Under the pieces are notes generated by a model, which was not told the origin of the DNA, did not search any database, and saw only the letters and a program-made list of their open reading frames with translations. The position numbers and the translations under genes are program-made. 64,000 nt of DNA from assembly GCA_017537365.1 (NCBI GenBank), contig JAFYKZ010000030.1, positions 1-64,000 of the forward strand. The letters are read 5' to 3'. Source of the stretch: Clostridia bacterium (GTDB lineage Bacteria; Bacillota; Clostridia; Oscillospirales; Acutalibacteraceae). Within the stretch, counting starts at the first letter, position 1, and each line of letters opens with the position of its first letter. This document shows, piece after piece, positions 1-64,000 of the stretch.

Positions 1-1025
1 CCTCTGCCGATGTCCACTGTAATTTCAGTGGGATTAACAGCAATAACTGTGCCTTCAACTTTTTGGTCGCCTGTTAAGCTGCTGAGAGATGCTTCGAATG
101 CTTCTTCATCTGTCATTTCTTCGAAGCTCTTTTGAACAGATTCTTTTACCTCCATCTGTTCTTCAACCGGTTGTAAATTTTCCGACATGGTTTTAATAAC
201 CTCCTTTATAATACCCGCAGGTGTAGAAGCACCTGCCACAACCCCAACTGTTTCAACACCTTTAAACATTTCTTCCGAAATATCGTTTGCGGTTTCAATG
301 TGATAAGTGTTTTTGCAGTTACCTCGGCATACATCGAAAAGCTTCGCGGTGTTTGAGCTTTTTTTACCGCCGATAACGATAATAGCATCATTACACTTTG
401 ATAACTCTTCGGCTTCTGCCTGACGAGAAGAGGTTGCGCTACATATTGTATCAAAAATTTCGGCATTTGTACATACTTTTTTTAAATTTTTTTGCATTTT
501 TGCCCAAATTTCTGCATTAAATGTGGTTTGAGATACTAAAATGAGGGGCTTTTGGTTGAAATTGCTATTATTTTCGAGCAAATCGTCAAGCTCGCTTAGG
601 TTTCCAACCGTGTAATACTCGCCGTAACAATGACCGGTTATTCCTTTAACCTCTTGATGATTGCAGTCGCCCGCAATAATTGTTATATATCCGTCTTTAC
701 TTTTTTCGCTTACAATTTTATGTATCTTAGAAACGAAAGGACAGGTAGCATCGGCAACCTTGAGTCCTAAACTTTCTGCGGTGTCAATAACCGTTTGAGC
801 TACACCGTGCGAGCGGATAACCAGGGTTTCGTCCAATTTTACCTCTTCGGGATTATGAACAGTTCGGACTCCTTTCTCTGCAAGCTCGTTAACTAGCTGA
901 GGATTGTGAATTATAGGACCTAAGGTACAAACCTTTTCGCCTTTTTCAAGAAGCTCGTAAACCATATTAACTGCTCGGTCAACACCGAAACAAAAACCTG
1001 CTGTTTTAGCCTTAGTTATTTTCAT
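1..1025 (-). CDS. ispH: IspH–ribosomal protein S1 fusion (3' end outside window)
   Basis: 4-Hydroxy-3-methylbut-2-enyl diphosphate reductase, the last step of the MEP isoprenoid pathway, fused to S1 RNA-binding domains. The reading frame starts at the ATG at 1025 and is still open at base 1. The three Fe-S cysteines are visible in AGFCFGV, DATCPFV and ICSATSS. The IspH part spans about 280 residues. After a Glu-rich linker, the start of an S1 fold appears (QKVEGTVIAVNPTEITVDIG). IspH–S1 fusions are known in Clostridia, so the truncated end should hold more S1 repeats. The start overlaps the end of cmk by 14 bases, which implies translational coupling in a cmk-ispH order. Only the number of S1 repeats is unknown. 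Confidence 0.93.
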   Translation of the reverse strand, partial: MKITKAKTAGFCFGVDRAVNMVYELLEKGEKVCTLGPIIHNPQLVNELAEKGVRTVHNPEEVKLDETLVIRSHGVAQTVIDTAESLGLKVADATCPFVSKIHKIVSEKSKDGYITIIAGDCNHQEVKGITGHCYGEYYTVGNLSELDDLLENNSNFNQKPLILVSQTTFNAEIWAKMQKNLKKVCTNAEIFDTICSATSSRQAEAEELSKCNDAIIVIGGKKSSNTAKLFDVCRGNCKNTYHIETANDISEEMFKGVETVGVVAGASTPAGIIKEVIKTMSENLQPVEEQMEVKESVQKSFEEMTDEEAFEASLSSLTGDQKVEGTVIAVNPTEITVDIGR

Positions 1026-1692
1026 TAGCTTTAATTCCTTTTTCAATAAGTTCTATAAGAAGCGCAAACGATTGCTCGAATTCTAAACCTGTTGTATCGG
1101 CAACGATTGCATCGTCTGCCTGCTTTAAGGGTGCAATATCGCGGTGCATATCATTATAGTCGCGTTTTACCATATCGTCAAAAACATCTTTATATTCAAC
1201 AGTTTGTCCCTTTTCGCAAAGCTCTTTATAACGGCGCATAGCACGGTCCTCTGCCGATGCAGTTAAATAAATTTTAACCGTTGCATTAGGGAGAACAACT
1301 GTGCCTATATCTCTGCCGTCCATAAGGCAATCGCTGTTTTTGGCTAGGTTTCTTTGTGTATTAAGCAAAAATGCTCTGACTGGCGGTTTTGCCGAAACTG
1401 CCGAAGCCATCATAGAAATTTCGGGGGTTCTGATTTCGTCCGATACATCCTCACCATCTAAAAACACTCTTTGCTCGTTTCCAACAAAACGGATATCAAC
1501 CGAAGTATCTGCTAAGATTTTTTCTATATCGCAGTTGAGCTCGGCATCTATACCTAAACGCGAAAATTTAAGACCAACCGCTCTATACATAGCACCTGTA
1601 TCAACATAAATAAAGCCAAAATGACTGGCTAGTTTTCTTGAAAGAGTGCTTTTGCCTGCACCTGCAGGGCCGTCTATTGCTACTGAAATCAT
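1012..1692 (-). CDS. cmk: Cytidylate kinase
   Basis: Phosphorylates CMP/dCMP with ATP in pyrimidine nucleotide supply. The 226-residue length is normal for the family. The P-loop GPAGAGKST lies at about residues 8-16, followed by the CMP-binding region with DTGAMYR and the DGRDIGTVV motif near residue 125. The gene is followed directly by ispH-S1, with a 14-base overlap, and is preceded by the flavoprotein gene 20 bases upstream. The cmk–ispH/rpsA neighbourhood is a common arrangement in Clostridia. Confidence 0.96.
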   Translation of the reverse strand: MISVAIDGPAGAGKSTLSRKLASHFGFIYVDTGAMYRAVGLKFSRLGIDAELNCDIEKILADTSVDIRFVGNEQRVFLDGEDVSDEIRTPEISMMASAVSAKPPVRAFLLNTQRNLAKNSDCLMDGRDIGTVVLPNATVKIYLTASAEDRAMRRYKELCEKGQTVEYKDVFDDMVKRDYNDMHRDIAPLKQADDAIVADTTGLEFEQSFALLIELIEKGIKANENN

Positions 1693-1712
1693 ATTTTTTC
1701 TCCTTTAAAGTT

Positions 1713-2951
1713 TTAAGTGCTTTTACCGGCTAAAAATCCGGTTGAAAAGGCAATTTGTAAATTAAATCCGCCTGTCAATGCGTCAACATCTATTATCTCT
1801 CCTGCAAAGAAAAGACCTTTTATGAGTTTAGACTCCATAGTTGCGGGGTTTATTTCTTTAACCGATATTCCACCTCGGGTTATAATAGCTTCTTCTATAG
1901 GTCTTGTTCCTATAATATTAAGGGTTAGACCTTTTATTATTTCGCAAAGTTTTTTTCTGCTTTGCTTATCAATATGATTAACCTTTTCTCTGGGGTCTAT
2001 GCCCGAAAGATTTATAATTATCGGGATTAAGCTTTTCGGCAGGAGCTTATCGAGCGAGTTTATGAAATCTTTATTTTGAAGCTCGGAAAAATCTCTCAAA
2101 ATCCTAGTATCTAACTGCTCGATACTTAAAGCGGGTTTTAAATCTATAACCGCAGTATATTTATTGGTTTCAATATCCTTTAAGTATGCTGACGCACTAA
2201 GCACCAGAGGTCCTGAAATACCAAAATGAGTGAAAAGCATCTCTCCCATATCAGAAAAGACAGGTTTCTTTTTGCCTTCTTCGAAAACCGAAAGGGTAAC
2301 ATTTTTAAGGGATAACCCTGATAGCTTACTGCAAAATCCTTCGTGGCAAACAAAAGGAATAAGTGAGGGTTGGGGCTCGATTATGGTGTGCCCAAGCGTT
2401 TTTGCTAATTTATATCCATCACCTGTTGAGCCTGTAACGGGATAAGAAGCTCCGCCTGTTGCTAAAATTATACTATCGGCTGAAATTTCCTCTCCGCTTT
2501 CTAACAGAACACCTGAAACCAAGCTTTCGGTTGTTAAAATCTCTGATACTCTGCCATTTATGAATTTAATTCCTTTTTTCTTGGCGGTTTTAACAAGAGC
2601 GTCAACAATATCAACTGCTTTATCCGAAACGGGAAAAACTCGGTTTCCTCGCTCGGTTTTTAGGGGTATGCCTGAATTTTCGAAGAAAGAAATAGTGTCC
2701 CCGCTTGAAAAGGTTGCAAAAGCGGAATATAAAAATCTACAATTTCGAACAACCGATTTAATAAGGGTATCGTTATCGGTGTTATTGGTTACATTGCATC
2801 TGCCTTTGCCTGTTATCATAACTTTTCTTAACGGACGTTCGTTTTTTTCTATAACGGTTATTAAGACGTCAGCAGTTTGATGTTCCTCGGCAGCGCTTAT
2901 AGCCGCCATAACACCCGCGGCGCCACCGCCTATTATCACTATTTTTTTCAA
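1713..2951 (-). CDS. BaiN/HI0933-family FAD-dependent oxidoreductase
   Basis: A 412-residue flavoprotein with an N-terminal dinucleotide-binding GGGAAG motif, MITGKGRCNVTN around residue 50, the family segment ATGGASYPVTGSTGDGY, and a C-terminal GGFNLQIAFSTG FAD-contact motif. This family (HI0933/YhiN/BaiN, also called aminoacetone oxidase-like) has no settled physiological substrate in most bacteria. The frame opens at a TTG at 2972. I prefer the TTG at 2951 because GGGGTGAG lies just upstream and the protein then starts directly at the FAD-binding strand. It is the first gene of the minus-strand cluster leading into cmk and ispH-S1. Confidence 0.88.
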   Translation of the reverse strand: MKKIVIIGGGAAGVMAAISAAEEHQTADVLITVIEKNERPLRKVMITGKGRCNVTNNTDNDTLIKSVVRNCRFLYSAFATFSSGDTISFFENSGIPLKTERGNRVFPVSDKAVDIVDALVKTAKKKGIKFINGRVSEILTTESLVSGVLLESGEEISADSIILATGGASYPVTGSTGDGYKLAKTLGHTIIEPQPSLIPFVCHEGFCSKLSGLSLKNVTLSVFEEGKKKPVFSDMGEMLFTHFGISGPLVLSASAYLKDIETNKYTAVIDLKPALSIEQLDTRILRDFSELQNKDFINSLDKLLPKSLIPIIINLSGIDPREKVNHIDKQSRKKLCEIIKGLTLNIIGTRPIEEAIITRGGISVKEINPATMESKLIKGLFFAGEIIDVDALTGGFNLQIAFSTGFLAGKST

Positions 2952-3088
2952 AAACTCACCCCACTTTAACAAAATTATTTTACACCAAAAACGAAAAAAA
3001 GTAAATATAAAAAACTTAAAAATGTCGGTGAATGTCCCCGTAAGCAGAGGTTAATATAGGGATAAATTAAAAAAGAAAGGATTTTTTT

Positions 3089-3973
3089 ATGATTAAAGCA
3101 GAAATTTTAGACCACAAATTAAAACTTAATATAAAGGTTATACCGTCTGACAGTGTTAAACATTTTAAAATTAAGTTTTATTTTGATGAGACTTGGCATG
3201 GATTTACCAAAACGGCTGTTTTTTCAAATGAAGAATTGAATGTTAAAACGGCGGTGATATTGGAAGAAGGCAATCCGTTATATTTAGGAGACAACACTTG
3301 TTATATTCCCTTTGAGGTTATGAAGGGTGGCTTGTTAAATGTATCGGTTAGCGGTATCAGGGAGGATAGGGTTATAACAACTATACCCTCTGAGCCGATA
3401 ATTGTTAAGAAAAGTGGTGATACTTCCGCAGATGAACCCGATAGCTATACTCCCGAGCAATATGAGCAGTTAGTTTCGATTTATAACGAAACTAAGGCTA
3501 TTGCCGAGTCGGTAAGAGAGGATGCCGATAACGGACTTTTAAAGGGCGAAAAGGGAGATAAGGGCGATAAAGGAGACCAAGGTGAACAGGGCATTCAGGG
3601 TGTTCAGGGAATACAGGGTGTCAGAGGTCCCAGAGGTGAAAAAGGCGATAAAGGTGAACGAGGCGAACCCTTTACTTATGATGATTTTACAGATGCTCAG
3701 TTAAGCGCTTTGAGAGGACCTAAGGGAGATGAGGGTGATAGAGGTCCAAGAGGGTTACAAGGAGAAAAGGGTGAAAAAGGTGAACAAGGCGTTCAAGGTA
3801 TACAAGGAAACATAGGTCCAAAAGGTGAAAAGGGCGATAGTTATATTTTGACCGAAAGAGATAAGCTCGAAATTGCGGATACGGTTAGAAATGAATGCTT
3901 TTCAGACATAGAAACCGCTCTTGATAATATTATCGTTATCCAAAATCAAATTTTAGGCGGTGAAAATATATGA
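3089..3973 (+). CDS. Phage-tail-like protein with collagen-type GXY repeats
   Basis: A 294-residue protein with no signal peptide. Residues 1-110 form a beta-rich domain similar in style to N-terminal domains of phage baseplate/upper-tail proteins. A short helical linker follows (about 115-150), then two blocks of Gly-X-Y triplets (about 152-195 and 210-253) split by a non-collagen segment. The C-terminal tail [16 protein letters not shown] resembles a motif that recurs in Firmicutes prophage tail proteins. The ATG has AGAAAGGA upstream. Its stop overlaps the start of the next gene (ATGA), so the two are coupled. No other phage gene is nearby. It could be a relic, a domesticated surface adhesin, or a cargo gene; the function is unknown. 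Confidence 0.7.
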
Positions 3974-4722
3974 GTATTGCGGAGAAATTAACCGTTACAG
4001 CCAAAAATGAACAAAAAATTAAAATAAAGGTTAACCTTTTAGAAAGCGAAATTGAAAATGTAAACAATATGTTTAATGAAAGAAGTATATATGTTAATAA
4101 TAAGGATTATGATACCGCTTTAAACGAGGCTCAAAATATAGATTTTAAAGAATTTGTAGCCTCTCGAGGTATGGTTTATTTATATGCTTTTTATATCGGA
4201 GAATATATTCCGAATAGATTTTTACCTTTAAATAACGATAATCAAAATTCGTGTGAGGGAATGTATTATAATTGCGTAAATTTGAAAGAGGCACCTGAAA
4301 TAGATATGAGTAATAGTTTATATTTTCATAATATGTTTTTGGGATGCGAGTCCTTAATAACTGCTCCTGTAATGGATACCGGCAAAGGCTCTCGCTTTGC
4401 TGCGATGTTTGGACAATGCACAGCGTTAAAAACTATTCCGCAACTAAATATTAGCAGTTGCACACTTAGAGCAAATCTTAATAATATATTTTCTGGTTGC
4501 ACTGCTCTTGAAAATATTATATTTATTGGCACCATTAATGTAACAATCAGCTTTCAGGATTGCCCTTTGTTAACGGTTGATAGCCTTAATAGTATTGTAA
4601 CCGCGCTTAAGGATTTAAAAGGACAAACCACGCAAACTATTACTTTACACACTACGAGCAAAGCTAAATTAACAACGGAGCAAATTTCTATTATTAAAAA
4701 TAAGAATTGGACATTAGCATAA
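3970..4722 (+). CDS. BspA-like repeat protein, partner of the collagen-like gene
   Basis: A 250-residue protein translated from an ATGA overlap with the upstream collagen-like gene. The N-terminus ([17 protein letters not shown]) resembles starts of phage-encoded BspA-like proteins. Residues 90-185 carry irregular repeats of the BspA/DUF285 type, with recurring Cys-aromatic-asparagine positions ([36 protein letters not shown]). The C-terminus ends in a [16 protein letters not shown]-type segment common in such proteins. There is no signal peptide or anchor, which argues against a classical secreted BspA protein and fits a tail or fibre-associated role. Function unproven. Confidence 0.65.
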
Positions 4723-4726
4723 ACCG

Positions 4727-4757
4727 AAAGCTAAGGGTTTTAAATCCTTAGCTTTTT
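4727..4757 (+). terminator. Rho-independent terminator after the phage-like pair
   Basis: A perfect inverted repeat (AAAGCTAAGG … CCTTAGCTTT) with a short AT loop and a following T run, placed five bases after the stop codon of the BspA-like gene. Confidence 0.85.
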
Positions 4758-4833
4758 CAATTGGTGTAAATACTGGAAATTGTGAACAAAATGTAAAAGG
4801 TCAGGAAAAGTCAAACTTTTTTCGCAAAAAGTA

Positions 4834-4861
4834 TTGACATTTGGGAAAATCTGCATATAAT
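4834..4861 (+). promoter_or_regulatory. SigA-type promoter of the hrcA operon
   Basis: TTGACA at 4834-4839, a 16-base spacer, and TATAAT at 4856-4861. Transcription would start close to or inside the CIRCE element. Confidence 0.85.
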
Positions 4862-4869
4862 AATAGTTG

Positions 4870-4896
4870 TTAGCACTCGAAGGTGTTGAGTGCTAA
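4870..4896 (+). promoter_or_regulatory. CIRCE operator (HrcA binding site)
   Basis: Exact consensus TTAGCACTC-N9-GAGTGCTAA, located just after the -10 box and before the hrcA Shine-Dalgarno site. HrcA, the first gene of the operon, is the known repressor of CIRCE, so the operon should be autoregulated and heat-inducible. Confidence 0.97.
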
Positions 4897-4920
4897 GTCT
4901 TGGAATGAGAGGTGAGGCAT

Positions 4921-5955
4921 ATGGAATTAACCCCTCGAAAGCAGGCGGTTTTAAAAGCTATTGTTAAGGCTTATATTGAAACAGGTGAGCCGATAGGTTC
5001 TAAAAATTTAACCGCTATGCTTGAAAACGCTCCCTCTTCTGCAACTTTAAGAAATGAAATGAGCGAGCTTTGTGAACTAGGGCTTTTGCATCAGCCTCAT
5101 ACTTCGGCGGGCAGAATACCAACAAGTTTAGGATATAGATTTTATGTCGATAATCTATTTGAAAAAGCCAAGCTGGATTTTGAAATTTCTGAGTTTATTG
5201 ATAATTCAATAAGCAATTTAGGTTGCGAGGCAGAGGAAATTCCAAATATTGCGGCTCAGGTTTTATCAAAGCTCACAGGATTGCCTGCAATAGCCTGTCT
5301 TATAAATGAAAAACCGCCAAGGGTTAAAAGAATAGAACTTTTGCCGATAGGCAGGTCTTCGCTAATGCTTCTTTTGATAACGAGCGATGGCAGAACAAGA
5401 AACCGAGTTTTGCGAACGGCGAGCGGTTTAGGTTCAACTGCCTTAACAGATTTTGAAGAACTTATAAACCGCCGAATAATCGGAAAAGAAATTTCTAAGC
5501 TTACGAAGGCTTATATGCAAAGTGTTATTGCTGAGGCGGGTATAAATTCTTTAACCTTAATGCCTTTCTTATCGGCGATATTTGAGGCGGCTTTGGAAAT
5601 TGAGGAAACTGATGTTACGATAAAGGGAGAAAACGCCCTTTATAATATATGTGCCGATGAGTCTACAGCGAGAAAGATAATAAATCTTATAAAACAGCGC
5701 GACCCGATAATTTCAATTTTAGAAAACATAGGAGATAATGTTGGCGCGGTATTCGGTGCAGATACTTCTTATACCGAACTAAGATATGATACTGTAATCG
5801 CGGCAAAGTTTAACGGTTTTGATAAATATCGGGGTTATATTGGAGTTATAGGACCGAACAGAATGTCATACGAGCAGATAATGCCCGTTATAGAATATAC
5901 GGCCGAAAGGCTGAGTCATATTATGACAGAAGCACAAAAGGATATGGAGGATTAA
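4921..5955 (+). CDS. hrcA: Heat-inducible transcription repressor HrcA
   Basis: A 344-residue repressor. The winged-helix DNA-binding domain occupies residues 1-75 (LTPRKQAVLKAIV, GEPIGSKNL, SATLRNEMSELCELG). It is followed by HTSAGRIPTSLGYRFYV, the hallmark HrcA segment, and a GAF-like dimerisation region. The ATG at 4921 is chosen over an in-frame GTG at 4912 because AGAGGTG lies six bases upstream of it. It heads hrcA-grpE-dnaK-dnaJ and represses this operon through the CIRCE site; GroE is known to modulate its activity. Three bases separate it from grpE. Confidence 0.97.
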   Translation: MELTPRKQAVLKAIVKAYIETGEPIGSKNLTAMLENAPSSATLRNEMSELCELGLLHQPHTSAGRIPTSLGYRFYVDNLFEKAKLDFEISEFIDNSISNLGCEAEEIPNIAAQVLSKLTGLPAIACLINEKPPRVKRIELLPIGRSSLMLLLITSDGRTRNRVLRTASGLGSTALTDFEELINRRIIGKEISKLTKAYMQSVIAEAGINSLTLMPFLSAIFEAALEIEETDVTIKGENALYNICADESTARKIINLIKQRDPIISILENIGDNVGAVFGADTSYTELRYDTVIAAKFNGFDKYRGYIGVIGPNRMSYEQIMPVIEYTAERLSHIMTEAQKDMED

Positions 5956-5958
5956 GTT

Positions 5959-6495
5959 TTGGAGGAGAATAAAACTAAGGCTGCCGAAGAAATTAAAGAA
6001 GAGGCAGTAGAAACCGAGAAGCCCGAAAAAACAAAAAAGAAATCTAAAAAAGATACCGAATTAGAAAAGCTTAAAACAGAGCTTGAGAGTAAAAACGATT
6101 TGCTTTTAAGAACTGCGGCGGAGTTTGATAATTTTAAAAAGCGTACCGAGAGAGAACGTGCGTCTATTGCGGAATATGCAAAAGCTTCGGTTATTAAAGA
6201 ACTTTTGCCGATACTCGATAATATAGACCGTGCAGCTACTCTTGAAGACAAAACCTCTGCTGACTATATAAAAGGCATTGAGCTTATAGTAAAGCAGTTT
6301 GAGGGGTTGGCGCAAGTTTTGGGTATTTCGGAGGTTGCAAATGTGGGCGACGAATTCGACCCTAACGCTCATGAGGCAGTTATGCATATTGAGGATGAAA
6401 ATTTGGGTGAAAATGTTATAGCTCAGGTTTTGCAAAAGGGTTATAAAATTGGCGACACTGTTATCAGACCTGCAATGGTTTCGGTTGCAAACTAA
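5959..6495 (+). CDS. grpE: Nucleotide exchange factor GrpE
   Basis: A 178-residue cochaperone that releases ADP from DnaK. A charged, Lys/Glu-rich N-terminus leads into the long coiled coil (about 35-95), with the typical RTAAEFDNFKKRTERER segment. The C-terminal beta wing carries FDPNAHEAVMHIE and the GY..GDTVIRPAMV ending. Translation starts at TTG, eight bases after GGAGG, and is coupled to hrcA. Confidence 0.96.
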   Translation: MEENKTKAAEEIKEEAVETEKPEKTKKKSKKDTELEKLKTELESKNDLLLRTAAEFDNFKKRTERERASIAEYAKASVIKELLPILDNIDRAATLEDKTSADYIKGIELIVKQFEGLAQVLGISEVANVGDEFDPNAHEAVMHIEDENLGENVIAQVLQKGYKIGDTVIRPAMVSVAN

Positions 6496-6537
6496 ACATT
6501 AAATTATAAATCATATTTTATTTGGAGGAAAATTAAA

Positions 6538-8364
6538 ATGGGAAAAATTATTGGTATTGACTTAGGTACAACAAACTCTTGCGTTGCTGTTATGGAAGGC
6601 GGCGAGGCAGTAGTTATTGCTAACGCAGAGGGTTCAAGAACAACCCCTTCTGTTGTTGCATTTTCTAAAACAGGCGAAAGAATGGTAGGTCAGGTTGCTA
6701 AGCGTCAGGCTATCACTAATCCTGACAGAACAATCAGCTCTATCAAACGCGAAATGGGTACTTCTTATACCGTTGAGATTGACGGTAAAAAGTATACTCC
6801 TCAAGAAATTTCTGCTATCATTTTGCAGAAGTTAAAGGCTGATGCAGAGGCATATTTAGGCACAACCGTAACCGAAGCTGTTATCACTGTTCCTGCATAC
6901 TTTACCGATGCTCAGCGCCAGGCAACTAAGGACGCAGGTAAAATCGCAGGTCTCGAAGTTAAGCGTATTATAAACGAGCCTACTGCTGCTGCTTTGGCTT
7001 ACAGTATTGATAAAGAAGACGACCAGAAGGTTATGGTTTATGACCTCGGCGGCGGTACTTTCGACGTTTCTATCATCGAAATGGGCGACGGTGTTCAGGA
7101 AGTTTTGGCTACCGCAGGTAACAATAAGCTCGGCGGCGACGATTTCGACAAGCGCGTTATGGATTATATCGTTGCAACCTTTAAGGCAGAGCAAGGTATT
7201 GATTTAACAAATGATAAGATGGCTATGCAAAGAGTAAAGGAAGCTGCTGAAAAGGCTAAAATTGACCTTTCGGGAATGACCACAGCAGATATTAATCTTC
7301 CTTTTATTACCGCAGATGCTACAGGTCCTAAGCACTTCGAAACAACCTTAACAAGAGCTAAGTTCAACGAGCTTACTGCTGATTTAGTTGAGGCTACAAT
7401 GGCTCCTGTTCGTCAGGCTTTATCTGACTCAGGTTTAAACAAGAGCGAAATCAATAAGGTTCTTATGGTAGGCGGTTCTTCCAGAATTCCTGCTGTTCAA
7501 GAAGCTGTTAAAGCATTTATGGGAACCGATCCTTTCAAGGGTATTAACCCTGACGAGTGTGTTGCTCTCGGTGCATCTCTTCAGGCTGGTGTATTAGGCG
7601 GCGATGTTAAGGGCTTATTGCTCCTCGATGTAACTCCGTTATCACTCGGTATTGAAACCATGGGTGGAGTTTCCACTAAGATTATTGATAGAAATACAAC
7701 CATCCCTGCAAAGAAGAGCCAAATCTTCTCAACTGCGGCAGACGGTCAGACCTCGGTTGAGGTTCATGTGCTTCAAGGTGAACGCGAATTTGCAAAGGAT
7801 AACAAAACTCTCGGTGTATTCCATCTTGACGGTATTGCTCCTGCTCCTCGCGGAATCCCCCAAATTGAAGTTACCTTCGATATAGACGCTAACGGTATTG
7901 TTCATGTTTCCGCTAAGGACTTGGGAACAGGTAAAGAAAATGATATAACTATTACCTCTAATACCAATATGTCTAAGGAAGATATAGATAAGGCTGTTAA
8001 AGAGGCAGAGGCTTATGCTGCTGAGGATAAGAAACGCAGAGAGTCGGTTGATATCAGAAACAATGCAGACCAGATGATTTATCAGACCGAAAAGACTGTT
8101 AACGATTTCGGCGATAAGCTTTCTGAGGATGAAAAGGCTAAGATTAACACCGCTAAGGAAGCTTTGAAGGAAGCTTTAAAGGGTGAGGACATCGAGGCTA
8201 TTAAGGCTAAACAGGAAGAGCTTCAAAAAGAAATTTATGCTGTTAGCGAGAAGATTTATAAGGCGGCTAATCCTCAGGGCGACCCTACTGCTCAGGCAGG
8301 TGCTGAACAGGCAGACCCTAATGTTTACGAAGCAGATTATACCGATGTTGAGGATAATAAATAA
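6538..8364 (+). CDS. dnaK: Chaperone DnaK (Hsp70)
   Basis: A 608-residue Hsp70, normal length for Firmicutes. The phosphate-binding loops [14 protein letters not shown] and [13 protein letters not shown], the adenosine motif [15 protein letters not shown] and the interdomain linker [14 protein letters not shown] are all present, followed by the substrate-binding beta sandwich and helical lid. The start has GGAGG in front. It works with DnaJ and GrpE encoded on either side. Codon use is more biased than in the flanking genes, as expected for a highly expressed protein. Confidence 0.99.
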
Positions 8365-8381
8365 TTTATCAATATTATAAA

Positions 8382-8400
8382 GGGCGACCATTGGTCGCCC
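8382..8400. repeat. 19-base palindrome between dnaK and dnaJ
   Basis: Two perfect 9-base arms (GGGCGACCA / TGGTCGCCC) around a single T, followed by CTAC. There is no T run, so it is a poor terminator. It could attenuate transcription or stabilise the dnaK mRNA 3' end. It also resembles short GC-rich palindromes dispersed in some clostridial genomes. No second copy was seen in this window. Confidence 0.7.
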
Positions 8401-8428
8401 CTACAACATATTTCCTAGGAGAATTTTT

Positions 8429-9577
8429 GTGGCTGATAAAAGAGATTATTATGAAGTCTTAGGAGTGGATAAATCCGCTTCGGAGGATGAACTTAAAAAG
8501 GCATATAGAAAAGCGGCAAAAAAATATCACCCCGATTTAAACCCAGGTGATGCCGAAGCAGAGCGTAACTTTAAAGAGGTTAACGAGGCTTATGAGGTTT
8601 TGTCGGATAGCGAAAAGCGTTCGCGTTATGACCAGTTTGGCCATGCAGGTGTAGACCCTAATTTCGGTGCTGGTGGTGCAGGCGGCTATGGCGGCGGCTT
8701 CGGTGGCGATTTCGGCGATTTGGGAGATATTTTCAGTTCGTTCTTTGGCGGCGGCTTCGGTGGTGGCAGAAGAAGCAATCCGAACGCTCCAAGGCGAGGC
8801 AACGATATTGCGGCTACGGTTAACATATCTTTCGAAGAGGCAGCAAAGGGCTGTGAAAAAAATGTTAAGGTAACCAAAATAGATACCTGTAAGGAATGTG
8901 GCGGCTCAGGCGCAGAAAAGGGAACAACCACCAAAACCTGTCCCGTATGTCATGGAACAGGTCAGGTAACTACGGCTCAAAGAACACCTCTCGGTATGTT
9001 CCAGACTCAAAAAGTGTGCGACCATTGTCATGGCAGCGGTAAGATTATCGAAAAGCCTTGTAAAACCTGTGCGGGTAAGGGCAGAATCCGTCATACAGTT
9101 GAGCAAAAGGTTAAAATTCCTGCCGGTATTGATGACGGTCAGGTTATAAACCTCAGAGGCGGCGGAGATGCCGGAGTAAACGGCGGTCCTGCGGGAGATT
9201 TGCGGATTAATGTAAATGTTCGTCCGCATGCTATTTTTGAACGCAGAGGCTATGATGTTTACTGTGAAATTCCGATTACCTTTACTCAGGCGGCTTTGGG
9301 CGCAGAAATTATAGTTCCAACTCTTGACGGAAAGGTTAAATTCACCATTCATGAGGGAACTCAGCCCGGTGATGAGTTTAAGCTCAAAGGCAAGGGCGTT
9401 CAAAGACTTAATTACAACGGCAAGGGCGACCAATATGTTAAAATAACAGTTGAGGTGCCAAAAGACCTTTCGAAAGCTCAAAAGGAAAAGCTTAGAGAGT
9501 TTGATGCTGTAACCAGTGAGAAAAACTATAAAAAGCAAAAGAGCTTTATGGATAAGGTGAAAGACTTTTTTGATTAA
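8429..9577 (+). CDS. dnaJ: Chaperone DnaJ (Hsp40, type I)
   Basis: A 382-residue class I J-protein. The J domain (1-70) has the HPD motif in KYHPDLNP. A Gly/Phe-rich stretch spans about 77-115. Four zinc-finger CxxCxGxG repeats follow ([32 protein letters not shown]), then the C-terminal peptide-binding domains. It starts with GTG, with TAGGAG upstream. It stimulates the ATPase of the adjacent DnaK and delivers substrates. It is the last gene of the CIRCE operon. Confidence 0.98.
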
Positions 9578-9581
9578 AATC

Positions 9582-9614
9582 AGAGCGATGTTTAAACATC
9601 GCTCTTGTTTTTTT
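9582..9614 (+). terminator. Terminator of the hrcA-dnaJ operon
   Basis: A perfect 12-base-pair inverted repeat (AGAGCGATGTTT / AAACATCGCTCT) followed by a T-rich tract, directly after the dnaJ stop. Confidence 0.92.
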
Positions 9615-9680
9615 AGTTTTACTGTGTTAAAATTAAGTTAAAGCTTATGGCTTTTAATATAATTTTAAGGGGAAATTATT

Positions 9681-10322
9681 ATGAAAAAAATTCTATCTGT
9701 TTTATTGGTTTTGAGTTTAACAGTTTCGATGATGATGTCGCTAGGCGGATGTTTTAAAAGAAATCCGTTTTTAGGTCGTTGGGAAGCAGAAATGAATTTA
9801 ACCGAGGTTTTCAACAATGAATTGGGAAATGATGAGGCTGCTAAGTATTTAAAGGTTGATGAATTAGAACTTAAATTTATATATACCTTTAAAGAGGATG
9901 GTACATATAAAACCGAGCCTGATATAGAGGAATGTAACGAAGCCATAAATGAGTTAAAGATTAGTTTAAGAAAAGGTATGGAAGAATATTTAAAGGCAGA
10001 GGCAGCAAAGCAAGGCATTGCTTATATGGGTGTTGATGAAATACTTTCGTATTCTAATACAACTATGGATGAAATAATGGAAACTATGTATAAAGAAGCT
10101 AATTTTGATAAAATTATTGAAACCTTAAAAAACGAGGGCAAATATACTGTTGTTGGAAACAAGCTTAGCACTACTGAAAGCTTAGACCAAGAAATTGAAG
10201 ATGGCGGTTACGAATTATTCGAGGTTATAGATGATGATGAAATTAAATTAACTATACCCGAAGAAGAAACACCTGATGAATTAATTGGTGTTTATCCGAT
10301 TATATTAGAAAAAATAGATTAA
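9681..10322 (+). CDS. Predicted lipoprotein of unknown function
   Basis: A 213-residue protein. The N-terminal signal ends in a lipobox (LGGC, Cys about residue 23), predicting lipid anchoring outside the membrane. The mature part begins FLGRWEAEMNLTE and contains FKEDGTYKTEPD. A 'size-of-change' pattern of Trp plus DGTY is typical of small lipocalin-like or DUF-type lipoproteins in Clostridia, but I do not recognise a named family. The middle is helical and acidic. AGGGGA precedes the ATG. It sits alone between two terminators, so it is probably its own transcription unit. Confidence 0.8.
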   Translation: MKKILSVLLVLSLTVSMMMSLGGCFKRNPFLGRWEAEMNLTEVFNNELGNDEAAKYLKVDELELKFIYTFKEDGTYKTEPDIEECNEAINELKISLRKGMEEYLKAEAAKQGIAYMGVDEILSYSNTTMDEIMETMYKEANFDKIIETLKNEGKYTVVGNKLSTTESLDQEIEDGGYELFEVIDDDEIKLTIPEEETPDELIGVYPIILEKID

Positions 10323-10344
10323 AACCAAAATTTTCTTAATAAGT

Positions 10345-10378
10345 AAAAGGATGTGTAGAATTCTACACATCCTTTTTT
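10345..10378 (+). terminator. Terminator after the lipoprotein gene
   Basis: A 32-base perfect palindrome centred at 10360/10361 (arms begin AAAAGGATGTGTAGAA), ending in a T run. Confidence 0.9.
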
Positions 10379-10388
10379 GTATAACGAA

Positions 10389-10499
10389 AACCACGCGATA
10401 GTCGCGTGGTTCAATGGAGGTTAACCGATGAAGAATAAAAAATATAGGTTTGTGTCGTGCCTCCCTTATCATATGGAGGCAAACCGCTGAATTTTCAGC
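10389..10499 (+). mobile_element. Hairpin-rich element, possible decayed IS200/IS605-type end or leader
   Basis: A compact structured block. First is a strong hairpin (AACCACGCGA-TAG-TCGCGTGGTT, 10389-10411). Then come GGAGG (10416-10420) and an ATG at 10428 opening a 20-codon frame that ends at 10490. A second hairpin (GCCTCC … GGAGGC, 10459-10480) and a third (GCTGAA-TT-TTCAGC, 10486-10499) follow. CCTCC at 10460-10464 could pair with either the upstream ribosome site or the downstream GGAGG. A terminal hairpin followed by an RBS-blocking arrangement is reminiscent of the left end of IS200-type elements. No transposase is present. The identity is inference. Confidence 0.4.
10428..10490 (+). 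CDS. Possible 20-residue leader peptide or transposase remnant
   Basis: An ATG seven bases after a perfect GGAGG opens a 20-codon frame ending in TGA. The product is basic and begins MKNKKYRF. It lies wholly inside the hairpin-rich element at 10389-10499, and its coding sequence contains an anti-Shine-Dalgarno CCTCC run. It could be the start of a truncated transposase or a leader peptide. There is no evidence that it is translated apart from the ribosome-binding site. Confidence 0.3.
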   Translation: MKNKKYRFVSCLPYHMEANR

Positions 10500-10526
10500 A
10501 AATGTTGAACATATATCCAGAAATTT

Positions 10527-11675
10527 TCATTCAAATATACTCATATCAACGGCTTCTGCCATTCTGCGATAGCCCTCAACACTGGCGTGGAGATTGTCGC
10601 CTCGGTTGCAAGCAGGGTCAAATGCTCTGGGGTCATTACTGTCACGAACTGCTTTTTCAAAATCTATGAAACCGTCGGTTTCGTTTTGAGTGCGAATCCA
10701 ATCGTTGAACGCAATTCTTATATTATCTCTTGGAATATCATAGGTGCGCCAGTTTTTTATAGGCAAAAGTGTTCCAAGATAGGTTTTATAGCCTAGTTTT
10801 TTTGCAGAGGAAAGATATCCTCGTATGCCGTTTGCCAGCTTTTCGGCGGTTGGCATATTACTCATAGGTCTCATAGGGTTTTTGCCGTCGGGATGAATAA
10901 TATCGTTAATTCCATGGAGAATAATAACCTTTTCAACTCCGTCGTGATTAACTTCACGCTCAAATCGGGTTTCACCGTCTTCACCGTAGTGAAAATAAGA
11001 AAGAGCGGGGTAGGAGCCGAATATTCTGCTTCCGCTAACGGCGCGTCTGACTATTGCCCGTTTTCCGTTTCCTTCTAAAATAAGCTTTTGGGCTATAATA
11101 TCAACCCATTCCTGAGAGGTTATTGAATCGCCGAATGCAGCAACTGAATAACTATCCGGGTAGGTTAGAAAATCCACACTCCATAGGAAATTATAGGATG
11201 CCGCAAAAGACATTTTATATAGGTCAAAATTATCGCTATGGGTTTGATTGCCTTCAATGAAGCGGCGAGTCATATAAATATTTTCATAAGTAAAGCCCGT
11301 ATTCATCTGGGTGAATTCGCCAAAGTATATACTTACTGCAAGCTTTTCACCATTTTTAATATTGAAAGGAATATCATCGCTTACTACTTCACCGTGGGGA
11401 GCAATCGTTATACTTTTGTTTCCGCCAAAAGTAACATTGGTAATTGTGTCAGAAACGACACCGCATTTTGAGTCGCTTGAAATAGCAACTGTAACCTCGG
11501 TGAGTTCGGCGGGGTTTTCGCCAAAGCGGTTGGAAAATTTAAGTCTTACCGCGCCTGCATCAAGGGTGTTAATAAGCACATATCTTACGGTTGTATCTTT
11601 GGTCCATTGCGCTTCGGTTAGCGGCGGATGAGTAACTCCAAGTCCCCAACCGTTAACCCATTTTGAATAGTTCAT
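10527..11675 (-). CDS. SGNH/GDSL-family hydrolase
   Basis: A predicted cytoplasmic esterase or deacylase of 382 residues. An N-terminal beta domain of about 150 residues precedes the SGNH fold. Block I is AAFGDSITS (nucleophile Ser), a Gly follows in SGSRIFG, block III is HGINDI, and block V is GDNLHAS with the catalytic His. No signal peptide is seen. The frame extends upstream to 11747, but the ATG at 11675 is preferred because it has GGATGTGA upstream and the extra residues would run through a hairpin. The substrate is unknown; relatives act on carbohydrate acyl esters or lipids. Confidence 0.82.
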   Translation of the reverse strand: MNYSKWVNGWGLGVTHPPLTEAQWTKDTTVRYVLINTLDAGAVRLKFSNRFGENPAELTEVTVAISSDSKCGVVSDTITNVTFGGNKSITIAPHGEVVSDDIPFNIKNGEKLAVSIYFGEFTQMNTGFTYENIYMTRRFIEGNQTHSDNFDLYKMSFAASYNFLWSVDFLTYPDSYSVAAFGDSITSQEWVDIIAQKLILEGNGKRAIVRRAVSGSRIFGSYPALSYFHYGEDGETRFEREVNHDGVEKVIILHGINDIIHPDGKNPMRPMSNMPTAEKLANGIRGYLSSAKKLGYKTYLGTLLPIKNWRTYDIPRDNIRIAFNDWIRTQNETDGFIDFEKAVRDSNDPRAFDPACNRGDNLHASVEGYRRMAEAVDMSIFE

Positions 11676-11710
11676 ATATTCACATCCAAATAGAATTTTT
11701 AGTATTAAAA

Positions 11711-11752
11711 GTGGCTTGTCGAAACGCTTTTTTAAGCATTCCGACAAGCTAC
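11711..11752 (-). repeat. Imperfect 19-base inverted repeat upstream of the SGNH gene
   Basis: Arms GTGGCTTGTCGAAACGCTT and AAGCATTCCGACAAGCTAC pair at 16 of 19 positions around a T-rich loop. It lies in the leader of the SGNH gene, 36 bases before its start. It could be an attenuator, an operator, or a dispersed palindrome. Confidence 0.6.
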
Positions 11753-11790
11753 AAACATTATAACATAACTATCAATTTTAAACAATAGAA

Positions 11791-11827
11791 AACCGCCGAA
11801 AATTTTGAAACCTATTTTTCGGCGGTT
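11791..11827 (-). terminator. Terminator-like hairpin after the ABC importer operon
   Basis: Arms AACCGCCGAAAA and TTTTTCGGCGGTT surround a short AT loop, 12 bases beyond the ATPase stop codon. The T tract is modest on either strand. Confidence 0.65.
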
Positions 11828-11838
11828 TAAATTCGATT

Positions 11839-12393
11839 TTATAAGTATATGATTTTAGTTTTTAAAAGCTCGGCTTCTTGTTTTGAATGGCTGACTAATA
11901 TAACCGTTTTATTTTTAGTATGCTTTAAAATATGCTCAGCGCAAAGGGCTATATTATTTTCGTCAAGCCCTGCAAAAGGCTCGTCGAGAATAATAGTATC
12001 AAAGTCCACACTTAACGCTCTCCCTATAGCCGCCCTTCTTTTCATACCACCCGAAAGCTCATGGGGTTTCTTATTTGCCGCATCAGAAATCCCAAGGGCT
12101 TTAAGGTGATAAAGAGAGGTTTTAGTATCTGCACCTAAAAGGGTTATATTTTCTAAAATTGTTAAAAACGGTAAAAGTCGGTCCTCTTGGAAAACAACCG
12201 AGAATTTTGAGTCAATTAAAACTTCGCCTTTTTGAGCTTTTTCTAAGCCTAAAATAAGTCTCAAAAGGGTGGTTTTTCCGCAACCGCTTTCACCAAATAA
12301 GCAAATTCGGTCGCCATCATTTATATTTAGCGAAAAATTTTCAAAAATCGGTTTTTTATCATAAGCAAAGGAAATATTATTTAGATTTATCAT
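11839..12393 (-). CDS. ABC importer ATPase (compact, SsuB/TauB-like)
   Basis: A 184-residue ATP-binding subunit, clearly shorter than the usual 240-260 residues. All catalytic elements are present: Walker A GESGCGKTT, a Q-loop in VVFQEDRLLP, signature LSGGMKRR, Walker B IILDEP with the catalytic Glu, and the switch His in LVSHS. The missing length is at the C-terminus and in the helical subdomain. It has AAAGGAG upstream and overlaps the permease gene by 17 bases. Together with the permease and binding protein it forms a nitrate/sulfonate/thiamine-precursor-type importer whose substrate cannot be told from sequence. Confidence 0.9.
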   Translation of the reverse strand: MINLNNISFAYDKKPIFENFSLNINDGDRICLFGESGCGKTTLLRLILGLEKAQKGEVLIDSKFSVVFQEDRLLPFLTILENITLLGADTKTSLYHLKALGISDAANKKPHELSGGMKRRAAIGRALSVDFDTIILDEPFAGLDENNIALCAEHILKHTKNKTVILVSHSKQEAELLKTKIIYL

Positions 12394-13129
12394 TTAAATA
12401 CTCCTTTGCTATTTTTTTAATTCCTGCTTCGAGTAATATGGAAAGCAAGGCTACTATTGCGGTTAGAGCAAAAACCTCAGGGGTTTCAATGGTAAGCTTT
12501 GCGGATTGTAGTTTATCACCGATAGAATTTTCAGGTCGGCAAATAACTTCGGCAGCAATACCCGATTTCCAGGCAAAGCCTAATGCGGTTAACGCGGTTG
12601 AAACGAGAGCAGGCATTATAAACGGAACCTTTATTTTAAAAAAGGTTTTAAATCGGCTTAAATTATAAATTTTTGCCATTTCTAAATATTTTGGATTTAT
12701 AGTTTGGAGTCCTGTTTGAACACTCGACCATATCATAGGAAGCACCATAAGAAACACTATAAAAACAGGCAAGGTTTTGGCATGAAACCAAACTAATGCC
12801 AAAATAATAAAAGAGGCAACAGGCACCGCTTTTATTATTTTAATTATAGGAGAGAATATAATATCAAAGGTATGCCATTTGTTTGAGGCAATACCTCCCA
12901 AAATTCCAAAAACAACACCTAAAATATAACCTAAAACTATTCTAAGCAAAGAGATTAAAACCGAAGCGTAGAAGTCTGCGGTTTTTCCTAAAACAAACAA
13001 AGATTCTATGGTTTTTAAAGGAGTTGGTAAAAGTATTTCTTGATTTATGAGCATTGCCGCAGCTTGCCAAACGGCAAGCCACAGCAGGCTTACTCCTATA
13101 ATTTTTAAAACTTTTTTAAAATTATTCAT
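12377..13129 (-). CDS. ABC importer permease (SsuC/ThiX type)
   Basis: A 250-residue membrane protein with about six transmembrane segments and the EAA-type loop near AKIYNLSRFKTFFKIKVPF. The ending resembles the BPD_transp_1 permeases of nitrate/sulfonate/taurine importers. The ATG at 13129 is chosen because it overlaps the binding-protein stop by eight bases, giving translational coupling; the longer frame would start inside that gene. It pairs with the ATPase at 11839-12393. Confidence 0.9.
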   Translation of the reverse strand: MNNFKKVLKIIGVSLLWLAVWQAAAMLINQEILLPTPLKTIESLFVLGKTADFYASVLISLLRIVLGYILGVVFGILGGIASNKWHTFDIIFSPIIKIIKAVPVASFIILALVWFHAKTLPVFIVFLMVLPMIWSSVQTGLQTINPKYLEMAKIYNLSRFKTFFKIKVPFIMPALVSTALTALGFAWKSGIAAEVICRPENSIGDKLQSAKLTIETPEVFALTAIVALLSILLEAGIKKIAKEYLNDKSK

Positions 13130-14123
13130 AATAGAAGTTATCGGCAGGCAATTCTCCGCCAATGCTTGTAGGATTACTGTCGAACAAGAATTTTAAATAA
13201 GCGGATAAATTAGTTTTAAGCTCTTTACCGTCTTGATAAACAATGTTGCAATAGCCGATAGCCTTTTGTGCTACGGGAGCGGGGGTTATAATCTCATATT
13301 TTGCAGAAAGCTCAGAAGCTTTTTTTGTATCAGAATTTACAGAGTTTATAGCTTTTTCATAATCCTTCAAGAAGATTTTAACTGCATCGGGATTTTGCTT
13401 TATATATTCGTTTCTTGCAATAACACAACCCATAACAAGTGGAGTATCGCTGATTTTATCCCATTCGTCGTTAAGGTCGATAACGATTTTAGCCGCTTTA
13501 TCCTTAACGGTTATAGCGGTTGCAACAGGTTGGGGAGCGATAACTATTGCCTTTTCGTTTGGAACAACCTTTGTTACTAATTCCTGTGGCTGTGCTACAA
13601 ATTCGATTTTAACATCCTCGCCAATCTTTAAACCGTTAGCAGATAAAATCTTGTTTATAATATATTCCGGGTTTGCACCCTGACCTGTTGAATAAACAGT
13701 TTTACCTTTTAAATCCTTGATAGAGGTAATTTCTTCACCCTTAGAAACTACCGAGAGCATACCCAAGGTATTAACAGCTAAAACCGAAATTTTGCCGTTT
13801 GTTTTTTTGTAAAGAGTTGATGCTAAATTGGTTGCAACTGCGGCAATATCTGCCTCGCCGTTTGCAATTTTTGCAACGATTTCATCATTAGCGCCAACAA
13901 GATTAAAGTTATACTTTAAATTGGCATTTTCGTTATCGGCTGCGTCCATTAAAGGAACCATACCAATACCTGTTGGACCTTTAAGTGCATATACATTACA
14001 TTCTGTATCAAGCTTTTCGGGAACAGTTTCGGTTGGAATACTGCTTAAAGTATCGGCACTACCGCAAGCGGCAAGACCTAATACTAAAACAAGAGTTAAT
14101 AGCAAACTAAGAATTTTTTTCAT
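13122..14123 (-). CDS. ABC importer substrate-binding lipoprotein (SsuA/THI5-like)
   Basis: A 333-residue lipoprotein with signal MKKILSLLLTLVLVLGL and lipobox LAAC at about residue 20. The mature protein has two lobes of the periplasmic-binding fold, with family-typical stretches NGEADIAAVATNLAS, LKGKTVYSTGQGANPEYI and APQPVATAI. The ligand may be a sulfonate, nitrate-like anion, or pyrimidine; the sequence does not decide. AAAGGTGAT precedes the ATG. It overlaps the regulator gene by 17 bases, so all four genes are probably one transcript. Confidence 0.92.
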   Translation of the reverse strand: MKKILSLLLTLVLVLGLAACGSADTLSSIPTETVPEKLDTECNVYALKGPTGIGMVPLMDAADNENANLKYNFNLVGANDEIVAKIANGEADIAAVATNLASTLYKKTNGKISVLAVNTLGMLSVVSKGEEITSIKDLKGKTVYSTGQGANPEYIINKILSANGLKIGEDVKIEFVAQPQELVTKVVPNEKAIVIAPQPVATAITVKDKAAKIVIDLNDEWDKISDTPLVMGCVIARNEYIKQNPDAVKIFLKDYEKAINSVNSDTKKASELSAKYEIITPAPVAQKAIGYCNIVYQDGKELKTNLSAYLKFLFDSNPTSIGGELPADNFYYE

Positions 14124-14745
14124 TTTTAATCACCTTTATAATATTTTTTTCTTTTAATATAAAACCGCCTTTTTCTAAATTTTCTAAGCATCTGTAAAGG
14201 GAGGCTCTGCTGATGCCTAATGTTTTTGAAAGACAGGTCATATTATTTGGTATTTTGGCCTCGTTTTTATCATCTGCGGTAGCTTGCAGATAGTTTAAAA
14301 GAGTATCTTCCGCTTTTCCCGAGGATAAAAGACCTAACCTACGGTTTAAAAAACGAATTTTATCGGATAAAAATTCAATATAATTCAAAGCGGTTTGAGG
14401 ATAATCCATAAAGATTTGTTTAAGCTCATTTTCGGATATAAAAAGAACGGTTAAATCGGTTTTTGCTGTTATGCTGCTAACAAAATTTTCATCATTTGAA
14501 AAAACTGCCGCCGCACCAAAGCAATCTCCCTTCGAAAAGCTTTTCATATAAAGGCTGTTTTGGTTGTTTGTAACCGCATAAGCCTCGCCTTTTATAATAT
14601 ATCCAATGGCATTTGGAAAATTTTGCTTAGAATAAATGCATTCGCCTTTTTTGAATTTTATAGGCTTTTTTAGTTTAGAAATTATTATTTCCTTTTGCGA
14701 ATTTTCGAGACCTTTAAATAAGAAAATATCAGCTAAATTTTCCAT
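14107..14745 (-). CDS. Crp/Fnr-family transcriptional regulator
   Basis: A 212-residue protein. The N-terminal cyclic-nucleotide-binding-like beta roll spans about 15-120 (KFKKGECIYSKQ, IIKGEAYAV, GDCFGAAAVFS), a long dimerisation helix follows, and the C-terminal winged HTH includes TCLSKTLGISRASLYRCLENL. The FNR-type N-terminal cysteine cluster is absent, so it is not an obvious oxygen sensor. The ATG at 14745 follows AGAGG. It is the first gene of the ABC importer operon. A 16-base palindrome lies at its promoter, suggesting that it controls itself and the importer. Confidence 0.9.
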   Translation of the reverse strand: MENLADIFLFKGLENSQKEIIISKLKKPIKFKKGECIYSKQNFPNAIGYIIKGEAYAVTNNQNSLYMKSFSKGDCFGAAAVFSNDENFVSSITAKTDLTVLFISENELKQIFMDYPQTALNYIEFLSDKIRFLNRRLGLLSSGKAEDTLLNYLQATADDKNEAKIPNNMTCLSKTLGISRASLYRCLENLEKGGFILKEKNIIKVIKNEKNS

Positions 14746-14759
14746 AAACACCTCTTTTC

Positions 14760-14775
14760 TGTCTCAAATAAGACA
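14760..14775 (-). promoter_or_regulatory. Candidate Crp/Fnr self-operator
   Basis: TGTCTTATTTGAGACA on the minus strand is a 16-base near-palindrome with TGTCT/AGACA arms and a 6-base centre, the size and layout of Crp/Fnr half-sites. It lies between the predicted transcription start and the regulator's ribosome-binding site, a position that favours repression. Binding is inferred. Confidence 0.55.
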
Positions 14776-14786
14776 CTTTTTTATTT

Positions 14787-14814
14787 ATTATACCATAAAA
14801 AAGGTGATTGTCAA
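14787..14814 (-). promoter_or_regulatory. SigA-type promoter of the Crp/Fnr–ABC operon
   Basis: On the minus strand, TTGACA (14814-14809), a 16-base spacer, and TATAAT (14792-14787). Predicted transcription starts near 14780, immediately upstream of the 14760-14775 palindrome. Confidence 0.85.
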
Positions 14815-14842
14815 TAGTAAAACTTTTATTTATATATAAAAC

Positions 14843-14874
14843 AAAATAGAACCGTTTAAAAACGGTTCTATTTT
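14843..14874. terminator. Orphan bidirectional terminator-like hairpin
   Basis: Perfect arms (AAAATAGAACCGTT / AACGGTTCTATTTT) around TAAA, with T-rich sequence on both exits. It lies in a divergent intergenic region where no annotated gene ends on either strand. Confidence 0.7.
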
Positions 14875-15117
14875 GCTTTTAAGGGGTTTGAGGAGAGAAT
14901 TTCTCTTATATTTTGAGAAATTATACCAAAACGGGTGCGGCGCCCATTTGGTACGCTTATATAATAAAATAAAAATATTTACATTTTAAATATAATTTGT
15001 GAATTAATTTTTAATTTTTTAAAATTGTATAGACTTGTGTTTTGCGTCAATAATAATGATTGTAGTTAGTAGAAGCATATCCATTATAAAAATGAAAAAA
15101 TGAAAGGAATTAAGGCT
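14875..15117. other. Intergenic region with structured GC-rich patch
   Basis: With the crp promoter and the hairpin at 14843-14874, this makes about 370 bases without a gene. AGAGAA-T-TTCTCT lies at 14894-14906. A hairpin at 14924-14953 (TACCAAA … TTTGGTA enclosing GGGTGCGGCGCCC) is strikingly GC-rich against an AT-rich background. The remainder (14960-15100) is very AT-rich and should hold the promoter of the SpoIIQ-like gene; I could not assign clear -35/-10 boxes. No tRNA or known riboswitch was recognised. Confidence 0.5.
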
Positions 15118-15798
15118 ATGAAATACACACAAGGCTATAAAAATAAAAAAATGCGCTTTTCGGTTGGATTTTATACCGTTATTGCGCTTTGCATAATGCT
15201 TGTTGGCGGAGGTTCTTATTTTGCGATAAATAAGGTTGCAAAAGCAAAGCCTGAAACAAACAACAGTGAATATGAGGACAACGGTTCTTCATATATTAAC
15301 AGTGTACCCGAAATTCCCGAGATTTCCACCCCCACAACTCAAAGCACCGAAAGCGTTCCTTTTGAAAGCCAAAAACCTGAGAGTCAGGCAGCACCTTTGA
15401 ATTTTACTATGCCTGTTGAGGGCAGAGTTTTAAAAGATTTCAGCTTAGAGCGTTTACAGTACTCTGAGACCTTTGGCGATATGCGTATTCATACTGGTAT
15501 AGATATCGAATGCGAAAAAGGAACTGCGGTTAGCGCTTGTTCAGACGGCAAAATTATTTCGGCCGAAAAAACCGCCGATTTAGGTTTCACAATTACTATC
15601 GACCATTCGGGTATAACGGTAAAATATTCTGCTTTATCTGATGTTACCTTAAAACAGGGTGATAGTGTTAAAATGGGCGATATAATCGGCAAGGCAGATA
15701 CAGTACCGTCAGAGTGCGGAGATAAATCTCATATTCATTTAGAGGTTTTAAAGGACGGCAAATCGGTATCACCTTTAAAAGCATTAGGAATTTCTTAA
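15118..15798 (+). CDS. SpoIIQ-like membrane-anchored M23 (LytM) protein
   Basis: A 226-residue protein with a short cytoplasmic N-terminus, one transmembrane segment (about 18-38), a low-complexity Ser/Pro/Glu linker (about 45-95), and a C-terminal M23/LytM domain. The metal-site residues are intact: the HxxxD motif in HTGID and the HxH in SHIHLE. Size and architecture match SpoIIQ, the forespore half of the SpoIIQ–SpoIIIAH channel in sporulation. The convergent neighbours encode dipicolinate synthase, supporting a sporulation role. An alternative is a vegetative peptidoglycan endopeptidase. The ATG at 15118 is preferred to 15100 because AAAGGA lies upstream. Confidence 0.7.
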   Translation: MKYTQGYKNKKMRFSVGFYTVIALCIMLVGGGSYFAINKVAKAKPETNNSEYEDNGSSYINSVPEIPEISTPTTQSTESVPFESQKPESQAAPLNFTMPVEGRVLKDFSLERLQYSETFGDMRIHTGIDIECEKGTAVSACSDGKIISAEKTADLGFTITIDHSGITVKYSALSDVTLKQGDSVKMGDIIGKADTVPSECGDKSHIHLEVLKDGKSVSPLKALGIS

Positions 15799-15840
15799 AT
15801 AAAATAACCTGCCCCCGTTAATTTCGTTTAGGGGCACCAA

Positions 15841-15884
15841 TAAAACCGCTAAATCTAAATTTTTCATAGATTTAGCGGTTTTTA
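15841..15884. terminator. Bidirectional terminator between SpoIIQ-like gene and dpaB
   Basis: Arms TAAAACCGCTAAATCTA and TAGATTTAGCGGTTTTA form a long perfect stem with T runs on both sides. It serves two convergent transcripts. A weaker GCCCC…GGGGC stem lies upstream at about 15812-15837. Confidence 0.9.
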
Positions 15885-16469
15885 TTATATTACAGGAGCT
15901 TCAATTATAGGTTGAATTTGTTCGTTTTTAAGAGCTGATTCGAGTGCTTTTGATAAAAGCGAAAAATCGCATACCAATGAATTGTTTTTAGAGAAAGGTG
16001 CATCCAATCTGAAAGGCACAAAATATATATTTTTGGTATTATGAAGAAGTCCTATGTTTTTGGCGGTTGCTCCCAAAGCATCGTTAGAGGCTATTGCCAA
16101 TAATACCGGTTTGTTGTTTCTCAGATGTGCTTTAACCGACATTGTAACAGGAGTATCGGTAATACCAAGAGCTATTTTAGATAGGGTGTTTCCGGTGCAA
16201 GGGGAAACAACCATTATATCGAGCAAATTTTTCGGACCTATTGGCTCGGCCTCAGGAATGGTATGGATTATTTTATTTTCGCATATTTCTTCAACCTCTT
16301 TTATTAAATCCTTTGCGTTTGTAAATCTGGTATCGGTATTATAAACTATTTCAGACATAATCGGTTTAATTTTATAGCCCGATTCTTTTAGTTTTTTAAG
16401 CTCCTGCAAAGACTCCTTTATGGTGCAAAAAGAGCCGCAAAAAGCATATCCAACGGTTACATTTTGCAT
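15885..16469 (-). CDS. dpaB: Dipicolinate synthase subunit B
   Basis: A 194-residue flavoprotein-type subunit (SpoVFB) of the enzyme that oxidises dihydrodipicolinate to dipicolinic acid in the mother cell during sporulation. Family features are the N-terminal YAFCGSFCTI, SPCTGNTLSKIALGITDTPV (flavin-binding Thr/Asn region), and LLAIASNDALG. The ATG at 16469 is chosen over a GTG at 16478 because AGGTG precedes it. It lies nine bases after dpaA, as expected for an operon. It is a clear marker that the host makes endospores. Confidence 0.95.
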   Translation of the reverse strand: MQNVTVGYAFCGSFCTIKESLQELKKLKESGYKIKPIMSEIVYNTDTRFTNAKDLIKEVEEICENKIIHTIPEAEPIGPKNLLDIMVVSPCTGNTLSKIALGITDTPVTMSVKAHLRNNKPVLLAIASNDALGATAKNIGLLHNTKNIYFVPFRLDAPFSKNNSLVCDFSLLSKALESALKNEQIQPIIEAPVI

Positions 16470-16478
16470 TTTGCTCAC

Positions 16479-17279
16479 CTAGTTATAAGAATTTAATATA
16501 TGAAGAACAGTGTCGCTTAAAATTTTAGCTGCGGTATCGGGCGCTGTTATATTCGGGAGTCCGGGAAGCTTTATAGCATTAACCCCAAAATCTCTTGCTT
16601 TTTCCAAATTGAAACCACCCTTAGAGGATAAATCTAAAAGCAAACTGCAATGAAGCTTTTTCAAAGCTTCATCATTTATAACCTCAAAATCTACCGTATT
16701 AAAAATAATATCATAGCTTAAAGGTTTTAAGTTTAATTCTGCGGTAAGCATAGAATTGAAGCCTATTGCTTCGGCAAGGGAAATATCTTTTGGACTCCTG
16801 GCAGTAACTGTAACATCAGCACCAAGACCTTCTAGTCTGTTAGCCAACACTTTACCCACTCTGCCGTAACCTATAACTAAGCATTTGCTTTTCCATATAG
16901 TGAAAGGGGTGTTTTCAATAGCATATTTTATAGCACCCTCGGCGGTTGGAACGGCATTTAATAAAGCATAACTGTCTAGTGCACCGTAATCAACACATGC
17001 GCAGTTTTTGAAAAAGAAGTTACAGCTTAGAACAAGGGTGTCCTTCGGTGCATTTTCCTCAACATAGCTTAAAGGTATTTTTCGGTTAGTTAATGGGGCA
17101 AATATATTTATTTTGTCTTTGGTGGTAGGAACGGGAAGCAAAATAAACTGAGAGGTAGAAATATCGCCGTTATCGTTCTCATAAAGCCCTATTGTATCAA
17201 CCGTGTATCCGTTTTTTTCAAGTTCCTTTGCTGCGAGTCTTAAACGGCGGTCGCCGCCTAGTATTGTGATTTTTTTCAT
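16479..17279 (-). CDS. dpaA: Dipicolinate synthase subunit A
   Basis: SpoVFA, 266 residues, partner of DpaB. The N-terminal domain opens with KKITILGGDRRLRLAAKEL. A Rossmann nucleotide-binding domain follows from about 135, with VIGYGRVGKVLANRL. The ending LLLDLSSKGGF and LPGLPNITAPDTAAKI is typical. The ATG at 17279 (AGGCGG upstream) replaces a longer frame. SigK drives this operon in Bacillus; I could not identify a convincing SigK promoter here. The terminator of cca lies immediately upstream, so dpaAB should have its own promoter or be read through. Confidence 0.95.
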   Translation of the reverse strand: MKKITILGGDRRLRLAAKELEKNGYTVDTIGLYENDNGDISTSQFILLPVPTTKDKINIFAPLTNRKIPLSYVEENAPKDTLVLSCNFFFKNCACVDYGALDSYALLNAVPTAEGAIKYAIENTPFTIWKSKCLVIGYGRVGKVLANRLEGLGADVTVTARSPKDISLAEAIGFNSMLTAELNLKPLSYDIIFNTVDFEVINDEALKKLHCSLLLDLSSKGGFNLEKARDFGVNAIKLPGLPNITAPDTAAKILSDTVLHILNSYN

Positions 17280-17291
17280 ATAAAAACCGCC

Positions 17292-17336
17292 TATAAAAAA
17301 TTTCAGCGCCACACTGTTTAATACAGTTTATGGCGC
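17292..17336 (-). terminator. Terminator overlapping the end of cca
   Basis: On the minus strand GCGCCA…TGGCGC encloses a second stem (ACTGT/ACAGT), followed by a six-T run. The stem begins inside the last codons of cca. It separates cca from dpaA. Confidence 0.8.
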
Positions 17337-18500
17337 CGAAGCGGTATTTGTTAATATAGCTTTAAGATTTTCTTTTCGGTTGAGATTTGGATTTTCAATA
17401 ACCTTTTCGAGTAAAAATTCGAGTTTTTCTTTTATTTCACTTCCTTTGTATCCTAAACTATCAAGTTCTTTACCGCCTATTTCTAAATGTTTTATCAAAT
17501 AAGGCTCATTATTAGATATAATTTCGCTTAAAATGATATTTAAAGAAGCGGTATTTTCGTTTGAAATGATTTCATAAATTTTAAAATAGTCTTTTAAAAC
17601 ATCTGTGCCGTATTTTCCTAAAAGTATTTTAATATCTACTTTATTTTTAGGAACAGGCAAAGAAAGAAGTTCTTTTAAGGCTTTGCAGTAGTTTTTTAAA
17701 CTGTTAGAAGCTTTTAAGATATTTAGCGTTTGTTCTAAATCAGAAGAGGCAAAATATAAAAATGCAAAAAGCCGCAAATCTTCTGTTTTTAATCGGTCTA
17801 TTATTTTAAAATTAGGTAGATTTTCAATTTTTAGAAATTTCAAAGCACCCGAATTTATGAGAGGTGAAAAAGCTTCAAGATTTTCACCCATAACCGCCTT
17901 TTTAAGCTCGGATAAAATTCGTTCGCTGCTAATTTTTTTTAGCAAATAAGCCATTTTGAGAGCGGCGTTTAAGGTGGTTTCTTCAATACTGAAATTAAGG
18001 GTTGAAGCAAACCTGAAAAGCCTTAAAATTCTAAGTGCATCCTCAGTAAATCTTGTTTCGGGATTGCCCACGCATCTGAGTATTTTTTTCTTTATATCAG
18101 TATTTCCTCCGAATAGGTCAACAATGCCTTCATTTTCGTTATATGCTATTGCATTAACAGTGAAATCTCTTCTTGATAAATCTTCGGATAGATTATCAAC
18201 AAATTTAATCGTATCAGGATGCCTGTGGTCGAGATAATCGGCTTCGGTGCGAAATGTTGTAACCTCAATGGGCTCGTTTTCTATTAAGACCGTAACCGTT
18301 CCGTGTTTTAATCCTGTTGGTATAGTTTTTTTGAAAAGAGCGGTTATTTCGTCGGTATTAGCGCTTGTTGTTATATCAAAATCGTGAGGTGTTTTGCCCA
18401 TAAGCATATCACGAACACAACCCCCAACAATATAGGCTTTATGCCCGCTTTTTTGGAGACTACTTAAAACATATTGAATTTTTTTCGGTATTTTAAGCAT
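17328..18500 (-). CDS. cca: CCA tRNA nucleotidyltransferase / poly(A) polymerase family
   Basis: A 390-residue class II nucleotidyltransferase that adds or repairs the 3' CCA of tRNAs. The N-terminal catalytic head carries GGCVRDMLMG and the metal-binding DFDIT, then RRDFTVNAIAYN and the ERxxxE-like stretch SSERILSELKKAV. The start at 18500 gives the conventional IPKKIQYV N-terminus; an ATG at 18512 is possible. It is divergent from murC across an 87-base AT-rich spacer that must hold both promoters. Confidence 0.92.
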   Translation of the reverse strand: MLKIPKKIQYVLSSLQKSGHKAYIVGGCVRDMLMGKTPHDFDITTSANTDEITALFKKTIPTGLKHGTVTVLIENEPIEVTTFRTEADYLDHRHPDTIKFVDNLSEDLSRRDFTVNAIAYNENEGIVDLFGGNTDIKKKILRCVGNPETRFTEDALRILRLFRFASTLNFSIEETTLNAALKMAYLLKKISSERILSELKKAVMGENLEAFSPLINSGALKFLKIENLPNFKIIDRLKTEDLRLFAFLYFASSDLEQTLNILKASNSLKNYCKALKELLSLPVPKNKVDIKILLGKYGTDVLKDYFKIYEIISNENTASLNIILSEIISNNEPYLIKHLEIGGKELDSLGYKGSEIKEKLEFLLEKVIENPNLNRKENLKAILTNTASAP

Positions 18501-18587
18501 ATTTTTTCCCATCTTTCAAAAAAGGGTTTATTTTTACATTAAATAGTAGTATAATATTATATTATATAATATATAGGGGATAGTCTC

Positions 18588-19961
18588 ATGAAATTGCTTC
18601 GCGAAGAAGATAAGATAATAACCGAGGTTAAAAGGGTTCATTTTATTGGCATCGGTGGTAGCGGTATGTGTCCGCTAGCGGAGATTTTAAATAAAAAGGG
18701 CTATATTTTAACCGGCTCTGATAATAACGAAAGCGACCCGCTTAAAAGAATTAAAAATTTAGGTATTAAGGTGTTTATGGGGCATAACCCTGAGAATATT
18801 GAGGGCGCAGAGCTTATCGTGTATTCTGCCGCAATTTCAGAGGATAACCCTGAAATAGTTGCCGCTCGCGAAAAGGGTATACCAACTATGGAGCGCTCGC
18901 ATCTTTTGGGTGCTTTAACCCGCCAGTTTGATAATGTTATCGGTGTTTGCGGAACACACGGCAAAACCACCGTTACCTCTATGATAACACAAATTTTGCT
19001 TTTAAACAAGTGCGACCCTTCGGCTGTTATCGGTGGCAGACTTCCTCTTGTTAACTCCAACGGGGTTACGGGTGGTTCCGAAACCTTGGTTTGCGAGGCT
19101 TGCGAATTTGTTGATACATTTTTGCAAATGTCTCCCGATATTTCGGTTTTACTTAATATTGATAACGACCATCTTGATTATTTTAAAACGATGGATAACT
19201 TGATATTATCATTTCATAAATTTATTAAAATGTCAAGCAAAGCTTATATAAACGGCGATGATGAGTTGTGTTATAAAGCCGCAATGGATATAAATGCCGA
19301 TATAGTAACCTTTGGTTTTGAAAGCAAAAATGATTATTATGCCGAAAATATTGAGGCAGGCAAATTTGGTTTTTGCTATGATGTTATGAGCAAGGGCGAA
19401 AAAATAGCCAGAATAGAGCTTAAGGCTCCAGGTCGCCATAATGTTTTAAATTCCTTGGCTTCATTTGCGGTTTGTTATGAACAGGGTGTTGATGCCGAGG
19501 GTATTAAATCGGCATTAGAAAAATTTACGGGCGCAGGCAGAAGATTTGAGTTTATAGGCGAGTTCGAAAACTTCATCTTGGCAGATGATTATGCGCATCA
19601 CCCCACTGAAATCAAAGCAACTCTTAATGCCGCAAAGCAGTTAAATTATAACCGCGTTATTGCAGTTTTCCAACCATTTACTTTTTCGAGAACTGCCTTA
19701 TTAAAGGATGAGTTTATAGAGGCTTTATCTATTGCAGACAAGGTTATTTTAACCTCTATTATGGGCTCGCGCGAGGTTAACACCTATGGAATAAGCTCTG
19801 AGGATATCAAGGAAAAATTAAATGACGCTATTATAGTTGACGGATTTGAAAATATTGCTGATGCTATTATCGAAACCACCCAAAAAGGTGATATTGTTAT
19901 AACTATGGGTGGCGGCGATATTTATAAAGCGGCATATATAGTAAAAGAAAAGTTGGGCTGA
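18588..19961 (+). CDS. murC: UDP-N-acetylmuramate–L-alanine ligase
   Basis: Adds the first stem-peptide residue (L-Ala) to UDP-MurNAc in the cytoplasm. It has 457 residues, normal for MurC. The N-terminal UDP-binding motif is HFIGIGGSGMCPLAEI, the ATP P-loop is GVCGTHGKTTVTSM, and the Mur-ligase motifs NIDNDHLDYF and DDYAHHPTEI are present. A GGGGATAG ribosome-binding site precedes the ATG. alaX follows after one base, so the two genes are coupled. Confidence 0.97.
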   Translation: MKLLREEDKIITEVKRVHFIGIGGSGMCPLAEILNKKGYILTGSDNNESDPLKRIKNLGIKVFMGHNPENIEGAELIVYSAAISEDNPEIVAAREKGIPTMERSHLLGALTRQFDNVIGVCGTHGKTTVTSMITQILLLNKCDPSAVIGGRLPLVNSNGVTGGSETLVCEACEFVDTFLQMSPDISVLLNIDNDHLDYFKTMDNLILSFHKFIKMSSKAYINGDDELCYKAAMDINADIVTFGFESKNDYYAENIEAGKFGFCYDVMSKGEKIARIELKAPGRHNVLNSLASFAVCYEQGVDAEGIKSALEKFTGAGRRFEFIGEFENFILADDYAHHPTEIKATLNAAKQLNYNRVIAVFQPFTFSRTALLKDEFIEALSIADKVILTSIMGSREVNTYGISSEDIKEKLNDAIIVDGFENIADAIIETTQKGDIVITMGGGDIYKAAYIVKEKLG

Positions 19962-19962
19962 T

Positions 19963-21111
19963 ATGACAGAGAAATTATACGATTTAGATTCTTATATAAA
20001 AGAATTTACCGCAACTGTTTTGGAATGTGAAGAAATAGAAGGCGGATATAAAATTTTGCTCGATAAAACCGCATTTTTTCCAGAGGGCGGAGGTCAACCA
20101 AGCGATATTGGTTTTTTAGATGATATAGAAGTTTTTGATGTTAAAGAAAAAGGCGATAAAATTTATCATTATACCGATAAACCTTTTGAAAAGGATAAAG
20201 AGGTAAAGGGCAAAATAAATTTTGAGCGCAGATTTGATTTTATGCAGCAGCATTCTGCTGAGCATATTGCATCGGGTATAGCGAATAAACTTTTTGGCTG
20301 TGAAAATGTTGGTTTTCATTTATCGGAGGATATAGTTACCTTTGATTTTGATAAAATGCTTTCTCGCGAGCAGATAAACGAGATAGAAATTCTTTGCAAT
20401 AAAGCGGTTTTTGAAAATAACAGTATCAAGGCTTATTATCCCGAAAAGGAAGAATTGGAAAAGTTAGAATACCGCAGTAAAAAAGAGCTTGACGGTGCTA
20501 TAAGAATTGTTGAAATAGAAAATGCGGATATCTGCGCTTGTTGCGCGCCTCATGTTAATAAAACGGGTGAAATTGGTCTTATAAAGCTTCTAGGAACCGA
20601 GAAGCTCAGAGGCGGAATAAGAATTGAGCTAAAAGCCGGAAACCGCGCTTTAAAAGATTATAACGAGCGGTATGAGGAAACAAGAAAAATCGGAGAAATG
20701 CTTGCGGTTAAATATAATGAAACCGCCGAGGCAGTTGAAAGATTGAATAAAACCTTATCCGAGCAAAAGGCTCAGATTACCGATTTAAAACGCCGCATTT
20801 TAGAAATGCGAGCTGAAAGCTTTAATCCCGAAACCGATAAAACTGCCGAATTTTTAGAAAATGCCGATATGAAAGAGCTTCAAGCTTATGCGGACAAGCT
20901 TTATAAAAAAGCAGGCGGCATAAGAGCGGTATTTAGTTTAAAAGCGGAGGGTGAATATTCTTTCGTTATTTGCGGAGAACCAAACGAATTAAATGAGTTT
21001 TTTGCCGACTTCAAATCGAAATTTACCGTTAAAGGCGGAGGCAGAAACGGTATGGTTCAAGGTAGTGTGTGTGGCGCAGAAGAGGATATTTTAAAGTTTT
21101 TTAACATTTAA
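19963..21111 (+). CDS. Alanyl-tRNA editing protein, AlaX-L type
   Basis: A 382-residue free-standing editing enzyme that hydrolyses mischarged Ser-tRNA(Ala) or Gly-tRNA(Ala). The AlaRS-like N-terminal beta-barrel has FPEGGGQPSD. The editing site has the zinc ligands HSAEH and CACCAPH. A coiled coil (about 230-280) leads into a C-terminal DHHA1 domain ending with GGGRNGMVQGSV, which defines the long AlaX form. No aminoacylation core is present, so it is not a truncated AlaRS. Confidence 0.93.
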   Translation: MTEKLYDLDSYIKEFTATVLECEEIEGGYKILLDKTAFFPEGGGQPSDIGFLDDIEVFDVKEKGDKIYHYTDKPFEKDKEVKGKINFERRFDFMQQHSAEHIASGIANKLFGCENVGFHLSEDIVTFDFDKMLSREQINEIEILCNKAVFENNSIKAYYPEKEELEKLEYRSKKELDGAIRIVEIENADICACCAPHVNKTGEIGLIKLLGTEKLRGGIRIELKAGNRALKDYNERYEETRKIGEMLAVKYNETAEAVERLNKTLSEQKAQITDLKRRILEMRAESFNPETDKTAEFLENADMKELQAYADKLYKKAGGIRAVFSLKAEGEYSFVICGEPNELNEFFADFKSKFTVKGGGRNGMVQGSVCGAEEDILKFFNI

Positions 21112-21136
21112 GATTATGAAAATCAGGAGAGAAAAA

Positions 21137-22105
21137 ATGAACAATAAACCAATACTTTGGATAGTTATTCCGTGTTATAATGAAGAGGAAGTATTACCTA
21201 TAACTTCACCAATTTTCCTTAATAAAATTAAAGAGTTAATTTCTAAGGATAAAATTGATAAAAAAAGTCGAATATTATTTGTTAATGATGGTTCCAAGGA
21301 TAAAACTTGGAATTTGATATGCGCTCTTTCAAAGCAAGACGAACATTTTATTGGCATTTCTCAAAGTAGAAATCGTGGACATCAAAATGCCGTTTTAGCA
21401 GGGCTTATGGAATCAATTGATAAATGTGATATTACTATATCTATTGACTGTGATGGGCAGGACGACATTAATGCTATGGATGATATGGTTGAAGAATATT
21501 TAAATGGTTGTGAAATCGTATATGGTGTTCGTTCTGATAGAAAAACTGATACTTGGTTTAAACGAACTACGGCACAAGGGTTTTATAAAATTCTTAAATT
21601 CATGGGTGCAGATGTGGTTTATAACCATGCGGATTATCGTCTAGTAAGTAATAGAGTAATAAAACACTTTGCTGATTTTAAAGAAGTCAATTTGTTTTTG
21701 CGCGGTCTGTTTCCACTCGTTGGTTTTAAAAGTACAAGCGTATATTATGAGCGTTCGGAAAGAATTGCGGGAGAGAGTCATTATCCTTTTAGAAAAATGC
21801 TGGCATTGGCGTTTGATGGTATCACTAGTCTTTCGGTTAAACCAATAACATTCATTATAAGCTCCGGATTCATATTCTCGGTTTTGGGAGTTGTTTTACT
21901 TTTATTAAGTTTGATTTTTGCTATTTTCACTTCAATCCCGAGCACAATATGTTTTTTAGTTGGTGTTTTATGTTTTTTATCGGGAGTTCAGCTTATTGCC
22001 ATAGGTATAGTAGGTGTTTATATAGGTAAAACATATATGGAAACCAAGGCGAGACCTCGGTATATTATCAGTGAGCATACAAGAGGTGTAGATGATAATG
22101 ATTAA
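21137..22105 (+). CDS. Family 2 glycosyltransferase, GtrB/DPM-like with two C-terminal TM helices
   Basis: A 322-residue polyprenyl-phosphate glycosyltransferase. The GT-A domain has IPCYNEEEVLP at the N-terminus, FVNDGSKDKTW, and a DxD-type motif in SIDCDGQDD. Two transmembrane helices follow (about 230-255 and 265-290). GtrB-like enzymes make undecaprenyl-P-sugar donors used outside the membrane. The ATG at 21137 has AGGAGAG upstream. It starts a three-gene AT-rich module with a YfhO-type protein and a GtrA-type flippase, all overlapping or nearly so. Confidence 0.92.
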   Translation: MNNKPILWIVIPCYNEEEVLPITSPIFLNKIKELISKDKIDKKSRILFVNDGSKDKTWNLICALSKQDEHFIGISQSRNRGHQNAVLAGLMESIDKCDITISIDCDGQDDINAMDDMVEEYLNGCEIVYGVRSDRKTDTWFKRTTAQGFYKILKFMGADVVYNHADYRLVSNRVIKHFADFKEVNLFLRGLFPLVGFKSTSVYYERSERIAGESHYPFRKMLALAFDGITSLSVKPITFIISSGFIFSVLGVVLLLLSLIFAIFTSIPSTICFLVGVLCFLSGVQLIAIGIVGVYIGKTYMETKARPRYIISEHTRGVDDND

Positions 22106-24395
22106 TACCAATAAGATTTATAATAAAATAAAAAAGATAGATGGTATGTTGTTATGTGGTATCTTAGCTGCATTAATTGCGTTAGTATCACTAGGTTGGA
22201 TATATATAGTTGATGGAGGAATTTTCACTTTAAGAGATGATTTTAATGTACAGCAAATTCCGTTCACAGCTATGGCACATAATAATTTACTTAACGGCTT
22301 TGACGGTTGGTGTTGGGAACTTGATTTAGGAACATCATTAATACAGGGATTAAGTTTTTATAATTTGGGAAGCCCGTTTTTTTGGGTTACTATGTTGTTT
22401 CCTGCTGAAGTCTTTCCTTATTTAGTTGGTATATTATATATTTTAAAATATATAGTTGCTGCAATAACTGCATATATGTATATAAATCTTTTTACTAAGC
22501 GTAACGAGTTTGCGATTTTCGGTGCACTTTTATATGCTTTTTCAGGTTTTCAAGCTTCAAATTTATTGTTTTATCATTTTCATGATGTAGTGGCGCTTTT
22601 TCCGTTGATGCTTTATGGTATGGAAAAGGCTATGGAAGACCGAAAAAATAGTAAAATTTTAATATTTGCTGTTTTTATAAATGCTCTTTTGAATTATTTT
22701 TTCTTTGTTCAAGAAGCAGTTTTTTTGGTAATATATTTTGTCGCAAGATTTTTAAAAGGTTCTATAAAGGTTATATTTGAAAGATTTTTCAGAAGTATTT
22801 ATTCCTGCCTTTTAGGAATGGGAATGGCAGCAATTTTATTATTGCCTAACATTATGTACATTTTAGATAATCAACGAGCAGAATCTGAAAAGAGCTTAAA
22901 TGATTTTACAATATATGCGCAGCATTTATTTTATATAATAAAGGGTTTAGTATTCCCGGGCGAGGCAATGCATGATCAAACCAGTGTTTTTATGCAGGAG
23001 TGGTCTTCAACATCTTTATATTTGCCGTTAGTAGGGCTTTCATTAGTATTGGGTTATATATTTACAAAAAGAGATTGGCTTTCGGGAATGTTGAAATTTT
23101 TATTTGTAGCTTCAATAGTTCCAATACTTTCCTCTTCTTTTTTGATGTTTACAGAAAGCACTCGCAGATGGTGGTTTTTATTTTCATTAATGATGGCTTT
23201 GGCTTCGTCTTTGGCCTTAGAAAATAGAAAAAGTTTTAAAATTGAAAAAGGTATATTTGCGAATATTGCTATCGTAGTTGGATTTTATATAATTATTAAA
23301 TCTATGCCATTAAACCCAAACGATACTGAAGTTCTAGTTATGCATCCGGTTAGGATGGCGGCGTATTTTATTTTTTCTTTATCAGGATTAATTTTAGTAT
23401 TCATTTTATTAAGATTAAAGAAAATGCAATTAAAAGCAATTATTGCTTTTACGGCAGTATTTGCAATAATAACCACCGCTTCAACTGCGGCATTATATAA
23501 ACGAGGTTATAAAAATGCAAACGATTATAAATCGGATTTGCAGTTAGCAAATAAAATTGAGACTATTAATGACCAATATAGATATAATAATTCAGATAAT
23601 GTTATTTCCATGGTTGGTTCGGTTGCTTCAACAAGTTCTTTTAGTTCTACTATTAATTATTCTATTTTAAAGTTTGATAAAATGTTTGATTTTCATAAAC
23701 TAATTATAAGAATGGATAAAAATGAAATCAGAGGATTATCTGAATTATTAGCGGCTAAATATCAAATTGTTAATAAAGTATCAGATGATGATAAGGTGAT
23801 ACAAACTATTAACACAAAAGATAAAACTTACTATATACTTGAAAATCCCGCTTGTCCAATAGGTTTTGCGGCTGATTCATATATTCTATATGAAGATATC
23901 CAAAAAATCAAAAAAGAAGACAGGGGTATAGCATTATTAGATGCATCGGTTATTTATGCTAAAGACGAGGAAAAAATATCTAATATAATTTCTAAACTTA
24001 ATTTTGAAGAAGTGAATTTTGAAAAAAGCATAGAAGCGTATGTTAAAGAGACAGAAAGTCGGGCGGTAACTAATTTTTCGCGTAGCAGTAAGGGCTTTTT
24101 ATGTGATGCTAATTATGATAAAGATTCTTTAATATATTTTTCCGTACCGTTTGATGAGGGATGGACTGCTTATGTTGACGGCATTGAAACCGATATTATA
24201 AATTCTGGTGGAATGATTCTTTTACCGGTATCAAAAGGGGAGCATAATATTGAATTCAAATATAATACTCCTGGCTTTAAGACGGGAATGTATATTTCAA
24301 TAGTTAGTTTTTTAATATATGCGGCTCTTTTGGTTGTGCAGTTTAAAAACAAAAAAGGTGGAAAAAGTGTTAAAAAAATTAATGAAGTTAATTAA
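22098..24395 (+). CDS. YfhO-family multipass membrane protein (putative glycosyltransferase)
   Basis: A 765-residue integral membrane protein with roughly a dozen transmembrane segments in the N-terminal two thirds, an extracytoplasmic domain (about 480-740), and a final TM helix. The acidic pair DDF near residue 50 and the GLSFYNLGSP region match YfhO/GT-C-type proteins, which in Bacillus and Listeria glycosylate teichoic or lipoteichoic acids from a polyprenyl-P-sugar donor. The upstream GtrB-like enzyme would provide the donor. Start codons at 22092 and 22098 are both possible; 22098 has better spacing from GAGGTG. It overlaps both neighbours. Confidence 0.85.
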   Translation: MINTNKIYNKIKKIDGMLLCGILAALIALVSLGWIYIVDGGIFTLRDDFNVQQIPFTAMAHNNLLNGFDGWCWELDLGTSLIQGLSFYNLGSPFFWVTMLFPAEVFPYLVGILYILKYIVAAITAYMYINLFTKRNEFAIFGALLYAFSGFQASNLLFYHFHDVVALFPLMLYGMEKAMEDRKNSKILIFAVFINALLNYFFFVQEAVFLVIYFVARFLKGSIKVIFERFFRSIYSCLLGMGMAAILLLPNIMYILDNQRAESEKSLNDFTIYAQHLFYIIKGLVFPGEAMHDQTSVFMQEWSSTSLYLPLVGLSLVLGYIFTKRDWLSGMLKFLFVASIVPILSSSFLMFTESTRRWWFLFSLMMALASSLALENRKSFKIEKGIFANIAIVVGFYIIIKSMPLNPNDTEVLVMHPVRMAAYFIFSLSGLILVFILLRLKKMQLKAIIAFTAVFAIITTASTAALYKRGYKNANDYKSDLQLANKIETINDQYRYNNSDNVISMVGSVASTSSFSSTINYSILKFDKMFDFHKLIIRMDKNEIRGLSELLAAKYQIVNKVSDDDKVIQTINTKDKTYYILENPACPIGFAADSYILYEDIQKIKKEDRGIALLDASVIYAKDEEKISNIISKLNFEEVNFEKSIEAYVKETESRAVTNFSRSSKGFLCDANYDKDSLIYFSVPFDEGWTAYVDGIETDIINSGGMILLPVSKGEHNIEFKYNTPGFKTGMYISIVSFLIYAALLVVQFKNKKGGKSVKKINEVN

Positions 24396-24810
24396 AAGCG
24401 AAACGGGATTATATTTGCTTTTCGGGGTTCTAACCACTTTGGTTAATTATGTGGTGTTTGTTTCTTTTTCGTTTATTTTAGGACACGAAATGGTGTTGAT
24501 TACAAATACTATTGCTTTTATAGTTTCTGTAGTTTTTGCTTATATAACAAATAAATTATATGTATTTAAGAGTAAAAGTTGGGAATATAAGATATTATTA
24601 AAGGAAATATCTGCATTTATTTTAGCAAGAGTTTTTTCTTACTTTTTTGAACAGATAGGGCTTTATATTTGTGCGGATATTTTGCATTTGGAAAAATATG
24701 CTATGCTAGGCATTGATGGTATTATTATTTCAAAAGCGATACTCAATATTTTCGTTATAATATTAAATTGGGTATTTAGCAAATTTATAATATTTAAAAA
24801 GGAAAAATAA
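24367..24810 (+). CDS. GtrA-family membrane protein
   Basis: A 147-residue, four-transmembrane protein (TM at about 20-40, 45-65, 85-105, 120-140) with GLYLLFGVLTTLVNYVVF and FAYITNKLYVFKS, hallmarks of GtrA/PF04138. These proteins are thought to flip undecaprenyl-P-linked sugars. Start assigned to GTG at 24367, five bases after AAAGGTGG; the longer frame lacks a ribosome-binding site. It overlaps the YfhO-type gene by 29 bases. The gene completes a donor synthase–flippase–transferase set. Confidence 0.88.
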   Translation: MLKKLMKLIKSETGLYLLFGVLTTLVNYVVFVSFSFILGHEMVLITNTIAFIVSVVFAYITNKLYVFKSKSWEYKILLKEISAFILARVFSYFFEQIGLYICADILHLEKYAMLGIDGIIISKAILNIFVIILNWVFSKFIIFKKEK

Positions 24811-24811
24811 A

Positions 24812-25732
24812 ATGAACTGGACTGAAATTACTATAAACATTCCTCAAAAATATACCGATATGGCGGCGGCAATAGCTAATATGACTGTGCCTTACGGTAT
24901 TTATATTGAGGATTATTCGGATTTAGAAGAGCAAGCTTTGGAAATTGCTCATATTAATTTGATAGACGAGGGGCTTTTAGCTCGCGACCGCGAAAAATCG
25001 GTTATACATATTTATATTTCCGAATGTGATAATGCTTATGAGGCTTTGGAGTTTCTTAAAGAGAGACTAAGCGCAGAGGGTATACCCTTTGAAATCGGCA
25101 GTATCGGTGTTGATGACAGCGATTGGAATGAAAACTGGAAAAAGTATTTTCATACTATCGAAATCGGAGATAAATTAGCGGTTGTTCCAAGCTGGGAAGA
25201 ATATGAAAATAAAGACAACCGAACAGTTTTGAATATTGACCCGGGTGCCGCTTTTGGTACGGGAACTCATGCTACTACCTCGCTTTGCCTTAATGTTTTA
25301 GATAAAAGAGTAACCGAGGATATGAGCGTTTTGGATATTGGTTGCGGAAGCGGTATTTTAGCTATAGCATCGGTGCTTTTGGGCGCAAAATCAGCTCTCG
25401 GTGTTGATATTGATGCACAGTCGGTTAAAACCGCTAAGGAAAATGCCGAGATAAATGCTATTTCCGATAAAACTGATTTTATAGTTGGAAATCTGGCTGA
25501 TAAGGTTAGTGGTAAATATGATATAATCTGCGCTAATATTGTGGCAGATGTTATAATAAGTCTTTTGCCTGATGTTGATAAGTTTTTGGCGGATAACGGT
25601 ATAGTTATTATTTCGGGTATAATTGATATCAGAGAAGAAGACATAATGAAAGCGGTTAAAGATAATAACTTTGCTATCTTAGAGTCTCATTATAAAGATA
25701 ATTGGTGCGCTTTTGTGCTTAAAAAGGAGTAA
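24812..25732 (+). CDS. prmA: Ribosomal protein L11 methyltransferase
   Basis: A 306-residue SAM-dependent enzyme that trimethylates ribosomal protein L11. The N-terminal L11-recognition domain covers about 1-100. DPGAAFGTGTHATTSLCL precedes SAM motif I VLDIGCGSGILAIA, with NIVADVI near the active site. It begins one base after the GtrA-like stop, so the sugar module and this housekeeping gene may be co-transcribed. Confidence 0.96.
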   Translation: MNWTEITINIPQKYTDMAAAIANMTVPYGIYIEDYSDLEEQALEIAHINLIDEGLLARDREKSVIHIYISECDNAYEALEFLKERLSAEGIPFEIGSIGVDDSDWNENWKKYFHTIEIGDKLAVVPSWEEYENKDNRTVLNIDPGAAFGTGTHATTSLCLNVLDKRVTEDMSVLDIGCGSGILAIASVLLGAKSALGVDIDAQSVKTAKENAEINAISDKTDFIVGNLADKVSGKYDIICANIVADVIISLLPDVDKFLADNGIVIISGIIDIREEDIMKAVKDNNFAILESHYKDNWCAFVLKKE

Positions 25733-25736
25733 ATGT

Positions 25737-26873
25737 ATGCTTGAATTTGAACAACTCAAATTAAGGCTTAATGCAAACGAGCCTGAGCTTCGCGATTTAA
25801 AGGATGCTTTGGGATATGAAAAGCTTAAAAATGAAATAGATGAGCTTGAAGCTAAGGCTTCTGCTCCTGATTTTTGGGATAATATGGAGGTTTCTCAAAA
25901 GATTCTTCAAAAAACAGGCAAGCTTAAAAACACGGTTGAAAGCTATGATAAAATGTGCGCCTTGTTTGATGATTTGCAGGTTTTAATAGAGATGGGGGAC
26001 GAGGAAGAGGATTTATCTCTTATAGAAGAAATAGAAACCTCTTTAAAAGAGCTTGAAGACGGTTTGGCGGCTCAACGCTTGCAGACCTTGCTTACAGGTG
26101 AATACGATAAAAATAACGCTTTGCTTACTTTCCATGCGGGCGCAGGCGGTACTGAGGCGATGGACTGGGTTTCAATGCTTGTTCGTATGTATACCCGTTG
26201 GACCGAGCGTCATGGCTTTAAGGTTCAGGTTTTAGATTTTTTAGACGGTGATGAAGCAGGTCTTAAAAGCGCAACGCTATCTATTGAGGGCGATAATGCT
26301 TACGGATATTTAAAATCAGAGTCGGGCGTTCATAGATTGGTTAGAGTTTCTCCATTTGATGCTTCGGGAAGAAGACATACTTCTTTTGCTTCATTGGAGG
26401 TTATGCCCGAAATTACTGATGACGCAGAAATCGAGATTAGAGAAGAGGATATCAAAATGGATGTTTTCCGTTCGTCAGGCGCGGGCGGTCAGCATATTAA
26501 TAAAACCTCTTCGGCGGTTAGACTTACTCATATTCCAACCGGAATCGTGGTTGCTTGCCAGAATGAGCGAAGTCAATTCCAAAACCGAGATAGAGCTATG
26601 AAGCTTTTGAAATCAAAGCTTTTAGAAATTAAAGAGCGCGAGCATCTTGAAAAGATAGAGGATATTAAGGGTGTTCAAAAGGATATTGCTTGGGGTTCGC
26701 AGATAAGGTCTTATGTATTTATGCCTTATACCTTGGCAAAAGACCATAGAACAGGCTATGATTCGGGTAATATAAACGCCGTTATGGATGGCGATTTAGA
26801 CGGATTTATAAACGCATATTTAAAGGCGGCATCAAAAGGTGAGCTTTCTAATAATATAGGAGATGAAATATAA
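25737..26873 (+). CDS. prfB: Peptide chain release factor 2, no programmed frameshift
   Basis: A 378-residue RF2. The stop-codon reading tripeptide SPF occurs in VSPFDASGRRH and the catalytic GGQ in SGAGGQHINKTSSAVRL. In most bacteria an in-frame UGA near codon 25 forces a +1 frameshift. Here the frame runs straight through the equivalent region (LKDALGYEKLKNEI), with no stop, so the autoregulatory frameshift is absent. ATG at 25737 is six bases after AAAAAGGAG. It overlaps the next gene by one base (TAATG). Confidence 0.96.
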   Translation: MLEFEQLKLRLNANEPELRDLKDALGYEKLKNEIDELEAKASAPDFWDNMEVSQKILQKTGKLKNTVESYDKMCALFDDLQVLIEMGDEEEDLSLIEEIETSLKELEDGLAAQRLQTLLTGEYDKNNALLTFHAGAGGTEAMDWVSMLVRMYTRWTERHGFKVQVLDFLDGDEAGLKSATLSIEGDNAYGYLKSESGVHRLVRVSPFDASGRRHTSFASLEVMPEITDDAEIEIREEDIKMDVFRSSGAGGQHINKTSSAVRLTHIPTGIVVACQNERSQFQNRDRAMKLLKSKLLEIKEREHLEKIEDIKGVQKDIAWGSQIRSYVFMPYTLAKDHRTGYDSGNINAVMDGDLDGFINAYLKAASKGELSNNIGDEI

Positions 26874-27910
26874 TGAAAATTAAAAGAATTTTAGGTTTAA
26901 GTATGGTATTGGTTTTAACTGTTTGTCTGCTTGCAGGTTGCGGCGGTAAGGACAGAATACTTTATAAAGAGGCAAAGCTTGATAAAATTGTTGAGCTTCC
27001 AGAGTATAAGGGTATAAAGGTTGATACAAAGTCTGAAGAGTTTAAAGAAATGTATGAGCAGGTTATAGCATCAGATATTGAAAACAACGGTTTTTATACA
27101 ACCGAGAAGGTAACCGAGGGAGTAATTGCTGAGGGTGATACTGCTAATATAGATTATGTAGGCAAAAAAGATGGTGTTGCGTTTGAAGGCGGCACTGCTC
27201 AGGGTTATGATTTAGCGATAGGTTCAGGCACCTTTATTCCCGGCTTCGAGGAAGGTCTTGTTGGTAAAAAAGTAGGCGAAACTGTTGATTTGAATATAAC
27301 TTTTCCTGAGGAATACCAATCAGAAGAGCTTGCAGGTCAGCCTGTTGTGTTCACCGTTAAAATAAATCATATCCAAAAGAGAAACGATAAAGCACCCAAA
27401 GAATACTATAAAGATTTGGGTTATAAGTCGGTTGGCGAATATGAAAAGGCAACCCGTAAAACTGCCGCAGAAAGCTTGATTTATAAAAAAATAATGGATA
27501 AGGTTGAAATTAAGGAGTATCCGCAAGAGGATATTGATATTATCTATAATGCAACCAAAAAGCAATATGAAACAATGATTAAACAGCAGGGTGCGGATTT
27601 TGAAACCTATTTAGCTCAAATGGGTATGACCGAGGCGGATTTTAAAAAGCGATTAGTAACCGAGGAAATAAAACCCTCAATGGAATCGCAAATGGTGTTT
27701 TATGCGATATTAGATAAAGAAAACCTTGAGTTTACACAGGCTGATATAGATAAGAAAGCAAAGGAAGCCGCAAATGAAGTGAGCGCTAGCCAGGGCACTT
27801 CGGTTACAGCAGATTATATTAAAGAAATGTATGGCGTGCATTATTTGGAAAATGTTGTAGTAATGGGAAAGGTAATGGACTTCCTTTACGAAAATGCTAA
27901 AATTAAATAA
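26873..27910 (+). CDS. Trigger-factor-like FKBP-type foldase lipoprotein
   Basis: A 345-residue lipoprotein with signal MKIKRILGLSMVLVLTVC and lipobox LAGC (Cys about 23). An FKBP-type peptidyl-prolyl isomerase domain lies at about 85-170 (GDTANIDYVGKKDG, IGSGTFIPGFEEGLVG, FPEEYQSEELAGQ). It is followed by a helical region resembling the C-terminal arms of trigger factor (about 180-345). The ribosome-binding N-terminal domain of trigger factor is missing. It should act outside the membrane as a chaperone/isomerase. It is coupled to prfB. Confidence 0.88.
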   Translation: MKIKRILGLSMVLVLTVCLLAGCGGKDRILYKEAKLDKIVELPEYKGIKVDTKSEEFKEMYEQVIASDIENNGFYTTEKVTEGVIAEGDTANIDYVGKKDGVAFEGGTAQGYDLAIGSGTFIPGFEEGLVGKKVGETVDLNITFPEEYQSEELAGQPVVFTVKINHIQKRNDKAPKEYYKDLGYKSVGEYEKATRKTAAESLIYKKIMDKVEIKEYPQEDIDIIYNATKKQYETMIKQQGADFETYLAQMGMTEADFKKRLVTEEIKPSMESQMVFYAILDKENLEFTQADIDKKAKEAANEVSASQGTSVTADYIKEMYGVHYLENVVVMGKVMDFLYENAKIK

Positions 27911-27944
27911 TAAAATGATTTAAAAATTAAGGGAGGTGGTTTTA

Positions 27945-29843
27945 ATGCAGCTTAAAATTCAAAACGGTGTAGTTGAATTATCGGGAACGCCGATTTTAAA
28001 AAGCATAAATTTCGAGGTTAATGATAATAGCAGAATTGCCGTTGTTGGCCGTAACGGTTGCGGAAAAACCACCCTTTTAAAGCTTATTGCAGGTGAATAT
28101 TCTATTGTAAAGCTTTCGAGTGATACCGAAAGCTTTTTCACCTTATCGGGCAATGCTAAAATCGGTATGCTTTCGCAAATGACTTTTGAGGACGATAGTG
28201 TTACTTTGCTTGATGAGATAAGAAGTGCATATAGCGATATTTTAAGCTTAAAGGAAAAAACTGATTACGCTTTAAAGCAAATGGAGGAAAATCCGTCCGA
28301 AGAAAATATCAAGAGGTATACAACCTTGCTTGATACTTTTAATAATAGCGAAGGCTTTTATTTTGAAAAGGAATATGAGCAGGCAATAAAGCAATTTGGG
28401 TTTAGCGAAGAAGAAAAACATCGTCCGTTATATGAATTTTCGGGAGGGCAGAGAACTAAAATTGCTTTTTTAAAGCTACTTCTTTCAAAGCCTGATATTC
28501 TGCTTTTGGACGAGCCTACAAACCACTTGGATATTCAAGCTACCGAATGGTTAGAGGAATATTTAAGAAACTATAAAAAGGCATTTGTTGTGGTTTCGCA
28601 TGATAGAATGTTCTTAGACAATACGGTTAATACTGTTTATGAAATAGAACATGGTAAAACCCATAAATATGTTGGAAATTACAGTGAGTTTACTGTTTTG
28701 AAAAAGCAACTTAGAGAGCAACAACAAAAAGAATACGAGGCTCAGAAAAAGGAAATTGAGAGACTAAATGAGCTTGTTATTCGATTTAAATATAAGCCCA
28801 CCAAGGCGGCTATGGCGCAGTCTAAGCTTAAACAAATTGAACATATAATACCGCTTGAAGCTCCCGAAAGTTATGATTTGAAAACCTTTAAAGCGGATTT
28901 TGAGCCGATTGATATAGGTGTTAAAGATGTGCTTTTTGTTGATGATTTAAAGGTTGGCTTTGATAAGGTTTTATCGGTTATTAACCTTGATATCAAGCGA
29001 GGAGATAAAATTGGAATTATCGGCGGAAACGGTCTTGGAAAATCAACCTTTATAAGAACTATAATGGGAGAAATTAAGGCGCTTGGCGGCGATTTCCGAT
29101 TTGCACCGAGGGTAACGGTCGGTTATTTTGATCAGCAAATGGCTCAGTATTCTTCAAAGAATACAGTTTTGGCTGATTTTATGATAGAATTTCCCGAACT
29201 CACCGAGGGCGAGGCGCGCTCGGCTTTGGGTGCTTTCCGTTTTAGCGGCGAAGAGGTTTTTAAAACGGTTGATATGCTATCAGGTGGTGAACGAGTTCGT
29301 TTAGCTCTTTGCAAAATATTTAAGAAAAGACCTAATTTCCTGATACTCGATGAGCCCACTAATCATATGGATATAGTTGGCAAGGAAACTTTGGAGGAAA
29401 TGCTTTCAGAGTTTTCAGGTACTGTGCTTTTTGTATCTCACGATAGATATTTTATTAAAAAGGTTGCAAATTCGGTGTTAAGCTTTACCGAAAATGAGGT
29501 TACTCTTTACAGATATGGCTATGAGGAATACTTAGAAAAGCAAAGAAATATTTCGGCAGAGCCTGAGGTTAAAGAAAAGGCTATCAAGGAAAAGAAAAGC
29601 TATACAACACCTCTCAAAGAACGCTCAAAAGCAGAAAGAGCTGTTAAAAAGGCAGAGGAGAAAATTAGCGAATTAGAAGAAAAAATTCAAAATATTCAAA
29701 ATGAGCTTGAAATGGAAGAAAATCTTTCGGATTATATAAAACTCGCCGAGCTTCAAGAAAGCTTAACAGAGTTAGAACAAGAACTTGAAAAAACTATGGA
29801 GGATTGGGAAACCGCTTCTCAAAAATTATTGGAATTAGAATAA
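27945..29843 (+). CDS. ABC-F family ATPase
   Basis: A 632-residue protein with two ABC domains and no membrane segments. Walker A sequences are GRNGCGKTT and GGNGLGKST, signatures are FSGGQRTKIA and LSGGERVRLA, and Walker B motifs are LLLDEPTNHLD and LILDEPTNHMD. A linker (about 240-300) joins the domains, and a C-terminal coiled coil occupies about 545-632. ABC-F proteins bind the ribosomal E site and adjust translation or give antibiotic protection. The Uup/YdiF-like tail suggests a housekeeping role rather than resistance. ATG at 27945 follows GGGAGG. Confidence 0.93.
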   Translation: MQLKIQNGVVELSGTPILKSINFEVNDNSRIAVVGRNGCGKTTLLKLIAGEYSIVKLSSDTESFFTLSGNAKIGMLSQMTFEDDSVTLLDEIRSAYSDILSLKEKTDYALKQMEENPSEENIKRYTTLLDTFNNSEGFYFEKEYEQAIKQFGFSEEEKHRPLYEFSGGQRTKIAFLKLLLSKPDILLLDEPTNHLDIQATEWLEEYLRNYKKAFVVVSHDRMFLDNTVNTVYEIEHGKTHKYVGNYSEFTVLKKQLREQQQKEYEAQKKEIERLNELVIRFKYKPTKAAMAQSKLKQIEHIIPLEAPESYDLKTFKADFEPIDIGVKDVLFVDDLKVGFDKVLSVINLDIKRGDKIGIIGGNGLGKSTFIRTIMGEIKALGGDFRFAPRVTVGYFDQQMAQYSSKNTVLADFMIEFPELTEGEARSALGAFRFSGEEVFKTVDMLSGGERVRLALCKIFKKRPNFLILDEPTNHMDIVGKETLEEMLSEFSGTVLFVSHDRYFIKKVANSVLSFTENEVTLYRYGYEEYLEKQRNISAEPEVKEKAIKEKKSYTTPLKERSKAERAVKKAEEKISELEEKIQNIQNELEMEENLSDYIKLAELQESLTELEQELEKTMEDWETASQKLLELE

Positions 29844-29844
29844 A

Positions 29845-29874
29845 AAATCCGTGCACCTTAAAGTGCACGGATTT
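29845..29874. terminator. Bidirectional terminator between ABC-F gene and mscL
   Basis: A perfect 12-base-pair stem (AAATCCGTGCAC / GTGCACGGATTT) with a 6-base loop between converging genes. Confidence 0.9.
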
Positions 29875-29888
29875 AAAATTAGTTAATA

Positions 29889-30377
29889 TTAATTTTCGGT
29901 TGTGTTTTGCTTTTTAAGTTCAACTAAAATATCGGATAAAAGCTCTTCGGTTGTTGGAGCAGGAGCTTCTGCAACTTCCTCGACAACCTCTTCCTTTTTG
30001 CGAGTAAGCGCTTTTTCGGTAAGCTCACGGGTTTTAGCAAAAACCTTTATCATAACGAAAACGATAAAAGCTATTAAAACAAAGTCAATAACAGTTCCTA
30101 AAAGAGTTCCAAACTCAATGTTAACGGCTTCGCGAATAACTTCTCCGGCTTTGTCAAGCTCTGCGGGAATAACCTCCCAGTTGAGTTTGGTGGTTAAATC
30201 TGCACCGCCGCCTGTAATAAAACCTATAAACGGCATAAACACATTGTTTACAAGAGTTGTAGTGATTTTACCGAACGCACCGGCAATAATAACACCGACT
30301 GCCATATCGATAACGTTACCGCGCATCACAAAATCTCTAAACTCGGCTAAAAAGCCTTTTTTACCTTCCTTTGCCAT
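29889..30377 (-). CDS. mscL: Large-conductance mechanosensitive channel
   Basis: A 162-residue channel that opens under membrane tension to release solutes during osmotic downshock. The pore helix VIDMAVGVIIAGAFGKI, an extracytoplasmic loop (about 55-85) and TM2 (about 90-112) are in order. The C-terminal helix is longer than usual and rich in Glu/Ala/Pro before the ending LVELKKQ. AGGAGG precedes the ATG. It is transcribed alone from a recognisable promoter. Confidence 0.96.
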   Translation of the reverse strand: MAKEGKKGFLAEFRDFVMRGNVIDMAVGVIIAGAFGKITTTLVNNVFMPFIGFITGGGADLTTKLNWEVIPAELDKAGEVIREAVNIEFGTLLGTVIDFVLIAFIVFVMIKVFAKTRELTEKALTRKKEEVVEEVAEAPAPTTEELLSDILVELKKQNTTEN

Positions 30378-30407
30378 TTGAAATTCCTCCTAAAAATTTA
30401 TAAGATT

Positions 30408-30436
30408 ATAATATCATAAAAGAAAATATTTTGCAA
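30408..30436 (-). promoter_or_regulatory. SigA-type promoter of mscL
   Basis: Minus strand TTGCAA (30436-30431), a 17-base spacer, and TATTAT (30413-30408). Confidence 0.75.
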
Positions 30437-30462
30437 GATTTTAGCGGTTTTTATACAAAATA

Positions 30463-30491
30463 TTGACACTATAAAGTTTAATTGATATACT
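30463..30491 (+). promoter_or_regulatory. SigA-type promoter of the asparaginase gene
   Basis: TTGACA at 30463-30468, a 17-base spacer, and TATACT at 30486-30491, 34 bases before the gene start. Confidence 0.8.
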
Positions 30492-30524
30492 TTTTATTAA
30501 AGAAATTTGAGAAAAGGGATAAAA

Positions 30525-31679
30525 ATGAAAAATATACTTATTATTCATACAGGGGGCACGATAGGTTCGTTTGCTAACGAAAACGCTCGCAAAATGAATA
30601 AGGAAACCGAAAAAATAACAAAACGAGTTTTAATAGAAAACCTTGAAAAAAGCAACTCTGCTTTCAGAAATTTCGGTAAAATGTTAGAGTTTGCGGATTT
30701 TTCATGGGAGAATACAACATTAAGCGAAAGTATGACCTTTGCAAAGCTTTCCGCTCTTTTAAATTATATTAAAAATGTTAATCTCTCTATCTATGACGGT
30801 ATTATTGTTCTGCATGGAACAGATACTTTGGCTTATACTGCTTCGCTTTTATCATTTTTTTGCGTCGATTTTAAAATTCCTGTTTTTATAGTTTCGGGTA
30901 ATCGACCGCCGCAAGATGCTTTATCTAATGCAAATGATAATTTTAAAACGGCGATAGAGCTTATTTGGAATAAAATTGCTCCTAATGTTTATGTAACATA
31001 CAGAAATTCTGATAATATAACAAGACTTTATTTAGCATCCGCTATTATGCAAAGCGAGAATTACAGTGATGATTTCCGTATAGCTGATAGCAACAAGGCT
31101 TTTGAGGTTAAAAAGGAAAATTCAGATGAAATAAAAGAAAAATGCTCTGTATTTTCTATAAATAGAAAGCCTTATAAATATGCCGATATAAAAAATTTCG
31201 AAAATTTATCCGAAAAGGTTTTGCTTATTAAACCTTATACTAATATAGACTATTCGGTTTATTCAAATGCTATGCCTGATTGCAGTGGTATTGTTCACGG
31301 AAGCTATCATTCAGGTACGGTGGCTCTCGGTGGTTTAGTGTTTAAAGAAGAGGCAGAAAATCAAAGAATAGCAGGAAACACCGCCGAATATGAGCGGTTA
31401 ATTAAAGAATATGAGAAAGAGTTAAACTCAAAGTATTCTATAAAATTCTTGGCTGATTCTTGTAAAGAAAACAATATTCCATTGTATATAGCTCCATCAA
31501 AGTTAGGCAAAGACCAATATGAAACTATGAACGAGGTTGTTAAAAATACAAATGCTAAGCTTCTTGATATGACCACCGAATCCGCATTTATGAAGCTTTC
31601 CATAGCATTGTCTTTTAATATGACTTTTGAGCAAATATCCGAATATATGGAAACCGAAATTAATAATGAATTTAATTAA
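30525..31679 (+). CDS. Asparaginase family protein
   Basis: A 384-residue protein of the asparaginase/glutaminase family, presumably hydrolysing L-asparagine to aspartate and ammonia. The first catalytic Thr lies in IIHTGGTIGS and the second motif in VLHGTDTLAYTASLL. The downstream GNRPPQDALSNAN and HGSYHSGT segments fit the fold. There is no signal peptide, so it is likely cytoplasmic. The C-terminal domain is diverged. The start at 30525 is set by AAAAGGG. It runs convergent to the aspS-gatC/gatA/gatB operon and shares a terminator with it. Confidence 0.87.
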   Translation: MKNILIIHTGGTIGSFANENARKMNKETEKITKRVLIENLEKSNSAFRNFGKMLEFADFSWENTTLSESMTFAKLSALLNYIKNVNLSIYDGIIVLHGTDTLAYTASLLSFFCVDFKIPVFIVSGNRPPQDALSNANDNFKTAIELIWNKIAPNVYVTYRNSDNITRLYLASAIMQSENYSDDFRIADSNKAFEVKKENSDEIKEKCSVFSINRKPYKYADIKNFENLSEKVLLIKPYTNIDYSVYSNAMPDCSGIVHGSYHSGTVALGGLVFKEEAENQRIAGNTAEYERLIKEYEKELNSKYSIKFLADSCKENNIPLYIAPSKLGKDQYETMNEVVKNTNAKLLDMTTESAFMKLSIALSFNMTFEQISEYMETEINNEFN

Positions 31680-31682
31680 ACA

Positions 31683-31715
31683 AAAAACTCTCGAACTTTA
31701 AGTTCGAGAGTTTTT
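31683..31715. terminator. Bidirectional terminator between asparaginase gene and gatB
   Basis: A perfect 16-base-pair stem (AAAAACTCTCGAACTT / AAGTTCGAGAGTTTTT) with T runs on both strands, between convergent genes. Confidence 0.92.
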
Positions 31716-31720
31716 AAACT

Positions 31721-33139
31721 TTAAGAAATCATTTCTTTTAATAGTTTGTTGATTAAATCAGGTGAAGCAGTTCCTCTGAGCTCGCGCATAGCGGCGCCGA
31801 ATACGGCAAGTATTGCCTTTTCTTTTCCTGCTTTATAATCTTCAATAGCTTTTGGATTGTTTTCGATAGCCTTTGCAACAACCGATTTAACAAGCTCGAT
31901 ATCGTTTTGAGCGGTGAGGTTGTTTTCTTTGCAATAGCTTTCGGGGTCAACGTTTTCTAAAATAACCGCGGTTAAAACTGTTTTACCTGCGTTACGGGTG
32001 ATTTCACCTTTGTTTGCAGCGTTTATAATCCAAGCAAATTTATCGGTATCAAGAACTAAATCCTTAGGTTGAATATTGTTCTTCTTTAAGATACCGAGAC
32101 CGTCTGTAAGCAACCAACCTGCTGCGGTTTTAGCCTCAATACCTTTTGCGATAACACCGTCTAAAATAGCCGATAAATTAGCCTCTGCGGCTGCGGCATT
32201 TGCCTCTTTTTCGGATAGACCTAAGCTCATATATTTTTCAATCTGCTCAGAAACAGTTGCCGGCATATCTGCTTTTATTTCTGCAAGCCATTCGTCGTCT
32301 ATAACAACAGGCATAACATTCGGGTCGGGGAAATAGCGGTAATCTGCCGCAGTTTCCTTGTTTCTCATCGGGAAGGTGCGCTTTTTAACATCATCCCAAC
32401 GGCGAGTTTCCTGAACTAAAATTTCGGTTCTTCTTTCAATAGCATCAATGTGGCGAATAGCCTCTTTATTGATAGCCTCCTCAATAGAGGTTAAAGAACT
32501 CATATTTTTAATCTCGGTTCTAACACCTAAAACCTCGCTACCCTCAGGACGAACAGAAATGTTAATATCGCATCTCATAGCACCCTCTTCACATTCTGAA
32601 ATTCCTGCGAATTGGAGCTTAGATTTAAGCGCTTTAAGATAGCTTATAACCTCTGCGGAAGAACGGAAATCAGGCTTGGTAACAATTTCGATAAGCGGAA
32701 CGCTTGTGCGGTTATAGTCAACAAGGGAAGAATCATTAGTGTGAACTAACTTACCTGCATCCTCTTCAACGTGAATTTGCTTAATACCGATTTGGCGGGT
32801 TTCGCCTGCAACCTCAACATCAACCAAACCCTCAACGCATATAGGGTGGAACCATTGGGTTGTTTGGTAAGCGGCGGGCAAATCGGGATAATAATAACTT
32901 TTTTTATCAAAGGTTGTATACTGATTAATTTTGCAGTTTAGCATAAGACCTGCTTTAACTGCAAGCTCGATTGCGTGGCGGTTAACAACAGGAAGCATAC
33001 CGGGCATACCCGAGCAAGCGGGACAAACACAGTCGTTAGGCTCGTTTGCGCTTGAATGACCTCCGCAAGAGCAGAAAAGCTTTGATTCGGTAGATAACTC
33101 AACATGAGTTTCAAGACCTATTACTAATTCGTAACCCAT
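31721..33139 (-). CDS. gatB: Asp-tRNA(Asn)/Glu-tRNA(Gln) amidotransferase subunit B
   Basis: A 472-residue GatB that phosphorylates the side chain of mischarged Asp/Glu-tRNA and transfers ammonia. It looks intact: GLETHVEL near the N-terminus, a zinc site from FCSCG and CVCPAC, KSYYYPDLPAAYQ, IHVEEDAGK, VDYNRTSVPLIEIV, MRCDINISVRP, DYRYFPDP, and a C-terminal YqeY-like tRNA-binding domain. GGGAGG precedes the ATG. It is the last gene of the aspS-gatC/gatA-like/gatB operon, two bases after the GatA-like gene. Its conservation argues that the complex still amidates tRNA. Confidence 0.97.
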   Translation of the reverse strand: MGYELVIGLETHVELSTESKLFCSCGGHSSANEPNDCVCPACSGMPGMLPVVNRHAIELAVKAGLMLNCKINQYTTFDKKSYYYPDLPAAYQTTQWFHPICVEGLVDVEVAGETRQIGIKQIHVEEDAGKLVHTNDSSLVDYNRTSVPLIEIVTKPDFRSSAEVISYLKALKSKLQFAGISECEEGAMRCDINISVRPEGSEVLGVRTEIKNMSSLTSIEEAINKEAIRHIDAIERRTEILVQETRRWDDVKKRTFPMRNKETAADYRYFPDPNVMPVVIDDEWLAEIKADMPATVSEQIEKYMSLGLSEKEANAAAAEANLSAILDGVIAKGIEAKTAAGWLLTDGLGILKKNNIQPKDLVLDTDKFAWIINAANKGEITRNAGKTVLTAVILENVDPESYCKENNLTAQNDIELVKSVVAKAIENNPKAIEDYKAGKEKAILAVFGAAMRELRGTASPDLINKLLKEMIS

Positions 33140-33141
33140 AA

Positions 33142-34323
33142 TTATACCTCCCAGGTGGCGTTAGCAATACTTAAAAGAGTATTGTCTTTAAACGAGTCTG
33201 CCATAAGCTGAACACCATTAGTAACAACGGCAGGGCAACCCGAAAGCGAAGCCAAAACAGTATATTTGCTTTCTTCGAAAACCTTATTGAAGCTATCCTT
33301 TAAATCGTAGCTTTCAAACTGCTTACTACTAGCGGCGGCAGTTAGAATAATATCATAATTTTCAAAGATTTTCTTTATTTCCTCGGTTATAACTCGACGG
33401 ATTCTCATAGCCTTATCATAGCAAATTTCATATCTGCCTTTAGAAAGAGCATCAGAGCCATAAAGAATAGTAGCTTTTGCTAAGAAACCCATACCCTCGG
33501 TTCTTGTGTTAACATAAATATCGTCTATATTCTTGAAGTTCGGGGTGCGGTATCCGTATTTAACACCGTCAAACTTAGAGAGGTTATTACAGGTTTCTGC
33601 GGATAACAAAATTTGCCAAGCAGACATAGCGGCATCTAGATTTTTAAAGGAAATTTCCTCCACGGTAGCCCCTAAATCTATAAGCTTTTGCTTATAATCT
33701 GCAACTGATTTTTTAACCTCGTCAGAAGCATCTTCAACTAATTCTTTAATAATACAAACTTTTTTACCCTTAACGGTATCATTTAAGGAATAATCATAAG
33801 CTTCCTTTAAATCGCTTGTACCGTCCTTATCGTCATGACCTGCGATAACAGATAAAATTTCTGCCGCTTTCTTTGCATTTTTTGCCATAACACCGATTTG
33901 CTCGCCTGAGCAGGCGCAAGCAATAACTCCGTAACGAGAAACGGTGCTGTAAGTCGGTTTAATGAAAATGATATCTTCTGCGGCGGCGGCTCTTCTCGGA
34001 GCACCATTTAAGTCAACGCATAAAGCGGCTTCAACATCACCGCTTGATACGAGGGATGCTGCTGCATTTTTTAAATTTCCGTTTTCGGTATCAATGCCAT
34101 AGTAAGAAGTTTCGCCTAATAAATCGAGGCCAAATTCGCCAACATTTGCTTTGCCCGAAATAGTATATCCTGATTTTTCAAGCCTTTCAACTGCTTCAGC
34201 GCTAAAAAGAGGAGCGAATGAGTCTAGAATATGAGAGCCTGCAGAAGCGAGAACATCTTTTACTAAAATGTTATCATCAACTGCAATATTTCCGTTTTTG
34301 TTTATTTCAGTTATATATCTCAT
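33142..34323 (-). CDS. gatA: GatA-like protein lacking the amidase catalytic triad
   Basis: 393 residues versus about 485 for normal GatA. It is recognisable from ISGKANVGEFGL (equivalent to the IGKxNMDEF region), KPTYSTVSRYGV, IAGHDDKDGTSDL, ETCNNLSKFDGVKYGYRT and the C-terminal scaffold. The roughly 70 N-terminal residues are gone. By alignment from memory, the catalytic Lys of the KDN motif is Asp (AVDDNI, about residue 16). The GGSSGGS loop is replaced by LKNAAAS (84-90). The nucleophile Ser in TGGSIRQP is Ala (LNGAPRR, about 108). The protein should therefore be unable to hydrolyse glutamine, yet the frame is intact, coupled, and in the usual operon position. ATG at 34323 is set by GAGGTG. 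Confidence 0.88.
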   Translation of the reverse strand: MRYITEINKNGNIAVDDNILVKDVLASAGSHILDSFAPLFSAEAVERLEKSGYTISGKANVGEFGLDLLGETSYYGIDTENGNLKNAAASLVSSGDVEAALCVDLNGAPRRAAAAEDIIFIKPTYSTVSRYGVIACACSGEQIGVMAKNAKKAAEILSVIAGHDDKDGTSDLKEAYDYSLNDTVKGKKVCIIKELVEDASDEVKKSVADYKQKLIDLGATVEEISFKNLDAAMSAWQILLSAETCNNLSKFDGVKYGYRTPNFKNIDDIYVNTRTEGMGFLAKATILYGSDALSKGRYEICYDKAMRIRRVITEEIKKIFENYDIILTAAASSKQFESYDLKDSFNKVFEESKYTVLASLSGCPAVVTNGVQLMADSFKDNTLLSIANATWEV

Positions 34324-34333
34324 TCTACTCACC

Positions 34334-36451
34334 TCATTTCACAACCTTGGGGACAATCCAACTGTCCTCATTACTGTCTGGCGCGCCTTTTAATAGGTCG
34401 GCGCGGTCAAATTTCTGAATACGAACATCCTCGCGGAAAACATTGAATCGTGGAGCTACATAAATCATAGGCTCGGTGTTTTCGGTATCAATATTGTTCA
34501 TAGTATTTTCGGCGGTTTTCATAGCGCTGAAAATATTTTTCATAGTTTGTTTTTCATCTTTTGTAAGGCAGATTTCGTTAACGCTCTCTAATGCTTTAAG
34601 CTTATCATCCTCGCTTAAAACTGCTGAGTCTTTTGCGCCGCTCATTTGAGCATTGCCGCTAGCGGTAGAGGAAGAGAATTTAGCGCCCTCAGTTCCTCTG
34701 ATAGCAATATTTGCCTCAAATAATTGCATTTCACTAACCGGGCTAGGAGCACCGAGCATCTGGTCGCGAGCATTACCGTCTAACGGGAATACTATAACAT
34801 CGCGGATAGTTTCGGTATCTTCTAAGAGCATTATCATACGGTCAACACCGGGAGCCATACCGGCATGCGGTGGCGCACCGTATTGGAAAGCTTCATAAAG
34901 CGCGCTGAATCTTGCGGCTAATTCCTCTTCGGGATAGCCTGCGATTTCAAACGCTTTTTTCATAATTTCAATATCGTGGTTTCTAACTGCACCCGAAGCT
35001 AGCTCAATGCCGTTACAAACAAGGTCATACTGATAAGCTAAAATTTCGGTTGGGTCTTTTGTAAGCAATGCTTCAAGACCGCCCTGAGGCATTGAGAAGG
35101 GGTTATGAGTGAATATGATTTTATCGGTGCTTTCATCGTGCTCATACATCGGGAAATCAACAATGAAGCAGAACTCGAAACTGTTAGTATCTATTAAATC
35201 ACATTCTTTACCGAGCCAGTCTCTAACATAGCCTGCATTTTTAGCGGCAACCTCTTCAACCATATCGGAAATAAAGAATATCGTTTCGCCTTCTTTAACC
35301 TTTGTAAGCTCAATGATTTCTGATTTTTGAGCATCACTTAACTTTTTAACAATCGGGTCGTCTTTAAACTCGCAATTTGCTTTATCAAGCAAGGTTATAT
35401 GAGCTAAGCCCTGCATACCTAAATCTCTTGTTGCAAAGTTTAAGGATTTATCAAAGAACCATCTTTCGTTTTTGCAGGGAGCAACAATAGCTCTAACAAC
35501 CTTATTTTTGAAAACAGGGAAGTTAACACCTTTGAAAAATTCGGTTAAATCCATAATTTCAAGGGGGTTTCTAAGGTCAGGCTTATCGTTACCGTATTTA
35601 AGCATTGATTCCTTAAAGGTGATATGTCTGAAAGGAACTTCACTTATCGGTTTATGGTTTCCGATGAATTTTGTGAAAATAGCACGGATAACTCTTTCGC
35701 AAACACCTAAAACTTCTTCTTGGGTTGAAAATGCCATTTCAAAGTCTAACTGATAGAATTCACCTGGTGAACGGTCAGCACGGGCGTCCTCATCTCTGAA
35801 ACAGGGAGCGATTTGGAAATATCGGTCAAAACCTGATACCATAAGAAGCTGTTTAAACTGCTGAGGAGCCTGAGGCAGAGCATAAAACTCGCCGATATGC
35901 TTTCTTGAAGGAACAAGGAAGTCTCTTGCGCCCTCAGGAGAAGAAGCTGTTAATATAGGAGTTTGAATTTCTAAAAATCCTTCATTCTCCATAAGCTCTC
36001 TCATATATTTTATAATTTGAGAACGCTTATAAATGCTAGAAGAAACCTTTGGATTTCTCAAATCCAAAAATCTGTTTTTAAGTCTTATATTTTCATTGGA
36101 AGACTTAGAGGTTAAAATTTCAAATGGTAGGTTTTTGGTGCATTTACCAAGAACCTTAAAGCTCTCAACGATAAGCTCAACCCTACCGGTATCAATAGCA
36201 TTGTTAACCGTTTCCTCGTCTCTTAAAGTAACAGTACCTTTAACCGAAATAACTGTTTCGATTTTCTGAGAATCAACCTCAGCAATCATAGCAGGGTCGT
36301 TGATAACAAGCTGAGATACACCGGTATAATCGCGAAGGTCAACGAACAAAACTCCGCCATGATCACGCTTAGATTGAATCCAACCTGCAAGCTCAATTTG
36401 AGTTCCAACATGGGATTCGCGCATGTCATTACAGTAATGCGTTCTATACAT
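34334..36451 (-). CDS. aspS: Aspartyl-tRNA synthetase fused to GatC
   Basis: A 705-residue fusion. Residues 1 to about 586 are a bacterial class II AspRS: OB fold with KRDHGGVLFVDLRDY, motif 2 FRDEDARADRSPGEFYQ, a GAD insertion domain, and motif 3 GMAPGVDRMIML. The His in RDHGG is a known feature of non-discriminating AspRSs that also charge tRNA(Asn). After a Ser/Ala-rich linker (about 587-611), residues 612-705 are GatC: CLTKDEKQTMKNIF, NNIDTENTEPMIYV, FREDV, and LLKGAPDS…IVPKVVK. The fusion tethers the Asp-charging enzyme to the amidotransferase. ATG 36451 lies seven bases after AGGAGG. Confidence 0.93.
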   Translation of the reverse strand: MYRTHYCNDMRESHVGTQIELAGWIQSKRDHGGVLFVDLRDYTGVSQLVINDPAMIAEVDSQKIETVISVKGTVTLRDEETVNNAIDTGRVELIVESFKVLGKCTKNLPFEILTSKSSNENIRLKNRFLDLRNPKVSSSIYKRSQIIKYMRELMENEGFLEIQTPILTASSPEGARDFLVPSRKHIGEFYALPQAPQQFKQLLMVSGFDRYFQIAPCFRDEDARADRSPGEFYQLDFEMAFSTQEEVLGVCERVIRAIFTKFIGNHKPISEVPFRHITFKESMLKYGNDKPDLRNPLEIMDLTEFFKGVNFPVFKNKVVRAIVAPCKNERWFFDKSLNFATRDLGMQGLAHITLLDKANCEFKDDPIVKKLSDAQKSEIIELTKVKEGETIFFISDMVEEVAAKNAGYVRDWLGKECDLIDTNSFEFCFIVDFPMYEHDESTDKIIFTHNPFSMPQGGLEALLTKDPTEILAYQYDLVCNGIELASGAVRNHDIEIMKKAFEIAGYPEEELAARFSALYEAFQYGAPPHAGMAPGVDRMIMLLEDTETIRDVIVFPLDGNARDQMLGAPSPVSEMQLFEANIAIRGTEGAKFSSSTASGNAQMSGAKDSAVLSEDDKLKALESVNEICLTKDEKQTMKNIFSAMKTAENTMNNIDTENTEPMIYVAPRFNVFREDVRIQKFDRADLLKGAPDSNEDSWIVPKVVK

Positions 36452-36466
36452 ATTCATTCCTCCTGA

Positions 36467-36688
36467 AAAAATAAAAAGTCCCGAAAATTCCTTAGAATTT
36501 TCGGGACGAGAAAATTAAAATTAACCCGCGGTGCCACCCGTTTTGATGACTAAAAGCCATCCACTTTGAAAGAATATTCGGTTTTAAATTGAATTCGAAG
36601 CGTTCCCAAGTTTACTACTCGTCTCAAATGCGCTCTCAGTCCACGACGCATTCTCCCTGACAGACTTTCCATTTAAACTGAGTCTTCG
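36467..36688 (-). promoter_or_regulatory. T-box riboswitch leader of the aspS-gatC operon
   Basis: On the minus strand the leader carries the T-box sequence TGGCACCGCGGG (36536-36525), which pairs with the free tRNA acceptor end. A terminator follows (GTCCCGAAAATTC / GAATTTTCGGGAC plus T-rich tail, 36508-36467). The 5' part folds as a stem I region (36690-36600), with TTCGAAG/CTTCGAA closing and an inner AATGCG/CGCATT stem. The specifier codon could not be placed with confidence; GAC (Asp) occurs in the candidate region. Uncharged tRNA should switch the operon on. Confidence 0.93.
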
Positions 36689-36694
36689 AATAAT

Positions 36695-36723
36695 ATTATA
36701 TTAAGATTTTTTTGTTTTGTCAA
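36695..36723 (-). promoter_or_regulatory. SigA-type promoter of the T-box/aspS operon
   Basis: Minus strand TTGACA (36723-36718), a 17-base spacer, and TATAAT (36700-36695). Predicted transcription start is near 36688, at the beginning of the T-box fold. Confidence 0.9.
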
Positions 36724-36739
36724 GTTTTTTTGAATGTAA

Positions 36740-37333
36740 TTATTCAGATATGCTTATAATAAAGCCATCTTCGTAGAAAGTTTTGGTTTTATCTGATATT
36801 TTTGCATTTTTTAAATCAGAAATACCGTTGCCGTTATATTTAACAACAGACTCTTTTTTAGTATAAATCTCGAAAAAACGAGTTAAAATTTCGGTGTTTT
36901 CGGTAAAACGAAAATCTTTATCGCAAGGAGAAAAACCGAAAATATAGTTTAGTTCTTCGCAGGAGCAAAATCTTTTTGCAACTTTTAAATTTATAGGTCG
37001 CAATTTTTCAATATCAATACCAATTTCAGTTTCACTTATCGCGCAAACAACCATATTATCTGAATGGCTGATGTTAAAATGAATATTAAGATTTTCAGCA
37101 TAAGGCTTTCCGTTTTCAGCTTCAACGATTTTTATACTATCATAAGAAATATTCAAATAATTTGATATCGTTTTTTTAGCAAGCATTTCTCCTGCAACGG
37201 TTTGCTTTTTGTTTTTTTCGTTTGCTAAAATATCAACCTTTTGCTTTCGCATATCATCCATTAAAGAATAAAAATTTTGATATTCTTCATCGCTTAAATC
37301 TAGTATATTAAATTTTTCGTATTTTATACTCAA
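36740..37333 (-). CDS. 4'-Phosphopantetheinyl transferase (Sfp/AcpT-type)
   Basis: A 197-residue enzyme that transfers phosphopantetheine from CoA to carrier proteins. The magnesium/CoA motifs are visible: FNISHSDNMVVCAIS, GIDIEKLRP, and FEIYTKKESVVKYNG. The frame extends to 37405, but the N-terminal part lacks a ribosome-binding site. The TTG at 37333 lies ten bases after GGAGA and gives the short N-terminus usual for this family. No carrier protein, polyketide or non-ribosomal peptide gene is near, so the partner is unknown. The start is uncertain. Confidence 0.85.
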   Translation of the reverse strand: MSIKYEKFNILDLSDEEYQNFYSLMDDMRKQKVDILANEKNKKQTVAGEMLAKKTISNYLNISYDSIKIVEAENGKPYAENLNIHFNISHSDNMVVCAISETEIGIDIEKLRPINLKVAKRFCSCEELNYIFGFSPCDKDFRFTENTEILTRFFEIYTKKESVVKYNGNGISDLKNAKISDKTKTFYEDGFIISISE

Positions 37334-37442
37334 AAATAAAGCATCTCCAATATTTGAAATTTTTAAAAATGCATAATCTATATTATAATATAGCATATTA
37401 TGCATTAATGTTGCAAGAATATGATTATTTTTTAAAAAAATA

Positions 37443-37471
37443 TTGATTTTTTTGTCGAAAAATGTTAAAAT
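37443..37471 (+). promoter_or_regulatory. SigA-type promoter of the DUF4190-type gene
   Basis: TTGATT at 37443-37448, a 17-base spacer, and TAAAAT at 37466-37471, 32 bases before the gene start. Confidence 0.7.
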
Positions 37472-37502
37472 ATGAGTAGTATTTCTGAGGGGGAATTTGG
37501 TT

Positions 37503-37766
37503 ATGAGTGATATGAAAGAAAATAAAGCTAGCGGTGTTGCGGTAGCTTCTTTGGTTTGCGGTATTGCCGGTTTTTTCTGTAATCCGCTTTCTTTGGTATG
37601 TTTGGCGGCAATTGTTTTAGGTATTGTAGGTCTTGCAACCGCAGGAAATCGTCCTAAGGGAACAGCTGTTGCAGGTCTTTGTTTGGGTATAGCCGGTGCT
37701 ATTTGTCAGTTTATTGCTGATTTGATTTTATCGGTATTTACTCTTGGTATCTCTTTCATAGTTTAA
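37503..37766 (+). CDS. Small two-helix membrane protein (DUF4190-like)
   Basis: An 87-residue protein with two or three hydrophobic segments. SGVAVASLVCGIAGFFCNP opens the first, followed by ALGIVGLATAGNRPKG-like spacing and a second repeat GTAVAGLCLGIAGA, the duplicated pattern of DUF4190 proteins. Function is unknown; family members are often found as membrane-associated accessory domains. GAGGGGG lies nine bases before the ATG at 37503. It is a single-gene unit between its own promoter and a strong terminator. Confidence 0.8.
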   Translation: MSDMKENKASGVAVASLVCGIAGFFCNPLSLVCLAAIVLGIVGLATAGNRPKGTAVAGLCLGIAGAICQFIADLILSVFTLGISFIV

Positions 37767-37788
37767 TTACTTTGTGCTTCAAAAACCA

Positions 37789-37821
37789 AAAGCAAGCAGT
37801 TATAAACTGCTTGCTTTTTTT
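37789..37821. terminator. Bidirectional terminator between the DUF4190-like gene and yfcE
   Basis: A perfect stem (AAAGCAAGCAGTT / AACTGCTTGCTTT) with an ATA loop and a seven-T run on the plus strand. Confidence 0.92.
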
Positions 37822-38362
37822 ATATTTCCTCTTTTAAATATTCCTTGCCTTCAAGGTTTTTAAAGGTAAGCTTTTTGTTTTCTAAGATTATATATCCTCG
37901 CTCGCTATTTTCCTTTGGGATAGAAACAGAGCCAGGATTTGCAAAATAAAAACCGTTTATTTCTTTAAATACAGGGATATGAGTATGACCGTTTAAAAGC
38001 AAAGCACCGTCCGATAACTTTGGTGGATTTTCGGGGTTTATCTTATGCCCATGGGTTGCAAAAATTTCCAAACCGTCAATATTTAAAACAGAGTATTCAG
38101 ACATAACAGGGAAGCTTAGCACCATTTGGTCCACTTCTGCCTCGCAGTTACCTCTAACGCAAATTATTTTTTCTGCCATATTGTTTAAAATTTCGATAAC
38201 CTTTTTGGGATTGTAACCGTCAGGCAGGTCGTTTCTAGGTCCATGATATAAAATATCACCTAAAAGCAACAGTTTATCTGCTTTTTCGGTACAAAAAGCG
38301 TTTATAAGCTGCTCGCAGTAAAGTGCAGAGCCGTGTATATCAGATGCAATTAAAATTTTCAT
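37820..38362 (-). CDS. yfcE: YfcE-family metallophosphoesterase
   Basis: A 180-residue calcineurin-like phosphodiesterase. All metal-site motifs are present in order: SDIHGS, LLGDILYHG, RGNCEA, THGHK, and LNGHTHIP. YfcE-type enzymes hydrolyse model phosphodiesters; the natural substrate is not established. AAGGAG precedes the ATG. It is downstream of the cation exporter gene by 12 bases and likely in the same transcript as murF-ddl. Confidence 0.92.
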   Translation of the reverse strand: MKILIASDIHGSALYCEQLINAFCTEKADKLLLLGDILYHGPRNDLPDGYNPKKVIEILNNMAEKIICVRGNCEAEVDQMVLSFPVMSEYSVLNIDGLEIFATHGHKINPENPPKLSDGALLLNGHTHIPVFKEINGFYFANPGSVSIPKENSERGYIILENKKLTFKNLEGKEYLKEEI

Positions 38363-38374
38363 AAATAATACTCC

Positions 38375-39559
38375 TTATTTGCCGGTGAAATCGCGGTCAA
38401 ATGTTATAACGCAGGTAAAGGTTTTATTAATTGTTTTAGCGAGGTCGTTTATAGTATCATTCAAATCTTCCTCGTTTAGTTTGCTTCCCGATGGAATGAC
38501 AACATCGAAAATAAGATTTGTTCTATTATCGCTTACAGGGGTCATTCTAAAATCGTGAAGCGTTAATTCGGGATGAATTTCGGTTAGCTTTTCGGCTAAT
38601 TTATCCCTTGTTTTAGATACATTTTCATTATCGGTATCAATAGGGTCCATATGAATAACGAGCGAAATATTAAGCTTTTCAAATACAAGCTTTTCGCATA
38701 AATCTATCTGCTCGTGGCATTTAACAATATCAATATTCTGAGGAACTTCAACATGAACTGAAGCCAGTTGTCTGCCTGGACCGTAGTTATGAACAATTAA
38801 ATCGTGAATACCCTCAAATTCTTTAAAGGACATAATAGTGTTTTCAATATCGTTAATAAGCTCTTTTTCGGGCGGTTTACCCAAAATCTCGTTTATAGTG
38901 TTTTTAGCAGAACTGAAACCTGAATAGAGAATAAATAACGATACTAGGATACCCATAACCGCATCAAGATTAAAGGGGAGGTCTATAAATATTGAAACGC
39001 CAACCGAAACTAAAATGGCACCGGTTGCGATACAGTCGTTGACCGAGTCCTGAGCAGAGGCAATTAAAGCCTCAGAATTTATTCGTTTTCCTATTTTGCG
39101 GTTGAAGAAAAACATATAAAGCTTAATTAAAATAGAAACCGCTAAAATTATAAGGGTTACAATCGAATATTCGGGCGCGGGAGTACCCTCGATTAAGGTT
39201 TGACCTGAGGTTTTTAGAAGCTCAAAGCCAACCAGCATAATTAAAGCGGCAACTATAAATGCGCTTATATATTCTATTCTGCCGTGTCCAAACGGATGGT
39301 CGCTATCTGCGGGTTTATTAGCCATTTTAAAGCCGATTGCGGTTATAACAGAAGAGCCCATATCCGAAAGATTGTTAAGTCCGTCTGCCGAAATAGAGAT
39401 ACTTCCTGTAATAATACCAACCGATATTTTAATAAAACATAAAATAAGGTTCCCCAAAATGCCTATAACACTGCCCAGAGTGCCATAAGCAGCGCGGACA
39501 GTGTTATCAGTAGTGTCTTTATAATTTTTAATAAAAAGCTTAATTAATAGATTACTCAT
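38375..39559 (-). CDS. Cation diffusion facilitator (CDF) transporter
   Basis: A 394-residue divalent-metal exporter with six transmembrane helices and a cytoplasmic C-terminal domain (about 215-394), extended compared with FieF. Metal-site helices carry SADGLNNLSD and SAQDSVND. The second site lacks the His typical of zinc exporters and resembles manganese- or iron-type CDF proteins. Proton antiport is the expected mechanism. It begins at the TAATG overlap with ddl. Metal identity is inference. Confidence 0.9.
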   Translation of the reverse strand: MSNLLIKLFIKNYKDTTDNTVRAAYGTLGSVIGILGNLILCFIKISVGIITGSISISADGLNNLSDMGSSVITAIGFKMANKPADSDHPFGHGRIEYISAFIVAALIMLVGFELLKTSGQTLIEGTPAPEYSIVTLIILAVSILIKLYMFFFNRKIGKRINSEALIASAQDSVNDCIATGAILVSVGVSIFIDLPFNLDAVMGILVSLFILYSGFSSAKNTINEILGKPPEKELINDIENTIMSFKEFEGIHDLIVHNYGPGRQLASVHVEVPQNIDIVKCHEQIDLCEKLVFEKLNISLVIHMDPIDTDNENVSKTRDKLAEKLTEIHPELTLHDFRMTPVSDNRTNLIFDVVIPSGSKLNEEDLNDTINDLAKTINKTFTCVITFDRDFTGK

Positions 39560-40734
39560 TAAATTTTACTTCCCTTAGCACCCTTGCTACCGAATGAAGC
39601 TCCCGATAAAATATCAGTATCAATAGAAAAGGATAGGTTTTCTCTGGTTCTTTGTCTTTTAAATGCTAGCTCTATAAGACGGTCTAAAAGTTCTTTATAA
39701 GGCATACCTGTAGCCTCCCATAAATAGAAAGCAAGTGAACCTGGGATGGTGTTAATCTCATTGGCATAAACAGTGTCTCCGTCTAAGATAAAATCTATTC
39801 TAACAACACCGTTAGCACCCAATGCTTTGAAAATATCGCAAGAGAGTTTTCTGATTTCCTCTGCTTTTTCCTCGCTTAAATCGGCGGGGATTTTTCTGCC
39901 GAGTGAAGCCATACCTTTACTCTTTCCGCCACCCTTATATTTATTATCATAGGATAAAATTTCATCATGCATAAAGGGTTCTTCGCAAACACTGGCTTCA
40001 CATTCATCGGCATTTCCTAAAACCGAACAGTTAATTTCGCGGATATTGGTAACAGCGCGCTCAATCAAAACTTTTTCTGCAAAGGTAAATGCTAGGGTTA
40101 TAGCGGTATCAAGCTCGTTTTCGGTATTAACCTTGCTGATGCCAACGCTTGAGCCCAGGTTTACAGGCTTAATAATAAGAGGATAACCTATTTTTTCACC
40201 GATTTCTTTTATAACTTCGGTTTTATTTGCTGCATATTCTCTTGCTCTGAAACAAATGCAATCAAGAACGGGTAGACCTGCTCTTTTTAAAACATCTTTA
40301 AATACAACCTTATCCATACCAACGGCAGAGGATAAAATATCGCAACCAACATAAGGGAGATTTAAGTATTCGAAATAGCCTTGAATAGTACCGTCCTCGC
40401 AGTTGGTTCCGTGAACAATCGGGAAAGCAACATCAATGATAACATCCTTTTGTTTTGAGAAGAAACCGCTTTTTTCAAATTTCATAACAACATCTTTGCC
40501 CTCGCGAACAAAATATACCTTACGGCATTTTTCTAAAAGGGCAGGCAAATCGCGGTATTCCTCAATTGTAAAGAGGCTATCTCCTGTAAACATTTCACCG
40601 TTTTTAGTAACATAAACGGGTGTTATATCGTATTTTTCGCGGTCGATAGAACGCATAGCCTGAACGGCTGATATAATAGAAACCTCGTGCTCAACCGAGC
40701 GGCATCCAAAAAACACTGCAACATTGGTTTTCAT
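39559..40734 (-). CDS. ddl: D-alanine–D-alanine ligase family protein
   Basis: A 391-residue ATP-grasp ligase making the D-Ala-D-Ala (or D-Ala-D-X) dipeptide for the stem peptide. VFFGCRSVEHEVS opens the N-terminal domain. IIKPVNLGSSVGISKV, RIDFILDGD and NEINTIPGSLAFYLW supply ATP, metal and substrate contacts. It lies just after a membrane-type MurF, its metabolic partner. The ATG at 40734 is chosen over an upstream frame to 40872. An 18-base inverted repeat encloses its ribosome-binding site. The C-terminus is about 20-30 residues longer than common Ddl. Confidence 0.94.
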   Translation of the reverse strand: MKTNVAVFFGCRSVEHEVSIISAVQAMRSIDREKYDITPVYVTKNGEMFTGDSLFTIEEYRDLPALLEKCRKVYFVREGKDVVMKFEKSGFFSKQKDVIIDVAFPIVHGTNCEDGTIQGYFEYLNLPYVGCDILSSAVGMDKVVFKDVLKRAGLPVLDCICFRAREYAANKTEVIKEIGEKIGYPLIIKPVNLGSSVGISKVNTENELDTAITLAFTFAEKVLIERAVTNIREINCSVLGNADECEASVCEEPFMHDEILSYDNKYKGGGKSKGMASLGRKIPADLSEEKAEEIRKLSCDIFKALGANGVVRIDFILDGDTVYANEINTIPGSLAFYLWEATGMPYKELLDRLIELAFKRQRTRENLSFSIDTDILSGASFGSKGAKGSKI

Positions 40735-40799
40735 AATAATCACCATATCCTTTCTCGACACAAAGAGCAATAAACAATCACGGATATGGTGATTATTAT
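40733..40799 (-). promoter_or_regulatory. Inverted repeat covering the ddl ribosome-binding site
   Basis: 40733-40750 and 40782-40799 are perfect 18-base reverse complements separated by 31 bases. The proximal arm includes the sequence just before the ddl start codon (GGATATGGTGATTATTAT), so the hairpin would hide the Shine-Dalgarno site. This may be a translational switch. Confidence 0.6.
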
Positions 40800-40801
40800 A
40801 C

Positions 40802-40880
40802 GCATGTGCCACGGTTGCCACTTTATTGGCGAGTGGCACGCGCCTTATATTTAGTTTAGCGTGATTTTTCACGCTAAACT
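40802..40880. repeat. Two further hairpins between murF and ddl
   Basis: Stem one: GTGCCAC (40806-40812) with GTGGCAC (40833-40839), with an alternative inner GCCAC/GTGGC pairing. Stem two: AGTTTAGCGTGA / TCACGCTAAACT (40853-40880), a perfect 12-base-pair hairpin. Neither has a T run, so they are not simple terminators. Confidence 0.6.
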
Positions 40881-40886
40881 TACAAT

Positions 40887-42458
40887 CTAATTCAGATAGT
40901 TATCAGGTAAATCGTTTTCTATAAGCAAAACGGTATTACTGTCGGCAAATTTTTGGAAAATTTCGTATGCCGCCATAAAACTTTCGGCAACAAACATTTT
41001 CTCTTTATCAAAATCGGTGCTTAAAACCGCTTCTTGCATAGGCTTAGAGCGGTTTATCCCTACGAATATTATTATATCACAGAATTTCGAGGCTTCAAGA
41101 CCTAAATTATAATTACACTCGTATTCTTTTTTACCAAGTTCAATAAGACCAGGGGTTATAATGATTTTTTGCATACCGTCAAACGAGCCTAAAACTCTAA
41201 CCGCCTCAATACTTCCTTCGGGGTTTGCATTATAAGCATCGTCAATAAGTAAAGAGCCGTTATAATAAGGCTTTAACTCCAAGCGGTGTTCGTAGGCATT
41301 AAGGGAACTGACTGCAAAAGCAATATCCTTTGGGTTAACCCCTAATTCATAAGCCAATGAAGCAGCACCCGAAATGTTTATAATACTGTGAAGACCTAAA
41401 AGGCGGGAGTTTAAATGTATGGCTTCATCGCCTAAATTAAGGTCAAATTCAGAACCTGTTTTACCATATGTTATATTTTTGGCAGTAAAATCGAAGTCCT
41501 TTGAGCTTCCGTAAACTAAGAAGTTAGATTTATCTATTCGGCTCAAAATCTCGGCACTGTCTCCGTTAACAAAGGTTTTGCCTTGTTTTTTTGCAACTGC
41601 ATCTGCTAGCTCAAACTTTGTTTTGAAAACATTATCAACCGATTTAAAGGTTTCAAGATGCTGAGCTCCGACCGAGGTTATAAGAGCAAAATCAGGGTGG
41701 ACTATATTGCAGATTTCTTTTATATCCCCAACATTTTTAGCCCCCATTTCGCAAATAAAAACCTGAGTTTGCGGTTTTAATTGCTCGCGGATAGTTCTTA
41801 CAATTCCCATTGGAGTGTTAAAGCTTTGGGGAGTGCAAACGGTGTTGTATTTTTCGCTTAATATTCTGTTTAATATAAACTTGGTGGTTGTTTTACCGTA
41901 GCTTCCGGTAATTCCTATAACAATTAAATTTTTATGATTTTTTAAAATTCTTTTTGCGTCATTAATATAATAAAACGCAAATGCCTTTTCAATCGGCAAA
42001 GCCAAGGCCCAGGAAAGATAGGTGTTTATTGGATTTATAAACCCTAAAATAAAGGTAACAAGCAACGAAATTCTACCAACAAGGTTATTTCCAAAAATGC
42101 TATAAAGAGTAACAGCTGCGATAAAGGGCAAAATATAAAACGCTAACTGACGCTTTATTCTACCTGTGAAAATCAAAGGCTTTATAGAATTTTTTTGAGT
42201 TTTAATTGCAATAATTATGCTGACTACTGCATAAATTAATGCAAAAACAACTAATACATAATAAAGGTTAAAATACAATAAAACTGATGCTAAAAAATAG
42301 CAGATTGTTTGAGATAGGGGAAGGTTTTTAATTAACCAACCTGTATAACGGGAGGGGAAATAGGAGTTTTGTTGCAACATTTGGAGTTGGCGGATACTGT
42401 TAAAAACTGAGCCAATACTTATAAGTGCGAGAGTGGCTATAAGTAAATAAAATTCCAT
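40887..42458 (-). CDS. murF: MurF-like ligase with N-terminal membrane domain
   Basis: A 523-residue protein. The first about 155 residues hold four or five transmembrane helices, which normal MurF lacks. The Mur-ligase core follows: P-loop GITGSYGKTTTKFIL, SFNTPMGIV, EMGAKNVGDI, SAYEHRLEL-like NAYEHRLEL, and DDAYNANPEG. It would join D-Ala-D-Ala to the UDP-MurNAc-tripeptide, here at the membrane. ddl follows downstream in the same operon. A second, soluble MurF elsewhere is possible, in which case this one could be specialised. Confidence 0.88.
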   Translation of the reverse strand: MEFYLLIATLALISIGSVFNSIRQLQMLQQNSYFPSRYTGWLIKNLPLSQTICYFLASVLLYFNLYYVLVVFALIYAVVSIIIAIKTQKNSIKPLIFTGRIKRQLAFYILPFIAAVTLYSIFGNNLVGRISLLVTFILGFINPINTYLSWALALPIEKAFAFYYINDAKRILKNHKNLIVIGITGSYGKTTTKFILNRILSEKYNTVCTPQSFNTPMGIVRTIREQLKPQTQVFICEMGAKNVGDIKEICNIVHPDFALITSVGAQHLETFKSVDNVFKTKFELADAVAKKQGKTFVNGDSAEILSRIDKSNFLVYGSSKDFDFTAKNITYGKTGSEFDLNLGDEAIHLNSRLLGLHSIINISGAASLAYELGVNPKDIAFAVSSLNAYEHRLELKPYYNGSLLIDDAYNANPEGSIEAVRVLGSFDGMQKIIITPGLIELGKKEYECNYNLGLEASKFCDIIIFVGINRSKPMQEAVLSTDFDKEKMFVAESFMAAYEIFQKFADSNTVLLIENDLPDNYLN

Positions 42459-42470
42459 TTGAATTACCTC

Positions 42471-43229
42471 CTATTTGATAAAACTTCTAAGTATTGCGTG
42501 CGCCTGATAAGGATTTTCGCAAAAAGAATAATGACCTGCTCCCTTTATAACGCAAAGGCCTGCATCAGGAATAAGGCTTTCTATAATTTTAGCATCACTT
42601 AACGGAGTTGCGGTATCGTTTTCACCCCATATTAAAAGGGTTGGAGATTTAATATTAGATATTATATCTCTCAAATCGGTATTAACGAGCGACACCATAG
42701 TTTGCCTTAAAACTAACGGAGCCGCATTATAATCGGCAGAGCCATAGTGATTGCGCGCTTTTTCAAGCAAACCCTCAGAATAATTTTTAATTATAGGAAG
42801 GCTAAGCGACCATTTTATAGCTTTGAAGCTTTTAGCTCTGAATTTTTGTTTAAAACTCTTTTTGGGGATAAGCCCCGCAGAGTCTAAAAGAACAATTTTA
42901 GGGGGATTAACCATACTCTCGGCCGCCATTTTTAAAATAGTTCTTCCGCCATGAGAATGACCTATTAAAATCGGATTTTCAAGATTTAATTCTTTCATAA
43001 ATTTAAGAACAAAATCGCAGTAATCTTCTAATTTCCAAGGTTTTTCCATAGTATCGGAGTTTCCGCAACCGGGAAAGTTTACCGCAACCAAACGGCAACG
43101 GTCTGAAAGAGCAGACATAATACCTTTATAAACATCAAAGGAAGAATTCCAACCGTGCAAAAGCAAAACAGGTATGCCGCTTCCTTGTTCGGTGTATTCA
43201 ATATTAAGTCCATCAATATTAATATACAT
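42471..43229 (-). CDS. Alpha/beta-hydrolase fold protein
   Basis: A 252-residue hydrolase of the prolyl-aminopeptidase/esterase-like group. The oxyanion motif VLLHGWNSS, the nucleophile elbow GHSHGG, the acid in WGENDTATP, and the catalytic His in GAGHYSFCENP are in order. It has no signal peptide. AAAGGAAG precedes the ATG. It sits between pgeF and the MurF–Ddl pair, which suggests, but does not prove, a link to envelope precursors. Confidence 0.88.
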   Translation of the reverse strand: MYINIDGLNIEYTEQGSGIPVLLLHGWNSSFDVYKGIMSALSDRCRLVAVNFPGCGNSDTMEKPWKLEDYCDFVLKFMKELNLENPILIGHSHGGRTILKMAAESMVNPPKIVLLDSAGLIPKKSFKQKFRAKSFKAIKWSLSLPIIKNYSEGLLEKARNHYGSADYNAAPLVLRQTMVSLVNTDLRDIISNIKSPTLLIWGENDTATPLSDAKIIESLIPDAGLCVIKGAGHYSFCENPYQAHAILRSFIK

Positions 43230-43251
43230 AATTTTCTTCCTTTCAGTAGTT

Positions 43252-44085
43252 TCAAACTAGTTCTATAATCGCGGCAAGATTTCCTCTTTTTCCGGCGGTT
43301 GCTCTGTGTGAATGAAGGGAGTCTGCATTGCAACAGGTGCAAATATCAGAGCAGTCAATATTTTCAGGTTTTATCCCTGCATTTAATAAAATTAAAAAAT
43401 TGGCTTTAACCAGGTTAAGCATATATTTTCCGTTTTCTTTGGGTGTAAATATATCTTCAAGGTTTAGAAAAGATATTTTTTCGAATTCTTTATAAACAGG
43501 AGAGTCGACCTCATAGCAACAGTCAAGTATGCAAGGACCGATTCCTACTATTATATCCTTAGGGTTAGAACCATAAAGCTCGGTCATTTTATCGACGGTA
43601 ACTTTGCCGATTAACTTGGTGGTTCCGCGCCAACCCGCATGAGAGGTGGCAGCAACTCGTTTTACAGGGTCGCAGAATAATAGGGGAGTACAATCTGCAT
43701 ATTGAGTAACGAGAGCCACACCGGGTTTATTGGTGATAAGACCGTCAACATCCTGAAAAGACGGTTTTGAAATACCGGTACCTTTATGGCTTTCGTCAAC
43801 CACTAAAACATTATTAGTGTGTGTTTGATGGCTTAAAACCAAGCCGTCTTTATTAATACCTTCGGCATCGCATAAAATCTCATAATTTTTTAAAACATTT
43901 TCTCTTTTGTCGCCTCGGTTAAAGCTCAAATTCATAGAAGCGCAGTCGCCCTCGCTTACACCGCCTAGTCTGGTTGAAAAAATATGTTTAACGCATGAAA
44001 GTTTATCGAGCTTTGGGAATTTAATGTATTCTAATTCACCTTTTTTGATTACGGTTAAATTATTCGATTTAAGCAAGCGTTTCAC
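43252..44085 (-). CDS. pgeF: Peptidoglycan editing factor / YlmD-type polyphenol oxidase family
   Basis: A 277-residue protein of the YfiH/YlmD family. Its zinc/copper site residues are in TSHAGWRGT, CTCC near the C-terminus, and the following SHR. Family members have purine nucleoside phosphorylase activity, and in E. coli PgeF prevents incorporation of wrong amino acids in peptidoglycan. It begins at a GTG at 44085 that overlaps cpsB by 17 bases. Confidence 0.92.
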   Translation of the reverse strand: MKRLLKSNNLTVIKKGELEYIKFPKLDKLSCVKHIFSTRLGGVSEGDCASMNLSFNRGDKRENVLKNYEILCDAEGINKDGLVLSHQTHTNNVLVVDESHKGTGISKPSFQDVDGLITNKPGVALVTQYADCTPLLFCDPVKRVAATSHAGWRGTTKLIGKVTVDKMTELYGSNPKDIIVGIGPCILDCCYEVDSPVYKEFEKISFLNLEDIFTPKENGKYMLNLVKANFLILLNAGIKPENIDCSDICTCCNADSLHSHRATAGKRGNLAAIIELV

Positions 44086-44794
44086 CGCCTATAATTTCGT
44101 TATAAAGTTTTTCTGAAAATTCAGTCAGTTTTATCTTAATATCCTCACCGTATTTATGACCTATATGTTCATAAGCCTCTTTTAAACGGGGAGAACGGGT
44201 ATCTGCTGAATGAGAGTCAGAAGCTAATATTATATCAACTTCTGATTTTAAAAGCATTTTTATCGGTTTAGAGAATAAAGGATTTAAAACCGAATCGGCA
44301 TTAATTTGTATGGGAATATTATTGAGTTTTAGAAATTTAACGAATTTTCTATATTTTTTAGCGGCAAAATAACGCTCAGCATGAGCAATTATCGGAATGA
44401 TATTTGCATTGTTTTTGATTTTTAACAGGTCTTCAAAAAGAGGTTCTTTAATAACCGCGTTGGTAAGTTCTAATAATAAATAATTAGAATTGTTAAGGCA
44501 GAAATTATTGAGCTCATCAGAAAGTCCGATATCCTTATAATATAAAAGCTCGCAGCCTTTGTATATTTTTGGAAGTTTCCTTTCTTTTGAAGCTTCCAAA
44601 AGGCAGTCAAACGCTTTATTTACAGTTAAATTAAAGGCTTCAAGACTATGCAAAGAAGGATAGAAGTGCGGTGTTGCGATTACATCGGTGATACCTTGCT
44701 GTTGCATAAGCTTTAAGATTTTCAAGGCTTCGTTCAGATTTTTAGCACCGTCATCAACCGCAGGCAAAATATGCGAATGAATATCGAAAATCAC
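44069..44794 (-). CDS. cpsB: CpsB/YwqE-type protein tyrosine phosphatase (PHP fold)
   Basis: A 241-residue manganese-dependent tyrosine phosphatase that reverses phosphorylation of the CpsD kinase. The PHP metal ligands are in HSHILPAVDDGA, TPHFYPS, IIAHAERY and LASDSHS. The GTG at 44794, eight bases after AAGGAG, is taken as the start. It follows the cpsC-cpsD pair in the same orientation, after a hairpin terminator. Confidence 0.93.
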   Translation of the reverse strand: MIFDIHSHILPAVDDGAKNLNEALKILKLMQQQGITDVIATPHFYPSLHSLEAFNLTVNKAFDCLLEASKERKLPKIYKGCELLYYKDIGLSDELNNFCLNNSNYLLLELTNAVIKEPLFEDLLKIKNNANIIPIIAHAERYFAAKKYRKFVKFLKLNNIPIQINADSVLNPLFSKPIKMLLKSEVDIILASDSHSADTRSPRLKEAYEHIGHKYGEDIKIKLTEFSEKLYNEIIGGETLA

Positions 44795-44828
44795 CGTTAT
44801 CACTCCTTACCAACATTAAAATTGTTAA

Positions 44829-44872
44829 AATGGCGGTTATAACAGCTTTGATTTCTGTTATTTAACCGCCAT
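44829..44872 (-). terminator. Terminator after cpsD
   Basis: An AATGGCGGTTA-type stem, with an inner ACAG/CTGT stem, between cpsD and cpsB. T-rich sequence follows on the minus strand. Transcription into cpsB may be reduced rather than stopped. Confidence 0.75.
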
Positions 44873-44892
44873 TATTTTTATTTTCTTTAGTT

Positions 44893-45759
44893 TTATGGTT
44901 TTCCGGGCTTTTTGGATTTTTTACCGTAGCCATAACCATATCCGTATCCGTAACCATAACCACCGTAGCCATAACCATATTTTCTGTTATAGCCGTTTTT
45001 ATTATATTTATATTTATAATATTTTCCGGTATTATTGTCAACCGCGTTAAGAACAACACCTAAAATGTTAACATTAAGTTTTCCTGTGTTACTTAATGCT
45101 ACTCTGAATGCTTCATAAGTTGTAATTTCTGAGCGGATAACAAACAACAAGCCATCGCATTTTTTGGAAATTACAAGTGTGTCAGATACTAGGTTTACAG
45201 GGGGAGTATCAAAAATCACATAATCATAATTTTCTTTTAAGGTTTTAAGCAAGGTATCAAATTCCGCAGAGTCAAAATATTCGCTGGAATTTGCATTCAT
45301 TTTACCGCAGGTTATAACATCTAATGAAGGACTAAAATGCTTAACCGCTTGCTCATAGGTTGCTTCACCCATTAAAATATCTAGACAGCCAACGTCATTT
45401 TTAATTTTTAACTTTTGGTGAATAGTACCGCGGCGAATATCTGCATCTACGATTATAACCTTTTTATCATTTAGTTTAGAAAGAATGATTGCAATGTTAA
45501 CCGATGTGGTGGATTTACCTTCGGAGGCATTTGCACTTGAAATTGCAACGGCTTTTCCGCCTATTTTGTCTAAAGCAGTGGTAAGCTGAACTCTAATGTT
45601 TTTATATGCCTCAACAACCGAAAAGGGAATAGCAGTTGGATTTTCGGGATTTATAATTTTGGGCGATTTAGAGGCTTTTTTAGTGTCCTTTATTATTTCT
45701 TTGACGGCTGTTACAGGTTTTAAGTTTTCATTTTCATTTTTGGAAGATTTATTTGCCAT
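44893..45759 (-). CDS. cpsD: CpsD-type tyrosine autokinase (BY-kinase)
   Basis: A 288-residue cytoplasmic kinase of exopolysaccharide synthesis. Walker A is SSANASEGKSTTSVNIA, Walker A' VIIVDADIRRG, and Walker B DYVIFDTPP. The C-terminal tail (about 250-283) is a long Tyr-Gly-Lys run holding more than ten tyrosines, the autophosphorylation cluster. ATG at 45759 is downstream of AAGGAG. It overlaps the adaptor gene cpsC by 11 bases; CpsC is its membrane activator and CpsB its phosphatase. Confidence 0.94.
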   Translation of the reverse strand: MANKSSKNENENLKPVTAVKEIIKDTKKASKSPKIINPENPTAIPFSVVEAYKNIRVQLTTALDKIGGKAVAISSANASEGKSTTSVNIAIILSKLNDKKVIIVDADIRRGTIHQKLKIKNDVGCLDILMGEATYEQAVKHFSPSLDVITCGKMNANSSEYFDSAEFDTLLKTLKENYDYVIFDTPPVNLVSDTLVISKKCDGLLFVIRSEITTYEAFRVALSNTGKLNVNILGVVLNAVDNNTGKYYKYKYNKNGYNRKYGYGYGGYGYGYGYGYGYGKKSKKPGKP

Positions 45760-46558
45760 TTTTATTCGCACTCCTTCCGTAATAACTATATGAATTATAA
45801 CCATAATAACCATAATAACCGTAATATCCGTTTTTAGCATTTCTCGAATATTTGCCGGAGCGAGCAGCGGTAAAGTCAGGTATAGAACCTAAAACAGGTA
45901 TATCAAAACGCTCTCTGAAATCTTCTTCGGTAGTTATACTTGTATTTAGAAGATAAATAACAAATAATACTGCATAAACCAATGCGGCACCAAACATTGC
46001 CATCATAAGGGTGTTTTTAGTTGTTTGGGGATAAACTTGATAAGCATTGTCGGCACTATAGCTTGACAATCTCATATCGGGAAAGCTATTGGTTAAATAG
46101 TCTGGCAATATTGCTAAAAATTCATTAGTAAGTCTGATTGATTCTTCACGCGAGCCGGTAGTTAAGGTTATATCAATAAATAAACTTCTATCGTTTCGTT
46201 TGGCAATACTGGTCATACTTTTTAACGCACCATAGGAATACTGACCGTCAAGCTTATCGGAAAACTCTTTATAAACCTGATTTTCACTAAGCATTTCTAT
46301 TATTATGTTACCAATGCTGATAGATGCAGAAATATCGCTATTATTTATACCGGTATAATTACTGTTTTGAGCAATATATTCTTCTATATTGATACCGCCG
46401 TTTGTAATGAGCAATGAGCCTTTTGCAGAATATTTAGGAGCACAAAAAAATTCGCAATAAGCATAAGCGCCGGCTCCAAATAAAACGGCAGAAAGTATAA
46501 GTATTAATATGTTTTTTAAAGCTATATTTAATAGCGAAAGTAAAGTAATACCCTTCAA
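45749..46558 (-). CDS. cpsC: CpsC/Wzz-type membrane adaptor with Tyr-rich tail
   Basis: A 269-residue polysaccharide co-polymerase. Two transmembrane segments (about 14-34 and 182-205) flank an extracytoplasmic domain with the usual YSAKGSLLIT and SIRLTNEFLAILPDY stretches. The C-terminal cytoplasmic part (FDIPVLGSIPDF) normally activates the BY-kinase. Here it is extended by a Tyr/Gly-rich repeat at about 244-262. Translation starts at TTG with GAGGTG upstream. No polymerase or glycosyltransferase genes are adjacent. Confidence 0.9.
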   Translation of the reverse strand: MKGITLLSLLNIALKNILILILSAVLFGAGAYAYCEFFCAPKYSAKGSLLITNGGINIEEYIAQNSNYTGINNSDISASISIGNIIIEMLSENQVYKEFSDKLDGQYSYGALKSMTSIAKRNDRSLFIDITLTTGSREESIRLTNEFLAILPDYLTNSFPDMRLSSYSADNAYQVYPQTTKNTLMMAMFGAALVYAVLFVIYLLNTSITTEEDFRERFDIPVLGSIPDFTAARSGKYSRNAKNGYYGYYGYYGYNSYSYYGRSANKNGK

Positions 46559-46623
46559 AAAATCACACCTCGTTGAGAATTATTACATTAAAGCTTTTTT
46601 AAAAGCATTATCGACCAACTATA

Positions 46624-46651
46624 ATTATATCACAAAAAAAATATTTTTCAA
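46624..46651 (-). promoter_or_regulatory. SigA-type promoter of the cpsC-cpsD operon
   Basis: Minus strand TTGAAA (46651-46646), a 16-base spacer, and TATAAT (46629-46624), about 65 bases before the TTG start of cpsC. Confidence 0.75.
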
Positions 46652-46678
46652 GAAAATTATGATATTAAATAACAAAAA

Positions 46679-47458
46679 TCAGTATTCTAAGTTTTTAAGT
46701 TTTTCAAGACTTTCAAAGATTTCGGAATATTCTGTATATGCATCTCTATAAACTTCTATCATACAGTTGCCTTCATAGTTTTCTGATTTAAGTAAATCAA
46801 AGAAGCCTTTGAAATCGAAGCCTGCTTTAAAGGGAAGAGTACAGTCGGTTGCAACCGAGTGGTCGCTTATATGGCAGTGTTTAATATTTTTCGAAAATTC
46901 TTTAAACAATTCCTGGGGCAAATATCCGCAACGGACCGATTGTTTAATATCAAAACAAAACTCTGCTTCGTCCCCTAAAATATCAACCATTGAACGCAAA
47001 AATTCTATATCGCCTGCTCTGAAAAGACGAACATTTTCTTGCAAAACGGTAACTCCATTTTGTTTTGCCGCTTCCTTTAAAGCCATATATCGTTCGCAGT
47101 ATTCTTCGTCTGATAAAATGCCGTTTGGTTTACCGCCGTGCATAATAATATATTTAGCGCCAAGCTTTGCCGCGATTTCTGAATAACGACGGTAAATATC
47201 CAATGATTCATAAAACCTGCGCTCGTAATTTGAAAAAATCATAAAAGATTCTGCAAGAGACATAGTGGGATGGCAGGCGGTTATATTTATATCGTATTTT
47301 TTCTTTGTCTCTAATAGAATATCAATAAAAGCGGGTTTTAATTCCGATTCGCAGTTAAAAAATATTTCACTATTTTTCACTCCTGCTTTGCCTATTTCTT
47401 CGAGAGCGAGCTCGGTTTCTAAGGGATAAAGAGAAGCAGTTGACACGCCGATATTCAT
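46679..47458 (-). CDS. TIM-barrel sugar phosphate isomerase/epimerase family
   Basis: A 259-residue AP-endonuclease-2-like barrel. Metal-site candidates lie in YIIMHGGKPNG, VLQENVRLF, FCFDIKQSVRCG, HCHISDHS and CMIEVYR. The family includes xylose isomerase-like epimerases and inosose dehydratases; no substrate can be named. AGGTG precedes the ATG. It lies 13 bases after rqcH and ends just upstream of the cpsCD promoter. Confidence 0.85.
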   Translation of the reverse strand: MNIGVSTASLYPLETELALEEIGKAGVKNSEIFFNCESELKPAFIDILLETKKKYDINITACHPTMSLAESFMIFSNYERRFYESLDIYRRYSEIAAKLGAKYIIMHGGKPNGILSDEEYCERYMALKEAAKQNGVTVLQENVRLFRAGDIEFLRSMVDILGDEAEFCFDIKQSVRCGYLPQELFKEFSKNIKHCHISDHSVATDCTLPFKAGFDFKGFFDLLKSENYEGNCMIEVYRDAYTEYSEIFESLEKLKNLEY

Positions 47459-47471
47459 ATTTTCACCTCGC

Positions 47472-49145
47472 TTATGGATTCACATAAATGGTTTTATTGG
47501 TTGTATAAATAACCATACCGAGTTTAGCACCCGACGGTTTTTTAACATTTTTGATTAAAGTATAATCAACGGGAACCTGAGCGGAAGCAGCGGCTTTTGA
47601 GTTTTGAGCTGCTAATTTAGCTGCAAATAAAATAGTTTCGTCGCTTATATCTTCTCCACAGCAAAATATAACAACATGAGACCCTGGAATATTTTTGGTA
47701 TGAAACCAAAGGTCATTCTTAGAGGCTAGCTTGGTTGTTATATAATCGTTTTGAGTGTTATTTTTGCCAACAAGAATTTTAAAGCCTTCAATACTTTCAT
47801 ATTCTTTAAAACTGTTTGAAATGAGTTTAACTTTTTTATTGCCTGCCGATTTTATATATCCTGCACCTGATAATTCCTGTTTTATTTCTTCGAGCTCTGA
47901 AATAGTAGAGCATCTGGAAATAGAGTCTAAAACCGAGTCGAAATATAAAAGCTCTTTTCGGTCTTGCTCGGTTAGAGCAGTTAAGGTTTGCTCGGCGGTA
48001 TAGGTCTTTTTATAATCTTTAAAATATTTTTCGGCATTTTTTGAGGGACTTAAAGCAGGGTTAAGCGGAATTTCTATTAATTTTAAGTCTTCATCATAAT
48101 AGTTTTGCACAACCGCTTTTTTAGAGCCATTTTTAATATTATAAAGATTTGCCTTTAAAAGCTCACCGTAAATTCTGAGAAGTTCTCTGTCCTTGCATTT
48201 TTCAAGTTCTTCCAAACGCAAAGCAAGTTTCTTTTCGGTTCGGTTTTTAAGATTTGTTATAAGTCTTATAATATCGTGGGCATAGGCTTTTATACGGCTT
48301 TGGGTATCTCTTGATGTATAAAAACTATCAAGCATAAGGCTGAAATTTTCGAATTCTTCATTCTTATAGTTCTCGCCATATTGCTTTATAGGCATAAAAC
48401 AGTAATCGAGCGTGCTACCGTCCGGTTTATAAATTATATTAGGGATAGGCTTTTCTGAAATAAAGCCTTTTATTTTGTTTAAAGCATGGTCTAAGCTTAA
48501 ATCTTTTTTAAAAAGATATTCGGCTTCTCGGCAAATAAGCGGAGAAAGCCCATCAAGCTGAGATAAAAGAAATTTAGAAATATCAATGTTTTTAAGGCGG
48601 GTTTCTTCGGCCAGTGCTTTGAAATCGCATTTTAAGGGATTTTTTTTCTTTAAGCTTTCCGGGTATTCATAAATAGCATTTGGCAGAATATATCTTTTAG
48701 AGGTTTCAACATCGCTATGCCTTAAAGAATCAATGATTTTACCGTCAAAGTTCACAAGAATAACATTTGCGCTGCCACTGATAAGCTCGCATATAAGTTT
48801 TAATTTTATGCTATCGCCCATTTCGTTTGTTGCAAAGAAGTTAAGCTCGGCAACTCGTTCAAAATCGGGTTGGGTAACGCTTTCTAATTTTGCACTTGAT
48901 AAATATTTTCTAAGCAGCATGCAAAAATTAGGCGGAACAGCGGGATTTTCATATTTGTTTTCGGTGAAATGAAGTCTGGCGCTTCCTTGCTTTATGGTTA
49001 TTAAAAGCCTTTTGGCAAAGCCTTTTTTGCGCAACAAAAATACCAACTCATCTTTTGAGGGCTGGTAAATTTTATCTATATGACTGCCTATGGCTTCATT
49101 TAATTCTTTAAGAATAAGGTTTAGAAGAATACCGTCAAACGCCAT
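47472..49145 (-). CDS. rqcH: RqcH (NFACT-family ribosome quality control factor)
   Basis: A 557-residue NFACT protein (formerly fibronectin-binding protein FbpA). NFACT-N begins FDGILLNLILKELNEAIGSHIDKIYQ. A helix-hairpin and coiled-coil middle domain follows (about 180-430), then NFACT-R with GKNNTQNDYITTKLASKNDLWFH and PGSHVVI. RqcH binds obstructed 50S subunits and adds C-terminal alanine tails to stalled peptides. GAGGAAG precedes the start. It overlaps trmK by 11 bases. Confidence 0.94.
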   Translation of the reverse strand: MAFDGILLNLILKELNEAIGSHIDKIYQPSKDELVFLLRKKGFAKRLLITIKQGSARLHFTENKYENPAVPPNFCMLLRKYLSSAKLESVTQPDFERVAELNFFATNEMGDSIKLKLICELISGSANVILVNFDGKIIDSLRHSDVETSKRYILPNAIYEYPESLKKKNPLKCDFKALAEETRLKNIDISKFLLSQLDGLSPLICREAEYLFKKDLSLDHALNKIKGFISEKPIPNIIYKPDGSTLDYCFMPIKQYGENYKNEEFENFSLMLDSFYTSRDTQSRIKAYAHDIIRLITNLKNRTEKKLALRLEELEKCKDRELLRIYGELLKANLYNIKNGSKKAVVQNYYDEDLKLIEIPLNPALSPSKNAEKYFKDYKKTYTAEQTLTALTEQDRKELLYFDSVLDSISRCSTISELEEIKQELSGAGYIKSAGNKKVKLISNSFKEYESIEGFKILVGKNNTQNDYITTKLASKNDLWFHTKNIPGSHVVIFCCGEDISDETILFAAKLAAQNSKAAASAQVPVDYTLIKNVKKPSGAKLGMVIYTTNKTIYVNP

Positions 49146-49818
49146 TTAAAACTTCCTCTATTTCGGTAAAAACCTTTTTATAGTATAAAAATTCTTTTTG
49201 TTTTTTGGGTATATTTTCAAGACTTTCCATACATTTTCTATTTCTTTCAAGCTGTTTTTTTATGTATTTATATCCGCTTTCGGTTTTGGGATTAACTTTG
49301 CCTATAAAATAAAACCCTTCTGTTTGAGGATTTGAAACACCTTTAAAACAAACCTTCATAACGGAATAAAGCTTTGAGTTTTCAAAAACAGCTTTTTCGC
49401 TTATAATTTCATAACCGTTTTGATATAAAAATTTTCGCAAGGCTTCGGGTGAGGTTGTTGGCTGCAAAATAAGATTAAAATCTTTTCTTGCGGCAACCTT
49501 TTTTCCGCATTTAATTATCTCAGCAATAACTTCGCCACCCATACCTGCAATTACCGCAGTATCAATCTCGCCAGGATTTATAGCTGAAAAGCCGTTAGAT
49601 AAACGGAGTTCTATTCCTGAAATTCCTGATTTTTCTATATTTTTACGGGCATTTTCGAGCGGTTTTTTTGCAATATCAGCGGCAATAACCTTATCGGTTT
49701 TGCCGCTCTCAATTAAATGTATGGCAAGAAAGCCGTGGTCTGTTCCAATATCACAAACCATAGCTTTCTCGTTTATAAATTCTGAAATTGTTAAAAGTCG
49801 CTCGCTTAGCTTTAACAT
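49135..49818 (-). CDS. trmK: tRNA (adenine(22)-N1)-methyltransferase
   Basis: A 227-residue class I SAM methyltransferase of the TrmK/YqfN family. The SAM site is VCDIGTDHGFLAIHL and the following motifs are VIAADIAKKPLENARKN and VIAGMGGEVIAEI, with NLILQPTTSPEALR at the catalytic loop. It modifies A22 of bacterial tRNAs. It overlaps the upstream DUF1858 gene by one base and rqcH downstream. Confidence 0.94.
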   Translation of the reverse strand: MLKLSERLLTISEFINEKAMVCDIGTDHGFLAIHLIESGKTDKVIAADIAKKPLENARKNIEKSGISGIELRLSNGFSAINPGEIDTAVIAGMGGEVIAEIIKCGKKVAARKDFNLILQPTTSPEALRKFLYQNGYEIISEKAVFENSKLYSVMKVCFKGVSNPQTEGFYFIGKVNPKTESGYKYIKKQLERNRKCMESLENIPKKQKEFLYYKKVFTEIEEVLNGV

Positions 49819-50018
49819 TATTTGTTTTCGAAATAAGCGTTAAGCTTTGCTACTAACTCATCACAGTCGGTACCGTGAACCATACAAGCCTGTTCAATGC
49901 TTTCGCCTCTTGCAGAGGGACAGCCTAAACAATGCATACCGATTTCAAGGAAATATTCTGCACATCCTGCATCCATATCAAGAACATCGCCGATAATCAT
50001 ATCTTTTGTAATTTTCAT
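49818..50018 (-). CDS. DUF1858 domain protein
   Basis: A 66-residue protein with the DUF1858 pattern: ITKDMIIGDVLDMD, ...YFLEIGMHCLGCPSARGESIEQAC. The CxxC in HCLGCP is characteristic. Family members are often stand-alone or fused to redox/hybrid-cluster-associated proteins; the function is not established. ATG at 50018 follows AAAGGATTG. It directly precedes trmK. Confidence 0.85.
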   Translation of the reverse strand: MKITKDMIIGDVLDMDAGCAEYFLEIGMHCLGCPSARGESIEQACMVHGTDCDELVAKLNAYFENK

Positions 50019-50052
50019 TTTTATCAATCCTTTTTTCAATTTATTATTAGTA

Positions 50053-51024
50053 TTAAAATAATTTTGGTTCGCTATTCAAATTTTTTCTCGCGTGGTTGAA
50101 AAGCTTGCGGTTATCCATTGCCCAGATTCTCGAAGAAAAATCATTAGCCTCAACGCCTGAAACCGCCTCTTGCATTTCGTAAATTCTTGAATCCATTAAG
50201 TCTAGTTCACTTAAAAGCTCGGCTTCGATAAACATCGGTCTTACTGCGGCGCCAAACTCAGGCTCACCGTGGTGAGATAAACACATATGTTCAAGAAGCA
50301 TTGCGGTTTTAGGATTAATAGATAATTTTTCGGCATATCGGTTTATGGTCATAGCGCCCATCGCCAAATGACCTATTAAATTTCCCTCAACCGAGTAGCC
50401 TGTTGCGATTCCTGTTTCTGCAACCTCAAATTCATCAAGCTTTGCAATATCATGCAAAATAGCGCCCGAAATTAAAAGCTCTTTATCAACAAAGGGATAA
50501 ATTTCGCAAACCTTTTCGCATAGACGAACTATGGACAAGGTGTGTAAAAGAAGTCCACCGCGAACTGCATGATGAAGCTTAAAGGCGGCAGGCCAATACA
50601 AAAGCGCGTTTCTTTTATCCTTTAAAATAGCTGAAACGATAATTTTAAGGTCGTTATCCTCAAAGCTTTCGGCAATATTTAAAAGCTCTGAATACATCTG
50701 CTCACCCGAATAACCCGCAGTTTTAACAAAATCCTCAGCCTTAATTCCATCTGCCTCAGTTACAGGACGGATTTTATCAATTTTAAGCTGGTCTGCACCG
50801 TTATATTGCGAGATAAGACCTCTGATTTTAACTAGCGCATTAGCGGTATATTCACCGTGGAGTTCTTTTGAATAACGCCAAAGCTTAGCGTTGATTTCGC
50901 CTGACGAGTCGCCTAACATAATGTCGAGATATGTGTCTCCCTTAGAGGAAGTTTTAGAGTCGATACTTTTAATAATGCAAAAGCCTTCAACAAGACCTTT
51001 ATTATCAAGAGGAGTAAAATTCAT
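50053..51024 (-). CDS. YhaM-like 3'-5' exoribonuclease (OB + HD domains)
   Basis: A 323-residue protein. The N-terminal OB fold (about 10-95) includes KGDTYLDIMLGDSSGEINAKLW. The HD domain has AILHDIAKLDEF and later HGEPEFGAAVRP. YhaM-type enzymes degrade RNA, and some DNA, from the 3' end. The ATG at 51024 is favoured by GGAGA upstream over the longer frame. A promoter is found 35 bases upstream, divergent from thiN. Confidence 0.9.
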   Translation of the reverse strand: MNFTPLDNKGLVEGFCIIKSIDSKTSSKGDTYLDIMLGDSSGEINAKLWRYSKELHGEYTANALVKIRGLISQYNGADQLKIDKIRPVTEADGIKAEDFVKTAGYSGEQMYSELLNIAESFEDNDLKIIVSAILKDKRNALLYWPAAFKLHHAVRGGLLLHTLSIVRLCEKVCEIYPFVDKELLISGAILHDIAKLDEFEVAETGIATGYSVEGNLIGHLAMGAMTINRYAEKLSINPKTAMLLEHMCLSHHGEPEFGAAVRPMFIEAELLSELDLMDSRIYEMQEAVSGVEANDFSSRIWAMDNRKLFNHARKNLNSEPKLF

Positions 51025-51058
51025 AGCATAAATCTCCAATTTATATTTTAACAATATA

Positions 51059-51087
51059 ATTATACTATAATTTATATAATTATTCAA
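51059..51087 (-). promoter_or_regulatory. SigA-type promoter of the yhaM-like gene
   Basis: Minus strand TTGAAT (51087-51082), a 17-base spacer, and TATAAT (51064-51059). Confidence 0.8.
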
Positions 51088-51095
51088 GTTTTAGA

Positions 51096-51124
51096 TTGAC
51101 TTAAATAAAAATATTATATAAAAT
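51096..51124 (+). promoter_or_regulatory. SigA-type promoter of thiN
   Basis: TTGACT at 51096-51101, a 17-base spacer, and TAAAAT at 51119-51124. It is back-to-back with the yhaM-like promoter. No TPP riboswitch fits in the short leader. Confidence 0.75.
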
Positions 51125-51154
51125 AATAATATAAATCTACAAAGGAAAATAAAA

Positions 51155-51787
51155 ATGCAAACTTGTTATATTTTTTCTGCGGCAGAAGGATTGCCCCAAA
51201 AGCTTGAAATAAAAAAAGAAGACCTTATTATTGCTGCCGATTTAGGATTTGAAAACGCAAAAAAATCAGGTGTTAAACCCGATGTTGTTTTAGGTGATTT
51301 CGATTCGTTGGGTTATGAGCCTGAAAATATAGAAATTATAAAACATCCTGTAAGAAAAGATGATACCGATACCTTGCTCGCCATAAAGGTAGGACTGGGC
51401 AGAGGTTATAAAAAATTTGTGATTTACGGTGGCACAGGCGGAAGACTGGACCATACAATAGCTAATATTCAGTCGCTTGCCTTTTTGGCTGAGAATAATG
51501 CTTTTGGCATTTTAAAGGGCGATAAATATTGCGTTACGGCAATTAAAAACCGCTCGGTTTCGTTTAGTGAAAAAGCAAAGGGAAATGTTTCGGTTTTCGC
51601 TTTTGAAAAGGCTTCGGGCGTTAATATTTCAGGGCTTTTATATGAAATTCAAAATGCCGAGCTTTCGCCTTATTTTCCGCTTGGAGTAAGTAATGAATTT
51701 ATAGGAAATAAGTCGGAAATCAGCGTTAAAAACGGAACGCTTATAATTAATTATGACGGAGACGAAGAAACAGCTAGTATAAAATAA
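51155..51787 (+). CDS. thiN: Thiamine pyrophosphokinase
   Basis: A 210-residue enzyme converting thiamine to thiamine diphosphate with ATP. The family motifs are IAADLGFENAKKSG, VLGDFDSLG, HPVRKDDTDTLLAIK and GGTGGRLDHTIANIQ, followed by the beta-sandwich C-terminal domain. AAAGGA precedes the ATG. It is a single-gene unit with its own promoter and a strong terminator. Confidence 0.95.
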   Translation: MQTCYIFSAAEGLPQKLEIKKEDLIIAADLGFENAKKSGVKPDVVLGDFDSLGYEPENIEIIKHPVRKDDTDTLLAIKVGLGRGYKKFVIYGGTGGRLDHTIANIQSLAFLAENNAFGILKGDKYCVTAIKNRSVSFSEKAKGNVSVFAFEKASGVNISGLLYEIQNAELSPYFPLGVSNEFIGNKSEISVKNGTLIINYDGDEETASIK

Positions 51788-51819
51788 AAATGTTGCCGCA
51801 AAAAGCGGCAACATTTTTT
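51786..51819. terminator. Bidirectional terminator between thiN and the amidase gene
   Basis: A perfect stem (AAAATGTTGCCGC / GCGGCAACATTTT) with an AAAA loop and a T run on the plus strand. Confidence 0.93.
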
Positions 51820-54019
51820 ATGCATTATTCGAGGTTTGGTCGTCAGAGGTTTCCTCGTCTTTTGGAGGAGTGCTGGAAGTTTCAGGCTCAGATGTCTCAG
51901 GCTGAGAATTTTCAGGCTCAGACGGGGTTTCGGGTTCGGATGGGGTATCGGGCTCTGACGGAATTTCGGGAGGAGTTTCGGGTTCCTCGGTTAGCGGAAC
52001 ATCGTCAGGCGAGGAGGCTAAGAAATAATCTGCTATACCTCTTGAAATTGCGATAGCTTTTTTATTTAAAGAAGCATCGCTTACCATATTCTGATAATCG
52101 TATGTATTAGAAATAAAGCCGTTTTCAGTAAGAACAACGGGGCAATAGCTCGACCTTGCCATATAGTAATAATGCCAACTGAGCTTTGAGGATTTATAAA
52201 GTCCTGTGGCTTTTGTATAAGAATAAACAAGCTCGGCAGCTTTTTTGGAAAAAGGCTGTGAATAAAATGCACCGAATCCGTTGGGTGTTGAACTGGTAGA
52301 TGAATCGTGATGAATAGCGATACAAAAATCAGGCTTCAAATTTTTGAGCATCTTAATTTTATCATCATTTGAAGAGGTTGTGTTTGATGTTCTGGTCATA
52401 TAAACAGTAGCACCAATGCTTTGAAGCTGGGCTTTTATTTTATTAGCCAAAGCTAAATTACGATTGGCTTCACTATAAGAGGTTCCACCAACACCTACTG
52501 CACCTGGGTCTTTACCGCCATGACCTACATCAATTAAAATCTTAACTCCAGTAAGGTCGACACCGTAGGAATTAGATGCTTTTTTTACTCTTGCAGGGTT
52601 TAAAAACTCAAAAACTAATTGACCGCTTGAATTATAATGAGCATCCCATCCGTAGAAACCGCCTTTTTCTCTCAAATAAAGCCTCAATGTATAGTCGGAT
52701 TTATTTTTGATTATCTTGGCAGAAGAAAACAGAGTGTTGGTTTTTGGTATATCAATATTTCCTGTTAAAACGGTTGCGTAGCAAAATGTTATATCAATAT
52801 ACTGATAGGTTACAGCCGAAATACTGTAATCTTGTTTTGATGGGTTTGTATAAGATTGGGGGAGAATATCAAAATAAAACGGAGCTTTCCACATTGTGTC
52901 AAGAGTTAAAACGGTATGATTACCCTCGGTTTCAAATGAGGAAATGTTAATTTCGTTATGGTCGGGGAGAGTGCCCGCATATTCTTTAACGATTTTAACC
53001 GTTTCGTTAGTTGGGATATTCTTTTTTGAAGTGTAAACCTGTCTTCCGCAACGAAGCACCGCATATTCTTTTTTGGTGCTTCCGCTTTGATAATAAACAT
53101 ATCCTGAGGCACTGTAATCTACTGTGCCTTTTGGTAGATAGTTATTTGTAGGTCTTGACCAGTCGTTAGTAGACTTAGCGTCAAAGGTTTCGGCTTCATA
53201 GGCTATGATTTCGGTAATTTTACCTGTTCCTACATTTATATATTTGCCGCCGAGCGGGGCAGAATTCGGGTTATAGTTAACAACGATTTCTGCTTTTTTG
53301 CAGGTTATATTACCCGAACTGAAACTTTCGGTTTTTCCGTTTAAAGTAGCTTTAAAGGTGATTTTGCCTAAGTTTTTATTTTGGGTTGTGGACGGAAGCT
53401 TAAATGCGCCTATAAAATCTGTAAAAACTTCGGATTTTTCGCTTGTTTCATTTTGAGCGGTATATTCCTTTAAGGTTATGGTAGTGCCGTTAAAGGTGGC
53501 AGTAACAGTGCTTCCTTTTCTGGCGGTAGCCGAAACTGCTAAGGTTGAGCCGCTTTTATAAGTTTGAGCAGAGGAAGGACTGTAACTTTTAAGGATTATA
53601 TAGCGGTAATTAACAGTGTAAACATAACTTTTTTCTTTATGAACAAAGGTAAAGGTGTTTTTACCCTCTTTAAGTTCAACTGTTACCGAGAAAACGCCGT
53701 CATCAGTAAGCGAGACTTCCTTGCCGTTTAAGGTTACAGGGTCTTTTGTATTTGATTTTCCTGAAAATGTATAATGATTTTCGGTGGTTGTAACATTAGT
53801 TTTAGTTGGATTAAAAATTTGAAAATCGGGGATTTTTTCGGGTTCGGGTGTACTGCTTATCTCAGGGATAGATTCGGAAGAAACATCAGAAACTGAGGAT
53901 AAATCACCATCAGTATGAACGGTTTTATCGGCTAAATGAACAACCAAAACAGCAGAGCCCACCCCGATTAATACTGATAATAAAACTGAGCATATTATAA
54001 TTATTGTTTTCTTAGACAT
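51818..54019 (-). CDS. N-acetylmuramoyl-L-alanine amidase, membrane-anchored
   Basis: A 733-residue envelope protein. One N-terminal TM helix (about 5-30) is followed by a Ser/Thr/Glu linker, Ig-like beta repeats (about 70-250) and further beta domains, then an amidase_3 catalytic domain (about 490-680). The zinc site is complete: LIDVGHGGKDPGA, SEANRN, AIHHDSS and LTENGF. The C-terminal tail (about 690-733) is Pro/Glu/Ser-rich with PSEPE repeats, possibly wall-spanning. The domain cleaves the MurNAc–L-Ala bond. Confidence 0.92.
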   Translation of the reverse strand: MSKKTIIIICSVLLSVLIGVGSAVLVVHLADKTVHTDGDLSSVSDVSSESIPEISSTPEPEKIPDFQIFNPTKTNVTTTENHYTFSGKSNTKDPVTLNGKEVSLTDDGVFSVTVELKEGKNTFTFVHKEKSYVYTVNYRYIILKSYSPSSAQTYKSGSTLAVSATARKGSTVTATFNGTTITLKEYTAQNETSEKSEVFTDFIGAFKLPSTTQNKNLGKITFKATLNGKTESFSSGNITCKKAEIVVNYNPNSAPLGGKYINVGTGKITEIIAYEAETFDAKSTNDWSRPTNNYLPKGTVDYSASGYVYYQSGSTKKEYAVLRCGRQVYTSKKNIPTNETVKIVKEYAGTLPDHNEINISSFETEGNHTVLTLDTMWKAPFYFDILPQSYTNPSKQDYSISAVTYQYIDITFCYATVLTGNIDIPKTNTLFSSAKIIKNKSDYTLRLYLREKGGFYGWDAHYNSSGQLVFEFLNPARVKKASNSYGVDLTGVKILIDVGHGGKDPGAVGVGGTSYSEANRNLALANKIKAQLQSIGATVYMTRTSNTTSSNDDKIKMLKNLKPDFCIAIHHDSSTSSTPNGFGAFYSQPFSKKAAELVYSYTKATGLYKSSKLSWHYYYMARSSYCPVVLTENGFISNTYDYQNMVSDASLNKKAIAISRGIADYFLASSPDDVPLTEEPETPPEIPSEPDTPSEPETPSEPENSQPETSEPETSSTPPKDEETSDDQTSNNA

Positions 54020-54036
54020 ATCTATTTTCCTTTAAT

Positions 54037-57000
54037 TTAGAGTGCTTTTTTTAGTTCGGTTACAAGGTCGGACATTTTTTGTCCCTTGTTTAACCTTACA
54101 GTATAAACCGGTTTTCCTGAGGCATTTAGTAAAAACCTGTTACCGAAATAATCGGAAAGGCGGCTTGCAACCTCAGGTTTAATTGAATTTATATGAAGAA
54201 TCGCGGTGTTTGAAGTGCCGGTTATTTCGGCAATATCCGCCGCGGCGGCTTTGTTTCTGAGGATAGCTATATCTATAAGCCCCGTAACTGATTTCGGTGG
54301 TTCACCGAAACGGTCGCAAAGCTCGTCTATAACATCTAGCGAATCCTCGTCGGTTTGAATGTTTGCAATTCTTTTATAAATGCCGAGTCTTGCGGAAAGC
54401 GATTCAATATAGCTTTCGGGAATATGAGCCGAAACATTAAGGTCGATAGTGCAAGGAATATCGTCTTTTGGCAATTCGCCGTTTTGCTCGTTTACTGCCT
54501 CGGATAAGAGTTTTAAATACATATCATAGCCTACTGATTCCATATTTCCGTGTTGGTCGGCGCCCAAAATACTTCCTGCACCTCTGATTTCAAGGTCGCG
54601 CATTGCGATTTTAAAGCCCGAGCCAAACTCGGTGTATTCTCTTATAGCTTCGAGTCGTTTAGAGGCTATATCAGATAACTGCTTGTTAGCACCAAAGCAA
54701 AAATAGGCATAAGCGCGCCTTGGAGAACGACCCACTCTGCCTCTCAACTGATGTAGTTGAGCAAGTCCCATTCGGTCGGCATCCTCAATTATAAGGGTGT
54801 TTGCATTTGGAACATCAACACCTGTTTCTATAATGGTTGTGCAAACCAAGACATCAATTTCATGCTCTAAAAGTTGTTTCCAAACCTTAGTTAGCTCATC
54901 CTCGGTCATTTTACCGTGGGCAATTCCGAAATTGACATCAGGGAGCTTTTGTTTTAGCTTAAATGCGCATCTTTCAATCGTTTCAACCCTGTTATGAAGA
55001 TAATAAACCTGACCGTTTCGCCTGATTTCTTTTCTTATTGCATCGGTTATAACACCGAGGTTATATTCCAAAACATAAGACTGAACAGGGTGGCGGTCTC
55101 CCGGTGCTTCGTCTATGGAGGACATATCTCTAAGTCCCGACATTGCCATATTAAGAGTTCTCGGTATCGGAGTTGCGCTTAAAGTTAAAATATCAACAAA
55201 GGGATAAAGCTCTTTAAGTCTCTCCTTTTGGGCAACACCAAAGCGTTGCTCCTCGTCTATAATAACTAAACCTATATCCTTAAACTCAACATCCTTTGAT
55301 ATGAGGCGGTGGGTTCCAACCACCATATCAACCCTGCCGCATTTAAGGTCAGAAATGATTTTCTGCTGAGCTTTTGGGGTAACAAAACGGTTTAAAAGTT
55401 TAACATTTATTGGCATTTCGCCGAAGCGACGAATTATTGTGTTATAGTGTTGCATAGCAAGAATGGTTGTTGGAACTAACAAGGCACATTGTTTACCCTC
55501 GCTTATGCATTTAAAAGCGGCTCTTAAAGCAACCTCGGTTTTACCAAAACCAACATCGCCGCAAAGAAGTCTATCCATAGGAACATTACGCTCCATATCG
55601 CCCTTGATTTCATTAACGCAACGAAGCTGGTCCTCGGTTTCATCATACGGAAAGCGTCTTTCAAAATCATTTTGCAAATCATTATCAGGTCCGAAAGCAT
55701 ATCCTTTAACTGACATTCGTTTAGCGTATAAAGCGGTTAACTGTTTTGCCATATCAGCAACGGCTTTTTTAACTCGGTGTCTTGTCTTTTGCCATTCGGC
55801 GCCGCCTAATCTATGAAGCTTAATACCTCCGTTTTCGGTTGCCGCACCAATATAACGGGAAACTAAATCAAGCTGGGTTACAGGAACATATAAAACATCA
55901 CTTTTAGCGTATTTGATTTTGATATAATCCTTTGTAACTCCTGCATTTGTAATGCGGTTGATACCATCAAAAATACCGATACCGTGCGCCTCGTGAACAA
56001 CATAGTCTCCAATGTGAAGCTCTTCGAGCGAGCCGATTTCTTTTGCATTTTTTGGTCGTTTTCTTTTTTTCTTTTCTTCGCCTTGAATATGGCGGTGGGT
56101 TATGAGAAGAAAGTTTTGAGAGGGTATTTCAAAACCGCTTGATAAACCGCCTAGGCTTACCGTAACAGAGGATTTTATTTCTTTTGGGTTTGCCTCAAAA
56201 ACGGCAGAAAAACCTTTATCGCAAAGTTCATTGGTTAATACCTTTGCGGCGCGTTCTTCACCCGAAAGGATAATAACCTTGCCCTTTTGCTCGGCGATAT
56301 AGCTTATATCCTCGCATAAAACATTAAGGTCGCCGCTCCAAGCGGTTGAACGCTTGAAGTTAAAGTTAATAATATCTTTAAGCTTTAATTCATAGGAAGT
56401 TCGAGGAAAGTTTTCGAGCAAAATCGCATTCTCGCATTTTTGCCAGAATTCTCCCTTTTCTAACCATAATTTAGCTGTTTTGGCGGATAAAAAACCATCT
56501 TCTAAAAAGCTTTCGGTATCCGCAGAGGCTTGAATGTCTATTGATTTAAACCGCTCGTTTATTCCTGCGGTTTCGCTAACGAAAATAAGTGTATCCTTTA
56601 AATAATCAAAAATGGTTGAATTCTCAGGGTATATTAGGGGTAAATATCTGTCAGGAAGTATTGAAATGCCGTTTTCTAGGGCATTTATATCGTTTGATAG
56701 TATCTTTTTTTGAGGGTCGGTTAGCTTTTTAGTGTTATTTTGATAATCGGTTAAGGTTTTTGCTAATTCTTGCGGGTTGAAAAGAAGCTCGCAAGCTGGG
56801 GTTATTTCTATAACATCTGCATTTTCTGTTCTGCGCTGAGTTTCTATATCAAAAAAAGAAATACTGTCAATCTCGTCTCCCCAAAACTCTATTCTTAACG
56901 GGTTATTCGAATTAACAGGGAAAATATCAAAAATACCGCCTCTTATCGCAAACTGACCTTTACCTTCGCAAAGTTCTGTTCGGGTGTAACCTGCGCTTAA

Positions 57001-57465
57001 AAGCTTATCGGTTAAATCTGAGGTTGAAATTTCATCTGCGGTTTTTAAAGAAAATCTTGATTTCTTTAAAATTTCTGGCGGGACAGTATATTGCAAAGCC
57101 GCATCAATAGAAACCGTAAGCAGCTCAAAAGCCCCATCTGCGAGGGCAGATAGGGTGTCTGTTCTTTTTTGTTCGTATTCTTTTGAATATCCGCTTATAT
57201 TACCGATACAGTAATCCCTGAGCGGAAAATTAACCGTTTTAAGTCCCAACGCTTTGGCATCATCTGCTAAGGAAATGGCAGATGCTTCGTCGTGAGTTAT
57301 AACGGCTAGCTTTTGCCCTGCTTTTTTAAATACAGCTAAAAGTAAAATCGCCTTGTGAATAGGGGAGAGCCCTGTTAATGCAAGGGGAAGTCGGTTTTTT
57401 TCTATGCTGTTTAAAAATGAGGCAAAATCAGGGTCCTTAAAGAGTATGTTGCTTAAAAATTCCAT
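54037..57465 (-). CDS. mfd: Transcription-repair coupling factor
   Basis: An 1142-residue ATPase that removes RNA polymerase stalled at DNA lesions and recruits UvrA. A UvrB-like N-terminal module is followed by the RNA-polymerase-interacting domain ([17 protein letters not shown]). The translocase has Walker [19 protein letters not shown], the DEEQRFGV box, and motif VI region [11 protein letters not shown]-terminal D7 domain ends the protein. It lies 17 bases upstream of the amidase gene and eight bases after pth. Confidence 0.97.
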
Positions 57466-57472
57466 AAAAGCC

Positions 57473-58063
57473 TCAACTATTGTATTTGTTCATAGCCGAA
57501 TCAATCGAGCGGGTTATTATTTCTTTTATGGCTAAAACGGCATTATCGCAAGCATTATTCAGCGGTTCTTTTTCTTCCGCTTTAAATTTGCTTAAAACCC
57601 AATCGGCTAAATTATAATCGGGGTGAGGTTTAGCTCCAACACCGATTTTAATTCTCGCAATATTATCTGTTCCTAAAAGTTCAATAATATCGCGCATACC
57701 TTTTTGACCGCCGTCGCTTCCTTTTCTTCTGATTCGAAGCTTGCCAACAACAAGAGAAATATCGTCTTGTATAACGATTATTCTGTCAGAAGGGATTTTA
57801 TAAAAGGAAGAAGCTTCTAAAACCGCTTTGCCTGAATTGTTCATATAGGTTTCGGGTTTTATAACAAGTATACGGCTGTCTTTAAGTTTATATTCGCCTA
57901 TTTTAGCGCTGAATTTAATTTTGTTAAAGCTGAAATTTTCTTTTTGGGCTAGTTTATCGACCGTTATAAAGCCGACATTATGTCTTGTGTTTTCATAGGT
58001 GATTCCGGGGTTGCCGAGACCTACTATAAGCCAATCATAAGTTGATTTTGATTTAAAAAACAT
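57473..58063 (-). CDS. pth: Peptidyl-tRNA hydrolase
   Basis: A 196-residue enzyme that recycles tRNA from drop-off peptidyl-tRNA. The active site is GLGNPGITYENTRHNVGF (catalytic His in TRHN), with KPETYMNNSG and IQDDISL. A GSDGGQKGMRDII stretch binds tRNA. ATG at 58063 has AAGGA upstream, and the N-terminal about 12 residues precede the catalytic fold. pth-mfd is a common gene order in Firmicutes. Confidence 0.96.
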   Translation of the reverse strand: MFFKSKSTYDWLIVGLGNPGITYENTRHNVGFITVDKLAQKENFSFNKIKFSAKIGEYKLKDSRILVIKPETYMNNSGKAVLEASSFYKIPSDRIIVIQDDISLVVGKLRIRRKGSDGGQKGMRDIIELLGTDNIARIKIGVGAKPHPDYNLADWVLSKFKAEEKEPLNNACDNAVLAIKEIITRSIDSAMNKYNS

Positions 58064-58073
58064 CTTAAATTCC

Positions 58074-58553
58074 TTAAAGAGAGATTTTAATTTCTTTATT
58101 TGCCGAGGTATAAGGTCTGTATTTAACGCCTGCTGTGTCAAACATACGCTTTGAGGCTAAAACACTGTCTGAATCGGCATATTTATCAGAAGCATAAACA
58201 ACCTCGGTTATACCCGACTGAATAATCGCTTTTGCACATTCGTTGCAAGGGAATAGGGTTGTATAAACGGTGCAACCTCTAACCGAGCCCACCGCACAGT
58301 TTAAAATAGCGTTAAGCTCCGCGTGGCAAACATATAAATATTTTGAATCGAGAGCGGTATCTTTTTTATCCCAAGGAAATTCGTCATCACTGCAACAGCG
58401 AGGCATACCGTTATATCCCATAGAAAGTATGCGCTTATCACTATTTACTATGCAAGCGCCAACCTGAGTTGAGGGGTCTTTGCTTCTCATAGCAGAAAGC
58501 GAGGCGATACCCATAAAATATTCGTCCCAGCTTAAATAATCAAGTCTTTTCAT
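58074..58553 (-). CDS. dCMP deaminase (ComEB-like)
   Basis: A 159-residue zinc deaminase converting dCMP to dUMP for dTMP synthesis. The zinc site is CHAELNAILNC and PCNECAKAIIQSG. DPSTQVGACIVN and the catalytic region fit the dCMP/ComEB family. ATG at 58553 is favoured over a GTG at 58562, because GAGGTG then serves as the ribosome-binding site. Confidence 0.92.
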   Translation of the reverse strand: MKRLDYLSWDEYFMGIASLSAMRSKDPSTQVGACIVNSDKRILSMGYNGMPRCCSDDEFPWDKKDTALDSKYLYVCHAELNAILNCAVGSVRGCTVYTTLFPCNECAKAIIQSGITEVVYASDKYADSDSVLASKRMFDTAGVKYRPYTSANKEIKISL

Positions 58554-58602
58554 TTTCTTCACCTCATAGTATGATTTTATACTATTTCAAATCATTTTGC
58601 AA

Positions 58603-59775
58603 TTATTTTTTATCTTCTTTAACACTTATTAAAGTCGCAATAATCATTGCAACGGGGAATATGGCAACTGTTAAGAAGCCAAATTTTAACTCAAGCTTAT
58701 CAGCAACAACACCTAAAAGCCAAGGACCTATTGAGCAACCAATATCTCCAAGCATTGCAAATGCTGAAAACATAACCGCGCCGCCATTTTTAAAATCCTT
58801 AGCGCCTGCGGAATAAGTTCCCGGCCAAAAAATACTAACGGTGAAGCCACAAAGCGCACAGAATATTAAAGCTATAAACTGTATTTGGCAGAAAGCAACC
58901 GTAACATAGCAGATAAAACACAATGAGCTTAAAATAACCATCAATTTTTTAAAGGAAATTCTATCGCTTATTTTGGCATACCAAATTCTGCCCGCACCCA
59001 TAAATATTGCAAAAGCGCAAGGACCTGCTAAATCACCGATAGTTTTTGAAACATTTAGTGTTTGTTGTGCAAACATAGAAGCCCATTGAGCCATAGCAAT
59101 TTCGCTTGCTCCCGCGCAAAGCATCATAATTAAATAGCATCTGAAACGGCGAGAGGAAAAAAGCTTTTTAAAGCTATCTTGCTTTTGTTCTTTTTCAGGC
59201 TCTATTACAGGTGATTTTAAAAACATAAAAAAGTTGAATAGAGGAACTAAGCTCCAAATAAGCGGTATATATGCCCAATTATTAAATCCTGTTATGAAAA
59301 TCATAGCGGTTGTAACTAAAACAGTGAAAACCTGACCCCAACAGTAAAAAGAGTGAAGCACCGCCATATTACCAACTTTATTTTTTGTTGGTAGCATTTC
59401 AACCATAGGACTTATAACAACCTCAATGAGTCCGCTTCCAAAGGCGGTTATGGTCATAGCAATAAGTATTGCAAGATATGTATTATGCATAATCCGGGGT
59501 AAAATACCGAGCAAGCATAAGCCTATGAAAGCTGAAATTTGCGCCAAAACGCAAGCTCTTTTATAACCTATGTATTTTAAAATTTTAGGGGTGAAAAAAT
59601 CGGTTGCCATTTGGGTCAAAAAGTTTACTAAAATTATTCTGCCTAATTGCTCGTAATTCAGGGCATAAATATCCTGCAAAGCAATAAAAAGAATAGGCAA
59701 GAAGTTATTAACTATTGCTTGAACGATATAGCCTATATAACAAGCAACTTTTGTTACGGTGAAGCTTTTACTCAT
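58603..59775 (-). CDS. Major facilitator superfamily transporter
   Basis: A 390-residue secondary transporter with about 12 transmembrane helices and a central cytoplasmic loop (about 180-200, KSPVIEPEKEQKQDS). The overall pattern resembles fucose/sugar-type or YfkF-type MFS proteins, but no substrate motif is clear. It overlaps the HAD phosphatase gene by eight bases, so the two are co-translated. Confidence 0.88.
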   Translation of the reverse strand: MSKSFTVTKVACYIGYIVQAIVNNFLPILFIALQDIYALNYEQLGRIILVNFLTQMATDFFTPKILKYIGYKRACVLAQISAFIGLCLLGILPRIMHNTYLAILIAMTITAFGSGLIEVVISPMVEMLPTKNKVGNMAVLHSFYCWGQVFTVLVTTAMIFITGFNNWAYIPLIWSLVPLFNFFMFLKSPVIEPEKEQKQDSFKKLFSSRRFRCYLIMMLCAGASEIAMAQWASMFAQQTLNVSKTIGDLAGPCAFAIFMGAGRIWYAKISDRISFKKLMVILSSLCFICYVTVAFCQIQFIALIFCALCGFTVSIFWPGTYSAGAKDFKNGGAVMFSAFAMLGDIGCSIGPWLLGVVADKLELKFGFLTVAIFPVAMIIATLISVKEDKK

Positions 59776-60433
59776 TTTTAGTACCTTTAATAATATCTAA
59801 AATTTCGTTTGGTGTTTCTACTATGTATTCAGCGCCATTTTCTAAAAGTTCGGATTTTACTCTGAATCCCCAAAGAACACCGACACCGATAGCGCCTGAA
59901 TTTACTGCAACGGCACAGTCCATACCTGAATCACCTATAAACAAACATTCAGAGGGCTCTACGCCTAACTCTTTTATGATTTCGAGAGTGAGTGTAGGGT
60001 CGGGCTTTGCGGGGTATCCTTCTCTTTTTCCGCAGATAATATCAAAATAAAAACTTCCTAAAATTTTCGATACAACCTCTTCGGCAGGCTTTTGAGCTTT
60101 ATTTGATATAACGGCAGTTTTAAGGTTTAGTTTTTTTATATCTTCTAAAAGCTTAATTATGCCGTCATAAGCATAGGTATTATCAGCAAAATGAATTTTA
60201 TAGTGTTCTAAAAACTTTTCTAAAACCTTTTGTTTGGTTTCGGTATCGCGGAAAGCCTCAGGCAAAACCCTTTCAATCAATTTCGGCATACCGTCGCCAA
60301 CGAAGTATTTATATTTTTCGGTTTCGTGGGTAGGAAATCCGAAATATGTTAAGGCATAGTTACAACTAGAAGCTAAATCCTCTAATGAGTTAACAAGAGT
60401 GCCGTCTAAATCGAATAAAACTGCTTTAATCAT
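59768..60433 (-). CDS. HAD-family hydrolase, phosphoglycolate phosphatase-like
   Basis: A 221-residue HAD phosphatase. The nucleophile and acid are in LFDLDGTLVNS, motif II in AVISNKA, and the metal motif in FIGDSGMDCAVA. The helical cap (about 15-80) is of the Gph/PGP type. ATG at 60433 has GGAGG upstream; the longer frame is discarded. Substrate could be phosphoglycolate or another small phosphoester. It is co-translated with the MFS transporter. Confidence 0.9.
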   Translation of the reverse strand: MIKAVLFDLDGTLVNSLEDLASSCNYALTYFGFPTHETEKYKYFVGDGMPKLIERVLPEAFRDTETKQKVLEKFLEHYKIHFADNTYAYDGIIKLLEDIKKLNLKTAVISNKAQKPAEEVVSKILGSFYFDIICGKREGYPAKPDPTLTLEIIKELGVEPSECLFIGDSGMDCAVAVNSGAIGVGVLWGFRVKSELLENGAEYIVETPNEILDIIKGTKNE

Positions 60434-60450
60434 AAACTTCCTCCATATAC

Positions 60451-60480
60451 AAAAAACCCCTAAGCCAAAGCTTAGGGTTA
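60451..60480 (-). terminator. Terminator of rpmB
   Basis: On the minus strand AACCCTAAGC / GCTTAGGGGTT with a TTTG loop and a six-T run, 22 bases beyond the rpmB stop. Confidence 0.9.
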
Positions 60481-60501
60481 TTTGCAAGAAATTATTATCA
60501 A

Positions 60502-60690
60502 TTAGATAGCTCTGGTAACCTTACCGGAACGCAAGCAACGGGTGCAAACATTGATACGGCGGGGCGAACCGTTTACGATTGCCTTAACCTTCTTAACATT
60601 GGGCTTCCAGGTTCTGTTGGTGCGTCTGTGTGAGTGAGAAACCTTAATACCGAAAGCAATTTCTTTGTTGCAGATATCACATTTAGCCAT
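60502..60690 (-). CDS. rpmB: 50S ribosomal protein L28
   Basis: A 62-residue L28 of the zinc-ribbon (C+) type: CDIC near the N-terminus and CTRCL near the C-terminus give four zinc ligands. The HSHRRTNRTWKPN core is typical. The AAGGAGG site and ATG at 60690 define the start; the longer frame is rejected. The presence of the four cysteines means it is the zinc-dependent paralogue, so a zinc-free copy may exist elsewhere. Confidence 0.97.
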   Translation of the reverse strand: MAKCDICNKEIAFGIKVSHSHRRTNRTWKPNVKKVKAIVNGSPRRINVCTRCLRSGKVTRAI

Positions 60691-60747
60691 GGTCTGCACC
60701 TCCTTCAATAATTTGTGAAACGGACATAATTCCGCATAGCAAAGACT

Positions 60748-60776
60748 ATAATATCATACTATGTCGAAAAAATCAA
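60748..60776 (-). promoter_or_regulatory. SigA-type promoter of rpmB
   Basis: Minus strand TTGATT (60776-60771), a 17-base spacer, and TATTAT (60753-60748). Confidence 0.8.
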
Positions 60777-60793
60777 GTGTTTTTTTTATATTT

Positions 60794-61777
60794 TTAATAT
60801 TCGCTTCTTCCTGGTCTGCTCATAAGGTCGTAAAGCGCGGTTTTTGCATCCTCATTTTTATAAAGAATATCATAGCATTTTGATATAATAGGCATTTCTA
60901 TATTATATTTTTTGGCTAGTTCATAAGCCATTAAGGTTGCATAATAGCCTTCAACTGTTCCTGTTTCTTTTAATGCGGTCTCAATATCCATACCGCTGCC
61001 AACTTTGTTTCCAAATCGGTTGTTTCGGCTATGAACTGACATGCAGGTAACTATTAAATCACCAACACCTGTAAGACCTGAGAAAGTGGCTTCATGAGCG
61101 CCCATGCAAACACCTAAACGGCAAATTTCAGCAAGACCTCGGGTTATTAATGCGGCTTTTGTATTATCTCCCAGTTTCAGACCGTCGCATATACCTGCGG
61201 CAATAGCAATAACATTTTTAAGCGCACCGCCAAGCTCAACACCTGTTAAATCAGATGAGGTATAAATTCTTAAAACATTTGAAGATAAGATGTTTTGAAC
61301 TGCCTGAGCGGCATATAGAGAATCAGATGCGGCAACGAGCGAGGTTGGTATTTTTCTTGCAACCTCTTCCGCGTGAGATGGGCCGGAAAGTATAACTATA
61401 GGTGAAGAGGGAAGTTCCTCTTTTATTACCTGAGAAAGACGGTTTAAGGTATTCTTTTCAAGACCTTTTGCAACATTAACAACAATACCTATATCTTTGC
61501 AAGTTGATAGTTTATGCGCAACCTCGCGAACAGCGGATGAGGGGGTTGCTATAATAGTTATCGTATCACCTTCAACCTCGGATATATCATCAGTAATATT
61601 AATATCATCAGGCAAGGTTATACCAGCCAGTAACTTTTCATTACCGCGTTTTTCGCGCAGAAGCTCAACCTCTTCTTTAAACGGAGACCATAAGGATACC
61701 TCGCAACCGTTATTATAAGAGCATAGCGCCAATGCCATACCGAAACCGCCTGAGCCTAAAACTGTAATCTTAGCCAT
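60794..61777 (-). CDS. gpsA: Glycerol-3-phosphate dehydrogenase [NAD(P)+]
   Basis: A 327-residue enzyme reducing dihydroxyacetone phosphate to sn-glycerol 3-phosphate for phospholipids. The nucleotide site is ITVLGSGGFGMALA. The catalytic Lys lies in VELGGALKNVIAIAAG and the substrate-binding stretch is LTGVGDLIVTC. ATG at 61777 is chosen because GGAAGGG is upstream and the nucleotide-binding strand begins there. It directly follows plsY, giving a der-plsY-gpsA operon typical of Firmicutes. Confidence 0.96.
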   Translation of the reverse strand: MAKITVLGSGGFGMALALCSYNNGCEVSLWSPFKEEVELLREKRGNEKLLAGITLPDDINITDDISEVEGDTITIIATPSSAVREVAHKLSTCKDIGIVVNVAKGLEKNTLNRLSQVIKEELPSSPIVILSGPSHAEEVARKIPTSLVAASDSLYAAQAVQNILSSNVLRIYTSSDLTGVELGGALKNVIAIAAGICDGLKLGDNTKAALITRGLAEICRLGVCMGAHEATFSGLTGVGDLIVTCMSVHSRNNRFGNKVGSGMDIETALKETGTVEGYYATLMAYELAKKYNIEMPIISKCYDILYKNEDAKTALYDLMSRPGRSEY

Positions 61778-61778
61778 A

Positions 61779-62426
61779 TTATTTCTTACCCTTCCCGATT
61801 TTTGATTCTGTTCCCGATAATAACCTTTTAATATTGGTTTTATGCTTTGAAACAACTATAATACCCATTAATATCGCAAGTATAATCTGCGGTAAAAAAG
61901 AGGCATCATCGCTATGAAAAAAGCATACCGAGAAAACAACGGTAAAGGTTGCGATTAATGAGCTTAGAGATACCATTTTAAAAATCAAAAGAGTAACAGC
62001 AAAAACTATAAGACCTAAGATAATTGCAACAGGCGAACAAACTGCAAAAATACCAACGCTTGTTGCAACGCCTTTTCCGCCTTTGAATTGAAAGAAAATA
62101 GGGAACACATGGCCTATCATACAGAAAAGACCGCATATAAATGCGCCATAAATTCCTTTTGACCAAGAAGCAGCAGTTTCCTCAAATATATAATCAAATA
62201 TAAGTTTGCCCATGTATGATGCAACAAAACCTTTTAAAGCATCAAATATAAAGGTGAGAGCTCCGGGTAAGAAACCTCCGTTTCGCATAACATTGGTGGT
62301 TCCTGCGTTTCCGCTTCCTAAATTTCTAACATCTTTTTTAAGAAATGCTTTTGAAAAAATAACAGCAAAATTTATACTTCCTATTAAATATGCAGCTATA
62401 ATAGTTACAAGGGCGGTTATAATCAT
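61779..62426 (-). CDS. plsY: Glycerol-3-phosphate acyltransferase PlsY
   Basis: A 215-residue membrane enzyme acylating glycerol-3-phosphate from acyl-phosphate, the first step of phosphatidic acid synthesis. Five transmembrane helices are expected. Conserved loops include GSGNAGTTNVMRNGG (N-terminal), FKGGKGVATSVG and the final KHKTNIKRLLSGTE. It starts one base into the der stop (TAATG) and precedes gpsA by one base. Confidence 0.96.
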   Translation of the reverse strand: MIITALVTIIAAYLIGSINFAVIFSKAFLKKDVRNLGSGNAGTTNVMRNGGFLPGALTFIFDALKGFVASYMGKLIFDYIFEETAASWSKGIYGAFICGLFCMIGHVFPIFFQFKGGKGVATSVGIFAVCSPVAIILGLIVFAVTLLIFKMVSLSSLIATFTVVFSVCFFHSDDASFLPQIILAILMGIIVVSKHKTNIKRLLSGTESKIGKGKK

Positions 62427-63748
62427 TATTTATCTCCTCTTTCTCTAATAACGAATCTAACTGGTGTGCCTTCTAAACCGAATGTTGCACGGATTTGATT
62501 TTCAAGGTAACGCTGATAAGAAAAATGAAACAGCTCTGCTTTGTTGCAGAAGCAAACAAATGTTGGCGGCTTGGTTGAAGCCTGAGTCATATAATAGATT
62601 TTAAGGCGTTTGCCCTTATCTGTAGGTGGTTGAACGCGAGCGGTAGCATCGGCTAAAATATCGTTTAGCATACCTGTTGAAATACGCATTGTATTTTGCT
62701 CGTTAACATATTTTATAAGCTCAAACAAACGGTCAACCCTTTGACCTGTTTTTGCCGAAATAAATACTATCGGAGCATAAGGCATAAAAGAGAAATCTAC
62801 CATAAGCTTTTTGCGGAAGCTGTCCATAGTGCTGCCGTCTTTTTCAACGGCATCCCATTTATTAACCGCAATTATACAAGCCTTGCCTTGTTCTAATGCT
62901 AAACCTGCAACCTTAGAGTCTTGTTCGGTAAATCCGTCAACTCCGTCTATCATAATAACGCAAACGTCGGCGCGTTCGATGGCCATTTTAGCTCTGAGAA
63001 CACTGAATTTTTCAATTTTATCTTCAACCTTGGATTTTCTTCTGAGTCCTGCGGTATCAATGAAATTATATTTAATTCCGTTTTTCTCTATTCTGGTGTC
63101 AATCGCATCGCGGGTTGTTCCTGCAATATTAGAAACAATAGAACGTTCTTCTCCTGCAATTTGATTTATGAGAGAGGATTTTCCGGCGTTCGGCTTACCG
63201 ATAACTGCAACATCTATGATATCCTCGTCTTCATCAAAAAAATCTTCCTCTGGGATATGCGATATAACTGAGTCTAATAAATCGCCCGTTCCATGTCCGT
63301 GAACCGAGGAAACAGCAATCGGGTCGCCTAAACCCAGATTATAAAACTCATAAAATTCTGCGGGAGTATCACCGATTTTATCGCATTTGTTAACACAAAG
63401 AACAATCGGTTTGCCCGAGCGCCTGAGCATTGCCGCAACCTCTTGGTCGGCGGCGGTAACACCTGTTTTTATATCGGTAACAAAAACGATAACGCTTGCA
63501 GTATCAATAGCCAGCTGAGCCTGCTCGCGCATACTGCTTAAAATAATATCGTCGGTCTTAGGCTCAATACCGCCTGTATCAACGAGCATAAGCTTTCTGC
63601 CAAGCCATTCGGCATCGCCGTAGATACGGTCTCGTGTAACACCCGGAGTATCATCAACGATAGAAAGTCTTTTACCTATTATTTTATTAAAAAGGGTGGA
63701 TTTGCCCACATTCGGTCTGCCAACTACGGCAACAATAGGTTTAGCCAT
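62426..63748 (-). CDS. der: Ribosome biogenesis GTPase Der (EngA)
   Basis: A 440-residue protein with two tandem G domains: GRPNVGKST with DTPG and NKCD in the first, GKPNAGKSS with DTAG and NKWD in the second. A C-terminal KH-like domain (about 350-440) follows. It is required for 50S assembly. AGGAGG lies upstream of the ATG. It is followed without a gap by plsY-gpsA, the usual clostridial order. Confidence 0.98.
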   Translation of the reverse strand: MAKPIVAVVGRPNVGKSTLFNKIIGKRLSIVDDTPGVTRDRIYGDAEWLGRKLMLVDTGGIEPKTDDIILSSMREQAQLAIDTASVIVFVTDIKTGVTAADQEVAAMLRRSGKPIVLCVNKCDKIGDTPAEFYEFYNLGLGDPIAVSSVHGHGTGDLLDSVISHIPEEDFFDEDEDIIDVAVIGKPNAGKSSLINQIAGEERSIVSNIAGTTRDAIDTRIEKNGIKYNFIDTAGLRRKSKVEDKIEKFSVLRAKMAIERADVCVIMIDGVDGFTEQDSKVAGLALEQGKACIIAVNKWDAVEKDGSTMDSFRKKLMVDFSFMPYAPIVFISAKTGQRVDRLFELIKYVNEQNTMRISTGMLNDILADATARVQPPTDKGKRLKIYYMTQASTKPPTFVCFCNKAELFHFSYQRYLENQIRATFGLEGTPVRFVIRERGDK

Positions 63749-63767
63749 ATAAACCTCCTAAGCTTGT

Positions 63768-64000
63768 TTAAATTCCTAAAATTTTATCTAAAAACTGATA
63801 ACCGTCATTATCGACGGGGGTTATTTTAATATTTAACTTTTGGGATAATTCTTCTAAGGTAATGCTATCTAAAAACATATCTTTACCGTCTCGCAGCATA
63901 ACCGACGGGATAAGCAATTCTTCGCCTAATTCCTCGCCTTTTAATTGCTTTAAAATATCGGTTGCGGTAACTAAACCTGCAACGGTTATTTTGCCCCCGA
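63768..64000 (-). CDS. C-terminal part of a DUF512-type protein
   Basis: The visible 76 codons end at a TAA at 63768 and are open at base 64000. The translated end (GGKITVAGLVTATDIL, ELLIPSVMLRDGKDMFLD, ending LDKILGI) matches the conserved C-terminus of the DUF512/PDZ, radical-SAM-related family that often precedes der in Clostridia. Motifs in the missing N-terminal part cannot be checked. Confidence 0.8.
   Translation of the reverse strand, partial: GGKITVAGLVTATDILKQLKGEELGEELLIPSVMLRDGKDMFLDSITLEELSQKLNIKITPVDNDGYQFLDKILGI

Follow-up and report, generated by a model that had tools for sequence, protein, structure and literature searches.

A GatA homologue without the amidase active site in gut clostridial aspS-gatC-gatA-gatB operons with T-box-like leaders, and a probable ammonia-fed route to Asn-tRNA(Asn)

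The operon, its leader and its neighbours

The window, that is, the whole stretch of 64,000 nucleotides analysed here, carries on its minus strand an operon in which an aspS-gatC fusion, a gatA homologue and gatB follow a divergent T-box-like leader. The fusion (34334..36457) encodes 707 aa, of which approximately residues 1-587 form a bacterial-type AspRS scoring 730 bits against NCBIfam NF001750 and 600 bits against TIGR00459, both above cut-off. Its C-terminus (residues 617-706; 34340..34609, minus strand) is a GatC domain, reaching 43.2 bits with TIGR00135, just below the cut-off of 47.1, and 41.1 bits with PF02686, above the cut-off of 23. The gatA homologue (33142..34323, minus strand) lacks the amidase catalytic residues and is hereafter called GatA*. 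The product of gatB (31721..33139, minus strand) is an intact-looking amidotransferase/kinase subunit that scores 542 bits with NF004012 and 480 bits with TIGR00133 (cut-off 314.8) and aligns over residues 3-471 with Aquifex aeolicus GatB (E 2.3e-116), so that a GatB above cut-off and a GatC, the gene content of a GatCAB, lie in one operon. Convergent with gatB on the plus strand lies the gene for P0004 (30525..31679), a divergent asparaginase/GatD-fold protein of 384 aa that belongs to a clade linked to gatCA*B.

Relatives were drawn by one scan of named genomes, which gave at least 586 matches; the best 80 were kept and, by their catalytic columns, comprise 34 GatA* and 46 canonical proteins. 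The operons that carry GatA* have the order aspS-gatC-gatA*-gatB and come from gut Clostridia: among the 34 loci from these best 80 of at least 586 relatives, gatA* is followed by gatB in every one, and aspS and gatC, fused or separate, stand upstream in 31, the exceptions being two loci that end at a contig edge (L075, L076) and one with gatC and no aspS (L087). Around 38 loci, once operon genes and antisense frames are set aside, the recurrent neighbours are an asparaginase-like gene (13/38) and an AlaX-like gene (7/38), and no other gene recurs; three of these loci (L176, L186, L190) joined the set by way of an asparaginase or the contig carrying it, and their removal gives 10/35 and 5/35. 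The AlaX-like protein is found at L076 3695-4897 and at six other loci; the single member put through a domain scan contains tRNA-synt_2c, tRNA_SAD and DHHA1 domains. At L070 607-9815 (G050), the order is aspS-gatC-gatA*-gatB-gatA-gatB-asparaginase-like in tandem, such that a dead and an intact GatAB set adjoin.

The leader (36499..36713, minus strand) gives a full-length match to Rfam RF00230 in a permissive search (47.3 bits, E 3.2e-9), under the gathering score of 93, and no T-box reaches the gathering threshold anywhere in the window. It nevertheless holds the core GGGTGGCACCGCGG and a terminator-like hairpin, both in place before aspS, together with an AAC specifier read by eye. A strict core precedes aspS in 24 of 29 leaders, the window included, and in all 24 it is preceded by AAC[AG]C, mostly at a spacing of 56-93 bases (179 in L081); we interpret this AAC, which would lie at the foot of stem I, as the Asn specifier. 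Of eight related loci searched at the gathering threshold, one alone (L090, 112 bits, with AAC) passed at its aspS leader, and the window leader is therefore of a divergent type. Elsewhere, L159 (G068) has a T-box of 104 bits in the interval separating the linked asparaginase from the aspS operon, and L060 has a second T-box (14996-15231, 101.8 bits) approximately 4 kb past the operon. T-box control of the unlinked asparaginases was considered and rejected: across 20 loci with short flanks (18 unlinked, 2 linked), three RNA matches were obtained, and the sole T-box was that of L159.

A GatA clade without the amidase site

The glutaminase role in bacterial GatCAB is assigned to GatA. In the window protein, alignment finds the amidase Lys, the cis-Ser, the nucleophile Ser and the glutamine ligands all gone: Lys79 is replaced by Asp16, the loop bearing Ser154 is lost, Ser178 is replaced by Ala108, and the alignment columns of all three glutamine ligands are changed. 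This confirms what the earlier note on this DNA had claimed of the three catalytic residues; its claim of a shortened N-terminus also stands, except in extent, as approximately 63 residues are missing rather than 70-90. The protein scores 275.3 bits with TIGR00132, under the curated cut-off of 481.1, and a single-chain structure prediction retains the GatA fold.

The altered site is a property of a clade. The 38 aligned GatA* rows, made up of the 34 from the best 80 of at least 586 relatives together with the window, L003, L004 and L005 (L004 and L071 being one genome), have Asp in the Lys79 column in 37 cases, the 38th (L076) being unreadable there. In a 72-row tree, the 37 GatA* rows included occupy one side of a branch with SH-aLRT support of 99. 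A lone mutation or a sequencing error, in which only this copy would be altered among intact relatives, is thus rejected, and the same clade-wide change lends support to the earlier suggestion that the glutaminase activity cannot reside in this GatA.

It is conceivable that GatA* is still an amidase, acting on glutamine or another amide as a non-classical hydrolase through a rebuilt site. Asp16 and Arg111 are invariant in 20/20 aligned GatA* (the Arg111 column being Gln in canonical GatA), and Ser occupies position 178 in 12 of the 38 rows. However, that position is otherwise Ala in 20, Thr in five and Tyr in one, variation that is unlike a nucleophile, and the Lys, the cis-Ser loop and the three glutamine ligands are all changed; we therefore regard a rebuilt amidase as very unlikely.

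Nor does the gene look like one in decay. The gatA* genes of the window and L060 differ with dN 0.19 and dS 2.28 (saturated), and their gatB genes similarly (0.14 and 1.47), which on codon comparison suggests that gatA* is under purifying selection. In an order sample of 394 genomes, evenly drawn at a completeness of at least 80%, eight families contribute a total of 17 genomes with GatA*, whose scores of 527-651 bits stand well apart from the next match (309 bits); this sample and the 34 loci may overlap, and G051 and G024 are one genome. Signs of degradation do exist, as gatA* of L076 is split into two ORFs, one of the 17 order-sample copies (G180) has an internal stop, and GatA is shortened or degraded in G029 and G025. 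Against these stand an open reading frame in the window, the low dN/dS, the single clade of 37 tree rows, the spread over 17 genomes and eight families, and the newly fixed residues, so that a decaying pseudogene or an assembly error is hardly credible and retention, which the earlier note had favoured over decay, is the better account.

Within the genus of the window genome, GatA* was found only in G024 among the 24 genomes compared (G001-G024), and the G024 copy groups in the tree with other loci, apart from the window copy, a placement which suggests that the operon may have entered the genus more than once. Other GatA variants were also met. The 302-aa homologue at L014 1366-2271 (G029) lies in an aspS-gatC-gatA-gatB operon and has the whole catalytic loop region absent; in the tree it forms a long branch apart from the GatA* clade, its genome has both AsnRS and GlnRS, and this is possibly a separate loss. 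A 412-aa GatA-like protein at L019 976-2211 (G025) has Glu at the catalytic Lys and no gatB within the 3.5 kb examined; its genome encodes an intact GatA and GatB as well, with AsnRS and GlnRS not over cut-off. Lastly, L013 1291-2517 (G026) encodes a compact GatA of 409 aa that keeps the catalytic motifs and has a large internal part absent.

Aminoacyl-tRNA synthetases and the proposed pathway

The operon AspRS has the motif RDHGG, where the second AspRS of the window genome, encoded elsewhere, has RDLGG. We take His versus Leu in this anticodon-binding loop to separate non-discriminating from discriminating bacterial AspRS; the His is present in 28/28 aligned operon enzymes, and by its motif the operon AspRS is of the non-discriminating type, beside a second, discriminating one. 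It is not a disguised AsnRS: the Lys, Asp and Arg that are presumably the Asp-binding residues are kept in 28/28, and its score with the asnS model, 110.7 bits (cut-off 342.6), is the best such match in the window genome, in which no AsnRS was found.

That genome, 98.2% complete, encodes a single amidase-family (PF01425) protein, a single GatB, and a GlnRS of 738 bits. A second intact GatA was thus not found there, and the earlier proposal that another GatA serves as glutaminase finds no support in this genome; the proposal could still hold in relatives, as a second GatA above the TIGR00132 cut-off is found in 11 of the 34 GatA* genomes from the best 80 of at least 586 (the G059 copy has an internal stop), and in those 11 it could serve both complexes. 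G034, too, has a second GatA, with residues intact in its readable part. Because the window genome has one amidase, one GatB, no AsnRS and a GlnRS, the complex would be required for Asn but dispensable for Gln.

The wider inventory points the same way. AsnRS is detected in 290 of the 394 order-sample genomes and in none of the 17 with GatA* (Fisher p 5e-11, as for all p-values on this sample treating genomes as independent). Of the 34 GatA* genomes, drawn by similarity from the best 80 of at least 586, AsnRS is under cut-off in 28 and over it in six, in which GatCA*B is therefore not the sole route; GlnRS is over cut-off in 28 of the same 34. The 23 genomes of the same genus that lack GatA* have AsnRS over cut-off in 20 cases and a GatB match in none. 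As the genomes are drafts, a missing AsnRS in any single one could be a gap. Taken together, Asn-tRNA most likely originates from the GatCA*B complex, supplied with ammonia that GatA* does not make.

Our preferred reading, to which we assign a probability of roughly 0.6, is an ammonia-fed amidotransferase for Asp-tRNA(Asn) that works independently of glutamine and in which GatA is structural. The leader and the type of AspRS make Asp-tRNA(Asn) the most likely product of the operon synthetase, with GatB, intact by alignment, amidating it, and GatA* is an improbable source of the ammonia. With tRNA(Asn) uncharged, the AAC T-box would permit transcription of the operon, after which the non-discriminating AspRS would load Asp onto tRNA(Asn). 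GatB would then use ATP to activate the side chain of Asp and amidate it to Asn, while GatA*, as a structural partner, would build the GatCAB scaffold and close the path of tRNA and ammonia. The nitrogen would be ammonia from outside GatA*, drawn from the cytosolic pool with, perhaps, a local supplement from amidohydrolases of the asparaginase fold, for which the gene beside gatB is a candidate. The earlier note had likewise envisaged a structural subunit in a complex using free ammonia or a different amidase, and both donors are still in play.

The linked asparaginase-fold family and comparison with known systems

In archaeal GatDE, the asparaginase-fold GatD is the ammonia source for the GatB-family GatE. 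P0004, a candidate ammonia donor that the earlier note had not named, has GatD (1zq1) as its best PDB profile match (E 9e-40) and contains the SED/SEN motif of GatD; it scores 69.7 bits with the archaeal GatD model (cut-off 324) and 95.2 bits with TIGR00519, the type I asparaginase model (cut-off 260.5), and so falls within neither family by these models. It keeps the GGT and HGTD motifs, with SEN and YHSGT standing in for family motifs, and retains the catalytic Thr and the Thr-Asp; its catalytic Lys is Gln.

Among the 34 GatA* genomes (best 80 of at least 586), 27 have exactly one PF00710 match, 24 of them of a divergent, low-scoring type and three ordinary, and seven have none; no match was found in any of the 16 searched among the 23 same-genus genomes without GatA*. 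In the order sample, 164 of 394 genomes matched an asparaginase-fold search at E 1e-12, and the divergent type comprises the 32 at 209 bits or more, a count that leaves out three partial matches at 138-160 bits (G285, G328, G195). A tree of 47 sequences, including 20 of these 32, resolves three supported divergent groups. Clade I, to which P0004 belongs, accounts for 21 of the 47 rows, all from GatA* genomes, and 20 of these are found no more than 5 kb from gatA*, whether downstream of it, upstream or in convergent orientation. The remaining 23 divergent members comprise 22 that do not share a contig with gatA and one (G364) for which no position is available. The P0004 clade is thus strongly linked, physically, to gatCA*B.

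One interpretation of this linkage is a dedicated donor, in which ammonia released from Asn or Gln by the linked asparaginase/GatD-fold protein is passed to GatCA*B, much as GatD does for GatE. In addition to the composition and varied orientation of clade I and the resemblance to GatD, the divergent type occurs in 14 of 17 GatA* order-sample genomes (G034, G445 and G232 are without it) versus 18 of 377 others. Eleven of those 14 genomes have it next to the operon, as against 15 of 15 canonical-GatA genomes with known places in which it and gatA are on different contigs (the Fisher test of linkage took in 14 of the 15). Alternatively, the linkage could reflect shared regulation of a salvage enzyme: without AsnRS, free Asn is unusable for translation, and an asparaginase-type enzyme would therefore recycle it to Asp and ammonia, GatCA*B drawing on bulk ammonia. 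Consistent with this, 31 of the 32 divergent-type genomes (the exception is G423) have no AsnRS match, and 17 of the 31 lack GatA* as well. Counting against salvage, the gene is far more frequent with GatA* (14 of 17) than without it (17 of 87) in the 104 genomes that lack AsnRS, and it is beside gatA in none of the 15 canonical-GatA genomes with known places. Both interpretations are tempered by the linked clade, in which the catalytic Lys column is Gln in 21/21 members although GGT and HGTD are retained; a simple donor role is further weakened by the unlinked divergent groups, which also occur with canonical GatA. We hold salvage to be less likely than not, and the dedicated donor slightly less likely still. 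The ammonia-fed amidotransferase that we prefer is compatible with either role.

A bolder synthesis, rather unlikely as a whole, would see a four-part, glutamine-independent factory for Asn-tRNA(Asn), comprising the T-box-controlled AspRS-GatC, the pseudoenzyme GatA*, GatB and an ammonia-supplying GatD-like protein. The work of the glutaminase would have moved to an unrelated fold, in convergence with GatDE, and the module would spread between families, displacing AsnRS.

If the linked protein is a donor, it would constitute a new architecture, a bacterial counterpart of GatDE. If GatA is kept only as a scaffold, glutamine hydrolysis and tRNA amidation would be separable in nature, as free-ammonia assays had merely hinted; protein synthesis in rumen and hindgut bacteria would be tied directly to ammonia supply, and the complex would offer a natural system for studies of ammonia entry and channelling.

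Several elements are already known, namely non-discriminating AspRS with GatCAB, T-box control of the pathway, and NH4Cl use by a GatCAB-type enzyme. The operon of Clostridium acetobutylicum, a relative, is reportedly a T-box-controlled operon for tRNA-dependent Asn synthesis, as is proposed here, but its GatA is said to be a normal glutaminase, unlike the dead GatA of the present operon. The pairing of a non-discriminating AspRS with GatCAB is a known pathway (PMC4206432), and a yeast GatFAB variant with reduced glutaminase showed raised transamidase activity with NH4Cl as donor (PMC4027206), a precedent for an ammonia-fed complex. A GatCAB with a naturally glutaminase-less GatA was not found among the open-licence papers listed by our literature searches. 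Like bacterial GatCAB, the system described here has GatB and GatC, the predicted GatA fold and a paired AspRS of the non-discriminating type; unlike it, GatA* is without the amidase and glutamine-binding residues and measures 393 aa versus 485 in Staphylococcus aureus. P0004 shares its fold and the GGT/HGTD motifs with type I L-asparaginase, from which its low TIGR00519 score, its SEN and YHSGT motifs and its lost Lys set it apart. Finally, archaeal GatDE, with a GatB-family subunit and an asparaginase-fold partner, provides the model for the linked P0004, yet GatE is not a GatB accompanied by GatC and GatA*, and P0004 differs from archaeal GatD in lacking its N-terminal part and in having Gln at the catalytic Lys.
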